From Erythrobacter sp. (GTDB lineage Bacteria > Pseudomonadota > Alphaproteobacteria > Sphingomonadales > Sphingomonadaceae), in the NCBI GenBank assembly GCA_029937545.1, contig JAPYPR010000001.1, positions 77,730-141,729 on the forward strand: a DNA stretch of 64,000 nucleotides, in the 5' to 3' direction. Shown in pieces: positions 1 to 64,000 of the stretch (positions are counted from its first letter, which is position 1; every line of letters begins with the position of its first letter). Made by a program: the position numbers and the translations under genes. The notes below the pieces were generated by a model. That model ran no database searches, was not told the DNA's origin, and worked only from the letters and a program-made list of their open reading frames with translations.

Positions 1-6983: not shown

Positions 6984-9128
6984 TTACCAGATGCGGATGC
7001 GCTCTTCCGGCGGCAGGTAGAGATCGTCCTCCGGCGTCACGTTGAACGCTTCATGCCATTCGTCGAAGTTCCGCACGACGCCGTTCACGCGGTAATAAGG
7101 TGGGCTGTGCGGATCGGTGCGCAGTTGCTGGCGTAGAGCGTCGTCGCGCTGAGCCGTCCGCCAGACCTGTGCCCAAGCGAGGAAGAAGCGCTGGTCGCCG
7201 GTCAGCCCGTCGATCACCGGCACGTCCTTGCCCTCGGTCGCCAGCTTGTAGGCGCGGTAGGCCATCGAGAGACCGCCAAGGTCGCCGATGTTCTCGCCCA
7301 GCGTGAGACGGCCGTTGACGCAGGTTTCGCCATCGTCGAGCGGGCAGAACTGGTTGTACTGGGCCACCAGCGCATCGGTCAGGCCGTCGAAATTGGCGCG
7401 ATCCTCGTCCGTCCACCAGTTCTGGAGCGCGCCGGTGGCGCTGAACTTGGATCCCTGGTCGTCGAAACCGTGGCCGATCTCGTGTCCGATCACGCCACCG
7501 ATCGCGCCGTAATTCACTGCGAGGTCCGCATTCGGCCCGAAGAACGGTTGCTGCAGGATACCGGCAGGGAAAACGATCTCGTTCTTCAGCGGATTGTAAT
7601 AGGCGTTCACCGTCTGCGGCAGCATGCCCCATTCGGTCCGGTCGATCGGGCCGCCCAACTTGTCGAGCATGTCGCACCACGCCCAGTGTGCCGCCGCCAT
7701 CCGATTGCCGAGCGGATCGCCCGCCTTCACATCGAGACCCTCGTAAGTCTCGAGATTGTCGCGATAGCCGATCTTCGGATCGAAGCTGTCGAGCTTGGCC
7801 ATGGCCTGCTCTTTCGAGGCTTCGCTCATCCAGTCGATCTCGGCGAGCGATTCGGCGAGAGCGATGCGCAGGTTCGCGACCAGCTCGTCCATTGCTTCCT
7901 TGCTGGCGGGCGGGAAGTACCGCTCGACGTAGGATGCGCCGAGCAGTTCGCCGAACTGGCTTTCCGTCTCGCCGATTGCGCGTTTCCAGCGCGGGCGCTG
8001 TTCGGGCGTGCCGCGCAGCAGCGTGCCGTAGAACGCGAAGTCGGCCTCATCGATGTCGGAGCCGAGGATGGCGGCGTTGTTGTCGAGAAATTCCTTGATC
8101 GTCCACGCCTTGAGCGTGGCGAGGTCGGTCGTCCCGAGCAGTTCGAGCATGCCGGTGAAGCCCTTGCCCAGCTTCGCCATGGCTTCCGCGTCGAGGCCGA
8201 TTTCCTCGGCCCGCTCCGCGCTCGGGCGCAGGTTGGTCACGACGAAGCGATCCGCCTCACCGAAGCCCGAGGCCTCGATCATGGTCTCGATCGGGAAATC
8301 GTCCGCAAGCTCGCCGAGTTCGGCGGGGGTGAAGGGATTGTAGAACAGGTCGACGTTGCGGCTGGCCGCGCGGTCGCTCGAAATCGTGCGGGCGATGGTG
8401 TCCTCGAAGCCGTATACCGCCATCGCGGCTGCGGCGGGATCCTCGTAACCGGCCTTGCCCATCAGGAAGGTGAGGTACTCCTTGTACTTCGCCTTGATGT
8501 TCTCGCCCTTCTCGCTGGTGTCGGTATAATAATCGCGATCAGGCAGGCCGAGGCCGCCGGAACTGAGATAGACCGAGTAGCGATCGGTTTCCTTGGCATC
8601 GACATTCACCCCGCCGCCAAGAGGCGAAGGGTATCCCGGCGTCGCCCACAGCGTCAGCAGAGCGTCAATGCTGTCGGCGGCCTGTATACGCTCCAGATAC
8701 GGCTGAGCGGCAGACATGCCGGAGGCATCGATAGCATCCGTATCAAGATAGGAATCGTACACCGCCACGATCCGCTTCTCGTTCGCAGTCAGTGAGGCCG
8801 GGTCCTTGGCGTTCAGTTCGTCCACCAGCGTTTTCACGTCGCTGGTGGATTTTTCGCGCAACAGGTTGAAGGCGCCGAAACTGCTGAATTCGGCAGGCAG
8901 GGGGTTGGCGTCGAGCCATTCCTGGTTCGCATAGGCGAAGAAGTCGTCACCCGGATCGACATCCGGGGAAAGCGTTGCCGGATCGAAGCCCCATTCGCCG
9001 AAGCTCATGGTGGGCAGTTCGTTGGTTTCCTCGGCCATGTTGGCTTCGGTATGGTCGTCGGACAGGGCAGGGGTGGCGAGGCCGAGCGCAAGAGCGCTCG
9101 CACCGGCGGCAAGGATGGTACGGATCAT
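6984..9128 (-). CDS. M13 (neprilysin-like) secreted zinc metallopeptidase
   Basis: A 714-aa periplasmic endopeptidase of the M13/PepO family. The chosen ATG (9128) begins MIRTILAAGASALALGLA, a clear signal peptide; the track ORF adds 20 unsupported residues. The N-terminal M13 domain is followed by the catalytic domain with the zinc motif GVIGHEIGHGFDDQG (about residue 547) and the downstream glutamate ligand in ENIGDLGG. A C-terminal YRVNGVVRNFDEWHEAF matches the usual substrate-binding end. The final residues IRIW replace the CRVW seen in many relatives. Confidence 0.95.
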   Translation of the reverse strand: MIRTILAAGASALALGLATPALSDDHTEANMAEETNELPTMSFGEWGFDPATLSPDVDPGDDFFAYANQEWLDANPLPAEFSSFGAFNLLREKSTSDVKTLVDELNAKDPASLTANEKRIVAVYDSYLDTDAIDASGMSAAQPYLERIQAADSIDALLTLWATPGYPSPLGGGVNVDAKETDRYSVYLSSGGLGLPDRDYYTDTSEKGENIKAKYKEYLTFLMGKAGYEDPAAAAMAVYGFEDTIARTISSDRAASRNVDLFYNPFTPAELGELADDFPIETMIEASGFGEADRFVVTNLRPSAERAEEIGLDAEAMAKLGKGFTGMLELLGTTDLATLKAWTIKEFLDNNAAILGSDIDEADFAFYGTLLRGTPEQRPRWKRAIGETESQFGELLGASYVERYFPPASKEAMDELVANLRIALAESLAEIDWMSEASKEQAMAKLDSFDPKIGYRDNLETYEGLDVKAGDPLGNRMAAAHWAWCDMLDKLGGPIDRTEWGMLPQTVNAYYNPLKNEIVFPAGILQQPFFGPNADLAVNYGAIGGVIGHEIGHGFDDQGSKFSATGALQNWWTDEDRANFDGLTDALVAQYNQFCPLDDGETCVNGRLTLGENIGDLGGLSMAYRAYKLATEGKDVPVIDGLTGDQRFFLAWAQVWRTAQRDDALRQQLRTDPHSPPYYRVNGVVRNFDEWHEAFNVTPEDDLYLPPEERIRIW

Positions 9129-9254
9129 TATGTGCAGTCTCCCAATCGCAGTCACCCGGCCGCAGGGAGGCCGGAATCGGATAATCATTAACTAACAGCT
9201 TTCGTCGCGCGTGCGATGCAGTTTGTCGGCTCAAACAATGGTTTGGGCGAGGAA

Positions 9255-11138
9255 TCAGACGGTTTCGAGCACGAATTGCAGCTTTGCGAGCCGCGCATAG
9301 AGCCCGCCGTTCGCCGAAAGCTGGTCATGCGTGCCCTGCTCGACGATCCGTCCATCCTCCATCACCACGATGCGGTTCGCAGCACGCACGGTCGACAGGC
9401 GGTGCGCGATGACCAGCGTGGTGCGCTCCGCCATCAGGTGCTCGAGCGCATCCTGCACCAGCCGTTCGCTTTCCGCGTCGAGAGCGCTGGTCGCTTCGTC
9501 CAGCAGCAGGATCGGCGCATCGCGCAGCAACGCGCGAGCGATGGCCAGCCGCTGGCGCTGCCCGCCCGATAGCTGCGTGCCGCTCTCGCCGAGATAAGTG
9601 TCGAGGCCCTTGGGCAGCTTCTCGAGAAATTCCGCCGCATTGGCTGCCCGCGCTGCGGACCAGATTGCCTCGTCGCTCGCGTCCCAGTTGCCATAGCGCA
9701 GGTTGTCGCGGGCATTGGCGCTGAACAGCACGCCTTCCTGCGGGACATAGGCCATGCGGCGACGGATTTGCGCCGGGTCCGCGCCGGTCAGCGGCACGCC
9801 GTCGAGGCGGATGGAGCCGGCCTGCGGATCGTAAAAGCGCTCGGACAACTGGAAGATCGTCGATTTGCCCGCTCCGGAAGGACCGACGATCGCGACGGTC
9901 TCGCCCGGTTCGACTTCGAGGTTGAAGTCGATCAGTGCCGGCGCCTCCAGCCGCGTGGGGTAACGGAACGTCACGTTGCGGAACGACAGGCTGCCGCGCG
10001 GCGGTTCGGGCAGGATCTGCGGGCGGGCGGGCGGAGTGATGGTCGGCGTTTCCTCGAGCAGTTCGGCCAAGCGGCTCGCCGCTCCGGAACCGCGCAGCAA
10101 GTCGCCATATACCTCGGTCAGCGCGCCGAAGGCACCTGCCACCAGGCCCGCCGTCAGCACGAAGGCGGCGATGGTCCCGCCCGATATGGTGCCCTCGCCA
10201 ACGGCCTCCGCGCCGCGCCAGACCAGCAGCGTGATCCCGCCGAAGACGCACAGGATCACCACCGCGGTCATGATCGCGCGGATGATGACGCGCCGCTTGG
10301 CGACGATGAAAGTTCGCTCGACGGCGGCCTCGAACCGTTCGTGCTCGCGGGTTTCCTGGTTAAAGCCCTGCACGATCTTCATCGCGGAGAGCACCTCGGT
10401 CACCATTGCGCCGATATCGGCCACCCGATCCTGGCTGGTGCGGCTGACCTTGCGCAGGCGCCGTCCGAAATAGGTGATTGGGACGACGACTGCCGGGATG
10501 ACGAGGAACAGCCCCATCGTGAGGCTCGGCACGAGCCAGAAGAGATACGCCGTCCCGCCGATCGCCATCAGCATATTGCGCAACGCCACCGAGATCGTAG
10601 TGCCGACCACTGTCTCGATCAGCGCCGTGTCGCTGGTCATGCGGCTGGAGATTTCCTTGGGGCTGTTCTCTTCATAGAAGCCCGGAGCCAGCCGCAGCAA
10701 GTTGCGCTGCACGCGCAGACGAATGTCGGCGACGACGCGCTCGCCGAGCCAGCTGACGAAATAGAACCGCATTGCCGTGCCTACCGCGAGCACGGCGACA
10801 ATACCGAGCAGCGACTGGAACCAGAAGCGCATTTCGTCCGCATTGCCACCTTCGGCAAAGCCGCGGTCGATCACCATCTTGAACCCGGCCGGGATGGCCA
10901 GGGTCGCGCCGGCGGTGATGAACAACGCGAGAATCGCGAGAGCTACGTGGCCGGGGTATCGCTTCGCCGATTGCCAGACCATGCGCAGCGGCTTGAGCGA
11001 GCGCGGTTGCTCCTCGCCCCCGCGCCCCTTGCGCTGGAACAACCGCCTTTTCCGCGGTGCAGTATCGGCCGGCCCGTCCATGCGGCTCACGTAAGCGCGG
11101 CGGACGCGAAAATCCACAGCGGACGCGGACTTCGGCAC
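9255..11138 (-). CDS. ABC exporter with fused membrane and ATPase domains (MsbA-like)
   Basis: A 627-aa half-transporter. An ABC type-1 transmembrane domain of about six helices (about residues 60-360) precedes a nucleotide-binding domain with Walker A GPSGAGKST, signature LSGGQRQRLAIARAL, Walker B ILLLDEATSALD and H-loop IAHRLST. Homologues export lipids or drugs; the substrate here cannot be read from the sequence. The GTG at 11138 is preceded by GGGAGGGAA and gives an N-terminus MPKSASAVDF; an internal ATG (MDGPAD) is an alternative. The 36 extra residues in the track overlap the phaZ control region and were dropped. It is divergent from phaZ. Confidence 0.93.
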   Translation of the reverse strand: MPKSASAVDFRVRRAYVSRMDGPADTAPRKRRLFQRKGRGGEEQPRSLKPLRMVWQSAKRYPGHVALAILALFITAGATLAIPAGFKMVIDRGFAEGGNADEMRFWFQSLLGIVAVLAVGTAMRFYFVSWLGERVVADIRLRVQRNLLRLAPGFYEENSPKEISSRMTSDTALIETVVGTTISVALRNMLMAIGGTAYLFWLVPSLTMGLFLVIPAVVVPITYFGRRLRKVSRTSQDRVADIGAMVTEVLSAMKIVQGFNQETREHERFEAAVERTFIVAKRRVIIRAIMTAVVILCVFGGITLLVWRGAEAVGEGTISGGTIAAFVLTAGLVAGAFGALTEVYGDLLRGSGAASRLAELLEETPTITPPARPQILPEPPRGSLSFRNVTFRYPTRLEAPALIDFNLEVEPGETVAIVGPSGAGKSTIFQLSERFYDPQAGSIRLDGVPLTGADPAQIRRRMAYVPQEGVLFSANARDNLRYGNWDASDEAIWSAARAANAAEFLEKLPKGLDTYLGESGTQLSGGQRQRLAIARALLRDAPILLLDEATSALDAESERLVQDALEHLMAERTTLVIAHRLSTVRAANRIVVMEDGRIVEQGTHDQLSANGGLYARLAKLQFVLETV

Positions 11139-11149
11139 ATTTCCCTCCC

Positions 11150-11164
11150 TTGTGCATTGCACAA
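11150..11164. promoter_or_regulatory. Perfect palindrome between the ABC exporter and phaZ genes (PhaR-like operator candidate)
   Basis: TTGTGCA-T-TGCACAA is a perfect 7-bp inverted repeat. It sits 12 bp outside the exporter GTG and 80 bp upstream of phaZ. The TGC/GCA half-sites resemble those described for PhaR, the PHB-responsive repressor of alphaproteobacteria. Assignment to PhaR is inference from the neighbouring gene and from half-site similarity. Confidence 0.5.
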
Positions 11165-11244
11165 TGGGCGCAGAGCCGTCAGGATACCCGACTTTCAGGT
11201 CGCGGCACGGTAAAAGACGAACCACCGGCCAGCAGGGGACGAAC

Positions 11245-12483
11245 ATGTTATACCACGCCTACGAACTCCAGCGCAGCTGGCTCAATTCCGCCAGTGCCTG
11301 GGCTTCGATCGGGGCGGAGATGCTCTCCAATCCGTCGAACCCGATGAACTATGTGGGCCCGATGGGCTATATGGGCCTGGGCTCGACAGCCGCGAGCGCG
11401 CTGGAAGTTTTCGCCCATGCCGCTGCGCCCTATGGCAAGCCGGCCTGGGGTATCGAGGCGGTCGAAGTGGACGGTAAATCCGATCCTGTGATCGAGGCGA
11501 CCGTCGTCAATCGCCCGTTTGGCGATTTGAAAGAGTTTTACCGCGAGAGCCTGCCCGAAGATGCGCCGCGCCTGCTGGTAGTCGCCCCGATGAGTGGCCA
11601 TTTCGCCACCCTGCTGCGCGGCACGGTGGAGCGGATGCTCCAGAACTACCGCGTCTTCGTGACCGACTGGGCCGATGCCAAGACCGTTCCGCTGCACGAG
11701 GGCGAGTTCGATCTCGACGATTACATCGATTACGTTATCGGTTTCCTCGAGCATATCGGTAAAGGCGCGAATGTGATGGCAGTATGCCAGCCGTCGGTAC
11801 CGGTGTTCGCCGCCACCGCAATCATGAACCGCGACAAGCACCCCTGCGCGCCGAAGACGCTGACCATGATGGGCGGCCCGATCGACACGCGCTGTTCGCC
11901 GACCACGGTCAACGATCTCGCCATGGATCGCCCGATCGAGTGGTTCCGCCACAATGTCATCGCGACCGTGCCGATGCAGTATCGCGGCGCAGGGCGGCGG
12001 GTCTATCCCGGCTTCATGCAGCTGGCCGGCTTCATGAGCATGAATCTCGGCAATCACCTGATGAGCCATTATGAGATGTTCAAGCATCTCACCGCGGGCG
12101 ACGATGAAAGCGCGCAGGCGACCAAGGATTTTTACGACGAATATCGCAGCGTCGCCGACATGACGGCGGAGTTCTATCTCCAGACCGTGGAAGTCGTTTT
12201 CCAGGACCACGCCCTGCCGAACGGAACCTTCGCCCATCGCGGCAAGCGCGTCGATCTCGGCGACATCGCCGACACCGCGATCCTGGCGATCGAAGGCGAG
12301 CGCGATGACATCTCGGGCCTAGGCCAGACCCGCGCCGCGCTGGAGTTGACGCCGGGCCTCGATACATCGAAGAAGCGCTATTTCATGGCGGAAGGCGCAG
12401 GCCATTACGGCATCTTCAACGGCAGCCGCTGGCGCACGAAAATCGCCCCGGTGGTCGAGGAATTCATAGCCACGCATGGATGA
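11245..12483 (+). CDS. phaZ: Intracellular polyhydroxyalkanoate depolymerase
   Basis: Degrades stored PHB granules to release 3-hydroxybutyrate. The 412-aa protein matches the PhaZ1-type alpha/beta-hydrolases: AYELQRSWLNSAS near the start and a nucleophile elbow AVCQPSVPV with Cys181 in place of Ser, as in the Ralstonia PhaZ1 enzyme. ILAIEGERDDISGLGQT (Asp) and EGAGHYGIFNG (His) complete the triad. The ATG at 11245 follows AGCAGGGGACGAAC, a strong ribosome-binding site. Its stop overlaps the following nucleotidyltransferase remnant by 8 bp. The palindrome at 11150 may control it; phaB is 26 kb away. Confidence 0.95.
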   Translation: MLYHAYELQRSWLNSASAWASIGAEMLSNPSNPMNYVGPMGYMGLGSTAASALEVFAHAAAPYGKPAWGIEAVEVDGKSDPVIEATVVNRPFGDLKEFYRESLPEDAPRLLVVAPMSGHFATLLRGTVERMLQNYRVFVTDWADAKTVPLHEGEFDLDDYIDYVIGFLEHIGKGANVMAVCQPSVPVFAATAIMNRDKHPCAPKTLTMMGGPIDTRCSPTTVNDLAMDRPIEWFRHNVIATVPMQYRGAGRRVYPGFMQLAGFMSMNLGNHLMSHYEMFKHLTAGDDESAQATKDFYDEYRSVADMTAEFYLQTVEVVFQDHALPNGTFAHRGKRVDLGDIADTAILAIEGERDDISGLGQTRAALELTPGLDTSKKRYFMAEGAGHYGIFNGSRWRTKIAPVVEEFIATHG

Positions 12484-12988
12484 ACCCGGCGATCGCATTC
12501 CGCCGGATGTAAGAACCGAGATCGATCGGCGCCTGTCGATCATTTGGGAGAGGGAGGGCGTTCGTCCGCTACTCGCGCTCGAATCGGGTTCGCGCGCATG
12601 GGGCTTTCCCAGTCCCGACAGCGATTACGATGTGCGGTTCATATATGCGCGCCCTTTATCTGCGTATCTTTCCCTGCAGCCGATCCGGGACATCATAGAG
12701 CAGCCGATCGTCGATGAGATCGATCTTAACGGATGGGACGTTTACAAGGCGCTGGGCCTGATGCTCCGTACCGATCTCGACAGTGACACCATCGCCGAGA
12801 TTGACGAAATGACTGCACTAAAGGCGGTAACGCGGGATCCAGGCAGCGCCGATGCCCGGCCACGGATCGACAGCCTGATCTGAGAGGAAATCGCGAAAGT
12901 GGATCTGGTGGAAGAACGCGACTGCGCCGAAAGGTTCGTGCGTAACGCCGATGAAATCTTTTCCCGGCTGCTGACCACCACAACCTGA
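12476..12988 (+). pseudogene. Decayed COG3541 (YcgL-type) nucleotidyltransferase
   Basis: The N-terminus carries the Pol-beta-type signature ESGSRAWGFPSPDSDYDVRF and INGW-like LNGWDVYKALGLMLR, then jumps directly to TDLDSDTIAEIDEMTALKA, which resembles the C-terminal helix of full-length homologues. About 110 central residues are missing. A TGA stops the ORF after RIDSLI (12881-12883), but the same frame continues as EEIAKVDLVEERD...EIFSRLL, the normal family end, to a second TGA at 12988. The gene therefore carries an internal deletion and a premature stop. It was coupled to phaZ by an ATGGATGA overlap. A functional short form is possible but unlikely. Confidence 0.8.
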
Positions 12989-12991
12989 GGG

Positions 12992-13594
12992 TCAAACCGG
13001 CGGCGGCTCCTGTCGACGCCCGAAAAGCTTGCCGATGATGCGCCTGGCGATGATAAGCAGCCAGATGGTCAGGCCGAGCAGCAGGACCGCGATCCCCGCT
13101 GCGATCAGCGGGAATTCGTAAGCGAGATAGAGCAGGCCGACTGTCGCCACGTCCTCGGCAGTCGAGACGGCGACATTGCTGACCGGTTCGGGGCTCGCAT
13201 TGACCACGCCGCGCGCGCCGGCCTTGCCTGCGTGGGCAGCGAAGCTGGCCCCGCCGCCGAGGAGGAAGGCGACCACCTGCACTGCCGGATCCGACGGGTC
13301 GACGATGGCCAGCGCCAGTAGCGCCCCGCCGATCGGTCGCACGAAAGTGTGCACCGCATCCCAGATCGAGTCGAGCCACATCACCTTGTCGGCAAAGAAT
13401 TCCGCCACGGCAGCCAGAGCCGCGAAGCTCATTACCCACGGGCTGGCCAGCACATCGAGGCTTGCGAGATGCTCGGGCAGGGGAACCACGTCCGTCCGCA
13501 TGGCGAGGCCGGTGGCGAAGACACAGAGATACAGCCGCCAGCCGGCCAACAGGCTGACGCTTCCCGCGATGCCGATGATTTCCATGATGCCCAT
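12992..13594 (-). CDS. DUF4126 family membrane protein
   Basis: A 200-aa integral membrane protein with four or five hydrophobic segments. It has the DUF4126 features: GWRLYLCVFATGLAMR near the N-terminus, a central FFADKVMWLDSIWDAVHTFVRPIGGALLA and a Gly-rich ASFAAHAGKAGARG. The C-terminus is basic and Pro-rich (RRQEPPPV). No function is known for the family. It is convergent with the nucleotidyltransferase remnant (3-bp gap) and divergent from the DUF2807 gene. MEIIG, three codons inside, is an alternative start. Confidence 0.87.
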   Translation of the reverse strand: MGIMEIIGIAGSVSLLAGWRLYLCVFATGLAMRTDVVPLPEHLASLDVLASPWVMSFAALAAVAEFFADKVMWLDSIWDAVHTFVRPIGGALLALAIVDPSDPAVQVVAFLLGGGASFAAHAGKAGARGVVNASPEPVSNVAVSTAEDVATVGLLYLAYEFPLIAAGIAVLLLGLTIWLLIIARRIIGKLFGRRQEPPPV

Positions 13595-13697
13595 GCATGC
13601 GCAGCATAAGCCTCAACGGCGCATTTCGTCCAACGGCATTCGTCGCCCGATGGACGATCGACGTGCGGATTGACCACCGCCCAATCGATCCCCTAAC

Positions 13698-13713
13698 GTT
13701 TACACCTGTAAAC
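13698..13713. promoter_or_regulatory. Perfect 16-bp palindrome upstream of the DUF2807 gene
   Basis: GTTTACA-CC-TGTAAAC is a perfect inverted repeat 13 bp before the ATG at 13727 and about 100 bp from the divergent DUF4126 start. Size and symmetry fit a dimeric repressor site (TetR-like, for example). The position next to the start codon suggests repression of the DUF2807 gene. The regulator is not identifiable here. Confidence 0.5.
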
Positions 13714-13726
13714 ACACGGGAATTCG

Positions 13727-14488
13727 ATGATGACGAAACTCAAGATTTTAACCGCGACCTGCGGCGCTCTTGTCGCGCTGGCAGCCTGCGGCGGGGCTAC
13801 AGCAGGCGACAAGGGCGGCTGGAAAGCCTCAAGCTACGGCTATGGCGATAATCAGATCATCGGTTCGGGTGAACTCGTGACCGAGAACCGCTCGATCGGT
13901 AGCTTCGACCGACTGGCGATCGATGGTCCGATCGATGTCGTCATCCGTCAGAGCGCTTCCCGGTCGCTGGTGATTATCGCCGAGGACAATCTTATCGATC
14001 TGGTCCGCGCGCGCAGCGAGGACGGGACGCTGTCGCTCGACACGACTGGCAGCTTCCGCACGCGTATCGGTATCCGCGCGGTGCTGACGGTGCCGACCCT
14101 CGATGCGGTCGCGATCAATGCCAGCGGCGACGTGCGGTTCGACGGGTGGAACGCTCGCGCGATCGACCTCGCGATTGCCGGGTCGGGCGAAATCGTGCTG
14201 GGCGGCGAGGTGGGTGATGTCCGCGCGCTGATCGGTGGCTCGGGCGATATCGACCTTGCCCCTGCGCGCTTGTCCTACGTCGACGCCGACATCGAGGGTT
14301 CGGGCGAAATCCGCATGGGCTCGCTGCGCAAGCTGGATGCGACGCTCAACGGCTCGGGCATCATCGAGGCGGGCGACGTAGGGGAACTCGACGCGGTGCT
14401 CAACGGCTCGGGCGAAATCCGCTACCGTTCGGCGAAGCGGATCCTGCGTCGGGAACGCAACGGCTCGGGCCGCATCGCACGGCGCTGA
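13727..14488 (+). CDS. Head-GIN/DUF2807 domain lipoprotein
   Basis: A 253-aa predicted envelope protein. The N-terminus has a signal with lipobox LAACGG (cysteine about residue 22). The mature part is a DUF2807 beta-solenoid: RSIGSFDRLAIDGPIDVVIRQ opens the domain, and short turns GSGEI, GSGDI, GSGEI, NGSG recur every 18-20 residues. The family is presumed to be an adhesin-like or autotransporter-like solenoid; no activity is established. A palindrome lies just upstream. ATGATG gives two adjacent start choices (13727 or 13730). Confidence 0.88.
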   Translation: MMTKLKILTATCGALVALAACGGATAGDKGGWKASSYGYGDNQIIGSGELVTENRSIGSFDRLAIDGPIDVVIRQSASRSLVIIAEDNLIDLVRARSEDGTLSLDTTGSFRTRIGIRAVLTVPTLDAVAINASGDVRFDGWNARAIDLAIAGSGEIVLGGEVGDVRALIGGSGDIDLAPARLSYVDADIEGSGEIRMGSLRKLDATLNGSGIIEAGDVGELDAVLNGSGEIRYRSAKRILRRERNGSGRIARR

Positions 14489-14500
14489 GGCGGCGGAGCG

Positions 14501-15502
14501 TCAGGCGGAGCCGCTACGCTCCGCCTCGACATCGTAGGGTCGACCGAACCGCCCCTGCGGAATTTCGAGCGCGTCGCGATCCCAATCGCCCAGATCGGCG
14601 ACGGCGCCATAGCTGCCTTCGAGAAAGTCCAGCAGAGTGCCGTCCCGGTCGGCTCTTTCTCGAACGGCGGCATAGGGCAGGACGAACTCGCCAAGATCGG
14701 AATGCCAGAAGGCGGCATCGGGGCGCACTGTGCGGTCTCCCAGCCCATCGGGCGTCGGGTAGCCATAGGCATAGAACGCCGCCTGGCTCGACGCCCCCGC
14801 CGCCGAGCCGGAAGCCTGCGCCGGCGACTTCGTGGCTATAGGCTTCGCGCGTGACGCGATCGGGCAAATTGGGAAACCCGCCCGGGTGGAGCGGGGCTTT
14901 GCGGCCCGAGAAGCGGGTCACCGCGAGGTCGAGACTGCCCCAGAACAGGTGGCTCGGGCTCGATTTGCCGACGAAGCCTGATCGGAACCGCTCGAAAATG
15001 CAACTGGCGTCGGAAAAGGCGCGGTGGATGCGGGTGAGCGTCGCAGCGTCCCACTCGCGATCCGCCGGATGCGGGTGAGCGTCGCAGCGTCCCACTCGCG
15101 ATCCGCCGTATCCTCGCGGAAGGGTATCGCCTCCTCCACCTCATTCGGCCCGCCGGAGATGTCGGTCGTCGCGCCAGCACGACGGAGCAGGTCGGTTAGC
15201 TGTTCGTGGAAGCGCGCGACGCTTTGCCCGGCGACGCCGAAACGCTCCGTGAAGCCGGCCGATGTTTCGACCATGACTGCATTCGACAGGCAATCGAAAA
15301 GCACTTCGGCTTCGCCATCCGCCATCTCGACCGGATAGGTGCGAAAGCCGCGCGGGACGACGCGCATGGCCAGTTGCCAGCTATGGTTGCACCACGGCAG
15401 CGCCCGCGTCGGCAGCTTGCCGACGACCTGGAGATAGGCGTGCAGGCTTTCGATGACCGGGCGGTCGGCCTCGTAGTCGAGTTCTGGCCACCACTCGGTC
15501 AT
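14501..15502 (-). pseudogene. DUF5996 family gene broken by a 41-bp tandem duplication and a second frameshift
   Basis: The intact start MTEWWPELDYEADRPVIESL and the frame through FREDTADREWDAATLTRI match DUF5996 proteins. There a 41-bp segment is duplicated in tandem (15026-15107), shifting the frame by 41 mod 3 = 2. After skipping one copy the reading resumes as HRAFSDASCIFERFR...REAYSHEVAGAGF. A second shift lies at a C5 run (14794-14798; G5 in the gene), where dropping one base restores ASSQAAFYAYGYPTPDGL and then RPDAAFWHSDLGEFVLPYA to the end. The original protein would be about 320 aa. The homopolymer shift could be a sequencing error; the duplication cannot be explained that way. Confidence 0.85.
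15026..15107. repeat. 41-bp exact tandem duplication (two copies)
   Basis: Copies 15026-15066 and 15067-15107 are identical, beginning GGATGCGGGTGAGC and ending CGATCCGCC. They lie inside the DUF5996 gene and cause its first frameshift. The exact identity indicates a recent event. Confidence 0.95.
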
Positions 15503-15519
15503 CGCAACTCCCTTGCTCT

Positions 15520-16698
15520 TTAGAAGATTTCGAACAGCCCCGCTGCGCCCATGCCGCCACCGACACACATGGTGACGACGCCGTACTTCGCACCGCGACG
15601 CTTGCCTTCGAGCAGCACGTGGCCGGTGCAACGCGCGCCGGTCATGCCGTAAGGGTGACCGATCGAGATCGAACCGCCGCTGACATTCAGCTTGTCGTTA
15701 TCGATGCCGAGCTTGTCGCGGCAGTAGAGTACCTGCACGGCGAAGGCTTCATTCAATTCCCAGATGCCGATGTCGTCGACGCTGAGGTCGAAGCGCTTGA
15801 GCAGCTTGGGGATGGCGAAGATCGGGCCGATGCCCATCTCGTCGGGTTCGGTACCGGCGACCGCCATGCCGACATAGCGACCGAGCGGTTCGAGGCCGCG
15901 CTGTTCGGCGACCTTGGCTTCCATCAGCACGCTGGCCGAGGAACCGTCCGACAGCTGGGAGGCGTTGCCGGCGGTAATCGTGGTGCCTTCGCCCATCACC
16001 GGCTTCAGGCCCTGCAGGCCTTCCAACGTGGTCGAGGGGCGATTGCCCTCGTCCTTGGCGATGGTGATGTCGACGTCGGAAATCTCGCCGGTTTCCTTGT
16101 CCTGCACCTTGTGGGTGGTGCTGACGGGCACGATCTCGTCGTCGAAACGGCCTTCCTCCTGGGCCTTGGCAGTGCGCTGCTGGCTCTGGAGGGCATATTC
16201 GTCCTGCGCGTCGCGGCTGATGCCATAGCGCTGGGCGACCGTCTCGGCGGTCTGCAGCATCGGCATGTAGATCGCGCCATGCATCGCGATCAGCTCGGGA
16301 TCGGGCATGACGCGCATTTCCTTGGTCTGGACCAGCGAAATGCTTTCCTGGCCGCCGGCGGCAACCACGTCCATGCGGTCGGTGATGATCTGCTTCGCCG
16401 CCGTAGCAATACTCATCAGGCCCGAAGAGCACTGGCGGTCGATGGTCATCCCGCTAGTGCCGATCGGGCAACCGGCGCGCAGCGCGACCTGGCGGGCAAG
16501 GTTGCCGGCCTGCGTACCCTGCTGGAGCGCGGTGCCCCACAGCACATCATCGACTTCGCCGGCTTCGATACCGGCGCGTTCGATCGCGGGCTTCAGGGAG
16601 TAGGAGCCGAGCGTCGGGCCCTTGGTGTCGTTGAACCCGCCCTTGTAGGCGCGGCCGATGGCGGTACGGGCGGTGGAGACGATGACTGCGTCACGCAT
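15520..16698 (-). CDS. Acetyl-CoA C-acyltransferase (thiolase)
   Basis: A 392-aa thiolase. Active-site Cys is in [12 protein letters not shown], the His in [19 protein letters not shown], and the second Cys in [13 protein letters not shown] at the C-terminus. [10 protein letters not shown] is typical of the FadA-like/steroid-type thiolases and not of PhaA. It is most likely a degradative 3-ketoacyl-CoA thiolase. The MaoC gene lies upstream on the same strand (57-bp gap), suggesting a hydratase/thiolase operon. The broken DUF5996 gene begins upstream-to-downstream just 17 bp beyond its stop. Confidence 0.94.
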
Positions 16699-16755
16699 GG
16701 GTTTTTCCTTGAAATTGCTATTGGGGTCCGATGCCTCTTGGGGAGGAGGGGGAAA

Positions 16756-17205
16756 TCAGACGAAAAGCTGGGTGATCCATTCGGTGATCAGGGCAGGCTT
16801 GTCCTCGCCTTCGATCTCCATCGTGATCTCGCTGGTCTGCTGCCACTGGCCGGGGCGCTTCTCGATCATCTCGACCAGCTTCCAGTGGCCGCGGATGCGC
16901 TTGCCGCTGCGGACGGGGCTGATGAAGCGCGTCTTGTTGCCGCCGTAGTTCACACCCATCTTCACGCCGTCGATCTTCGGCATGTCGGACTGCGCGCCGA
17001 GATAGGGGATCATCGACAGGGTCAGGAAGCCATGCGCGATGGTGCCGCCAAACGGCGTCATCTTGGCCTTTTCCTTGTCGATATGGATGAACTGGTGATC
17101 GCCGGTCGCATCGGCGAACTGGTTGATGCGTTCCTGGCTCATCTCGACCCATTCGCTGGTGCCGATATTCTCGCCGACCTTTTCTGCCAGTTCCTGCGGG
17201 CTCAT
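16756..17205 (-). CDS. MaoC family (R)-hydratase
   Basis: A 149-aa single hot-dog protein. The hydratase motif is visible as FADATGDHQFIHIDKEKA followed by PFGGTIAHGFLTLSMIP, containing the catalytic Asp and His. Proteins of this size hydrate enoyl-CoA to (R)-3-hydroxyacyl-CoA, which can feed PHB or beta-oxidation. Operon position directly upstream of a thiolase supports acyl-CoA metabolism. The start MSPQELAEKVG was kept; the preceding bases GAGGAGACGCGTCT contain a good ribosome-binding site. Confidence 0.92.
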   Translation of the reverse strand: MSPQELAEKVGENIGTSEWVEMSQERINQFADATGDHQFIHIDKEKAKMTPFGGTIAHGFLTLSMIPYLGAQSDMPKIDGVKMGVNYGGNKTRFISPVRSGKRIRGHWKLVEMIEKRPGQWQQTSEITMEIEGEDKPALITEWITQLFV

Positions 17206-17316
17206 AGACGCGTCTCCTCTTCGCGAAATCCTAGGGTTTGCGCGACTCCGCAGCCGCGCGTGCGGCGCGACTCATGGCGTATGGACAGGACCGGCGCAAC
17301 CGCGCCGACGCTGCCC

Positions 17317-18699
17317 TTACGGCATCGCGGGCTTGGCCGAGGCAGCCGCGCGGCGGGCGTCGCGCGCAGCCTTGCGGACGAGCTCGACCTTGGCCGACTC
17401 GCGCTTCTTGCAATAGGTCCACAGGCCGATCTGCAGCCCGACGAGCATCAGGACGAAGGGCTGGAAGGCGATTCCCTGGAAGGTCGCGCCGACGAGGTAG
17501 ACGATCTGCGCGAACTGCAGCGCACTGGCGAGCGGCGCCTGCCATTGCTCGCCCGCCGCCTTGCGCTCGCGCCAGCGCTTGCGGATCTTTTCCATCTGCC
17601 ACAGGCCGATGGCGTGCAAGGCAAGCCACAGGAAGAGGCCCGGCCAGCCCTGTTCGCCGAGCATCTCGAAGATCGAACTGTGATAGGCGCGCCCGCCGTC
17701 GGTGATCTCCTTGTACTCCACCGAGGTCGTGGTGCCATCGGTTTCCACCACGGGCAGGTCGTAGGTGAAGCTGTTGCCGCGATAGGCGTCGAAGCCGCCA
17801 CCCAGCGGTCGCTCCGAAACATAGTCGAGCGTCCATCCCCAGACCTGCATGCGGGTGGAGGCCGACTGGTCCTGCTGCACCGAACCCAGTGTCGACATGC
17901 GCTCGTAATAGCTCGCCGGAAGAAACGGCAATGCGGCAAGCCCGAGCACCGCTGCCCCGGTGATGTAGAGCATGCGCTTTTTCACGTCGCGCAGCATCAG
18001 CACGCCGAGCACCGCGATGCAGACGAGGCCCGTCCGCGCTTCGGTCCCCACCGGGATCGTCAGGCAGGCGAAGATCAGCAGGGCGGCAAAGGTCTTCACT
18101 CGCCAATCGGGTGGATAGATCGTGGAATGCTTCGCCAGCCACAGGATGATCGGGATGATCGCGATCGCCACCGTGGCCAGAGTCGAGCTTTCGTACATGT
18201 TCGAATTGTCGTTTACGAACAGGTAGAGGTCGCCATAGCCCCCACCGCCGAGCACGGTTTTCATACCGGCGGAGATGATGATGGCGCCTGCCGTCAACAC
18301 CATGATGAGCGTCGCCACCTCGATCCGCAGCCGCGTGATTAGCGTCACCGGCAGGAAGATGCCGAACACAAGCGCTTTCCAGACCCAGTCCCACTTGGCC
18401 TGCGCCGACTCCGGGAAATCGGCCCATTGCAGCGTCATGAAGCACCAGCCGAGCAGTGCCAGCAGGATGCCCTGGCGCACTGTGAATTGCGTGTTGGCCT
18501 TGGTATCGCCGATCATCCACCCGGCGAAGGCGAGCAGGAAGGCGATCAGCGAAATCGGCAGCGACTGGAGGAGCGACCAGCTCATCTTCTGCGGAGCGAG
18601 GATATCGATGTAGAGATAGGCGAGCACCCAGATGAAGGGCCGCCTGATCCCCATGGCGAGCATGATCGCCACGGTGAGAAACAGCGCGATATCAAGCAT
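17317..18699 (-). CDS. O-glycosylation/O-antigen ligase, exosortase A system-associated
   Basis: A 460-aa inner-membrane protein with about ten hydrophobic segments and a large periplasmic loop near residues 285-350 (ASTRMQVWGWTLDYV, RPLGGGFDAYR, YHSSIFEMLGEQGWPGL). This matches the Wzy/WaaL-like family described as the putative O-glycosylation ligase of exosortase A systems. It would transfer a polymer or glycan from undecaprenyl-PP to an acceptor in the periplasm. Its ATG overlaps the upstream small membrane gene stop by 8 bp (ATGCTTGA). The exosortase itself is not in the window. Confidence 0.87.
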   Translation of the reverse strand: MLDIALFLTVAIMLAMGIRRPFIWVLAYLYIDILAPQKMSWSLLQSLPISLIAFLLAFAGWMIGDTKANTQFTVRQGILLALLGWCFMTLQWADFPESAQAKWDWVWKALVFGIFLPVTLITRLRIEVATLIMVLTAGAIIISAGMKTVLGGGGYGDLYLFVNDNSNMYESSTLATVAIAIIPIILWLAKHSTIYPPDWRVKTFAALLIFACLTIPVGTEARTGLVCIAVLGVLMLRDVKKRMLYITGAAVLGLAALPFLPASYYERMSTLGSVQQDQSASTRMQVWGWTLDYVSERPLGGGFDAYRGNSFTYDLPVVETDGTTTSVEYKEITDGGRAYHSSIFEMLGEQGWPGLFLWLALHAIGLWQMEKIRKRWRERKAAGEQWQAPLASALQFAQIVYLVGATFQGIAFQPFVLMLVGLQIGLWTYCKKRESAKVELVRKAARDARRAAASAKPAMP

Positions 18700-18910
18700 C
18701 GTCGCCCCGCCTTCCGGCCCGGCGCGCCCGGCGCTTGTCGCGCGGAGATGGCGGCGGCGCGGGGACAGTCTCCGGCTCGTCCGCCAGCGGGTCCTCGCGG
18801 TCGAGGTCGGGCCGCACCAGCACGCGGAACAGCGCCAGCATGATCAGCGCATGCGTCAGTCCGAGGGCGATATAGTCGATCAAGCTGCGGTCCGTCCTTT
18901 GCGCGGCCAC
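18692..18910 (-). CDS. Small membrane protein coupled to the O-glycosylation ligase
   Basis: A 72-aa protein with one hydrophobic helix (LIDYIALGLTHALIMLALFRVLV) and a basic, Pro-rich cytoplasmic-like tail ending RRARRAGRRGDDA. Its stop codon overlaps the ligase start, so the two are translationally coupled, which argues that it is real. It is divergent from the exosortase-associated glycosyltransferase. No family is recognised; it may be a partner of the ligase. Confidence 0.65.
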   Translation of the reverse strand: MAAQRTDRSLIDYIALGLTHALIMLALFRVLVRPDLDREDPLADEPETVPAPPPSPRDKRRARRAGRRGDDA

Positions 18911-18964
18911 TATCAGCTTACGGTTGACGCGCTCTTAAGCCTGTTGTGTCACAAGCCTGCACAA

Positions 18965-20173
18965 ATGACACGCGTCTTGCACATCCTCGACCATTCGCTG
19001 CCGCTGCATTCCGGCTACACTTTCCGTACCCGCGCGATCATGAAAGCGCAGGTGGCGGCGGGGCTGGAGGTGCGCGGCGTCACCGGGCAGCGGCATTTCG
19101 CCGTTGGCCCTGCGATGGAGGAGGCGGAAGGCCTGACCTTCCATCGCACCTTCGGAAGCGCCTCCGGCCCTCCCGGCTTTCGCGAGTGGCGCGAGATCGA
19201 GGCGTTGCGTGAAGCGATCGAGACGCTGGCCTCCGAGTGGGAACCGAATGTGATTCACGCACATTCCCCTGCCCTGTGCGGCATGGCGGGGCTGCGCGCA
19301 GCGCGGCGGCTGGACCTCCCGTTCGTCTATGAGATCCGCGCATTCTGGGAGGATGCGGCGGTCGGCAATGGCACGGGCCGCGAGGGATCGATCAAGTACC
19401 GGCTGACGCGCTGGCTGGAGGATCGGGTGGTGCGCGGAGCCGATGCAGTCTTCACCATCGCCAAAGGCCTGCGCGACGATCTCGTCGAGCGCGGGCACGA
19501 CAGCGCGAAGATCGGCCTGTCGCCCAATGGCGTGGACCTGACACTGTTCGGCGAGCCGGTCCCGCGCGACGGGGCACTCGCTGCCGAGATCGGTATCGTC
19601 AGCGGTCCGGTGATCGGCTTCGTCGGCAGCTTCTACGATTACGAGGGGCTCGACGACCTCATCGCCGCCCTCCCGCTGTTGCGCGAGCATCATCCGCATG
19701 CCCAGCTGCTGCTGGTCGGCGGCGGGCCGATGGACGCGGCCCTGCGAGAGCAGGCAGCGGAATCACCGGCGGCAGACGCGATAGTCTTCACCGGCCGCGT
19801 TCCGCATGGAGAGGTCGAGCGCTATTACGCGTTGATCGACATCCTTGCCTATCCCCGCAAGCAATCGCGGCTGACCGAACTGGTAACCCCGCTCAAGCCG
19901 CTCGAGGCGATGGCGCAGGGCCGGATCGTGGCGGCGAGCGATGTCGGCGGCCATCGCGAGCTGATCGCGGATGGCGAGACGGGCATGCTCTTCCCGCCCG
20001 ACGATCCCGGTGCTCTTGCACGTGCGCTCGCCAACCTCGTGGAGGCGAAAGCCGCTTGGCCTGCCATGCGCGAGAACGCGCGCAGCCACGTGGCCCAGAA
20101 CCACGACTGGGCGCGGAACGTGGATCGTTATCTCGGCGTTTACCAAAAACTGCTAGGTGCAAGAGCGAAGTAG
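18965..20173 (+). CDS. Exosortase A-associated GT4 glycosyltransferase
   Basis: A 402-aa GT-B fold protein. The start TRVLHILDHSLPLHSGYTFRT is characteristic of the exosortase A-associated glycosyltransferases, and the C-terminal domain has the GT4 donor-site pattern ELVTPLKPLEAMAQGRIVAA with GGHRELIADGETG. It probably adds a sugar to a lipid-linked or polysaccharide precursor in the cytosol. The ATG at 18965 was chosen because the family starts exactly there; the track ORF extends 111 codons upstream into the divergent gene. The pair with the ligase suggests extracellular glycan or glycoprotein assembly. Confidence 0.9.
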   Translation: MTRVLHILDHSLPLHSGYTFRTRAIMKAQVAAGLEVRGVTGQRHFAVGPAMEEAEGLTFHRTFGSASGPPGFREWREIEALREAIETLASEWEPNVIHAHSPALCGMAGLRAARRLDLPFVYEIRAFWEDAAVGNGTGREGSIKYRLTRWLEDRVVRGADAVFTIAKGLRDDLVERGHDSAKIGLSPNGVDLTLFGEPVPRDGALAAEIGIVSGPVIGFVGSFYDYEGLDDLIAALPLLREHHPHAQLLLVGGGPMDAALREQAAESPAADAIVFTGRVPHGEVERYYALIDILAYPRKQSRLTELVTPLKPLEAMAQGRIVAASDVGGHRELIADGETGMLFPPDDPGALARALANLVEAKAAWPAMRENARSHVAQNHDWARNVDRYLGVYQKLLGARAK

Positions 20174-20221
20174 GCCAACCGGAATGCTCGCCTGCATCAT
20201 GCAAAGGAATGACGACGAGAG

Positions 20222-21202
20222 ATGAGCGGCGCCGAGACGAGAATGCCGATCAGCAGCCACCCCGCCTTTCCGTGGGTCGTAGGGCTCTATTTCGCCGTGT
20301 TGCTGGCCGGCGGCCTGTTCGTCATGCCCGATGCGGTCCATGCGAATCTGCGTAGCTGGCTGGGGATCGAGGCGTTGGTGGGAAATGCCCTCGCGGCCAA
20401 GCTGCTCCTGAGCATTCTGGCCGGCATCCTCGGCCTGCTCTTAGGGGTAGCGATCGCGCGGCGTGTTTCGGGGGCAAAGGCGAAAAAGCTCTCCGACGAA
20501 AGTGGCGACGCCGAATTTGCTGCGCCGACCTTCGATCCCGAGGATAGCGCCTACAACGACAGCGAGCCGAACGATGATGCGGTGTGGCTGGCTGATGATG
20601 ATTTCGGCGAAGAGCCAGAAGAGGCTCGGCCAGAGGACGCCCCTCACCGGATGTTCAATCCCCGCGACTATCTGACCGGAGACGGTCTCGGGACCGAACC
20701 CGAGATCGAGCGCGACACCATGGTCAGCACCGAACCGGTCGACGCCGAATTCGAAGAGGTGGAGGCCGCCGTGGAGTCCGGCCATCTCGAACCCGACGAT
20801 GACGATCGAGAGGCCAAACCCGACGCTGCGGACGAATGGTTCGACGTCGGGTCCGAGCACGGCCTGGAAGAGCCCGAAGAGCCGACAGCCACTACTATCG
20901 ATATGCCCGACGCCGTCGAGCAGGAAACCCGGCCCGTCCCGCCGCCTAGCGAGGCGATGGGTGATCTGTCGCTGAGCGAATTGACCGAACGGCTCGAACG
21001 GGCCCTCGCCTCGCAGCGCGTAGCAAAGGACGAGAACGCAGAGCTGGTTGCTCCCGATGCCGACCCGGTGATCGCCTTCCTGCGCCGCGAAGCCGACCGC
21101 ACCGCCCCTGCGGCATCGGTCGAGAGCGAGGACGACGAGGACACGCAAGCCAGCCTGAGAAGCGCGCTCGAGCGCCTGTCGCAGGTCGGCAAGCGATCCT
21201 GA
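20222..21202 (+). CDS. Acidic membrane-anchored hypothetical protein
   Basis: A 326-aa protein. Two hydrophobic helices lie near the N-terminus (PWVVGLYFAVLLAGGLFVM and LLLSILAGILGLLLGVAIARRV). The remaining 240 residues are strongly acidic, with many Glu/Asp stretches (DDFGEEPEEARPED, EPDDDDREAKPDAADE), and end in a predicted amphipathic segment LSELTERLERALASQRVAKD. It starts 48 bp after the glycosyltransferase and probably belongs to that operon. I do not recognise the family; a scaffold or regulatory role at the membrane is only a guess. Confidence 0.8.
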   Translation: MSGAETRMPISSHPAFPWVVGLYFAVLLAGGLFVMPDAVHANLRSWLGIEALVGNALAAKLLLSILAGILGLLLGVAIARRVSGAKAKKLSDESGDAEFAAPTFDPEDSAYNDSEPNDDAVWLADDDFGEEPEEARPEDAPHRMFNPRDYLTGDGLGTEPEIERDTMVSTEPVDAEFEEVEAAVESGHLEPDDDDREAKPDAADEWFDVGSEHGLEEPEEPTATTIDMPDAVEQETRPVPPPSEAMGDLSLSELTERLERALASQRVAKDENAELVAPDADPVIAFLRREADRTAPAASVESEDDEDTQASLRSALERLSQVGKRS

Positions 21203-21459
21203 CCGGCCACCGCGACCTTCCGCGACTTTTCGAAGCGCGAATTTTCCATCCGAACACGCGTCACCTTGGCGCCAATCCGTGCGGAAATCTTCGCGCGGGT
21301 GAAATAATGCTACTCTCTTCGCAGTTGCAAAATAGCGAGCGCACCGCCATGACGAAGCTTCGCGCAATTTTGCGGTGCCGACAGGGCACCTGGAAACCTG
21401 TCCCCGGTTCGCTTCGTTGAGGAAGAGGACGGGCGGGCACGGAGGAGGACGCTTCTTTT

Positions 21460-26129
<4,670 letters not shown>

Positions 26130-26130
<1 letters not shown>

Positions 26131-27566
26131 TGGGCAAGGAAACCGGCTTTCTCGAATACGAGCGCGAGGATCGTACCTATCGCGATCCCGAAGAACGGCT
26201 GAACCATTACAAGGAGTTCGTCGTCCCGCTTTCGGAAGACCAGCTGCGTACGCAGGCGGCACGCTGCATGAATTGCGGCATTCCTTACTGCCACAACGGC
26301 TGTCCGGTGAACAATATCATCCCGGACTGGAACCATCTCGTCTATGAGGATGACTGGAAGAACGCGCTCGAGGTCCTGCACTCGACCAACAACTTCCCGG
26401 AGTTCACCGGCCGCGTCTGCCCCGCCCCGTGCGAGGCGGCCTGCACGCTCAACCTCATCGACAGCCCCGTCACTATCAAGTCCATCGAATGCGCGATCAT
26501 CGATCGCGGCTTTCAGGAAGGCTGGGTCAAGCCGCAATTGCCGGAAAAGCGGACAGGTAAGTCGGTGGCCGTGATCGGAAGCGGCCCCGCCGGCCTCGCC
26601 TGCGCCCAGCAGCTCGCGCGCGCTGGCCATGCCGTGACCGTCTTCGAAAAGAGCGACCGGATCGGCGGGCTGCTTCGCTACGGCATTCCCGACTTCAAGA
26701 TGGAGAAGCATCTCATCAACCGCCGCGCGGTGCAGATGGAGGCCGAAGGCGTCCAGTTCCGCACCAGCAGCGAAGTGGGTGTCGAAGTCAGCTTCCAGGC
26801 GCTGCAGGAGAATTTCGACGCGGTCGTGCTGGCGGGCGGCGCGGAAGAGGCCCGCATGCTCGACATTCCGGGCTCCGAGCTCGACGGCGTGCGCCTCGCG
26901 ATGGAATTCCTGACCCAGCAGAACAAGCGCAATGCAGGCGACGACGAAGTGCGCGCCGCGCCGCGGGGCAGCCTGACCGCTACGGGCAAGCATGTCATCG
27001 TGATCGGCGGCGGCGACACCGGCAGCGATTGCGTCGGCACCAGCAACCGGCAGGGCGCGGCCAGCGTCACGCAGCTGGAAATCATGCCCAAGCCTCCCGA
27101 GCACGAGGACAAGGCGCTGACCTGGCCCGACTGGCCGGTGAAGCTGCGCACCTCCTCCAGCCACGAAGAAGGCGTGGACCGCGACTGGGCCGTACTGACC
27201 AAGCGCGTGGTCGAGGAAAACGGCGATGTCGCGGGGCTGGAATGCGTCCGCGTCGAGTGGAAAGACGGCAAGATGCAGGAAATCGAGGGCAGCGAATTCA
27301 CGCTCAAGGCCGACCTCATCCTGCTGGCAATGGGCTTTACCGGGCCCAAGCGGCGCGGGCTGCTCGACCGGGCAGGCGTCGATCTCGACGGGCGCGGCAA
27401 TGTGGCGGCGGACACCGAGTGGTACCTCACCAGCGAAGCGAACGTGTTCGCATGCGGCGACATGCGGCGCGGGCAGAGCCTGGTCGTGTGGGCGATCCGC
27501 GAAGGGCGACAGGCCGCCCACGCAGTCGACAAGGCGCTGATGGGCGAGACCCAGCTGCCGCGCTAG
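26130..27566 (+). CDS. gltD: Glutamate synthase small subunit
   Basis: The 478-aa NADPH-dehydrogenase partner of GltB. N-terminal Cys motifs for 4Fe-4S clusters are [17 protein letters not shown] and [12 protein letters not shown]. The FAD site is [19 protein letters not shown] and the NADPH site is [17 protein letters not shown]-terminal [18 protein letters not shown] closes the FAD domain. The start overlaps the gltB stop by one base (TAATG), so the subunits are translationally coupled. Confidence 0.97.
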
Positions 27567-27570
27567 GCGC

Positions 27571-28080
27571 GTGGGCGATATCCTGATTACCGGCTGTTCG
27601 GGCGGCGGGAAATCGACGCTGCTCGAAGAACTGGAGCGGCGCGGCCACACCGTCGTGCGCGAACCCGGGCGGCGCCTGATCGCGGCGGGCGTTACACCGT
27701 GGGGCAATCTTCGCGGCTTTCTTGACGCCGCCGCCGTCATGGCCTGCGCCGATCTGGACTGGCACGAGGATGCCAAGCGCCCGGTGTTCTTCGATCGCGG
27801 GCTGATCGACGCGCTTGCCGGACTGGAGCGGGACGGAGGGCCGACAGTCTCGGAGGCGCTCGGGTCAGATCGGCCTTATTGCAGCAAGGTGTTTCTCGCA
27901 CCGCCCTGGCCCGAAATCTATGCGCAGGACTCGATGCGGCGGCACGATTTCGACGCCGCGATCGCCGAATATGAGCATCTGGCATTGCTGCTCCCGGCAC
28001 TCGATTACGAGGCAGTCGAGCTACCACTCGTAAGCGTCGCAGAGCGCGCCGATTTCGTACTGGCAAATCTACCCGCGTAG
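27571..28080 (+). CDS. AAA-type ATPase (AAA_28-like nucleotide-binding protein)
   Basis: A 169-aa P-loop protein with Walker A TGCSGGGKSTLLEEL at the very start and FFDRGLIDALAG as a Walker B-like strand. Proteins of this kind resemble small kinases or ATPases with unknown substrates. The GTG at 27571 begins 4 bp after the gltD stop, so it is co-transcribed with gltBD, although no functional link to nitrogen metabolism is known. Its last 12 bp overlap the convergent enoyl-CoA hydratase remnant. Confidence 0.85.
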   Translation: MGDILITGCSGGGKSTLLEELERRGHTVVREPGRRLIAAGVTPWGNLRGFLDAAAVMACADLDWHEDAKRPVFFDRGLIDALAGLERDGGPTVSEALGSDRPYCSKVFLAPPWPEIYAQDSMRRHDFDAAIAEYEHLALLLPALDYEAVELPLVSVAERADFVLANLPA

Positions 28081-28542
28081 CTGGGGTGCACGCTCGGCCA
28101 GCGCGTCGAGAAATGCGGCGCTCTCATCGATCCGCAGGGCGATACGGCGGACCTGCTGCTCCGCGCCAAGTAGCGGGCACACGGTCAGTTCGCGATCCAG
28201 CTCCAGCATCGCACTGGGCCAGGACAGCAACGCATGGTTGAGCGTGTCGGGCGCCTTGACCTGTTCCGCACCGAAGCTGGGCACGATGCCCGCGATCGCC
28301 TGATACGGCACCAGCAGGTCGATCATCACGCCGCTGCGGACAACGCAGGCCCTGCTCCGTAAGGCGCGCTCCCCTGCTCCGGTCAGGATCACCGCGCGCA
28401 CGCTGTCGTCGGCATCCAGTGCGGTCATCACCTCGTAAAGCCGGTGGCGCAGCACCTTCGACAGCGCGTTCATCGCTTCGGGGCGGTTGAGGGTGACGGT
28501 CGCGACGCCGCCGGCGATGTCGGTGAGGATGAGATCGGTCAT
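28069..28542 (-). pseudogene. Truncated enoyl-CoA hydratase N-terminus joined to an unrecognised tail
   Basis: The first 58 residues (MTDLILTDIAGGVATVTLNRPEAMNALS, then RAVILTGAGERA) are a typical crotonase N-terminus. The expected FCAGLDL oxyanion-hole motif is missing, and the ORF continues as LRSRACVVRSGVMIDLLVPYQ, which is not crotonase. The last 85 residues (SFGAEQVKAPDTLNHALLSW, LLGAEQQVRRIALRIDES) may be part of a different, possibly intact small protein. The ORF is 157 aa against about 260 for the family. It reads as a deletion fusion; the tail could still be functional. It is convergent with the AAA ATPase. Confidence 0.6.
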
Positions 28543-28631
28543 GCGGCGTAGCCTAGCGGATAGGTTGCAGCTTGCTATCTACCCGTCACTCGCGTTGAGT
28601 GCGCGCGAGAGAAACGAGAGGAAACGCGCAA

Positions 28632-29411
28632 ATGGCATTCCAACCCTTCGACCTCACCGGCAAGGTAGCCGTAGTGACCGGCGGCAATGGCGGTATCGGG
28701 CTGGGCATGGCCGAAGGGCTCGCCGCGGCTGGGGCCGATGTCGCCATCTGGGGGCGCAACGGATCGAAGAACGCTTCCGCCCTGGATCGGCTGAAGGCGC
28801 ATGGCACGCGCGTCGAGGCGCTGGAGGTCGACGTCGCCGACGAGCAGGCCGTGGTCGATGCCATGGCGGAAAGCCTGTCGCGCCTCGGCCGGATCGACAC
28901 ATGCATCGCCAATGCCGGGGTCGGAGGCGGTGCTCCGCTGACCGAGCAGACGACGGAGCAGTGGCGCAAAGTCACCGCGGTCAATCTCGACGCCGTTTTC
29001 TGGACCTTCCGCGAAGCATCGAAACACATGGTCGAGCGCGCGGAGAAGGGCGACAAGGGCGGATCTCTGCTGGTCACTTCCAGCGTGTCGGCCATTCACG
29101 GCGCACCGCAGAACCAGGCCTATGCCGCCGCGAAGGCCGGGGTGCTGGCGATGGTGCGCGGCACGGCGGTAGAACTCGCCCGCCACGGCATCCGCGCCAA
29201 TGCGGTGCTGCCCGGCTGGATCGCCACCGAGATGACCGAGCGCCTTCAGAACTGGGATGCCTTCAACGAAAAGGCTATTGGCCGCGTCCCCATGTGCCGC
29301 TGGGGCGAAGGCGAGGATTTCGCCGGCATCGCAGTTTATTTCGCCTCGGATGCCAGCAAGTTCCACACCGGCGATTCGGTGGTAATCGACGGGGGTTACT
29401 CGATTTTCTGA
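28632..29411 (+). CDS. SDR family NAD(P)-dependent oxidoreductase
   Basis: A 259-aa classical short-chain dehydrogenase. The cofactor motif is TGGNGGIGLG, the second motif is CIANAGVG (NAG), and the catalytic SxnYxxxK is TSSVSAIHGAPQNQAYAAAKAG. LPGWIATEMTE and IDGGYSIF complete the family pattern. The ATG at 28632 (MAFQPFDLTGK) follows GAGAGGAAACGCGCAA; the upstream ATG in the track lacks support. The substrate cannot be assigned; loss of the neighbouring crotonase leaves no pathway context. Confidence 0.92.
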   Translation: MAFQPFDLTGKVAVVTGGNGGIGLGMAEGLAAAGADVAIWGRNGSKNASALDRLKAHGTRVEALEVDVADEQAVVDAMAESLSRLGRIDTCIANAGVGGGAPLTEQTTEQWRKVTAVNLDAVFWTFREASKHMVERAEKGDKGGSLLVTSSVSAIHGAPQNQAYAAAKAGVLAMVRGTAVELARHGIRANAVLPGWIATEMTERLQNWDAFNEKAIGRVPMCRWGEGEDFAGIAVYFASDASKFHTGDSVVIDGGYSIF

Positions 29412-29426
29412 CTGACCTGCCGAAAG

Positions 29427-30107
29427 CTAGAGCCGCCAGTCGATAGCGCGGCGACCTCGGCTTTCGAGAAACGCATTCGTCCGGCTGAAGGGCTGCGAAC
29501 CGAAGAAGCCGCGATGGGCGGATAGCGGGCTGGGGTGCGGGCTCTCGATCACAAGGTGCCTCCCATCGCGGAGTCCGGGAATGCGCTTTGCCTTGGTCTG
29601 CGCATGGCTGCCCCACAGAATGAAGACGCTCGGCTCCGAGCGCGCCGCGACCGCCGCCACGCAGGCATCGGTAATCGCATCCCAACCGCGCCCCGCATGG
29701 CTGCCCGCCTGCCCCGCCTCGACCGTCAGCGTGTTGTTGAGCAGCAGCACGCCTTGCCGCGCCCAGGCCGAGAGATCACCATGCGTGGGCCGCGCAATGC
29801 CAAGATCGCTTTCCAGTTCCTTGTAGATATTCACGAGGCTTGGCGGAACTTTCACCCCTTCCGGCACGGCGAAGCACAAGCCCATCGCCTGTCCCGGGCC
29901 GTGGTAGGGGTCCTGCCCGAGGATGACGACCTTGACCGCGTCGAGTGGTGTGAGTTCCAGTGCCCTGAGACGACAACCGCGCAGGGGATAGATCGTCTTG
30001 CCGGCATCTTCCTCGGCGCGCAGCCACCCGCCGAGCCGCCGTGCCTCCTCGCTGCCGAGGACCGGATCGAGCACCGGTTTCCAGCTGTCGGGAATGGTTT
30101 CTGCCAA
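29427..30107 (-). CDS. ung: Uracil-DNA glycosylase
   Basis: Removes uracil from DNA in base-excision repair. The 226-aa family 1 enzyme carries the water-activating motif VVILGQDPYHGPGQAMGLCF, the uracil-recognition region LLLNNTLTVEAGQAGSH and the leucine-loop HPSPLSAHRGFFG. The track ORF begins 107 codons upstream with non-homologous sequence that overlaps the RNase D promoter. The likely start is TTG at 30107, with AGGA 8 bp before it; no in-frame ATG lies near. It is divergent from the RNase D gene. Confidence 0.95.
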   Translation of the reverse strand: MAETIPDSWKPVLDPVLGSEEARRLGGWLRAEEDAGKTIYPLRGCRLRALELTPLDAVKVVILGQDPYHGPGQAMGLCFAVPEGVKVPPSLVNIYKELESDLGIARPTHGDLSAWARQGVLLLNNTLTVEAGQAGSHAGRGWDAITDACVAAVAARSEPSVFILWGSHAQTKAKRIPGLRDGRHLVIESPHPSPLSAHRGFFGSQPFSRTNAFLESRGRRAIDWRL

Positions 30108-30255
30108 GGCAATCGTCCTGCGGGATCGAGCGCAGCGGCGAGGCGTGGACGTTTCCGCCCCGCCGCTGCGCTCTTGGTTCAGGGGATAGGGACCAGCGCG
30201 CCGATGAACCAGCACCCCTTCCCAGCAATCCCCAATCGGCCTAAGGCTCCCGCCC

Positions 30256-30873
30256 ATGGCAGTGCATTTCCACGAAGAAGACCTCCCCGCAGGCGTGCTC
30301 GCCGATGGCCCGGTGGCCGTCGATACCGAAACGATGGGGCTGATTACCAAGCGCGACCGGCTGTGCCTGGTGCAGATCAGCGATGGCCGGGGCGACGAGC
30401 ATCTCGTTCGCTTCGGGCCGGAGAGCAATTACGATGCGCCCAATCTCAAGGCGGTGCTGGGCGATCCGGGCCGCCTCAAGCTCTACCATTTCGCGCGTTT
30501 CGACCTCGCTGCGATCGAACATTACCTCGGCGTGATGGCGGCGCCCTGCTATTGCACCAAGATCGCCAGCAAGCTGGTGCGCACCTATACCGACCGGCAC
30601 GGGCTGAAGAACCTGGTCGACGAATTGCTCGGCGAGAGCATGTCGAAGGTGCAGCAGAGCTCCGACTGGGGCGGGCCGGACATCAACGAGGCGCAGCGCG
30701 AATATGCGGCCAGCGACGTCCGCTTCCTCCACCGCATGCGCGAGGAGCTGAACCGCCGGCTCGAGCGCGAGGGCCGGATGGAGATGGCGCAGGCCTGTTT
30801 CGACTTCCTGCCCACCCGCGCCCGGCTCGATATCGCCGGCTGGGCGGATCACGACATCTTCAGCCACGCGTAA
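30256..30873 (+). CDS. Ribonuclease D-like 3'-5' exonuclease
   Basis: A 205-aa DEDDy exonuclease domain without the C-terminal HRDC domains of full RNase D. Motifs are DTETMGL (Exo I), HFARFDLAAIEHYL (Exo II) and YAASDVRFLHRM (Exo III with the Tyr). It trims structured RNA such as tRNA precursors in the cytosol. It starts MAVHFHEEDLP and is followed within 25 bp by lptC, an arrangement common in sphingomonads. Confidence 0.93.
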   Translation: MAVHFHEEDLPAGVLADGPVAVDTETMGLITKRDRLCLVQISDGRGDEHLVRFGPESNYDAPNLKAVLGDPGRLKLYHFARFDLAAIEHYLGVMAAPCYCTKIASKLVRTYTDRHGLKNLVDELLGESMSKVQQSSDWGGPDINEAQREYAASDVRFLHRMREELNRRLEREGRMEMAQACFDFLPTRARLDIAGWADHDIFSHA

Positions 30874-30897
30874 GGAGCGAAAGGGCAGGCCCCCGCC

Positions 30898-31569
30898 ATG
30901 GTGTTCCGGCAACACAGGATCGAAACGGACGATGCGAAGGCACTGCGGGGCCGGCGGCAGGACTGGGCCGAGCCCGGCGGGTCGCACGACAAGCTCGTCG
31001 GTTTCCTCGCCAAGGCGCTGCCAATGGCGGTTGGTGTTCTCGCCGCCTTTATGGTCATCACGCCGCTCAGCCCGCGCGGCGAGATCAGCTTCCTGCTCGA
31101 CCGGGACAAGGTCGCGGTGATCGACGAGCGCTTGCGAGTGGATAATGCGCTCTATCGCGGCGAGGACAATGAGGGACGACCGTTCTCGCTTACGGCGGGC
31201 GAGGCGGTGCAGCGGTCGAGCGCGGAGGGCATCGTGCGGATGAACGATCTGGTCGCCCGGCTGCTGCTGAACGACGGCCCCGCGCGCGTCTCTGCCAATG
31301 GCGGGCAATATGAACTCGACGATCAGATCGTGTCGGTGAACGGGCCGCTCCTGATGGTGGCTGCCGATGGCTATCGCATGGTTGCGCGCGGCGTTTCGGT
31401 AAACCTTGCCGAGAAGACCGTGACCGGCGAGGGCGGGGTCGAGGGGGCAATTCCCGCAGGGACCTTCAGCGGCAACCGACTCGATGCAGATCTCGAAGCC
31501 CGCACTATTTCCCTGTCCGGCAATGCGCGCTTGCGGATGGTGCCCGGAAAGCTGAGAATGCCGAATTGA
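30898..31569 (+). CDS. lptC: LPS export protein LptC
   Basis: Periplasmic bridge component of the Lpt LPS transport machine, anchored in the inner membrane. The 223-aa product has one N-terminal helix (LVGFLAKALPMAVGVLAAFMVITPL) followed by the beta-jellyroll domain: ISFLLDRDKVAVIDERLRVDNA and GRPFSLTAGEAVQRSS are characteristic of alphaproteobacterial LptC. It is followed closely by lptA. The cytosolic ATPase LptB is not adjacent here. Confidence 0.9.
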   Translation: MVFRQHRIETDDAKALRGRRQDWAEPGGSHDKLVGFLAKALPMAVGVLAAFMVITPLSPRGEISFLLDRDKVAVIDERLRVDNALYRGEDNEGRPFSLTAGEAVQRSSAEGIVRMNDLVARLLLNDGPARVSANGGQYELDDQIVSVNGPLLMVAADGYRMVARGVSVNLAEKTVTGEGGVEGAIPAGTFSGNRLDADLEARTISLSGNARLRMVPGKLRMPN

Positions 31570-31580
31570 GGATGCCTGAG

Positions 31581-32135
31581 ATGACCAAGCTCGTTCCCAC
31601 CATGGCCCGCTGGGGCATCGCCGGTTTCGTGGCCACTCTGGCTGCGGTCGGCGGGATGCAGTTGCAGGCGCAGGCGATTGCAGCGCACAATTCCAACGCG
31701 CCGGTTTCCTATGCCGCCGACCGGATCGAACTGCAGGACCGGCAGAACCGCGTGGTTCTGTCGGGCGATGTGCGGATTACGCAGGCCGGTCTGTCGCTCA
31801 CCGCCGGTCGCGCCATCGTCAATTATTCGGACGCGGGGAGCCTCCAGATCCAGCGCATCATGGCCACCGGCGGCGTGGACGTGCAGCGCGGCAACGAGCG
31901 GGCGCGCGGCGATACGGCCGTCTACGACTTCAACCGCCGTATCATCACCATGGCGGGCAACGTCCGCCTCAATCGCGGTGGGGACACGCTCAATGGTGGA
32001 CGACTGGTGATCGATCTGGCGAGCGGCGTCTCCAGCGTGGACGGCAGCGCGAGCGGCTCGTCTTCGGTCACCGGGCAAGGCTCGACCACTTCGGGTGGCC
32101 GCGTGACCGGGACCTTCTCCGTTCCCGAAAACTGA
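31581..32135 (+). CDS. lptA: LPS transport periplasmic protein LptA
   Basis: A 184-aa OstA-like protein that carries LPS across the periplasm. The N-terminal signal peptide (GIAGFVATLAAVGGMQLQAQA) is followed by the jellyroll signature ADRIELQDRQNRVVLSGDVRI and by ARGDTAVYDFNRRIITMAGNVRL. The ATG at 31581 was preferred because GAGG lies 9 nt before it; the TTG and ATG further upstream overlap the lptC stop. It forms an operon with lptC. Confidence 0.9.
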   Translation: MTKLVPTMARWGIAGFVATLAAVGGMQLQAQAIAAHNSNAPVSYAADRIELQDRQNRVVLSGDVRITQAGLSLTAGRAIVNYSDAGSLQIQRIMATGGVDVQRGNERARGDTAVYDFNRRIITMAGNVRLNRGGDTLNGGRLVIDLASGVSSVDGSASGSSSVTGQGSTTSGGRVTGTFSVPEN

Positions 32136-32554
32136 GGGGCGGCCCATGGAGGGGCTGCCGATCGACCTGCTGCTGACCAAGCTTGGTGGGCGACGGTCGC
32201 TCCATCTACGGCAGTGGCACGGTCTTACGACGTACGGCTGGGAGGCGTTCGATCGGTTGGCGGACGATCGCCGCGGCTGTTGGAAGAGTAGGCGGCGTAC
32301 TTCAAGCAACTGCCCGCGCTGAGTTCGGCCGAAGGACATTCGGTTGAAATTCACACATAGCAGTAGGACGACGATGGGTGCACGCTGCCACATCCAGTCT
32401 GCCTGCTTCCGGCCCGGCGGGAGCGTTGCGACAGCTTGGCAGACTACTGTCGTTGTATCTTGGGCGAGGCCCTCAGCGCTTTCGCCTAAAGCGCCAAACC
32501 AGACGCCAGAATGCGATACGATACCATGGCCCAGCTTGACGACTGGGCTCGAGC
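32136..32554. other. 419-bp region without a recognised gene (downstream of lptA)
   Basis: The only ORF of note is a + strand ATG at 32146 giving 58 aa (LPIDLLLTKLGGRRSLHLRQ...), which matches nothing I recognise. The stretch is less GC-biased than its neighbours, with short AT-rich parts near 32340, and has no terminator-like hairpin with a T-tract. Relatives often carry lptB after lptA; no LptB motif is visible in any frame. It may be a degraded gene or an inserted remnant. Confidence 0.45.
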
Positions 32555-33601
32555 CTAGCGCCGGCCCGCGCCTGCCAATTGGGCGATGTTGGTGAGGCCT
32601 TGCGCCAGCAAAAGCTCGGCGGCCTGGCTATTGGTCAGCAAGTCGCGGTGCATCTTGGTGAGGCCGTGCGTCAGCCGGTCGAGCCGCCCCTTGCCGCGCC
32701 AGCGCGAGACCTGCTGGCCGATCTCGCGATCCTCCTTCCAGAAGATGCCCAGCCGCGCCTTCTCGCCCTTGTCGAGATCGCCATAGCCTCGCGATCCCAG
32801 CGCCGCCGCGATCCGCGCCAGTTGCGCCGCGCGCCGCTCGAACGCCAGCAGCACCCCCACAGGGTTGAGGCCGAGCTGCTTCATCCGCGCGATTTCCGGT
32901 GCGACCTTCGCGCTCTGCCCGCCCATCACCGCGTTGACGAGCGGCATGAAGCCGTCTTCCTCGCTCACCGCACCGACCGCGTCGAGATCTTCGGCTGTCG
33001 CAGGTTTCGGGCTTTGCGGGCTGGCGTCCAGGTAGGTGGCAAGCTTGGTGACTTCGCTCTGCGCCAGCCGCACATCGAGATTGGCCCCGCGCGCCACGCG
33101 CTCCGCCAGGTCGCCGCCGAGCCGCACGCCCGCCGCATCGCCCATCGCGCGCACGCTCTGCGAAACGGAGCGCAGGTCGGGCGGATAGAACAGCGCCACG
33201 ACGGCATCCTTGCGTTTTTCCAGCAGCTTGGCCGTGCGCGATTTGTCGGTGGCGGAGGTGGCGACGACGATCACCGGGCACGCCTCGCCCGCGCCCATGT
33301 CACTGGTCTCGAGCAACGTCTTGAGCGCCTCATGCGCCTCGTCGCCGCTCGCCCTGACCCAGATGTGGCGCTTGTCGCCGAACAGCGAGGTGGAGCGTGC
33401 TTCGTCGCCCAGCCTGGCAGGATCGCCGCGCAAGTCGCCGCCGCTCATTTCCACGCGCTCGCCCGGTTCGGGAAGCCAGCTGGCGAGATCGCTGGCCGCA
33501 GCGCTCGCCCCGGCTTCGTCCTGGCCGCAGAAAAAGAACACGCCGCAGTCCTGCGCCGCATTGCGGCCCTTGGCGGCAAAGTCCTTGCTGGTGAGCTTCA
33601 C
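32555..33601 (-). CDS. holA: DNA polymerase III subunit delta
   Basis: Clamp-loader wrench subunit that opens the beta clamp. The 348-aa protein has the N-terminal AAA+-like domain (VFFFCGQDEAGASAAASDLASW, DKRHIWVRASGDEAHEALKTLL, PVIVVATSATDKSRTAKLLEK), the helical middle and the C-terminal collar domain (NPVGVLLAFERRAAQLARIAAALGS). The GTG at 33601 overlaps the lptE stop (GTGA), so leuS-lptE-holA form one operon, a conserved alphaproteobacterial order. Confidence 0.94.
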   Translation of the reverse strand: MKLTSKDFAAKGRNAAQDCGVFFFCGQDEAGASAAASDLASWLPEPGERVEMSGGDLRGDPARLGDEARSTSLFGDKRHIWVRASGDEAHEALKTLLETSDMGAGEACPVIVVATSATDKSRTAKLLEKRKDAVVALFYPPDLRSVSQSVRAMGDAAGVRLGGDLAERVARGANLDVRLAQSEVTKLATYLDASPQSPKPATAEDLDAVGAVSEEDGFMPLVNAVMGGQSAKVAPEIARMKQLGLNPVGVLLAFERRAAQLARIAAALGSRGYGDLDKGEKARLGIFWKEDREIGQQVSRWRGKGRLDRLTHGLTKMHRDLLTNSQAAELLLAQGLTNIAQLAGAGRR

Positions 33602-34086
33602 GATCCTTCGCGCAGCGTCAGCGCCACGCGCGTCACGATCCGCTGCGCCACATCCTCGGCCAGATTCTCGAGCGCGGTCTGCTCAGCGGCGATGGTGGCA
33701 TACTCGCTGGAGACGACATCGATGCCGGCATCCGATCCCGCCGTCGCATCGAGCACGATCTCGCCGCTGGCGAGGTCGATCAGCTGATAGCGCGCGCGCA
33801 GGGTCCGGCGCTCGCGACTGACGGTATCGTCGCGCAGGATGGCAAGGCCTTCGAGCTGGTCGTCGAGCCGCACGTCGAGGCGATATTGCGGGCTGGCCGC
33901 GCCTGCCGCGCCGAGCCGGTCGTTGAGCGCATTGCGAACCAGCCAGCCGGCCTGCCCTTCGATCGGGGCGACATCGACTGCGGCCAGTCCGCGCGCGACT
34001 GTGCCATCGCCGCCGCCCGCATACATGGGCGAAAGGCCGCAAGCGGTCAGCAGCAGGGCCGAAAGGGAGGCAAGAAGCGCGCGCAT
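33598..34086 (-). CDS. lptE: LPS-assembly lipoprotein LptE
   Basis: Outer-membrane lipoprotein that plugs LptD at the LPS translocon. The 162-aa product starts [22 protein letters not shown], a signal with lipobox LTAC and the GLSPMY motif shared by alphaproteobacterial LptE. The track ORF (to 34308) extends into leuS and is not used. Its ATG overlaps the leuS stop (TGATG) and its TGA overlaps the holA GTG. The other LPS transport genes, lptC and lptA, lie 2 kb away on the other strand. Confidence 0.9.
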   Translation of the reverse strand: MRALLASLSALLLTACGLSPMYAGGGDGTVARGLAAVDVAPIEGQAGWLVRNALNDRLGAAGAASPQYRLDVRLDDQLEGLAILRDDTVSRERRTLRARYQLIDLASGEIVLDATAGSDAGIDVVSSEYATIAAEQTALENLAEDVAQRIVTRVALTLREGS

Positions 34087-36635
34087 CAGGTGACGATATT
34101 CACCAATCTGTCGGGCACCACAATGACCTTGCGGATTTCGGCCCCGTGGATCGAGCGCTGCAGCTTCTCGCTGGCCAGCGCCATCGCTTCGAGATCCTCC
34201 TTCGCCGCGCCCTTCGGTGCGGTGAGCGTATCGCGCAGCTTGCCCTTGTGCTGGACCGCGATGGTGACTTCGTCCTCGACCAGCAGCGCCGGATCGACAT
34301 CGGGCCAAGGCGCGTCGGCGACGAGGCCCTCCATGCCCATCCCCGCCCAGGCCTCCTCGGCAAGATGCGGCATCATCGGCGCGACAAGCTGGACCAGGGT
34401 GCGGATCGCAGCGGATCGGCTTGCGGAAGGTGAAGCTTTCTCGACCGCGCCGGTCAGCTCATAAATCCGCGCCACCGCCTTGTTGAAGCCCAAGGCCTCG
34501 ATATCGTCGGCGACGGCAGCGACAGTCTGATGGGTCTTGCGGTCGAGCGCCTTGTCGTCGCCTTGCGCGCCGGCGTCGTAGGCCGAGAACAGGCGCCACA
34601 GGCGGTGCACGAAGCGGCTGCACCCCTCGATGCCCGCTTCCGACCACGGCAGGTCGCGCTCGGGCGGGCTGTCGGAGAGCATGAACCAGCGCACTGCGTC
34701 TGCGCCATAGCTATCGACGATGGTGTCGGGATCGACGACGTTCTTCTTCGACTTCGACATCTTGATGACGCGGCCAATCTCGACCTCTCCGCCATCATCC
34801 TTGAGTAGTGCTCGCTCGGCCTCGCGGCTGATTTCGTCAGGCGCGTAATAAACGGTCTTGCCGCCTTCTTTCCGGCTGTAGGTCTCATGCGTGACCATGC
34901 CCTGCGTGAACAGCGAGGCGAAGGGCTCCTTCACCTCGATCTGGCCAATGTGGGCCAGCGCGCGTGTCCAGAAGCGGGCGTAGAGCAAGTGCAGGATCGC
35001 ATGCTCGATGCCGCCTATATATTGCTCGACCGGCAGCCACTTGGCGACCTCTTCCGCATCGAACGGCCTGTCGTCGGGCTGGCTGGCGAAGCGCAGGAAA
35101 TACCAGCTCGAGTCCACGAATGTATCGAGCGTATCGGTCTCGCGCTCCGCCTTGCCGCCGCACTTCGGGCAGTCGACCTGCTTCCATGTCTCATGGCGGA
35201 CGAGCGGATTGCCGGGCGTCTGGAAATCGACGTCCTCGGGCAGGGTGATCGGCAGGCTGTCCTTGGGCGCAGGGACTACACCGCAGGCATCGCAATGGAT
35301 GAAGGGAATGGGCGTGCCCCAATACCGCTGGCGCGAAACACCCCAGTCGCGCAGGCGCCAGACGGTCTTGCCTGTCCCCCGGCCCTGCTCCTCGATGCGG
35401 CGGATGATCTCGCGCTTGGCGTCCTCGACGCTCATGCCGTCGAGAAAATCGGAATTGACGATCACGCCCTCGCCCGCCTCGGCCTCGCCGTCGAAAGGCT
35501 TGCCAGCCTCCTCCACGCCCGGGGCAACGACGCGCGGGATGGGAAGACCGTATTTCGTCGCGAATTCGAAGTCGCGCTGGTCGTGGCCGGGCACAGCCAT
35601 GATGGCGCCGGTGCCGTAATCCATCAACACGAAGTTCGCGATGTAGACCGGCAGGTCCGCACCGGTGAAGGGGTGCTTGGCGGTGATGCCGATGTCGAAG
35701 CCGAGCTTTTCGGCAGTTTCGAGTTCGGCAGCCGTCGTGCCGCCGCGCTTGCACAGGGCGATGAACTCACGCGCTTCGTCGCTATCGATCGCTTGCGCCA
35801 CGGGGTGGTCGGCTGCGACCGCGACAAAGCTCGCGCCGAAGATCGTGTCGGGCCGCGTCGTGTAGACCGGCAGTGTCTCGGGAATCTTAGTTGCCCGGTT
35901 TGCAGGCAAACCAGTTGGCGAAAGGTCGAAGCTGAACTCCAGCCCCTTTGACTTGCCGATCCAGTTTTCCTGCATCAGCCGGACCTTGTCGGGCCAGTTC
36001 TCGAGGCTGCCCAGACCTTCGAGCAATTCCTCGGCGAAGTCGGTGATCTTGAGGAACCACTGGTTGAGCTTGCGCTTCTCGACTTCCGCGCCGCTGCGCC
36101 AGCCCTTGCCGTCGATCACCTGCTCGTTGGCGAGCACGGTCATGTCGACCGGGTCCCAATTGACCTCGCTTTCCTTGCGATAGACGAGGCCCGCTTCGTA
36201 CAGGGCGATGAACAGCGCCTGCTCGTGGCCGTAGTAGTCGGGCTCACAGGTCGCCAGTTCGCGGCTCCAGTCGAGCGCGAAACCGAGACGCTTCAGCTGC
36301 GCTTTCATGTGTTCGATATTGTCGCGGGTCCAGCCGCCCGGATGCACGCCCTTCTCCATCGCGGCGTTTTCCGCCGGCATTCCGAAGGCGTCCCAGCCCA
36401 TGGGGTGCAGCACCTCGTGCCCGGTCGCTTTCTTGTAGCGCGCCAGCACGTCGCCCATGGTGTAATTGCGCACATGGCCGATATGGATCCGCCCGCTTGG
36501 ATAGGGGAACATCTCCAGTACATAGCTCTTGGGCTTTGGAGAATCACTGTCGGCGCGGAAGGTCTGCGCCTCCTCCCACGCATTTTGCCAGCGCGCATCG
36601 GCGCTGGATGGATCGAAACGAGTATCGCTGCTCAT
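34086..36635 (-). CDS. leuS: Leucyl-tRNA synthetase
   Basis: Class I synthetase charging tRNA-Leu. The 849-aa protein has [16 protein letters not shown] (HIGH motif, about residue 50), the inserted editing domain ([19 protein letters not shown]), a zinc-binding-like segment [29 protein letters not shown], and [13 protein letters not shown] near residue 625. Length and domain order are normal. It leads the leuS-lptE-holA operon. No leader peptide or T-box is seen in the short 41-bp gap to the DUF3576 gene. Confidence 0.97.
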
Positions 36636-36676
36636 GCGAGCGGCCTTACCCGTTTTGTGCGCGAATTAAAGGCGGT

Positions 36677-37123
36677 TTAGCTGACGGCCTGGCGGCGCAA
36701 TTCGCGCGCCTTGGTCAGGATGATGTCTTCCAGCTTCTGCACGGTCGCGGCCTGTACCGGTGCATCGACCCAGCCACCGCCTTGTGCGACCTGGCGGCTG
36801 GCCGCGACCCGCAGCGCATCGGCGCGCAAGTCCTGGTCGAGGATGGTGATCGTCACCTTCACGCGCTCGTCCGGATTGCTTGGATTGGCGTACCAGTCTG
36901 TCACGATTACGCCGCCATTGCTGTCCGCCTGCAGCAGCGGGGCGAAGCTTACCGCTTCGAGCGAGGCGCGCCAGAGATAAGAATTCACGCCGATCGTGGT
37001 GACCTGCGAGGCCGCGAGATCGGCCTCCGGACGCTCCCCACCGCCGCACGCTGCGAGGGTGGCGCTGGCGGCCAGCGCCATGGCAAGGGTTGCAGGGCGG
37101 GGCAGATTGGCGAAAGCGCTCAT
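36677..37123 (-). CDS. DUF3576 domain lipoprotein
   Basis: A 148-aa predicted lipoprotein. It starts MSAFANLPRPATLAMALAAS with lipobox LAACGG. The mature part has the DUF3576 core IGVNSYLWRASLEAVSFAPL and SNGGVIVTDWYANPSNPDERVKVTI. The family is confined largely to Alphaproteobacteria and has no established function; linkage to leuS is widely conserved. The ATG at 37123 is preceded by AAGGA at good spacing. The upstream ATGs in the track (37234, 37138) are less likely. Confidence 0.87.
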   Translation of the reverse strand: MSAFANLPRPATLAMALAASATLAACGGGERPEADLAASQVTTIGVNSYLWRASLEAVSFAPLLQADSNGGVIVTDWYANPSNPDERVKVTITILDQDLRADALRVAASRQVAQGGGWVDAPVQAATVQKLEDIILTKARELRRQAVS

Positions 37124-37471
37124 GTTCATCCTTAGCATTTTCAGCCGCTCTTCCACGGCGATGATCTTTCCGGCTCTATAAAGCCTGAGAAGGCGCGGGC
37201 AAGTTTTCCCAACCGTCGGTGCTACTCTTGTCATGGGTAGCCGTGAATGCGTCCTGAATTTTCAACCTGCCGTGACCCTTGTGGGCAAAGCGCAACACTT
37301 TCTCGCAATCGCAAAGCACGCCCTGTGGAAAAGCTGGCAATGCGCGCCGGGCGTCCATAGGTTGCCAAAACGATAACGGCTGCGGAACGAGTCGCGTCAG
37401 GGTGCATTAAGGCCCTGTTCGATAAATTCCGATGTTTCCGATGGTCACCGACAGGGAAGAGTGAACGGATA
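37124..37471. other. 348-bp intergenic region between divergent genes
   Basis: No convincing ORF is seen. It must contain the promoters of the DUF3576/leuS side and of the 252-aa secreted protein. The + strand start is preceded by GGGAAGAGTGAACGGATA, a usable ribosome-binding site. No clear palindrome or terminator was found. Confidence 0.5.
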
Positions 37472-38230
37472 ATGGGACGCAAGGTCAACAGCATCGGCGC
37501 AAGGCGGGCGATCCCCGTGGCGTTGGCCGCTGCCGGGCTTGCATTGGCCATTCCGGGCGCAGGCCTTGCGGTTGGCACTGGCGGTAGCGCAATCGAAGCG
37601 GCCGACATTGTGTCGCTGCCCTTCACCCCGGCCAATATCGATCCGCAACTTGCCCGCCAGGTTGCCGCGATCATCGGCGAGGATGGCTTGCGCTTCACTC
37701 CCGCCACCAAGATCCAGCGCCAGTCCGAGCGGACCGTCACCGTGGCTGTACGGGTCGACGATGCGACGGCACGGGCGATCTCGTTCCGCAACGCACCCAC
37801 CTCCGTTGCTGCCGAACAGGGCCGTGAACGAGCGCTCGAAATCGCGCCCACTCGCTACAACCTCGGTGTCGCACGCGGATACCAGGGCTTCGCCCGGCCG
37901 GAGAAGACAGCGACGCTGTCCGCCGGCGTGCGTGACCTGTCGATGCCGGACCTGTCGACCTATCGCCCGGCGGAAGAAAGCTCCGGCAAGCCGAGCCGCT
38001 TTGGATCGCGCCTTGCGATCGAGAGCGACAGCAAGGCCGGACGCTCGCCGCGTACGCTGGAAGGCCTCGGCGAACAGAGTGTCGATCTGCAGGGTTCCTA
38101 CCGCGTGAAGGGCAATCTCAACGTCACCGCGGGCGTCCGCTTGTCGCAGGATCGCAATCGCCTCTCTCCGCTGACCGACGGGGTCGAGGACGACCAGGCC
38201 GTCTACGTCGGGACGCAGCTGCGCTTCTGA
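37472..38230 (+). CDS. Secreted protein of unknown function with an outer-membrane-like C-terminus
   Basis: A 252-aa product. The N-terminus is basic then hydrophobic (IPVALAAAGLALAIPGAGLA), a signal peptide. A domain with FTPANIDPQLARQVAAIIGE and RTVTVAVRVDDATARAISF follows. The last 45 residues alternate in a beta pattern (DLQGSYRVKGNLNVTAGVRLS) and end YVGTQLRF with a terminal Phe, as in outer-membrane beta-strands. With so few strands it would have to oligomerise or be only peripherally attached. I do not recognise a named family. Confidence 0.8.
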   Translation: MGRKVNSIGARRAIPVALAAAGLALAIPGAGLAVGTGGSAIEAADIVSLPFTPANIDPQLARQVAAIIGEDGLRFTPATKIQRQSERTVTVAVRVDDATARAISFRNAPTSVAAEQGRERALEIAPTRYNLGVARGYQGFARPEKTATLSAGVRDLSMPDLSTYRPAEESSGKPSRFGSRLAIESDSKAGRSPRTLEGLGEQSVDLQGSYRVKGNLNVTAGVRLSQDRNRLSPLTDGVEDDQAVYVGTQLRF

Positions 38231-38362
38231 TCGGGCTTCCGCCCTCTCCGGCAAATTGAATACGATTGTTTGCAGCACTCGCTCCGCCGAATGGCTTTGC
38301 GCGCATTCGATTCTCTGCCAAGACCCTGTGCAAACGCTACGGAAAGCTTGGGAGAACGAGAT

Positions 38363-39088
38363 ATGGGACGTGTTGCCATCGTAACCGGAGGAACGCGCGG
38401 AATCGGTCGCGCGATCTGCGAAAGGCTGCGTGACGAGCGCGGCTGCACCGTCATTGCGAATTATGCCGGCAATGACGACGCAGCAAAGAAATTCACCGAC
38501 GACACCGGCATTCCGGCGGTCAAGTTCGATGTCGGCGATTACGAGTCCGTGCAGGCTGCTTGCAAGAGCGTCGAGGAAGACCATGGTGCGGTCGACATCG
38601 TGGTCAACAATGCCGGCATCACGCGCGACGGTACGCTGCTCAAGATGAGCTACGAGGATTGGGATTCGGTCATGCGCACCAACCTCGGCGGGTGCTTCAA
38701 CATGGCGAAGGCGACCTTCGCTGGCATGAAGGAGCGCGGCTGGGGCCGGATCGTCAACATCGGCTCGATCAACGGACAGGCCGGGCAATACGGCCAGGTC
38801 AATTATGCCGCTGCCAAGTCCGGCATTCACGGCTTTACCAAGGCGCTGGCGCTAGAAGGCGCACGCTTCGGTATCACCGTCAACGCCATCGCTCCGGGCT
38901 ATATCGACACCGACATGGTCGCTGCCGTGCCCGAGCCGGTGCTCGAGAAGATCGTTGCCAAAATCCCCGTTGGCCGCCTCGGCCAGGCCAGCGAGATCGC
39001 CCGCGGCGTGAGCTTCCTGTGCTCAGAGCATGCCGAATTCGTCACCGGCTCGACGATGAGCATCAACGGCGGGCAACACATGTATTGA
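38363..39088 (+). CDS. phaB: Acetoacetyl-CoA reductase
   Basis: Reduces acetoacetyl-CoA to (R)-3-hydroxybutyryl-CoA for PHB synthesis. The 241-aa SDR has TGGTRGIGRAI at the N-terminus, NNAGITRDGTLLKM, NIGSINGQAGQYGQVNYAAAKSG with the catalytic Ser/Tyr/Lys, and APGYIDTDMV, all typical of PhaB. The ATG at 38363 follows GGGAGAACGAG; the longer track ORF is not used. PhaC and PhaA are not in the window; the depolymerase gene phaZ is at 11.2 kb. Confidence 0.95.
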   Translation: MGRVAIVTGGTRGIGRAICERLRDERGCTVIANYAGNDDAAKKFTDDTGIPAVKFDVGDYESVQAACKSVEEDHGAVDIVVNNAGITRDGTLLKMSYEDWDSVMRTNLGGCFNMAKATFAGMKERGWGRIVNIGSINGQAGQYGQVNYAAAKSGIHGFTKALALEGARFGITVNAIAPGYIDTDMVAAVPEPVLEKIVAKIPVGRLGQASEIARGVSFLCSEHAEFVTGSTMSINGGQHMY

Positions 39089-39134
39089 GCTTGGCGGGGG
39101 CATTGAGTGGTCGATGCCCCCGGCTTCCGGCAGA

Positions 39135-39872
39135 TCAGTCGATCAGGATACCCACCGGCTTCCAGACCCCGTCTTCTTCTTGGAGCGTGACGGTTTCGAT
39201 CATCCGCTCATCATTGACGAAACGCGTAGCGAAAGCGACCTCCTGATAGCCACGCGGCGGCGCGTTGAGGAAGCGAATCGTGAGCAATTCGCGCGAGAGG
39301 ACAGCACCTAGCGGTTGGCGAACCTGACGGGACGCTGTTGCCCAACCTTCGACCGTGTTCGCTTCACGAAACGGCGATCCGGCCGCATCGAAGCTGGATT
39401 GCCAGTCCGAATTGTCGATCATCTCCAGCCAGTCGCGCGCTGCCTCTGCGACAATTTGATCGGTCGCGCTTGCCTCTGCGGCTGGCAGCTCATCTCCGGC
39501 ATCCGCGAAGTGGGAGGTGAGGATCAGACCGGCAGCGAATAGCGTTATCATGGCAAGAACTCCTGCAATCGGGCGACGGGCACGCTTGCCTGTCACTACC
39601 CCGCCAGCTTCGCCGGGATCGGTTGAACGCTCTTCCCCCAAACTATTGCCTACGAAATTTTCGTAGGCCCCACTCTCGCTATCGAACAGCAGCCGTGCGG
39701 CCTCACGACTGCTGGTGACGCCCAGCTTGCGGCGTGCGACGCGCAGGCGTTCGTTGATCGTGTGCACCGACAGATCGAGCTCTGCCGCCATGCTCTTTGC
39801 ATCATGCCCGCGCACGATCAGTCGCAGCGTTTGCTTCTCCTTGTCGGTCAGCTCGTTCAGCGCTTGATCCAT
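39135..39872 (-). CDS. LuxR-type HTH / membrane helix / DUF4019 fusion
   Basis: A 245-aa protein. Residues 1-65 are a GerE-type HTH (LTDKEKQTLRLIVRGHDAKSM, LSVHTINERLRVARRKLGV). A linker is followed by one hydrophobic helix (IAGVLAMITLFAAGLILTS, about 105-125) and a DUF4019 domain (ARDWLEMIDNSDWQSSFDAA, SREAV-like region LLTIRFLNAPPRGYQEVAF). Thus DNA-binding is cytosolic and DUF4019 extracytoplasmic, a membrane-tethered regulator layout. It is divergent from a ribbon-helix-helix gene. The signal sensed is unknown. Confidence 0.88.
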   Translation of the reverse strand: MDQALNELTDKEKQTLRLIVRGHDAKSMAAELDLSVHTINERLRVARRKLGVTSSREAARLLFDSESGAYENFVGNSLGEERSTDPGEAGGVVTGKRARRPIAGVLAMITLFAAGLILTSHFADAGDELPAAEASATDQIVAEAARDWLEMIDNSDWQSSFDAAGSPFREANTVEGWATASRQVRQPLGAVLSRELLTIRFLNAPPRGYQEVAFATRFVNDERMIETVTLQEEDGVWKPVGILID

Positions 39873-39957
39873 GCAGCAGATCTACGATTGCCACCCTCGG
39901 CCAGCCACCCCAAAAAATTCGTAGGCGCGGGGGACGGTGGTTTGTAAGGCAAGCGCG

Positions 39958-40227
39958 ATGCTTCCTCCCTACCATCCGCCGAAGAAATATTCCGTTCGCA
40001 TAGCCGGACACCGCACTTCGATCAGCCTCGAGCCGGTGTTCTGGGAAATGCTCGGCAAGGCAGCCTATGCCCGCGCGCAATCGATCAATGCGCTGGTCGC
40101 GGAAATCGATGCCGAGCGTATCCAGGCCGACAACCCGCCGGGCCTTGCCGGCGCGATCCGCATCTGGCTGGTTACCCACCAAAAAAGCGGCTGGATCGCT
40201 CCAGCCGCTCTTCCGTCCGGCAACTAG
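39958..40227 (+). CDS. Ribbon-helix-helix domain protein (RHH_4-like)
   Basis: An 89-aa small DNA-binding-like protein. The core KKYSVRIAGHRTSISLEPVFWEMLGKAA and RAQSINALVAEIDAERIQ are the strand, helix and helix of RHH_4 proteins found across alphaproteobacteria. The ATG at 39958 was chosen (MLPPYHPPKK); the track adds 7 residues. Its last 15 codons are built over a strong terminator hairpin that serves the opposite strand. It is divergent from the LuxR/DUF4019 gene with an 85-bp gap. Confidence 0.87.
   Translation: MLPPYHPPKKYSVRIAGHRTSISLEPVFWEMLGKAAYARAQSINALVAEIDAERIQADNPPGLAGAIRIWLVTHQKSGWIAPAALPSGN
40180..40211 (-). terminator. Terminator inside the tail of the RHH gene
   Basis: AGCGGCTGGA-TCGC-TCCAGCCGCT is a perfect 10-bp stem. 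Read on the minus strand it is followed by TTTTTT, so it terminates the 40249..40473 gene. It lies within the RHH coding sequence (codons for SGWIAPAAL), so the two genes share this DNA. Confidence 0.85.
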
Positions 40228-40248
40228 CCGGAAAATGATTGTAGCGCG

Positions 40249-40473
40249 TCAGTATTTGGCGGTGGCATCGCTCGCCGGATAGGTCTCGTCGAGCGCTTCG
40301 TCGGTCGAGCTCATCCGATCGTGAGACGCGGTCGAAGCTGCGCCGGCATTGCGGAATTTGCCTTCAGGTTCGCCGTCGGCAAAGGCGACACCGTTCTCAT
40401 CGACGCGGTTCTTTTCATAATAGCGATATCCGGCGTATCCGAGACCGCCGAGGGCGAGAAGCTTGAGCAACAT
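40249..40473 (-). CDS. Small membrane-anchored hypothetical protein
   Basis: A 74-aa protein. A single N-terminal helix (MLLKLLALGGLGYAGYRYYE) is followed by a hydrophilic tail with ENGVAFADGEPEGKFRNAG and a C-terminal SSTDEALDETYPASDATAKY. Short proteins with this tail pattern (DEALDETFPASDP) are frequent in alphaproteobacteria and have no assigned function. The start ATG at 40473 follows AGGAGTCGTAATT. It has its own terminator inside the convergent RHH gene. Confidence 0.8.
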   Translation of the reverse strand: MLLKLLALGGLGYAGYRYYEKNRVDENGVAFADGEPEGKFRNAGAASTASHDRMSSTDEALDETYPASDATAKY

Positions 40474-40543
40474 AATTACGACTCCTTGAATGGGGTTACC
40501 CCAAAGGAACGAGCGCGCGGCGGGAAAGGTCCTGACGCCGTGC

Positions 40544-41827
40544 TCAGTCGTCGCCCACACGTTCGATATCAGCGCCGACCAGCTGCAATTTCTCTTCCAG
40601 CCGCTCGTAACCGCGGTCGAGGTGGTAGAGGCGACGGACGGTCGTCTCCCCTTCTGCTGCAAGCCCGGCGATCACCAGGCTCATCGAAGCGCGCAAGTCT
40701 GTCGCCATGACTTCGGCCCCGGTCAGCTCGCACGGTCCGCGCACGATCGCGGTGCGTCCTTCGGTTTCGATATCCGCGCCCATCCGTGCCAGTTCGGGCA
40801 CATGCATGAAGCGGTTCTCGAAGATCGTTTCCTTGAGCACGCTGGTGCCTTCGGCCTTGCAGAGCAGGGTCATCAGCTGGGCCTGCATGTCGGTTGCCAG
40901 GCCTGGGAAGGGCGCCGTGGTGAGATTGTATGCCTTGAGCGGTCCGTTGGCGGCGATTTTCACGCCGTCTTTCTCGGTTTCGACATCGACGCCGATATTG
41001 CGCAGGGCGTGCAGCGTCGAGCCCATGTCGCCCGCATCCGCGCCCTGCAGCATTACCTCGCCGCCCGTGATGGCGGCTGCGCAAGCGTAGGAGCCGGCTT
41101 CGATCCGGTCGGGCATCACGCGATAGGTCGCCCCGTGGAGTTTCTTCACGCCGTGGATGGTCAGCTCGGACGTTCCCACGCCCTCGATCTCAGCACCCAT
41201 AGCGGTCAGCAGGTTGCACAGGTCCACGATTTCCGGCTCGCGCGCGGCATTGCGCAGCACGCTGGTCCCGTTGCACAGCACCGCGGCCATCACCGCATTC
41301 TCGGTCGCGCCGACCGACACCACGGGGAAATCGAAAGCCCCGCCCGGCAGGCCGCCGTCGGGCGCGCTGGCCTTCACATAGCCCTGCGCCAGCTCGATCT
41401 GTGCACCGAACGCCTCCAGCGCCTTCAGGTGCAGGTCGATCGGCCGATTGCCGATAGCGCAGCCGCCCGGCAGCGAAACCGTCGCCTCGCCGGTGCGCGC
41501 CAGCAGCGGGCCGAGTACGAGGATCGAAGCGCGCATCTTGCGCACCAGATCGTAAGGCGCGACCGAGCTGGTGATCCGCATGGCTTCAAGCGTCACATTG
41601 CGCCCGAATTCCTCCGGTCGCTTGCCGGGAATCGTGTGGCTGACGCCGAATTGCGTCATCAAATGCTGGAAGCCATCGATATCCGCCAGCCGTGGCAGGT
41701 TCCGCAACGTCACCGCCTCTTCGGTCAGCAGCGCACAGGGTATCAGCGTGAGCGCGGCATTCTTGGCGCCCGAGATGGGAATGGTTCCGGATAGGCGGTT
41801 GCCGCCGCGTACGATCAGTTTGTCCAT
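40544..41827 (-). CDS. murA: UDP-N-acetylglucosamine 1-carboxyvinyltransferase
   Basis: First committed step of peptidoglycan synthesis: transfers enolpyruvate from PEP to UDP-GlcNAc. The 427-aa EPSP-synthase-fold protein has [19 protein letters not shown] at the start, the catalytic-loop Cys in [17 protein letters not shown], and [17 protein letters not shown] near the C-terminus. Cys presence implies fosfomycin sensitivity at this residue. It is transcribed toward the small hypothetical gene with a 70-bp gap. Confidence 0.97.
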
Positions 41828-41955
41828 GCCGTCTCATTAGTCGCACGCGCGCTGCTGGCAAGCGTCACACCGGTGTTACAAAAAGCGTCCAGCGCGGCCG
41901 CGCTCTTAACCTATGGCAATTGACCCCCTTCGATAGCGGACCTAGGCCCTCGCCC

Positions 41956-42861
41956 ATGACCCACCACGAAACTTCGCACCATAAACCCATCAGGAAGGCG
42001 GTGTTTCCCGTCGCCGGCCTGGGCACTCGCTTCCTTCCCGCGACCAAAGCCATTCCGAAGGAGCTGCTCCCCATCGTCGACCGCCCGCTGATCCAGTATG
42101 CGGTGGACGAGGCGCGCGAGGCGGGGATCGAGCAGATCATTTTCGTCACCGGCCGCGGCAAGACCGCGATCGTCGAACATTTCGACGTCGCCTACGAGCT
42201 CGAGTCCACCATGAAAGAGCGCGGCAAGGACATGACCGTGCTCGATCCGACGCGCGCCACGCCGGGCGATATCATCACCGTTCGCCAGCAAGTGCCGCTG
42301 GGGCTCGGCCACGCGATCTGGTGCGCCCGCGCCATCGTGGGCGACGAACCCTTCGCCATCCTGCTGCCAGACGAGCTGATGGTCGCGCAGAAGGGCGGCG
42401 GGACCGGCTGCATGAAGCAGATGGTCGAAGCCTATAATGAAGTCGGCGGGAATCTGATCTCGGTGCTCGAAGTGCCGCAGGACGAGGTTTCCAGCTACGG
42501 CGTGATTGCGCCGGGGGAGACCAAGTCGGACACGCTGACCGAAGTCACCGGCCTGGTCGAGAAGCCACCGGTCGCCGAAGCGCCGTCGAACAAGATCATC
42601 TCCGGGCGCTATATTTTGCAGCCCGAAGTCATGCGGGTACTGGAGGATCAGGAGAAGGGCGCGGGCGGCGAGATCCAGCTGACCGACGCGATGGCCCGGA
42701 TGATCGGCAATCAGGCTTTCCATGCCGTGACCTTTGCCGGCCGCCGCTTCGACTGCGGCAGCAAGACCGGCTTCGTCGAAGCGACGCTGGCGCTGGCGCT
42801 GGAACGCGAGGACATGGGTGCCGAGGTGCGCACGACGGCGGAGCGGTTGCTGGCCGAATAG
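41956..42861 (+). CDS. galU: UTP-glucose-1-phosphate uridylyltransferase
   Basis: Makes UDP-glucose for surface polysaccharides. The 301-aa product has the nucleotidyltransferase start KAVFPVAGLGTRFLPATKAIPKELLPIVDRP, PLGLGHAIWCA, LLPDELM and the C-terminal IQLTDAMARMI. The ATG at 41956 was preferred; the track start is a TTG 12 codons upstream. Divergent from murA. It is followed by GGCGACA repeats and a hairpin. Confidence 0.96.
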   Translation: MTHHETSHHKPIRKAVFPVAGLGTRFLPATKAIPKELLPIVDRPLIQYAVDEAREAGIEQIIFVTGRGKTAIVEHFDVAYELESTMKERGKDMTVLDPTRATPGDIITVRQQVPLGLGHAIWCARAIVGDEPFAILLPDELMVAQKGGGTGCMKQMVEAYNEVGGNLISVLEVPQDEVSSYGVIAPGETKSDTLTEVTGLVEKPPVAEAPSNKIISGRYILQPEVMRVLEDQEKGAGGEIQLTDAMARMIGNQAFHAVTFAGRRFDCGSKTGFVEATLALALEREDMGAEVRTTAERLLAE

Positions 42862-42899
42862 GGCGACACTCCGGCGACAAAGGCGACACCCTGTCGCCT
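42862..42899. repeat. GGCGACA repeats and hairpin after galU
   Basis: Three direct copies of GGCGACA run together and the last pairs with TGTCGCC to form AGGCGACA-CCC-TGTCGCCT, an 8-bp stem. No T-tract follows, so it may be a Rho-type or weak galU terminator. A C6G9 run follows at 42977-42991. Confidence 0.6.
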
Positions 42900-43079
42900 G
42901 ATGGTGCTCAACCTTATGCCTTTGCAATTTAAGCGTTTTCGCTCGGGCTTGCCGCGGCGGCTCTGGGGGCCTCCCGCCCCCCGGGGGGGGGACCCCTTTG
43001 GCGTAGCGACAGCGATTGTCTTCCTAGCTAGCACAAGCTTTCGGCTGTAGGACAGCCCGCATTCCAGGGCATGCCAACG

Positions 43080-43110
43080 AAAAAGGGGCGCCGAAGCGCC
43101 CCCTGTACTT
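43080..43110 (-). terminator. Terminator of the flotillin/YqiJ operon
   Basis: On the minus strand GGGGGCGC-TTCG-GCGCCCC is followed by TTTTT. The TTCG tetraloop and U-tract make this a strong intrinsic terminator 15 bp after the flotillin stop. Confidence 0.9.
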
Positions 43111-43124
43111 GATGTTGCTGTAGC

Positions 43125-44885
43125 TCAGGCGTCCGGCTTGTCGCTCTCACTCTTTGGCTTGGCCGATACGTCGGGCTTGGCTTCGACTTCTTCGACCTGC
43201 TCCGCAATGTCGTCGAGCACCTCGGCGAGGCGCGGGGTCTCCTTGGGAGCCTCGGCCTGTGCCGGGCCCTTGACCAGTCCGTCGAGCGAAGAGCCATCCA
43301 GCCCCAGCTCCTTCATCAGCCCGTCGAGCACCGGGGCCTGCGCGCGGTAGGCCAGCGCGGCGCTGACCGCGTCGGTCGCGAGGTTGCCCGAGCCGCCGCC
43401 CGAGCCACCGGCACCACCGGACGACTTGCCGCCGCCATTGGTGAGGCCGTCGACCTGGACGATCTTGATGCTCTCGATCGCTTCCATCGGCTTGGCACTC
43501 TCGCGTACCAGGTCCGGCATGACCTTGAGCAGCGCCAGCTTGGTCTGCAGGCTGATCTGGTCGGACGAGAGGATGTTCGCCGCCTCGTTGATAGCCCGCT
43601 GACCGGCGGCCTCGACTTCGAAGCGCACGCGGGCGGCTTCGGCCCGCAGCTTCTCGGCCTCCGCCTCGCCCTGCGCTTCGAGGCGCAGCGCTTCGGCGCG
43701 GTTGGTGGCGGCATCCTTCTCGGCCTCCGCCTCAACGCGGACGCTGATCGCGTCGCGCTCGGCTTGCTTCGAGGCTTCGATCAGTTCGATTCGCTTCTGG
43801 CGCTCGGCGACCTCGGTCTCGCGGCTGGTCGCGACCTGTTCTTCGGCCGCGACGGCCTTGGCACGCGCCTCGTCGGCGTCGGCCTTGGCCTGGCTTTCCT
43901 CGCGGGACTTGTTCTGCACGGCGATCTGCTGCTCCTGCCGGGCGATTTCGAGTGCGCGGTGCTGGTCGATGCGCGCTTCCTCGACGAGACGGTCGGCCTC
44001 GATCTGCTGGGCATCGACCTGCTTTTTCGCCTCGATCCGCGCGGCATCGGCCTCGCGGGTCCGTTCGGCCTGTTCGCGGGCGATCTCGGAGCTCTGCGCG
44101 GCGCGCCGGACCTCGACCTCGCGCTCCTGCTCCAGCCGCGCATATTCGGTGTCGCGGCTGATCTGGAAGCTGCGCGCATCGGCCTCGAGGTTCTTGGCCT
44201 CCATCTGCACGCGCGTGTCCTGTTCGATATCGTTACGCAGTTTCTTGCGCGCCTCGATCTGCTCGGTCAGCTTGGTGAGGCCTTCGGCGTCGAAGGCGTT
44301 GTTGGCGTTGAAGTGCTCGATGCTCGTTTGGTCGAGACCGGTCAGCGAGACCGATTCCAGTTCCAGCCCGTTCATGGCGAGGTCGTTGGACGACACCTGC
44401 TGCACCTTTTGCACGAAGTCGGCGCGCTGCTCGTGCAGCTCGTTCATCGTCATCCCCGCTGCGACGGAGCGCAGCGCATCGACGAACTTGCCCTCGACCA
44501 GGTCTTTCAGCATTTCCGGCTGCATCGTGCGCTGGCCGAGCGTCTGCGCGGCCATGGCGATGGCTTCGCTATCGGGCTTCACGCGAACGTAGAATTCCGC
44601 CTTCACATCGATCCGCAGGCGGTCGAGCGTGATGAGCGCCTCGCTGTCGCGGCGGACGACCGAGAGCACCAGCGTGTTCATGTTCACCGGCATGGTCTCG
44701 TGGAACACCGGCAGCACCAGCGCGCCCCCGTTCATCACGACCTTCTCCCCGCCGACGCCGGTGCGCACGAAGGCGATTTCCTTCGATGCGCGGCGGTACA
44801 TTTTCAGCAGAAATGTGATGATGATGATGCCGAGTAGAGTGGCACCTCCGATCATGACCAGCGATGTTCCAAACAGGTTGTCCAT
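43125..44885 (-). CDS. Flotillin family protein (YqiK-like)
   Basis: A 586-aa membrane scaffolding protein. It has an N-terminal membrane helix (SLVMIGGATLLGIIIITFLL), an SPFH domain (about residues 30-200; AFVRTGVGGEKVVMNGGALVLPV), then a very long coiled coil rich in Glu, Ala and Arg (about 200-430), and a Gly/Ser-rich linker GGGKSSGGAGGSGGGSG before a C-terminal acidic tail. Bacterial flotillins organise membrane microdomains. The upstream YqiJ-like gene is coupled (12-bp gap), the E. coli yqiJK order. Confidence 0.93.
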   Translation of the reverse strand: MDNLFGTSLVMIGGATLLGIIIITFLLKMYRRASKEIAFVRTGVGGEKVVMNGGALVLPVFHETMPVNMNTLVLSVVRRDSEALITLDRLRIDVKAEFYVRVKPDSEAIAMAAQTLGQRTMQPEMLKDLVEGKFVDALRSVAAGMTMNELHEQRADFVQKVQQVSSNDLAMNGLELESVSLTGLDQTSIEHFNANNAFDAEGLTKLTEQIEARKKLRNDIEQDTRVQMEAKNLEADARSFQISRDTEYARLEQEREVEVRRAAQSSEIAREQAERTREADAARIEAKKQVDAQQIEADRLVEEARIDQHRALEIARQEQQIAVQNKSREESQAKADADEARAKAVAAEEQVATSRETEVAERQKRIELIEASKQAERDAISVRVEAEAEKDAATNRAEALRLEAQGEAEAEKLRAEAARVRFEVEAAGQRAINEAANILSSDQISLQTKLALLKVMPDLVRESAKPMEAIESIKIVQVDGLTNGGGKSSGGAGGSGGGSGNLATDAVSAALAYRAQAPVLDGLMKELGLDGSSLDGLVKGPAQAEAPKETPRLAEVLDDIAEQVEEVEAKPDVSAKPKSESDKPDA

Positions 44886-44897
44886 TACCCCTCCTTC

Positions 44898-45551
44898 TTA
44901 CGAACTGTGTGTTGGCGACAGGCGGCGCTCGGCGAGCGCGGTCGCATAGAACTGGTTGCCCTCGCGGCGGACGAGCAGGACCTCGTCACCTGCGTGGATT
45001 TCGGACGCTGCCTCGTGCGGCTCCACCATTACGTGATGGGTCTGCCCATGGATGTCCTTCACCTTGGCGCGGGCGGGCGAATTGGCGCGCGCCACGCCGT
45101 CGGTAATCGTCGCCCGACGCCCGATCAGGCTTTCGGTGCTGACGGCCGTCGTGTGGTCCTTGGGCATCGCACGTCCAAGCGGCCGGGCGAACACGCCCGT
45201 CACGGGGACGGCGGCCGCCCCGGCGAACAAGGCCGCCAGCCAGCTGTAGAGCGGGCTGCCGGTGAGGCTTTGCGCGAGTTCCTGGATCGACAGACCGATG
45301 CCGGCGAACAGGAACAGGAACAGCGCCAGCCAGATGGTCAGCGGCACGCGCCCGATGCCGAGCAACGTCAGCAGCCCGTCGAACATGCTGGCGTCCGGCA
45401 TCCCGTCGGCGTCGCCCCCTGCATCGATATCCGCATCGCCGAAATCCGCGACGCCGAAATCCGCGACGCCGATCAGCTGGACGACGGCCAGGACGAGCAT
45501 GACCACCAACGCCGCCGCAAAGGGCAGGTTGTGCGGTTCGAGCAATGTCAT
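44898..45551 (-). CDS. YqiJ-like membrane protein with OB-fold domain
   Basis: A 217-aa partner of flotillin. Three membrane helices are visible (FAAALVVMLVLAVVQLIGV, LTIWLALFLFLFAGIGLSI, LAALFAGAAAVPVTGVF) before a soluble OB/NfeD-like domain (SLIGRRATITDGVARANSPARAKVKD, HAGDEVLLVRREGNQFYA). Residues 35-60 hold a repeated VADFGVADFGDADIDAGG stretch. The ATG at 45551 follows AAGGGGATCAC; the track adds 5 residues. It is expected to work with the flotillin in membrane organisation or membrane-stress response. Confidence 0.9.
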   Translation of the reverse strand: MTLLEPHNLPFAAALVVMLVLAVVQLIGVADFGVADFGDADIDAGGDADGMPDASMFDGLLTLLGIGRVPLTIWLALFLFLFAGIGLSIQELAQSLTGSPLYSWLAALFAGAAAVPVTGVFARPLGRAMPKDHTTAVSTESLIGRRATITDGVARANSPARAKVKDIHGQTHHVMVEPHEAASEIHAGDEVLLVRREGNQFYATALAERRLSPTHSS

Positions 45552-45757
45552 GTGATCCCCTTCCAAAGGCGCAGGACTATCCGTCTCCGACCGGGTCGTA
45601 AGCGCGTCGTCCTACTGTTTTAACCATGTGGAACACTTAGCAGAAATCGGGCGAATTGGCGAGGAGAATCGGAATGCGCGCGTACGATTTCGCTGCGAAT
45701 ACTGGGGGTGAGGTGTGGCGGGACTTGTATCGCGACCCCGCCGCGAGCGTCGGGACT

Positions 45758-46661
45758 TCAGGCGGCGTTGAAGCGCAGCGGCAAGGTCTTCAGCCCGCCC
45801 ACGAAAGTCGATTTCGACCGCGCCGGTTCGCCTGCCAGGTCGATGCTGTCGATCCGGTCGAGCAGCGTTTCGAACAGGATACGCATCTCCAGCCGGGCGA
45901 GACGCAGGCCGAGGCACTGGTGCGCGCCCGCCCCGAAGGCGAGGTGGCGATTGGGGCTGCGGGCGGCATCGAACTTGCGCGGATCGTCGAACACGCTGGG
46001 ATCGTGGTTGGCGGCGACATAGTTCATCATCAGCCAGTCGCCCTTGGCGATGGCTTGCCCGCCGACTTCGGTGTCTTCCGACGCCGTGCGCATGAAGTGC
46101 TGCACCGGAGTGGTACAGCGGATTGCTTCCTCGACGATCCCGCCGAGCAGCGAGCAATCCGCCTTGACCCGGGCCCATTGCTCGGGGTCCTGCGCCAATG
46201 CGAGCATGGTGCCTGCCGTGCTGGCGCTGGTGGTGTCGTGCCCGGCAGCGGCGAGAATGATGCAATAACCCATCATGTCGCGGTCGTTGAGCGGCTCGCC
46301 GTCGATCACCGCATTGGCGATCGTGCTCGCGACGTCATCGGTAGGGTTGGCCCGCCGTTCCGCCGTCAGCTTGGCGAAATAGGCTTCGAAATCCGCGATC
46401 GCTCCGGCCACCAGCTGGGTGGCGGATTGTTCAGGAAGGTCGCATTGTCCTTCGCCATGCGCATGACGTCGTAATAGCGGGTGACCAGCCAGAAGGGCGA
46501 TGGGCATGGTCGTCCTGCGGTTCGACCCAGGCGACCGGCTTTTCCTCGCGCAGCCGGTCGAACGTGTCGAGCAGCGGATCCCATGCGGCATAGCTGGCCG
46601 GATCGATGACCGTCCGAGCGGTGGCGGGGTCGAGCGTGGGCCGGCCCCTGGTCGCTATCAT
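45758..46661 (-). pseudogene. Cytochrome P450 with frameshifts and an internal deletion
   Basis: Three frames are needed. The N-terminus (TVIDPASYAAWDPLLDTFDRL to VEPQDDH) is in one frame, PFWLVTRYYDVMRMAKDNATFLNN in a second, and ATQLVAGAIADFEAYFAKL to the end in a third. That third part retains the I-helix AAAGHDTTSAS and the haem-ligand loop FGAGAHQCLGLRLA. About 110 residues between the second and third parts are absent, since the total is 301 codons against about 420 for relatives. The 5' end overlaps the acyl-CoA ligase stop (ATGA), so it was once its operon partner. It cannot encode a working P450. Confidence 0.85.
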
Positions 46662-48205
46662 GCCTGCTCCGTCAGTTCTTCGGCCATCGCCAAGTATTCG
46701 TCGCGCAGCTCGCGCTTGTAGAGCTTGCCGTTCGCCTCGCGCGGCAGGTCGGGCCGGAAGTCGAAGAGCTTGGGCATCTTGATCTTGGCGAGGCTGGGCG
46801 CGAGGAAATCGCGCAGTTCCGCCTCGAGCCCCTCGCCGGCCTCGCCCATATCCATCGGCTGCACCACGGCGACGACCTTCTCGCCGAAATCGGGGCAGGG
46901 CGCGCCGATCACGGCAGCATCCATCACCTTGTCATGGGTGACGAGCAGGTTCTCGATCTCCTGCGGGTAGATGTTCACCCCGCCGCTGATGATCATGTGG
47001 CTCTTGCGGTCGGTGAGATAGAGATAGCCGTCCTCGTCCACATGGCCGATATCGCCCAGCGTCATCCAGCCCCTGGGATGCATCGCCTCGCGCGTCTTCT
47101 CCGGATCGTTGTGATAAGTCGGGATGAGGTCGTTTTCGAAGAAGAGCAGCCCGTCCTGCCCGGCAGGAACCTCCTCGCCGTTCTCGTCGCAGACATGCAG
47201 CGTGCCGTGGATCGCCTTGCCGACGCTGCCGGGATGCTCGAGCCAGTCCTCCGCCTTGATCAGCGTCATGCCGATGCCCTCGGACCCGGCGTAATATTCG
47301 TTGATGATCGGGCCCCACCATTCGATCATCTCGCGCTTGATCGGGACCGGACAGGGAGCGGCGGCGTGGAGCGCGCGCTGGTGGCTCGACAGATCGTAGC
47401 CTTCGCGCTGCTCTGGTTCGAGCTTGAGCATGCGGACGAAATGCGTCGGCACCCACTGGCTGTCGGTCACCTTGTATTTCTCGATGGTCGCCAGCGCGCT
47501 TTCGGGATCGAACTTCTCCATCACCACGACCGTGCCCCCGAGGCGATGCGCCGTCGTGCACCAGCCGAGCGGCGCGGCGTGATAGAGCGGCGCGGGCGAT
47601 AGATAGACCATCGATCCGTCGGCCGGCATGCCTGCCCCCATCACCGCCAGGCCGACCAGCGGGTTCACCGCCTGGATGTCGTCATCCTCCGGCGGAGCGG
47701 GGCGCACGCCCTTGGGCCGCCCGGTCGTGCCGCTGGAATAGAGCATGTATTGCCCGGGCGACTGATCCACTATCGGCTCTGCCGACTGAGCCGCGAGTGC
47801 ATCCTCCAGGCTCTCGTCGCCTTTGCCGCCGGCAATCAGCATCGGAATATCCGGGCACTCGCTGCGGATGTCGCCCAGCATCTCGTCGAAATAGGTGGAG
47901 GTGAGCAACAACTTCGTGTCGCTATCCTGCAGGATATAGCAGATCTCCGGCGCGGTCAGGCGCGTGGAGATCGGCACCATCATGATGCCGCTGCGCTGCG
48001 CACCCCAAACCATCTGGAGATAATGCGGGCTGTTCTCCATCAGGATTGCGACGTGATCGCCGCGTCCCAGTCCGCGCGCGCGCATCAGCTGGGCAAAGCG
48101 ATTGGCATAGGCATCGAGCTCGCCATAGGTGACGGTCTCTCCGCTCGAGGCCATGATGAGGGCGGGATGGTCGGGGCGCGCCTGCGCGTGAACGATCGGG
48201 TGCAT
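46658..48205 (-). CDS. Acyl-CoA synthetase (AMP-forming)
   Basis: Activates a fatty or aryl acid to its CoA ester. The 515-aa ANL-superfamily protein has the P-loop YSSGTTGRPKGV, YYAGSEGIGMT (core A5), YLYLTDRKSHMIISGGVNIYP (A8/hinge) and PREANGKLYKREL (catalytic Lys, A10). It is closest in style to the fatty-acid/terpenoid-acid ligases of catabolic operons. The ATGA overlap with a decayed P450 suggests an oxidise-then-activate pathway for a terpene- or alkane-like substrate; with the P450 lost, this is speculative. Confidence 0.92.
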   Translation of the reverse strand: MHPIVHAQARPDHPALIMASSGETVTYGELDAYANRFAQLMRARGLGRGDHVAILMENSPHYLQMVWGAQRSGIMMVPISTRLTAPEICYILQDSDTKLLLTSTYFDEMLGDIRSECPDIPMLIAGGKGDESLEDALAAQSAEPIVDQSPGQYMLYSSGTTGRPKGVRPAPPEDDDIQAVNPLVGLAVMGAGMPADGSMVYLSPAPLYHAAPLGWCTTAHRLGGTVVVMEKFDPESALATIEKYKVTDSQWVPTHFVRMLKLEPEQREGYDLSSHQRALHAAAPCPVPIKREMIEWWGPIINEYYAGSEGIGMTLIKAEDWLEHPGSVGKAIHGTLHVCDENGEEVPAGQDGLLFFENDLIPTYHNDPEKTREAMHPRGWMTLGDIGHVDEDGYLYLTDRKSHMIISGGVNIYPQEIENLLVTHDKVMDAAVIGAPCPDFGEKVVAVVQPMDMGEAGEGLEAELRDFLAPSLAKIKMPKLFDFRPDLPREANGKLYKRELRDEYLAMAEELTEQA

Positions 48206-48315
48206 GGGTTTCCTCTCTTCTCGGTCGGTCCGAATTTATCGGCGGGACTCGTCCGGTTGCTGGATGAAACCTACCTGACATGCGCGCATGAGCAAGGAAA
48301 ATTGGGACGCATGAG

Positions 48316-48349
48316 AAAAGGGGCCGCGGATCGCTCCGCAGCCCCTCTT
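48316..48349 (-). terminator. Terminator after the M23 peptidase gene
   Basis: AGGGGC-(C)GCGGA-TCGC-TCCGC-(A)GCCCCT forms the stem; read on the minus strand it ends in CCCCTTTTCTC. The apical GGATCGCTCC core matches the terminators at 5357 and 40180. Confidence 0.85.
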
Positions 48350-48372
48350 CTTGGATCCGAAAGGCGTTTGCC

Positions 48373-49053
48373 TTATTCGTCGCCGCCGCCCTGGCCGCCT
48401 TCACCCATGGCAAGGGCGTAAGCGCGCTGCGCTTCCGATTCGACCATGTAGGGGACCGGATTGACCGGCTTGCCGGCGATGCGGACTTCATAATGCAGGT
48501 GCGGCCCGGTCGAACGGCCGGTCGAACCGACGTAACCGATTAGCTGACCCTTCTTGACGCGCGTGCCCGAGGTCACGGCGATGTCCGACATATGAGCGAA
48601 GCGCGTCTGCAGGTCTGCGCCATGTTCGATCGAGACATACTTGCCGTAGCTGGAGAACCATTCGGCCTTGCTGACGTAGCCATCGGCAGTGGCGTAGATC
48701 GGCGTGCCGGCCGGCGCGGCGAGATCGACGCCGTTGTGCGAGCGACGGCCGCCGAGCACCGGATGGGTGCGCATGCCGTAATCGCTGGTCAGGCGGGTAT
48801 CGTCGAGCGGCATGCGGCTCGGCACGGAAACCACCGCCTGCGCCGGTGCGGGGCGATCCAGTTCTTCCCACTTGGCGAAAAGCTGCCGGAACTGCGCGTC
48901 GTCACCCTTTTCGGTGACGCCGGAAACCTTCGACATGTCGATGGCGCCAACTGCGGCGGCGGTGTTCGTTTCCCCGGCATGAGCCGGTGCGGCGGCGATC
49001 GTAACTCCTGCAGACATAATCGCCAGTGCAAGCGTGGTGCGCTTGTTTGCCAT
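48373..49053 (-). CDS. M23 family metallopeptidase (LytM-like)
   Basis: A 226-aa secreted murein hydrolase. An N-terminal signal peptide (TTLALAIMSAGVTIAAAPAHA) precedes a short linker and the M23 domain: MRTHPVLGGRRSHNGVDLAAPAGTPIYA gives the first His/Asp zinc ligands and GPHLHYEVRIAGKPVNPVPYM the HxH. It is likely to cut peptide cross-links in the periplasm. The ATG at 49053 was used; the track ORF adds 14 residues upstream. A strong terminator follows. Confidence 0.93.
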   Translation of the reverse strand: MANKRTTLALAIMSAGVTIAAAPAHAGETNTAAAVGAIDMSKVSGVTEKGDDAQFRQLFAKWEELDRPAPAQAVVSVPSRMPLDDTRLTSDYGMRTHPVLGGRRSHNGVDLAAPAGTPIYATADGYVSKAEWFSSYGKYVSIEHGADLQTRFAHMSDIAVTSGTRVKKGQLIGYVGSTGRSTGPHLHYEVRIAGKPVNPVPYMVESEAQRAYALAMGEGGQGGGDE

Positions 49054-49129
49054 TGCTAAACCCGTCCGACGCCTCGGGGCGCCTTTTCCCTGCAATCGTC
49101 ACGCCGTCCCTGACGTTCGATCGCTTTTT

Positions 49130-50002
49130 TCAGTCCTTGCCGGAACCCCCCGGCGTCTCGTGAGTATTGGGTAACGGCGAAGAAGTTAACGAGGCAATAG
49201 GCCCGTAGAACTCCAGCGGCAGGCCGCCTGCCAAACGCGCCGAGTTGTTGAATGGCGGCTTCAGACCCCCCGAAAAGTGAATTCGGACAAGATTTTGCCA
49301 CGTTTCGCGCGGGATTTCGTCGCGCCTGGCGCACAGCTCGTGGAAGTGCCTTGACCCGATGCCCACGTGGCGAATCTCGTCGTCAAGGATTCGCTCGAGA
49401 ATTTCGGCACCGTTTTCATCGCCCTGCGCGCGTACGCGCTCCAGCGTGGCGGGCGTTACGTCGAGGCCGCGGGCCTCCAGCACCATCGGCACGATCGCGA
49501 GGCGCGCGGCCACGTCATGCGCCGTATCCTGCGCTGCGGTCCATAGGCCATCGTGTGCGGGCAGCGCGCCATAGGCCGCGCCGAGCGTTTCCAGCTTTCG
49601 CGCCAGCAGGGCAAAGTGCATCGCCTCATCGGCTGCAACCGAGAGGAAGTCCGACACGAAACCCTTGCCCATCGATTTTCCGAAGCGCCCCGCCATGTCG
49701 AGCGCGAGGTCGATGGCGACGAATTCGATATGCGCAAGCGAATGCCACAGCGCGATACGGTTACGCTGCGAGCCCATCTTGCCGCGCTTGGGCATGTCGC
49801 GCGGCGGAAGGAGTTCGAGGCTCTCCGGCCAGGCGGGTCGGGCGGGCATGGCGACGTCGAAGGCGAAATCGAGCCGGCCCAGACGCCAGTCGCGCGCGAC
49901 CTGCCGCGCGGCAAAGACCTTCGCCGTCGGTTCGGGCGTCAGCAGAGCCGCACGGATCGCGGCGGCCACGCTTCGACGCGGTGACGTCACCGTCCTTGCC
50001 AT
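49130..50002 (-). CDS. DUF455 ferritin-like protein
   Basis: A 290-aa helical protein of the DUF455 family. Metal-binding-like residues appear in HSLAHIEFVAIDLALD, DEAMHFALLARKLE and LDDEIRHVGIGSRHF, the di-iron ferritin-like pattern. Some homologues have been linked to tRNA or RNA metabolism or stress, but function here is unassigned. Its ATG overlaps the bcp stop (TGATG), so glnE-bcp-DUF455 is a coupled operon. The track ORF is extended upstream into bcp and was trimmed. Confidence 0.85.
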   Translation of the reverse strand: MARTVTSPRRSVAAAIRAALLTPEPTAKVFAARQVARDWRLGRLDFAFDVAMPARPAWPESLELLPPRDMPKRGKMGSQRNRIALWHSLAHIEFVAIDLALDMAGRFGKSMGKGFVSDFLSVAADEAMHFALLARKLETLGAAYGALPAHDGLWTAAQDTAHDVAARLAIVPMVLEARGLDVTPATLERVRAQGDENGAEILERILDDEIRHVGIGSRHFHELCARRDEIPRETWQNLVRIHFSGGLKPPFNNSARLAGGLPLEFYGPIASLTSSPLPNTHETPGGSGKD

Positions 50003-50475
50003 CACAGGGAGCGCGCGGCCTCCAGCACCTCCTCGGCGTGGCCCTTGACCTTCACCTTCGGCCAGCTGCGGGCAATCCTGCCGTCCTCGCCCAGCAGATA
50101 AGTCGAGCGGACCATGCCCATGAAGGTCTTCCCGTACATTTTCTTCTCCGTCCATACGCCGAGCGCGTCGGACAAGCCGCCCTCTTCCGCATCGGTCGCG
50201 AGATCGACCTCGAGGTCATGCTTGGCGATGAAGTTCTGGTGTTTCTTCGGCGAATCCTTGCTGACACCGAGCAGGGCGACCCCCGCCTTGTCGAACTCGG
50301 GCTTGAGCGCAGTGAAGTCCTTCGCTTCGGTCGTGCAGCCGGGGGTGTTGTCCTTAGGGTAGAAGAAGATCACCGCCTTCTTCCCCTTGAAGTCGGACGG
50401 TCGCACCGTGCCGCCATCGGGGGTTTCCATCGCGATATCGGGCAGCGGATCGCCTTCGCCGGGGGTATTGCTCAT
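50002..50475 (-). CDS. bcp: Thioredoxin-dependent thiol peroxidase (Bcp/PrxQ)
   Basis: Reduces hydroperoxides in the cytosol. The 157-aa peroxiredoxin has FYPKDNTPGCTTEAKDF, with the peroxidatic Cys of the TPxC-type motif. A second Cys in the typical position of atypical 2-Cys PrxQ (five residues later) is absent, so resolution must use another thiol. The C-terminal RSTYLLGEDGRIARSWPKVK is family-typical. Its ATG overlaps the glnE stop (ATGA). Confidence 0.95.
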   Translation of the reverse strand: MSNTPGEGDPLPDIAMETPDGGTVRPSDFKGKKAVIFFYPKDNTPGCTTEAKDFTALKPEFDKAGVALLGVSKDSPKKHQNFIAKHDLEVDLATDAEEGGLSDALGVWTEKKMYGKTFMGMVRSTYLLGEDGRIARSWPKVKVKGHAEEVLEAARSL

Positions 50476-53153
50476 TCATCCATCTCCAGTGGTTCACCGA
50501 ATATCTCGCCCCATGCCGCCGCGACGTCACGCCGTGCCTGCGCGAAGCGATCGGTGAGGCAATCGTAATCCTCGCACCCGCTCTGCCGCGCCAGGATTGC
50601 CGCCGCGGCATCGTTGGGGCGCGAAAGGTCGGGTGCCAGCAGGCGCGTACCGACGAGCAGGCGGGTCATCAAGTCATGCGCCGGAGCGATTGTCTCTGGC
50701 AGCAGCCCCTCGGTGGCCAGTGCGGCAATGGCATCGCCGAGACGCGGCGTCAGCGCGCTGCGGTGCTTGAGCTGGAGAAAGTGCACCAGGAACTCGATGT
50801 CCACCAGGCCGCCGCGCAACAGCTTGGCGTCGAGCGGCCCGCGCGCCTGCTTGTGCAGCGCCATCTCGCCGCGCATTTTCAGGATGTCCTTGCGCAGCTG
50901 CTCCGCGTCCCGCGCCATCTCGAGGATCGACGTCACGACGGACTGCACCTGATTGCGCGCCTTCTCGCTGCCCACCAAGACCCGCGCACGCTCCAGCGCC
51001 ATGTGCTCCCAGGTCCACGCATCCTCGCGCTGGTAGCGGTCGAAACTTTCGACGCCGACGGCAAGCGGCCCCTGCGCACCTTGCGGCCTCAGGCGCGTGT
51101 CGACTTCATACAGCGCGCCTTGCGCTGTCGGGACGCTGAGGGCGGCAGTCACCCTCTGGGCGAGTCGATTGAAATAAAGCGTGGCGCCGAGCGGGCGCTC
51201 GCCATCGGATTCGGCATCGTGCGAACCGGTGAAGAGATAGATGATGTCGAGGTCGGAGGCATGGGTCAGCAGGCCACCGCCCAAGCGGCCCAGCCCGACG
51301 ATGACGAGCTCACTGCTTGCGATCCGCCCATGCTTGGCGGCAAATTCGTCCTCCGCCGCTGCCACCGCGACCTGCAGAGCCGCCTCCGCCGTTCGCGAGA
51401 GCGCTTCGGCCACGGCAATCGGATCGCGCGCGCCCTCGATCAGCTGAACACCGAGCCCGAACCGCGCTTCGCCGGTAACGATACGGATGCGATCGAGCCG
51501 GTCCTCGTAATCGTCCCCCCGCTCGCGCTGCGCCATCGCCTCCGCAAGCGCCGCCACATCGCCGGGCAGGTCGAGCGCAGTGCGATCGATAAGCGCGTCG
51601 AGCAGGTCCGGCCGCCGCGACAATTCATCGGCCAGCGGCGGGGCGAGCGTCAGGCATTTCGCCAGCAGGTCGAACAGTCCGGGGCGTGCTTCCAGCAGGC
51701 GGAACAGGTTGATCGCGCTCGGCAGTCGGCCCAGCAGGGTTTCCCACCGCGCCAGGGTCCGCTCCGGATCGGCCGACGCCGCGACGGACTGGAGCAGGTC
51801 CGGCCGGATCGCATCGAAGGCCGCCAGTGCCGCCGGACTGCGGAGGGGCGGATAGCGCCCGTCGCTCCACCCGGCGACACGCGCGACAATCCCCTGCGGC
51901 ACCGGAGCTACCGCATTGTCGGTGCCCGCCACGTGCAACGCATGGCCGGGAACCGACACGCGATCCTCGTCAAGCAGGGCATCGAACCGCTCGCCCACCG
52001 GCGCCGTGACGTCATCCAGCAGCGCAACCAGCGCTGCGCCGTCATCCAGCCCGTGCAGCCGCGCGACATTGTCCAGCGCCTCGCCGGAGGGCAGCGAGTG
52101 CGTCTGCTGGTCCTGCACCATCTGCAGCCGGTGCTCGATCGTGCGCAGCGAATCGTAGCTCTCGCCCAGCACAAGCGCATCTTCTTCCGCTATTCGCCCG
52201 CTTGCCGCCAGCGCGTCGAGCGCCGCGCGCGTTCCCCGCACTCGCAGGGAGGGATCGCGCCCGCCATGGATCAGCTGATGGGTCTGGGCGAAGAACTCGA
52301 TCTCGCGAATGCCACCCCGCCCGAGCTTCAGATTGTAGCCCGGTCCCGGCTGTTGCGGCCCGCTCTGCTGCTCCCGGATGCGGTGCGTCAGGCGGCGGAT
52401 TTCGTCGATCGCACCGAAGTCGAGGCTGCGCCGCCAGACGAAAGGGCGGATATGGTCGAGGAAGGCCTCGCCCGCCGCAATATCTCCCGCACAGGCGCGC
52501 GCGCGAATGAACGCCGCCCGCTCCCACGCCAGCGCGGAGCTCTCGTAATGCGCCGTGGCGGCATTCAGCGGCAAAGCAAGTGGGCTGACCTCGGACTGGG
52601 GGCGCAGCCGCAGGTCCACGCGGAAGACATAGCCATCCGATGTCACTTCGGAGAGCAGGCGGACCACTTCGCGGGCATAACGCTGCGCTGCCTCTCCCGG
52701 CTCGTCGCGCTCGCGGCGGGGCAGGGTTTCGGGGTCGAACAGCAGGATCGGATCGATGTCGGAGGAATAATTGAGTTCGCCCGCGCCATGCTTGCCCAGC
52801 GCCAGGCCGAGCATGCCTTCGTTGCGGGCATCCTCCACCCGCCGCACGATCGCGGCGGCGATGGCGGCATGCAGCGCCCGGTCGGCGAAAGTCGACAGCT
52901 CCCGCATGACCTTGCCGAGGTCGAACGCGCCGGCGAGATCGCCCGCCGCCAGCACCAGCGCGAGGCCGAGGCGTTCGCTGCGCAGCGCCGCCGCGACGTC
53001 ACCTGCACGTGATCTCTTTGCGGCCAGTAGTGCATCCTCGCCGCGCCCCTGCTCCAGCATCGCCGCCAGGTCTTCGCGCTTCTCCAGCGCGCGCGAGAGA
53101 AACGGCGCATGTGCGCGCGCGCGATCGAGGGCGGAGGTCCAGTCGGCAGCCAT
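50472..53153 (-). CDS. glnE: Bifunctional glutamine synthetase adenylyltransferase/deadenylyltransferase
   Basis: Modifies glutamine synthetase in response to PII state. The 893-aa protein has two nucleotidyltransferase domains: GAGELNYSSDIDPILLFD near residue 125 (deadenylylation) and LGRLGGGLLTHASDLDIIYLF near residue 627 (adenylylation), each followed by a helical regulator region. The start at 53153 (MAADWTSALDRARAHAPFLS) fits the family; the track ORF extends into the divergent M28 gene. With gltBD 25 kb away it covers nitrogen assimilation. Confidence 0.95.
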   Translation of the reverse strand: MAADWTSALDRARAHAPFLSRALEKREDLAAMLEQGRGEDALLAAKRSRAGDVAAALRSERLGLALVLAAGDLAGAFDLGKVMRELSTFADRALHAAIAAAIVRRVEDARNEGMLGLALGKHGAGELNYSSDIDPILLFDPETLPRRERDEPGEAAQRYAREVVRLLSEVTSDGYVFRVDLRLRPQSEVSPLALPLNAATAHYESSALAWERAAFIRARACAGDIAAGEAFLDHIRPFVWRRSLDFGAIDEIRRLTHRIREQQSGPQQPGPGYNLKLGRGGIREIEFFAQTHQLIHGGRDPSLRVRGTRAALDALAASGRIAEEDALVLGESYDSLRTIEHRLQMVQDQQTHSLPSGEALDNVARLHGLDDGAALVALLDDVTAPVGERFDALLDEDRVSVPGHALHVAGTDNAVAPVPQGIVARVAGWSDGRYPPLRSPAALAAFDAIRPDLLQSVAASADPERTLARWETLLGRLPSAINLFRLLEARPGLFDLLAKCLTLAPPLADELSRRPDLLDALIDRTALDLPGDVAALAEAMAQRERGDDYEDRLDRIRIVTGEARFGLGVQLIEGARDPIAVAEALSRTAEAALQVAVAAAEDEFAAKHGRIASSELVIVGLGRLGGGLLTHASDLDIIYLFTGSHDAESDGERPLGATLYFNRLAQRVTAALSVPTAQGALYEVDTRLRPQGAQGPLAVGVESFDRYQREDAWTWEHMALERARVLVGSEKARNQVQSVVTSILEMARDAEQLRKDILKMRGEMALHKQARGPLDAKLLRGGLVDIEFLVHFLQLKHRSALTPRLGDAIAALATEGLLPETIAPAHDLMTRLLVGTRLLAPDLSRPNDAAAAILARQSGCEDYDCLTDRFAQARRDVAAAWGEIFGEPLEMDE

Positions 53154-53259
53154 CACCGCTTCCCTGCCGCCGTCGCGCTTCACGCGCAAGCTTGCCCTCG
53201 CGCCGCCATGCTGCAAGAAGTGCGGTCGACGACGGGACACGAGAGAGAGGTTCGCCACG

Positions 53260-54963
53260 ATGAAACGCCTGACCCTTGCCGCCACGACAGCTCTGCTGCT
53301 GTCCGCCTGCACGACCATGGAGCCGGCTGGCGACATGAGCGCCGCCCCGACCGGCATCGACGTGCCGCAGGTCGCCGAAGGCACATTGTCCGAGCAGACG
53401 ATGAAGACCGTGACGGAGCGCCTTTCTTCCGACGAGTTCGAGGGCCGCGCGCCGGGCACGGCGGGCGAGGAGAAAACCGTCGCCTATCTGATCGAGCAAT
53501 TCACGCGCGCAGGCCTGACGCCGGGCAACAACGGCAGCTGGGTGCAGAACGTGCCGCTGGTGGAAATCACCGGCAAGGACTTCGCCCCGCTCACCATCGC
53601 GGGCGGCACTGGCGGACCGATGAGCCTCGACTTCGGCGACGACTGGGTCGGCGTTTCCTACCGCGAGGATGCGGCGACCTCGCTCGAAAATAGCGAACTG
53701 GTGTTCGTCGGCTACGGCATCAATGCGCCCGAGAAGGGCTGGAACGATTATGCCGGGCTCGACATGCGCGGCAAGACCGCCGTCATCCTCGTCAACGATC
53801 CCGATTTCGGCGCGCAGACGCTGGAAGGGCCCTTCGGCGGCAAGGCGATGACCTATTACGGGCGCTGGACCTATAAATACGAAGAGGCCGGCCGACAGGG
53901 CGCGGCGGGCGCGATCATCATCCACGATACGGCGCCTGCCTCCTACGGCTGGAACGTCGTCGAAAGCAGCTGGAGCGGGCCGCAAGCCTATGCCGCGCGC
54001 GGTGCGAATGCGCCGATGATGACGAAGATGAACGGCTGGGTGCAGAAGAGTGTGGCCGAACGGATCATGCAGGCAGCGGGCCAGAACCTCGCCCAACTGT
54101 CCGCCGCGGCCAAGCAGAAAGGTTTCACGGCCGTGCCGCTCGGCCTGACTGCCTCGACCAGCTTTGCCAACGATATTCGCACTTTCCAGTCGCGCAACGT
54201 TATCGGCATGCTGCCGGGCAGCGAGCGGCCGGACGAATATGTCATGCACACGGCCCATTGGGACCACCTCGGCCGCTGCAAGCCTGCGCCCGACGGCGAC
54301 GACATCTGCAACGGCGCGGTCGACAATGCGACCGGCACGGCGGCGCTGGTCGCTCTGGCCGAAGCGCATGCCAAGACGGGCGCGGCGGATCGCAGCCTCG
54401 TCTTCCTTGCCGTGACGGCCGAGGAATCGGGCCTGCTGGGCGCGGATTATTACGCGGCCAATCCGGTCTTCCCGCTCGACCAGACGGTTGGCGGCATCAA
54501 TATGGACGCTTTCCAGGTTGCCGGGCCCGCCAGGGACGTGACCGTAGTCGGTCCGGGCAAGTCGGAACTCGACCTGTTCATGAACGCGGCGCTGGAGTCC
54601 GAAGGCCGGGTGGCGACGCCCAATCCGAAGCCGGAAGCGGGCTATTACTACCGCTCCGACCATTTCGCCTTCGCCAAGCGCGGCGTGCCGATGCTCTATA
54701 TCGACGGCGGCGAGGACCTGGTGGCAGGCGGCACGATCGCAGGGGCCGAGGTCGCGCGCGATTATACCGAAAACCGCTATCACGGGCCAAAAGACGAATA
54801 TGACCCGAACTGGGACTGGTCCGGCGTGATGAGCGACCTCGAACTATTCTACCGCATCGGGCGGATGCTCGCGGAAAGCGACAGCTGGCCCAACTGGAAT
54901 CCCGGCGACGAGTTCAAAGCCACGCGCGACGCCGATTGCGCGGACGGGCCTTGCGGGTCGTGA
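53260..54963 (+). CDS. M28 family secreted aminopeptidase lipoprotein
   Basis: A 567-aa zinc peptidase. The N-terminal signal has lipobox LSACTT. A protease-associated domain (DYAGLDMRGKTAVILVNDPD) precedes the M28 catalytic domain with HTAHWDHLG, GAVDNATGTAALVALA, EESGLLGADYY and SDHFAFAKRGVPML. Length is normal. The ATG at 53260 was chosen with GAGAGAGAGG before it; the track ORF starts inside glnE. It probably trims peptides at the cell surface. Confidence 0.93.
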   Translation: MKRLTLAATTALLLSACTTMEPAGDMSAAPTGIDVPQVAEGTLSEQTMKTVTERLSSDEFEGRAPGTAGEEKTVAYLIEQFTRAGLTPGNNGSWVQNVPLVEITGKDFAPLTIAGGTGGPMSLDFGDDWVGVSYREDAATSLENSELVFVGYGINAPEKGWNDYAGLDMRGKTAVILVNDPDFGAQTLEGPFGGKAMTYYGRWTYKYEEAGRQGAAGAIIIHDTAPASYGWNVVESSWSGPQAYAARGANAPMMTKMNGWVQKSVAERIMQAAGQNLAQLSAAAKQKGFTAVPLGLTASTSFANDIRTFQSRNVIGMLPGSERPDEYVMHTAHWDHLGRCKPAPDGDDICNGAVDNATGTAALVALAEAHAKTGAADRSLVFLAVTAEESGLLGADYYAANPVFPLDQTVGGINMDAFQVAGPARDVTVVGPGKSELDLFMNAALESEGRVATPNPKPEAGYYYRSDHFAFAKRGVPMLYIDGGEDLVAGGTIAGAEVARDYTENRYHGPKDEYDPNWDWSGVMSDLELFYRIGRMLAESDSWPNWNPGDEFKATRDADCADGPCGS

Positions 54964-54990
54964 CCGCCTCTCAAGCGAAAGAGCCGATCC

Positions 54991-55983
54991 ATGCCCTATA
55001 CCATGCCGCCCGAATGGGCGCCGCAGGACTGGCTGTGGATCGGCTTTCCGCACGATGCCGATGAATGGCCCGAAGTCCTGCCGCGTGCGCAGGAACAGAT
55101 GGCCGCATTCGCCAATGCAGTAGCCGAAAGCGGGCAGGAGGTTCGCCTGCTGGTCCGCGACGGGGCGAACGAGGCGCGGGGGCGGCAATTGGTCACCGGA
55201 TCGGTCAAGCTCGAGCGCCGCTCCTATGGCGATGTCTGGCTGCGCGATACCGGGCCGTTGGTGCTGGCCGACCACGAGGGCAAGCGCATGGCTCGGCGCT
55301 TCGGCTTCAACGGCTGGGGCGGCAAGTTCCTGATGGAGGGCGACCAGACCGTCGGCGCGGAACTGGCGGAGGACGCCGGCCTGCCGCTCGAGGTTTCGGA
55401 CTGGATCCTCGAGGGCGGCGCGATCGATGGCGATGGCGCAGGCCTCGTCGTGACGACCGAGCAATGCCTGCTCAACCCCAATCGCAATCCGCAACTCTCT
55501 CGCGAAGAAATCGAGGGCCGGCTACAGCGCGATCTCGGTTTCGAGCGCGTGCTTTGGCTCGGCGACGGGCTGGTCAACGATCATACCGATGGCCATGTCG
55601 ACAATCTCGCGCGCTTCGTCGGTCGCAACACGCTGTGCCTGCCGCGCGCGACCGGCAGCGACGATCCCAATGCCGCGATCTACGCCGACGCCAAGCGGCG
55701 CGCGCAGGATGCCGGGGTCGCGGTGGCCGAAATCCCCTCGCCCGGCCTCGTTACCAGCGGCAATCATGTCGAGCCCGCCAGCTACGTCAATTTCGCGATC
55801 ACCAGCCATCTGGTCGTCGTTCCGACCTTCGGCAGCCCGCATGACGAGGACGGGGTGGCGGCCATCGCCGAACTTTTCCCCGACCGCGCGACAGTCGGCC
55901 TGCCGGCCACTGCCGTGCTTGTCGGCGGCGGTGGATTCCATTGCGCCAGCCAGCAAATGCCCGCGGCGAGAGCCATCCTTTAA
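54991..55983 (+). CDS. aguA: Agmatine deiminase family protein
   Basis: Hydrolyses agmatine to N-carbamoylputrescine. The 330-aa peptidyl-arginine-deiminase-fold protein has DVWLRDTGPL, GFNGWGGKF, LEGGAID, DGLVNDHTDGHVDNLARF (catalytic His/Asp) and the C-terminal nucleophile in GGGGFHCASQQMP (about Cys318). Domain order and length match AguA. No putrescine-pathway neighbour is seen. It follows the M28 gene by 27 bp and may be co-transcribed. Confidence 0.94.
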   Translation: MPYTMPPEWAPQDWLWIGFPHDADEWPEVLPRAQEQMAAFANAVAESGQEVRLLVRDGANEARGRQLVTGSVKLERRSYGDVWLRDTGPLVLADHEGKRMARRFGFNGWGGKFLMEGDQTVGAELAEDAGLPLEVSDWILEGGAIDGDGAGLVVTTEQCLLNPNRNPQLSREEIEGRLQRDLGFERVLWLGDGLVNDHTDGHVDNLARFVGRNTLCLPRATGSDDPNAAIYADAKRRAQDAGVAVAEIPSPGLVTSGNHVEPASYVNFAITSHLVVVPTFGSPHDEDGVAAIAELFPDRATVGLPATAVLVGGGGFHCASQQMPAARAIL

Positions 55984-56017
55984 CGCTTCGTTAGGATTTG
56001 CCCGCGACAATGGCGGC

Positions 56018-56146
56018 ATGGCCAAGGCTATCGCTCTCGCCCGCTCGCATGTCGCGCCGATCTCGGCGATCGACATTGCGCGCGCGCTGATCGTGAGCGG
56101 ATGCGGCCTCGCACTGGTCCTCGCCGGGCCGGTCCTGCCGTTCTAA
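56018..56146 (+). CDS. Possible 42-aa hydrophobic small protein
   Basis: ATG at 56018 opens a 42-aa frame, MAKAIALARSHVAPISAIDI then a hydrophobic helix ARALIVSGCGLALVLAGPVLPF. It fills the gap between agmatine deiminase and the convergent TauE gene. The ribosome-binding site is poor (GACAATGGCGGC). It is too short for the ORF track. It may be real, but it could be chance. Confidence 0.3.
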   Translation: MAKAIALARSHVAPISAIDIARALIVSGCGLALVLAGPVLPF

Positions 56147-56150
56147 GATT

Positions 56151-56897
56151 TCAGACAAACGCCTTCCACAGCGCGGCGAGCGCCGCGGCGCCCAGCCCCA
56201 CGCCCACGCAGATGCGCCAGGTGCGGTCTTCGATCCGGCCCGAGACCCTGTTGCCGAGCCAGTTGCCCGTGAGCACGGCCGGGAACAGCAGCGCCGCAAG
56301 CAGCGCAAGCGCCCAGTCGAGCATGCCCAGCGCCGCGCCGCTTAACAGCCCGACAGACGACGCGCAGGTGAAGATCAGCAGCATGGAGGCCTTCGCCACC
56401 GCGCGCGGAATATCGCGCCCGACGTAATAGGGTACGACCGGTGGGCCGGGCATGCCGGCATATCCGGTCATCAACCCGCTCAATATCCCGACCCCGCCGG
56501 TTGTCGCCGGATGATGCTCCAGCGCCCCGCGCCGCGGCAGCAGGATGGCGACGAAGGCCGAAAGGGCGATGAAGGCGATGATCGCGCGGGCGATGTCCGG
56601 CGTGGTCGCGCCGAGCAGGAAGAGGCCCACCGGCGTCGTCACTGCAACCAGCCCGATGATCGCCCAGGCAGAACGCTCGGCGTCGCGCAGCAGGCGGCGG
56701 ATTTCCGACAGGCCGATGAAGACCGAGAGGAAGTTCGTCAGCAGCACTGCGTCCACCGGCGTCAGCGCCAGTGCGAGGATCGGCACGAGCAGGATCGCCA
56801 TGCCGAACCCCGTCAGCCCGCGTACGAAGGCCGAACCGAAAGCCGTAACCAGCGCGGCAAGAATAGCAGCGGTGCCGTAGCCCGCGAGCAGGTCCAT
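56151..56897 (-). CDS. TauE/SafE family membrane transporter
   Basis: A 248-aa inner-membrane protein with about eight hydrophobic segments. The family pattern is GSAFVRGLTGFGMAILLVPIL near the N-terminus and SGLMTGYAGMPGPPVVPYYVG in the middle. Members export sulfite, sulfoacetate or related anions; the substrate is not readable. It follows thrS by 7 bp on the same strand and is probably co-transcribed with it. Confidence 0.92.
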   Translation of the reverse strand: MDLLAGYGTAAILAALVTAFGSAFVRGLTGFGMAILLVPILALALTPVDAVLLTNFLSVFIGLSEIRRLLRDAERSAWAIIGLVAVTTPVGLFLLGATTPDIARAIIAFIALSAFVAILLPRRGALEHHPATTGGVGILSGLMTGYAGMPGPPVVPYYVGRDIPRAVAKASMLLIFTCASSVGLLSGAALGMLDWALALLAALLFPAVLTGNWLGNRVSGRIEDRTWRICVGVGLGAAALAALWKAFV

Positions 56898-56904
56898 GTG
56901 CGAC

Positions 56905-58926
56905 CTAGTCCTCGACCAAGTCGGGAGGTGTCGCCTCGGCCTTGAGCAGGGCGATCGCCTCGTCGAGGCTCATTACCCGCTGCTCCTTCTCGCCCAGCGT
57001 GCGGATGGCGACGGTGCCTTCCTCGGCCTCGCGATTGCCGACCACCAGCAGGTGGGGGACCTTGGCGTGGCTGTGTTCGCGCACCTTGTAGTTGATCTTC
57101 TCGTTGCGAAGATCGCTCTCGACGCGAATGCCCGCCGCTTCCAGCTTGACGACCGCTGCCTTTGCGTAGTCGTCGGCGTCGGAGACGATGGTCGCGACCA
57201 CCGCCTGCACCGGCGCGAGCCACACCGGCAGGCGGCCGGCGAAGTGCTCGATCAGGATGCCGATGAACCGCTCGTAGCTGCCGAAGATCGCGCGGTGCAG
57301 CATCACCGGGCGGTGCTTCTCGCCATCCTCGCCGACATAGCTCGCATCGAGGCGATCGGGCAGCACCCGGTCGCCCTGGATCGTGCCGACCTGCCAGGTG
57401 CGGCCGATCGCATCGGTGAGATGCCATTCGAGCTTGGGCGCATAAAAGGCGCCTTCGCCGGGCAGTTCTTCCAGCTTGCCGTCGCCTTCGCCCTGCATGT
57501 CGCTGACCGCGACGGCATCGCGCAATTCCTGCTCCGCCTTGTCCCAATCCTCGTCCGAACCGAAGCGCTTTTCGGGGCGCAGCGCGAGCTTGACGTCGTA
57601 AGTGAAGCCGAAGTCGCGATAGACCTGGTCGGCAAGCTCGATGAAGGCCTTCACCTCCTCGACCACCTGCTCTTCAGTGCAGAAGATATGCGCATCGTCC
57701 TGCGTGAACTGGCGCACGCGCATCAGGCCGTGGAGCGCGCCATGCGGCTCGTTGCGGTGGCAGCAGCCCATTTCGCCCAGCCGGATCGGCAGATCGCGAT
57801 AAGACGTAATGCCCTGCTTGAAGACCAGCACATGCGCCGGGCAGTTCATCGGCTTGATCGCCATCCAGTCCGCATCGGGCGCGACACTCGGATTGGCCGG
57901 ACCGTCTCCGAGTTCTTCGACCTCCGGCACCATGTCGGGCACGGCGAACATGTTCTCGGCATATTTGCCCCAGTGGCCCGACTGCTCCCACTGGCGCACG
58001 TCCATCAGCTGCGGCGTCTTGATCTCGCGATAGCCGGCCCTGTCCATCTTGCGGCGCATATAGGCTTCCAGCTCGCGCCAGATGCGATAGCCCTTGGGGT
58101 GCCAGAAGACGCTGCCATGCGCCTCTTCCTGAAGGTGGAAGAGGTCCATCTCGCGGCCCAGCTTGCGGTGGTCGCGCTTGGCTGCTTCCTCCAGCCGCGT
58201 GAGGTGGGCGTTGAGTTGCTTCTTGTTGAGCCAGCCGGTGCCGTAGATGCGCGTGAGCTGCGGATTGTTCTGGTCGCCGCGCCAGTATGCCCCGGCAACG
58301 CGTGTCAGCTTGAAGGCCTGCGGGTCGAGCTTGCCCGTGCTGGCGAGATGCGGGCCGCGGCACATGTCGAGCCAGTCCTCTCCCGACCAGTAGACCGTCA
58401 GCTCCTCGTTTTCGGGCAGTTCCTTCGCCCATTCGGCCTTGAAGACTTCGCCCTCGGCTTCCCACTTGTCGATCAGCTGCTGGCGGCTCCAGACTTCGCG
58501 GCGCAGCGGCTTGTCGGCCTTGATGATGCGGCGCATTTCCTCCTCGATGTCGGGGAGGTCGTCCATGCTAAACGGCTCGCGGTCGGCGGGTGCTTTCACG
58601 TCGTAATAGAAACCGTCGTCCGTCGCGGGTCCGAAAGTGATCTGCGTGCCGGGGTAGAGGGATTGGACAGCCTCGGCGAGGACGTGGGCGAAATCGTGCC
58701 GCGCCAGTTCGAGCGCATCTTCCTCGTCGCGGCTCGTGATCAATGCCAGTTCGGCATCGCCCTCGAAGGGGCGGTTGATGTCGCGCAATTCACCGTCCAC
58801 GCGCGCGGCGATCGCGGCCTTGGCAAGGCCGGGACCGATCGCGGCGGCGACATCGCCGGGCGTGCTGCCAGGTTCCATCTCGCGCACCGAACCGTCGGGC
58901 AGGCTGATCTTGAGCAGTTCCGTCAT
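56905..58926 (-). CDS. thrS: Threonyl-tRNA synthetase
   Basis: Class II synthetase charging tRNA-Thr. The 673-aa protein has the N-terminal TGS domain ([25 protein letters not shown]), the editing domain with [12 protein letters not shown] and [15 protein letters not shown], the catalytic core with [10 protein letters not shown] and [22 protein letters not shown], and a C-terminal anticodon-binding domain ([30 protein letters not shown]). The ATG at 58926 was chosen; the track adds 27 unsupported residues. A polythreonine leader peptide ends 219 bp upstream, suggesting control by Thr-tRNA availability. Confidence 0.97.
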
Positions 58927-59008
58927 CTTATCTCGTCCGTTTCCTTGCGCGGCCCATGGCACAGGCATGCGCACCGTTGAAGCGGCGTTTTTGTTTTGTT
59001 GCGGCACC

Positions 59009-59073
59009 GGCCCTCACCCCCTCCCGGCCACCCACGGAATAATCCTATCGGGTGGCCGGCAGGGGGTGAGGGC
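59009..59073. repeat. Palindromic element, copy B, in the thrS leader region
   Basis: GCCCTCACCCCCT and AGGGGGTGAGGGC are complementary outer arms. The inner core CCGGCCACCCACGG faces GGGTGGCCGG, matching copy A (53-133) while the outer arms differ. It sits between the leader peptide and thrS, so it may also take part in leader RNA folding. No U-tract follows on the thrS strand, so it is not by itself an intrinsic terminator. Confidence 0.75.
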
Positions 59074-59145
59074 TGGCGCCGCCAACGAAGAACCGATTTC
59101 GAGAGGAACGCCGCGCCACCCGAAACCGGGCGGCGGTGGCTGCGA

Positions 59146-59217
59146 TCAGGCCGCGACCATCCGCCCCCGGAAATCCGGGGTGGTGGTAGTCGTGGTGGTG
59201 AAGCGCAGTTGCGTCAT
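59146..59217 (-). CDS. Polythreonine leader peptide of thrS
   Basis: A 23-aa ORF begins MTQLRFTTTTTTTPDFRGRM and ends VAA. Seven consecutive Thr codons (mostly ACC) form a strong threonine sensor, as in Thr attenuator peptides. It lies 219 bp upstream of thrS on the same strand. A promoter-like TTGAGA-17-TATCTG places the transcript start within about 7 nt of the ATG, so the message would be leaderless, as for trpL of some alphaproteobacteria. Downstream, CCCCGG-ATTT-CCGGGG and further GGTGG segments can pair alternatively with the Thr-codon region. The ORF track hides it inside an 89-aa frame. Confidence 0.75.
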   Translation of the reverse strand: MTQLRFTTTTTTTPDFRGRMVAA

Positions 59218-59224
59218 GGCCGGA

Positions 59225-59253
59225 CAGATAGCGCGGGTGCCTGCGCTTCTCAA
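59225..59253 (-). promoter_or_regulatory. Predicted sigma70-type promoter for the thrS leader
   Basis: On the minus strand, TTGAGA (59253-59248) and TATCTG (59230-59225) are separated by 17 bp. The -35 box overlaps the stop codon of the PhoD gene. The expected start site falls at or just before the leader ATG (59217). Confidence 0.55.
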
Positions 59254-60911
59254 GTCGCTTGCAGCTTGCGACTGCCAGCGAGCGTGGTCATGCGATGGGT
59301 TGCGGAGACGCCCGCGCCCTTCTCGCGCACGCTGGAGAGGAAGCGGAACTCGCTCGACGCGCTGCCGGGCGTGAGCTCCACTGCCATGTAGCCGCGGCGC
59401 GCCGAATCCATCCATTGGAGCTGCGGATTATGGTCGACGATCGCGCGCTCCAGCCGGTCCTTAGGAATGAACGACAGATAGCTTTCGAGTCCCGGCGAAG
59501 TGACGCCCTGCACGCCGAACTCGACGCCGACCGATTGCCCGGCGTGATCGAGATCGAAGGCCCAGGCATTGTGCGTGTCGCCGGCCAGGCTGACGAGGTT
59601 CGCATTCGCATCGAGCGCGGATTTCAGCAGCCGCTCCCGCGCTGCCGGATAGCCGTCCCACGCGTCCATGTTGAGTGGCAGTTCCGCCCTGCCTGCCATC
59701 GCGCCCGCCAGGATGCGCTGGCGAATGAAGTCCGGCAGGTCGCCCGGCAGGCCCTCGGTAAGCCCCGGCGCGGTGGAGAGGTTGCCCATCAGGACCTGCT
59801 GCACCAGCACCTGCCACGGCTTGCCCGCCCCGGCGGAGCGTCGCATGCCATCGGCGAGCCACGCCTGCTGCTGCGCCCCGAGCAATTCGCGCGAGGCATC
59901 GCGATAGTCGCCCTGGCGGAAGGCCGTCAGCGCGGCCATCGCCTCGTCGGCCGAGGTCTGGCCGGTGAGGATATCGCCATAGGAAAACTGTTCCGCCCGC
60001 GCGGTCAGCCGCGTTTCCAGACGGAACAGCGTGGCGAGGTCGCCGATCTCATAGGCCGCCCAGGGCTCGTCCGACACCGGCATCCATTCGCGATAGGCCT
60101 TGATCGCCGCCGCCTTGCGGACCGGCCATTCGCCCTCGCTGTCGGGCTCGTGGTTCTGCGCTCCGCCTTCCCACGAATCGTTCGCGCTCTCGTGATCGTC
60201 CCAGCCGCTGATCATCGGATACATCTGGTGGAGGCGGCGCAGATCCGGGTCGCTGCGATAGAGCGCATAGCGGCGGCGGTATTCGTCGAGACTGACGATC
60301 TCCTTGGCCGGGAACAGCGTGCGGCCGGACAAGGCCTCGTCATTCGAGGGGTAGGTGCCGGGGCCGTATTCGTAGAAATAATCGCCCAGATGCAGCGTGC
60401 AGTCGAAGGCGTTCGCATCGGCAGCATGGGCATAGGCGTTGAACCAGCCGAACCCGATGTTGGAGCAGGAGAACACCGCCATGCGGAACCGCTCGGTCGG
60501 GCCTTCGGGCAGCGTCTTCGTGCGGCCGACATCGGACATCGAGCCATCTGGCGCGACGAAGCGGAAGTAATAGAAGCGCGCCGGGGCAAGGCCGCTCGCT
60601 CTCGCCTTGCAGCACCAGTCGTTATCCGCGCTGGCCGTGACCGTGCCGCCCGCAGCGATGCTGCCGAAGTCGGCGCTGTCCGACAGTTCATAGGTCAGCG
60701 GCGTGTCCTGCCCGGCGACGAATCGCGTCCACACCAGCACGCCGTTCGCTGCAGGCTCGCCGCTTGCGACTCCATGCGTGAAGCCGCGTCCCGTAACCTG
60801 CGCGGTAAGCGGCATCCCGGCGAGGCCCGCACCGAGCATCCCGCCCTTGATCAGGCTCCTGCGATCGAGCGACGGCAGCCTCGCGGCAACAGGCGGTTCG
60901 GTGGCAATCAT
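59250..60911 (-). CDS. PhoD-family alkaline phosphatase (phosphodiesterase)
   Basis: A 553-aa secreted phosphoesterase. A twin-arginine signal is visible (RRSLIKGGMLGAGLAGM). An N-terminal PhoD domain (GVASGEPAANGVLVWTRFV) precedes the metal-binding catalytic core: SCSNIGFGWFNAYAH, LHLGDYFYEYGPG, MISGWDDHESANDSWEGG and SLAGDTHNAWAFDLDH. It hydrolyses phosphate esters outside the cytoplasm. The ATG at 60911 follows GAGGAGAAGAAA; the track adds an unsupported 85 residues overlapping the left end of the IS. No Pho box was recognised. Confidence 0.93.
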   Translation of the reverse strand: MIATEPPVAARLPSLDRRSLIKGGMLGAGLAGMPLTAQVTGRGFTHGVASGEPAANGVLVWTRFVAGQDTPLTYELSDSADFGSIAAGGTVTASADNDWCCKARASGLAPARFYYFRFVAPDGSMSDVGRTKTLPEGPTERFRMAVFSCSNIGFGWFNAYAHAADANAFDCTLHLGDYFYEYGPGTYPSNDEALSGRTLFPAKEIVSLDEYRRRYALYRSDPDLRRLHQMYPMISGWDDHESANDSWEGGAQNHEPDSEGEWPVRKAAAIKAYREWMPVSDEPWAAYEIGDLATLFRLETRLTARAEQFSYGDILTGQTSADEAMAALTAFRQGDYRDASRELLGAQQQAWLADGMRRSAGAGKPWQVLVQQVLMGNLSTAPGLTEGLPGDLPDFIRQRILAGAMAGRAELPLNMDAWDGYPAARERLLKSALDANANLVSLAGDTHNAWAFDLDHAGQSVGVEFGVQGVTSPGLESYLSFIPKDRLERAIVDHNPQLQWMDSARRGYMAVELTPGSASSEFRFLSSVREKGAGVSATHRMTTLAGSRKLQAT

Positions 60912-61005
60912 TTTCTTCTCCTCACTCGCGGTGCTGCCTGCGCCGGATGACCTGCTCGTGACAAACATTTTCGCTAACGTGGAAAGGTTGCGCTCCCTTA
61001 TGGAA

Positions 61006-61013
61006 AGCGTCCT
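61006..61013. repeat. Left target-site duplication (AGCGTCCT)
   Basis: AGCGTCCT directly abuts the left end of the IS and is repeated at 63395-63402, directly after the right end. An 8-bp duplication is the size made by IS1595 family transposases. Confidence 0.85.
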
Positions 61014-61039
61014 CGATATTGTATACTTGACAAAGCAGG
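61014..61039. repeat. Left terminal inverted repeat of the IS
   Basis: CGATATTGTATACTTGACAA and following bases match the reverse complement of the right end, differing only within the first four bases. A TTGACA is embedded. Confidence 0.9.
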
Positions 61040-61077
61040 GTGATATGCAGCAGGAAAATGACGAGAGGCAAGCTGAC

Positions 61078-61824
61078 CTACAGGAAGGTTTCGCGGAAAA
61101 GCTTGACCGTTTCGCTAGAGGCCTCAGCCATATTGACCAAAGTTGGCAAAACAGCCTTACGTTCAACGGGGCTACCAGTTGGAAAAATTACTTCGAGCGA
61201 GGATTTCCCTTGCTCTTCGAATTGGAGAGGGCCGTTGGAACCGATAAGCTTCCCGCCGCCAATAAGCGTTACATTCTGGAAGCTAATATCTCCCCCTCCT
61301 GGGGCGAACACTTTCAAGTTTTGGATGGTCTTTTTCTCGACCAGCGGGATGATGAGGTTGTGTTTGTCTATCTTGTCCAGCTTGGTGATGGCCCAAAGGA
61401 TAGAGTTCCCGTCTTCATCCCTGTAAGGCTTCACGTAATCGAGGACGATTTTTTCGACCTCAGGGAAGGCCTCCTTTACCGGCGACTTAGCAATGGCGTC
61501 TTCGATGTTCTTCCTCGTTTCGTGGAAAGGGAAAGTTCCGAAGCCAGTTTTCCCGCTTTTGCGCCACAGCGCCATCCAGACATGGTCAAGCGCCGCCCGC
61601 AGATTGTGAATTGCATCCCCGATCGCGAGAGGAAGATCTTTGAAGGGGCGCGAGCTTGGGAGGAAATCGAGGTGAAAACCACATGGTCCATCGTTTTGCA
61701 GGGTGATACCCTGCTGCTCAATCTCTCTAACCGCTTCCAAGAGAGATTTGACCTCCTCGATGTGATAATAGGCCCGTTCAATCTTTAGAGTGGCTCCATC
61801 GAAGCCGGATTTGAGGTCAGTCAT
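61078..61824 (-). CDS. IS passenger: HEPN-like hypothetical protein
   Basis: A 248-aa protein unlike the flanking genes in base composition. It opens with a helical region FDGATLKIERAYYHIEEVKS and contains IGDAIHNLRAALDHVWMALW. The RAALDH sequence conforms to the Rx4H pattern of HEPN ribonucleases, although the residue after Arg is Ala and not the usual polar one. Later parts (LDKIDKHNLIIPLVEKKTI) resemble widespread hypothetical proteins. The ATG at 61824 lacks a good ribosome-binding site and overlaps the start of the + strand small gene. A defence or toxin role is possible but unproven. Confidence 0.65.
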   Translation of the reverse strand: MTDLKSGFDGATLKIERAYYHIEEVKSLLEAVREIEQQGITLQNDGPCGFHLDFLPSSRPFKDLPLAIGDAIHNLRAALDHVWMALWRKSGKTGFGTFPFHETRKNIEDAIAKSPVKEAFPEVEKIVLDYVKPYRDEDGNSILWAITKLDKIDKHNLIIPLVEKKTIQNLKVFAPGGGDISFQNVTLIGGGKLIGSNGPLQFEEQGKSSLEVIFPTGSPVERKAVLPTLVNMAEASSETVKLFRETFL

Positions 61825-61972
61825 GACAGATACCAATTGCAAAGAAGACGAGGTTCTCAAGCGTATGCTGAAAACTCCGCCGAAGAAGAACGAGCCGACC
61901 ACGCCGCTGGGTAAACGGCGGCGGGCCGACAAAGAAAACGGGGCCGACTCGAAAGCCGACCCCGCAGTTTAG
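61823..61972 (+). CDS. IS passenger: 49-aa basic protein
   Basis: MTDTNCKEDEVLKRMLKTPP followed by a basic linker KKNEPTTPLGKRRRADKEN. The EVLKRMLKTPP segment resembles a widespread small-protein family of unknown role. GAGG lies 6 nt before the ATG at 61823, so this start is better supported than the overlapping start on the other strand. Its last codons overlap the terminator of the HTH gene. Confidence 0.65.
   Translation: MTDTNCKEDEVLKRMLKTPPKKNEPTTPLGKRRRADKENGADSKADPAV
61939..61964 (-). terminator. Terminator of the IS HTH gene, inside the small + strand gene
   Basis: On the minus strand CGGGGTCGGCT-TTCG-AGTCGGCCCCG (with two G-T pairs) is followed by TTTTCTTT. It overlaps codons for NGADSKADP of the + strand gene. 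Confidence 0.75.
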
Positions 61973-62136
61973 CTCGCGCTCAAGCCAGTGATATGTCCGC
62001 CGCGCTTGCCGGTATTGATCTCCGATACGCGCCCCTGATTGAGACCAAAGCGCGCCGCAATATCGTGCTGGTGATCGCCCTTGCGGAGCATTTCCCAGAC
62101 CTTGCGGATGGTGTCGTCAGTAAGTTTGGAAGCCAT
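61969..62136 (-). CDS. IS passenger: small HTH DNA-binding protein
   Basis: A 55-aa protein. MASKLTDDTIRKVWEMLRKG is followed by DHQHDIAARFGLNQGRVSEI, a helix-turn-helix, and NTGKRGGHITGLS, as in small phage-like or mobile-element HTH proteins. The ATG at 62136 lies 10 nt after AGAGGG. The track ORF adds 18 residues. It may regulate the element; this is inference. Confidence 0.75.
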   Translation of the reverse strand: MASKLTDDTIRKVWEMLRKGDHQHDIAARFGLNQGRVSEINTGKRGGHITGLSAS

Positions 62137-62246
62137 TTCAATAGCCCTCTGAAAAAGAGAGCGCAGCGGGCTTGACCGGTCCCGCCCCATGACTCATAGG
62201 ACGGTTTCTAGAACTCGGCTGTGGGCTTGCTACGCCCTCGGTTGGA

Positions 62247-62284
62247 AGCCCCGTTCGGTCCCCATGACCGGCGGGGCTTTGTTC
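62247..62284 (+). terminator. Hairpin terminator within the IS spacer
   Basis: AAGCCCCG and CGGGGCTT enclose a smaller GGT/ACC pairing and are followed by TGTTCATTT on the + strand. It separates the HTH gene from the transposase. No + strand gene precedes it, so it may end a short transcript. The rest of the 62137-62375 spacer shows nothing coding. Confidence 0.55.
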
Positions 62285-62375
62285 ATTTAGACCGAGTCGA
62301 AAATGAATCAGAGTCCTGCTTTAAGCTTTTCCACTTCGGCGTTTCTTCCAGCGCAGGAAGTGAAGCACCTTTTGC

Positions 62376-63353
62376 TTAGGCATAACGCGCTTCGTAAGTC
62401 CGCCGATAGGTGAGGCGCTTGCCGCTGATGCCTTTGAGGGCAATGTCAGCGCGCTCCGCATCATTGATGCCAAGGCCTGAGCGATTGGAATAACGGAAGT
62501 CGAACTCGGCAAGGTAGCGTCCAAGGTGCTGCTGTCCGCAATGCTGGTAGATGCCGCGCATACCGCGCTTGAAGATGCCGAAGAAACCTTCGATGGTATT
62601 GGTCTGGGCGGTGCGATCTTCGCGCTTCACATACTCGCCGCGAGCGTGAGCAACGTGGGCATGGCGAGCGAACTGCTTGCCCGGTTTCTTGTAGACCTGT
62701 GCTTCGTCCGTCATGAGGCGGCTTGCGCGGTCAATGCGAGTGTAGAGCAGCTTGGAGACATTATCAGCGTTGAACGCGCCGGTGAAAACAATGCTGGTTG
62801 CGCGGCCTGTAGTGCGGTCAACCAGTGAGACAATGCGGTTCATGTTGTGAATGGCCATTCGGCTATTCTTCGGGCCAAGCTGGTTCTGGCCGTAGTAGGT
62901 TTCGTCCACTTCGACCGTGGAGCCTTCGCCGCCCATGGGCGTGTCGCTGGTATCGGTCATGGCTTCGCGGATGCGATGGGCCATGAACCAAGCGGTCTTA
63001 TAGGTGACGCCAAGCATACGGTGCAGTTGGTGGGAGCTAATGCCCTTCTTGCTGGACACGATCAGATGCGTGGCAAGCAGCCATTTGTTGAGAGGAACCT
63101 TAGAGCGCTCAAAGACGGTTCCGACCGTTACAGTGAACTGCTTGCGGCAAGAGTTGCACTGGACAACGCCTTTACGGATTGCGCCTTCGGGATGCTTCTT
63201 GGTTTTGCGTCCACGCTGCGGAGGGAGCCGCTTAGTATCCTTGCTTTCACAGTGAGGGCAGACAGGGCCGTGGGGCCAGTGGAGCGCTTCAAGGTGCTCA
63301 CGTGCTGCGTCTTCGTTTTGAAAGCGAGGTGCGTAGATGTTTTCCATGTCCAC
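62376..63353 (-). CDS. IS1595 family transposase
   Basis: A 325-aa ISXO2-like transposase. The N-terminus has a zinc ribbon (GPVCPHCESKDTKRL ... VQCNSCRKQF), then GVTYKTAWFMAHRIREA, and the catalytic DDE/N-type domain with EVDETYYG, LMTDEAQVY and QTNTIEGFFGIFKRGMRGIY. It is full length, so the element may be active. The GTG at 63353 opens the track ORF; the ATG two codons inside (63347) is an equally good start. Confidence 0.93.
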   Translation of the reverse strand: MDMENIYAPRFQNEDAAREHLEALHWPHGPVCPHCESKDTKRLPPQRGRKTKKHPEGAIRKGVVQCNSCRKQFTVTVGTVFERSKVPLNKWLLATHLIVSSKKGISSHQLHRMLGVTYKTAWFMAHRIREAMTDTSDTPMGGEGSTVEVDETYYGQNQLGPKNSRMAIHNMNRIVSLVDRTTGRATSIVFTGAFNADNVSKLLYTRIDRASRLMTDEAQVYKKPGKQFARHAHVAHARGEYVKREDRTAQTNTIEGFFGIFKRGMRGIYQHCGQQHLGRYLAEFDFRYSNRSGLGINDAERADIALKGISGKRLTYRRTYEARYA

Positions 63354-63368
63354 ACACTAGCAATATGG

Positions 63369-63394
63369 CCTGCTTTGTCAAGTATACAATGTCT
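63369..63394. repeat. Right terminal inverted repeat of the IS
   Basis: CCTGCTTTGTCAAGTATACA and following bases are the reverse complement of the left end. On the minus strand TTGACA here could serve as the -35 of a transposase promoter, with TAGTGT 16 bp downstream. Confidence 0.9.
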
Positions 63395-63402
63395 AGCGTC
63401 CT
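63395..63402. repeat. Right target-site duplication (AGCGTCCT)
   Basis: It is identical to 61006-61013 and directly adjoins the right end of the IS. Confidence 0.85.
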
Positions 63403-63461
63403 TGACATAGAAGGTGAGCTATGACAAATACACTTTACATCATAGCAAGGGAGCTTGACCA

Positions 63462-63644
63462 ATGAACCGTTTACTGACCGCATGCGCGTTTGCCGCTGCG
63501 ATTATCCTTCTGGCCCTCGGCATATCCAATGGGGTCGTCGATCGAGACGCCGGCGAGACGATGCTCATCGTGCTGCCGATCCTCGCCGTGACGAGCCTTG
63601 CATCGGGCGGCTGTCGTCGGGCGGCCTGTGGCGTTCGGTCGTGA
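63462..63644 (+). CDS. Small two-helix membrane protein
   Basis: A 60-aa protein with hydrophobic segments LLTACAFAAAIILLALGISN and TMLIVLPILAVTSLASGG around a short polar loop VVDRDAGE. AAGGGAG lies 8 nt before the ATG. The C-terminus (CRRAACGVRS) is basic. It ends 2 bp before the next gene, so the two are an operon. No family is recognised. Confidence 0.7.
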   Translation: MNRLLTACAFAAAIILLALGISNGVVDRDAGETMLIVLPILAVTSLASGGCRRAACGVRS

Positions 63645-63646
63645 CC

Positions 63647-64000
63647 ATGTCCAACGCCAACCGCCCCGGAGGTTCGGTGCCACTATGGGCCGGGCTGACC
63701 TTTGCAAGCTTCGGCGCGGTCATGGGGCTGGCGCTGAGCGATGCCATCGATTCATCCACTGCCATGATCCTCCTGATCGTTCCGGCAGCGCTGTTCTTCC
63801 AGACGATGCGCGCAGCCAACCGTGCTGCGGACAATCGCGGGCCGTGCAGCGCCAAGGGCGAAGCCCAGCAACGCTACATCAAGCGGGTCATGGTATTCAG
63901 CAGCGCCTATCTGGTCGCCATAGCGCTGCAGGTTTCGTTGTTGAGCGATAGCGACCCGTCGATGGCGGCCCGTGTGGCGCTGGCGCTACTGCCCGCCTTC
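63647..64000 (+). CDS. Membrane protein of unknown function, cut by the window end
   Basis: ATG at 63647 opens a frame of 118 codons still open at the end of the window. SVPLWAGLTFASFGAVMGLA, AMILLIVPAALFFQTMRAA and RVMVFSSAYLVAIALQVSL are likely membrane helices. The ORF track lists a different frame here, because this one has no stop in the window. It follows the 60-aa gene by 2 bp and is probably its partner. Confidence 0.75.
   Translation, partial: MSNANRPGGSVPLWAGLTFASFGAVMGLALSDAIDSSTAMILLIVPAALFFQTMRAANRAADNRGPCSAKGEAQQRYIKRVMVFSSAYLVAIALQVSLLSDSDPSMAARVALALLPAF

Follow-up and report, generated by a model that had tools for sequence, protein, structure and literature searches.

Attenuators of the enterobacterial his and thr operons (Rfam Thr_leader) combine a run of codons for a single amino acid with RNA segments that pair either 1:2, 3:4 and so on or 2:3, 4:5. 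In Escherichia coli, the threonyl-tRNA synthetase (ThrRS) protein binds the start region of its own mRNA, thrS. This autoregulation is mentioned in PMC2965389, where the search for attenuators starts from Rho-independent terminators. Leader-peptide attenuators in front of synthetase genes have been described for trpS and leuS of Streptomyces and for pheST of gammaproteobacteria (PMC1262725). Among described systems, the cysS uORF motif uORFC-8-2 of Rhodobacterales comes closest; it contains two Cys codons and, in all cases, a 3′ run of U (PMC8632094). In Sinorhizobium meliloti, trpL is an alphaproteobacterial leader-peptide attenuator tied to leaderless translation, with Trp codons and trp genes (PMC7298713).

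Here we analyze a 64,000-nucleotide stretch of Erythrobacter sp. DNA (the window), in which the thrS gene is preceded by an element that is very probably a ribosome-mediated, Thr-tRNA-sensing attenuator and as such would act on thrS expression. Like uORFC-8-2, it joins an alphaproteobacterial synthetase gene to a short ORF with cognate codons and to a structured leader of the ribosome-mediated attenuation type, but it comes from another order, has up to nine Thr codons, lacks a U-tract and contains two extra helices, B and C. It shares the one-amino-acid codon run and the chain of alternative segment pairings with the enterobacterial his and thr leaders; unlike those, it precedes thrS rather than a biosynthetic operon, has neither a U-tract nor an Rfam match, and would form a pseudoknot with B and C together, segment 5 being enclosed by helix C. 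It resembles trpL in being a putative alphaproteobacterial leader-peptide attenuator with a probably leaderless ORF, with Thr codons and thrS in the place of Trp codons and trp genes. The trpS, leuS and pheST cases also concern synthetase genes and differ in gene, lineage and sequence. The target gene is the same as in E. coli autoregulation, but here a leader peptide is present and no pairing with the start region covaries.

Searches with Rfam 15 gave no gathering match in the window, Thr_leader included, and seven relatives had no match with E values up to 0.5; T-box models likewise had no match in the window or in the seven relatives. Weak, microRNA-like Rfam matches in the window fell mostly on an inserted palindrome and were dismissed as chance. 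No trp leader was found before trpE in the same genome, where trpE directly follows another gene. A thrS leader switch is not described in the open literature that we searched; a survey by Lopatovskaya et al. 2010 (Mol Biol 44:128), outside that scope, reportedly covers, by its title, attenuation of amino acid and aminoacyl-tRNA operons. Screens based on terminators would miss the element because it has no U-tract. If our reading is true, Sphingomonadales would possess a sensor for the cognate tRNA of an essential synthetase.

The locus is read on the minus strand, with a PhoD-like phosphatase gene upstream on the same strand. Its main features, in window coordinates, are:

59225..59253, minus strand: promoter P1, TTGAGA (59253-59248), 17 nt, TATCTG (59230-59225)
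59146..59217, minus strand: 23-codon leader ORF MTQLRFTTTTTTTPDFRGRMVAA, ATG at 59217, TGA at 59148-59146; probably leaderless, as a 5′ UTR or Shine-Dalgarno (SD) sequence would not fit
59179..59199, minus strand: seven consecutive Thr codons (ACC ACC ACG ACT ACC ACC ACC), read in the sequence; proposed sensor
58954..58982, minus strand: candidate promoter P2, CTTCAA, 17 nt, CCATGG, within the conserved TGTGCCATGG
56905..58926, minus strand: thrS, threonyl-tRNA synthetase, with four Pfam domains (TGS, tRNA_SAD, class II core and anticodon)

The initial annotation had placed a 23-codon ORF with seven Thr codons 219 bp before thrS on the same strand, which is exact to the base (leader stop to thrS ATG at 58926), and a TTGAGA-17-TATCTG promoter before the leader ATG, which is indeed present and conserved in motif and spacing among relatives. 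The –10 element of P1 ends 7 nt before the leader ATG. In ATG-aligned loci, the TA of the –10 (consensus CTATnT) lies 12-15 nt before the leader ATG in 118 of 120 cases, a count somewhat favoured by the method, since the –10 was used to choose among in-frame start codons. A –35 element, TTGA or GTGA, is found at the canonical distance in relatives; it was not used in the alignment and is thus an independent part of the evidence for P1. The predicted P1 transcript would begin no more than about 3 nt from the leader ATG, and the leader ORF is probably leaderless.

A run of Thr codons alone proves nothing, because the 3 Mb genome has no shortage of five-Thr-codon runs (19 sites for the pattern, against 48 for the reversed control pattern). 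Such runs turning up by chance elsewhere would suit the view that the Thr run is a functionless low-complexity repeat and the short ORF an accident. Among 80 ThrS-encoding loci from public genomes, a short Thr-rich ORF occupies the same place in nearly all loci of the Erythrobacter group and in some loci of Novosphingobium, Blastomonas, Sphingopyxis and Sphingomonas, and most Sphingomonas and Sphingobium loci are without it. By a single rule, 120 of 123 loci in which the element directly precedes thrS have a Thr-rich short ORF in this place, and the Thr runs of the remaining three are interrupted. Loss of the Thr run in relatives had been named beforehand as the finding that would refute the proposal, and the run proved to be conserved across 25 genera. 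Typical leader peptides are MTQARITTTTTTTSGNRGRVVAD, MAKLLTTTTTTTTSDIRGRLVAA and MASIRTLTSTTTPGDRGRGCVG. In relatives, codon positions 1 and 2 of the leader are near-invariant and position 3 is variable; 81% of the Thr codons in the runs are ACC or ACT, compared with 51% in the 5′ part of thrS, and the share of ACT rises from 6% there to 23% in the runs. The accidental-repeat explanation, against which stand the conserved position, reading frame and promoter spacing, the synonymous variation and the covarying RNA downstream, is ruled out by this conservation, and we give it practically no weight. Because a Thr-rich ORF is conserved in position before thrS across relatives, the reality of the leader is settled: by comparison of these loci, it is not a product of chance.

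Searched at E ≤ 0.01, a covariance model built from 19 of the 80 loci found the element in 154 of 397 Sphingomonadales genomes, in 25 of 81 genera, nearly always once per genome and with E values reaching 4.5e-20. No match was obtained outside the family among 387 genomes from the class, and the window's own genome contains, beyond the thrS element, one weak match only. All 130 elements fetched, the window's own included, lie upstream of thrS, 123 directly and seven across one gene. This linkage, kept even past an intervening gene, counts against a leader RNA that is mainly a trans-acting sRNA, and against a peptide acting in trans, since a trans role needs no linkage. A leader peptide acting in trans is reported in PMC7298713 for the trp leader of S. 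meliloti, and the conserved structure could belong to a stable sRNA; on balance, we consider trans action as the main function quite improbable.

Downstream of the Thr run, the leader RNA can be divided into the following segments:

59175..59190, minus strand: segment 1, last Thr codons plus CCCCGG; partner of segment 2
59151..59170, minus strand: segment 2, CCGGGGGCGGATGGTCGCGG, encoding ..RGRMVA, nearly invariant; partner of segment 1 or 3
59128..59140, minus strand: segment 3, GCCACCGCCGCCC, 5′ arm of helix A; alternative partner of segment 2
59115..59127, minus strand: segment 4, GGTTTCGGGTGGC, paired with segment 3 (as 3′ arm of helix A) or with segment 5 (as 5′ arm of helix B)
59107..59114, minus strand: 5′ arm of helix C, GCGGCGTT, with covarying pairs C-G/U-A, U-A/C-G and G-C/C-G
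59093..59106, minus strand: segment 5, CCTCTCGAAATCGG, 3′ arm of helix B, inside the loop of helix C
58991..59092, minus strand: insert of about 100 nt within the loop of helix C, containing a dispersed palindromic repeat
58982..58989, minus strand: segment 6, AACGCCGC, 3′ arm of helix C

Covariation was assessed by an arm-swap test in 49 species, in which each species' own arms were compared with arms swapped between species, with six control segment pairs. Swapping weakened helix A (z –6.2), helix B (z –10.4) and helix C (z –9.2), whereas the six control pairings gave z values from –1.8 to +2.9. The 2:3 pairing covaries only modestly (z –2.5), because segment 2 hardly varies. Over 99 distinct alignment rows, helix A is paired in 98.8% of cells, and the column-count covariation score was reached by none of 500 shuffles; helix B was absent from the model used for this alignment. 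Helices A and B both covary and exclude each other, as segment 4 is common to both. Helix C, which pairs GGCGTY with RACGCC around segment 5, is compatible with A as a neighbouring hairpin; combined with B, it would form an H-type pseudoknot. Near the end of the leader peptide, the residues RGR are conserved. Since segment 2 encodes them, their conservation may reflect RNA pairing rather than peptide function.

We then folded the leaders of 53 species under the constraint of a 32-nt ribosome footprint placed either on the Thr codons or at the stop codon. A ribosome on the Thr codons is predicted to favour 2:3 and B, and one at the stop codon A and C. From the first position to the second, expected pairs changed from 10.4 to 0.2 for 2:3, from 1.8 to 5.6 for A, from 3.0 to 0.35 for B and from 2.0 to 3.9 for C. 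Masking segment 2 forbids 2:3, so part of this outcome is built in; the exchange between A and B does not follow from the mask. With a stalled ribosome, B wins clearly in 30 of the 53 species, its mean being only about three expected pairs. When 3′ halves were exchanged between species, B became weaker with the ribosome stalled and C with the ribosome at the stop codon. The initial annotation had suggested GC-rich segments between leader and thrS that could pair alternatively, and a change of leader folding upon ribosome stalling. The first suggestion is borne out by covarying helices conserved across 25 genera, and the second agrees with the predicted switch, obtained in most of the 53 species; this geometry, which is that of ribosome-mediated attenuation, supports both the sensor and the switch then proposed. 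In these models, the position of the ribosome on the leader selects the helix.

We propose the following mechanism. Transcription from P1 would begin at the leader ATG or right beside it, and the Thr run would then be translated. A ribosome amply supplied with Thr-tRNA would reach the stop codon and cover segment 2, so that hairpin A (3:4) and then helix C could form; in this state, the P1 transcript would be stopped short of thrS. With scarce Thr-tRNA, the ribosome would stall on the Thr codons and leave segment 2 free, 2:3 would form at the expense of A, segment 4 would pair with segment 5 in helix B, and RNA polymerase would continue into thrS. The cell thus probably gauges the speed of ribosomes through the Thr codons to set the amount of ThrRS. 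A run of cognate codons precedes the target gene, in an ORF whose translation is predicted from sequence; covarying helices are mutually exclusive (A and B); and ribosome position selects between helices in constraint folding. That the element would work like a ribosome-mediated attenuator is well supported by comparison. Comparison of relatives establishes the leader, the motif and spacing of P1, helices A to C, the fact that A and B exclude each other, the location before thrS and the P2-like element.

A hairpin plus U-tract before the gene, as in a classical attenuator with an intrinsic terminator, was not found. The sequence after helix A is GGCGUYNCCUCCCG, and in 98 of 100 species fewer than five T occur in the 8 nt that follow A (at least five in only two of 100). 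Around the end of helix C, fewer than five T are present in 87 of 94 species. An intrinsic terminator after A or C was rejected for want of a U-tract, and the output of the switch is accordingly not an ordinary intrinsic terminator. The same sensor and switch could still act through ordinary intrinsic termination at A if the short pyrimidine run GUUCCUCU replaced the U-tract: A is a strong GC hairpin, and about half of the species have four T in the 8 nt after it. We regard this version as unlikely, given the T counts above and given that the tail CCUCCCG is explained by pairing in helix B, that hairpins with real T-tracts exist elsewhere in the window and that seven loci with an inserted gene have no T-tract before the ATG of that gene.

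These seven loci, among the 130 and from three genera (L233:1162-1659, L234:887-1393 and five more), contain one gene precisely between the switch and the unit of P2 and thrS. In all of them thrS follows the inserted gene, as shown gene by gene for four. The product is small and weakly similar to 3′-5′ exoribonucleases (Rv2179c-like, below the Pfam cut-off); the window's own genome yielded no such gene. Here the 3′ arm of C adjoins the putative SD of the inserted gene, as would fit a switch with the same sensor whose output is translation or RNA decay, C hiding the ribosome-binding site of the next gene or exposing a cleavage site. For the main arrangement, in which C is separated from the thrS start by at least some 55 nt and none of the segments gave significant covariation with the start region of thrS in the swap test (all p > 0.05), such an output fits poorly, and overall we judge it improbable, much as intrinsic termination at A. 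On the same test, a pairing between switch and thrS start was rejected as unsupported.

For the common arrangement, premature termination without a U-tract would be the simplest reading. We lean towards termination as the output: A and C would lower read-through by stopping the P1 transcript early, in a Rho-dependent or non-canonical manner. The most detailed version of our proposal is a leaderless polythreonine attenuator without an intrinsic terminator, in which a six-segment switch (A and C versus 2:3 and B, with a possible B/C pseudoknot) would govern Rho-dependent or other non-canonical termination, or translation, and would add Thr-responsive transcription to a separate thrS promoter across Sphingomonadales; taken in all its parts, it is a serious possibility that falls a little short of probable.

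Three features go beyond the initial annotation: the absent U-tract, the second promoter-like element P2, and a palindromic repeat in the loop of C that does not break C. The CTTC-N17-CCATGG of P2 is conserved directly before thrS in loci with the leader. In loci without a Thr leader, its counterpart before thrS is CTTGCC-N17-GCATAAG or GGCAAAG. A P2-like element within 110 nt of thrS was found in 136 of 197 loci, with or without the leader (controls, 3 of 123 and 31 of 197), and one also lies between the inserted gene and thrS. CTTC after helix C was considered a possible terminator tail. The –35 of P2 is the better reading, because a comparable element stands about as far from thrS in loci that lack the switch. 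Judged from these sequences, P2 is probably the basal thrS promoter. With P2 sitting between switch and thrS, the Thr-responsive expression from P1 would come on top of a basal supply, and only part of thrS expression would fall under control of the switch. The P2-like element may carry much of thrS expression, which counts against the attenuator, as does a species of the same genus (L243) in which P1, the leader and the switch as far as segment 6 are cleanly deleted and P2 is kept. An RpoH-type promoter, CTTGAA-CCATNT, had no match in the window. The unusual CTTC-N17-CCATGG element and its relatives may represent a wider sphingomonad promoter type. Antisense to thrS, a 694-codon open frame (window 56896-58980, plus strand) is presumably a by-product of high-GC coding.

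The palindromic repeat in the loop of C is about 80-90 bp long (CCCTCACCCCC...GGGGGTGAGGG) and has 47 BLAST matches in its own genome, many of which are both strands of one copy. The insert is present in the window species and in a close relative, G357 (L147), and absent in L071 and L104. Both arms of C and segment 5 are intact despite it, as expected if the loop tolerates insertion.

Natural variants (module deletion, decay of the Thr run, inserted repeat, inserted gene) make the evolution of the element readable. Upstream of thrS in an alphaproteobacterial MAG (L008), the Thr leader is kept, and helices A to C are absent between the leader stop and P2. In another species of the window's genus (L237), which likewise counts against the attenuator, P1 and helices A, B and C are recognisable upstream of thrS, and the Thr run has decayed to MTNARTHNSTTIAPGCARAG.
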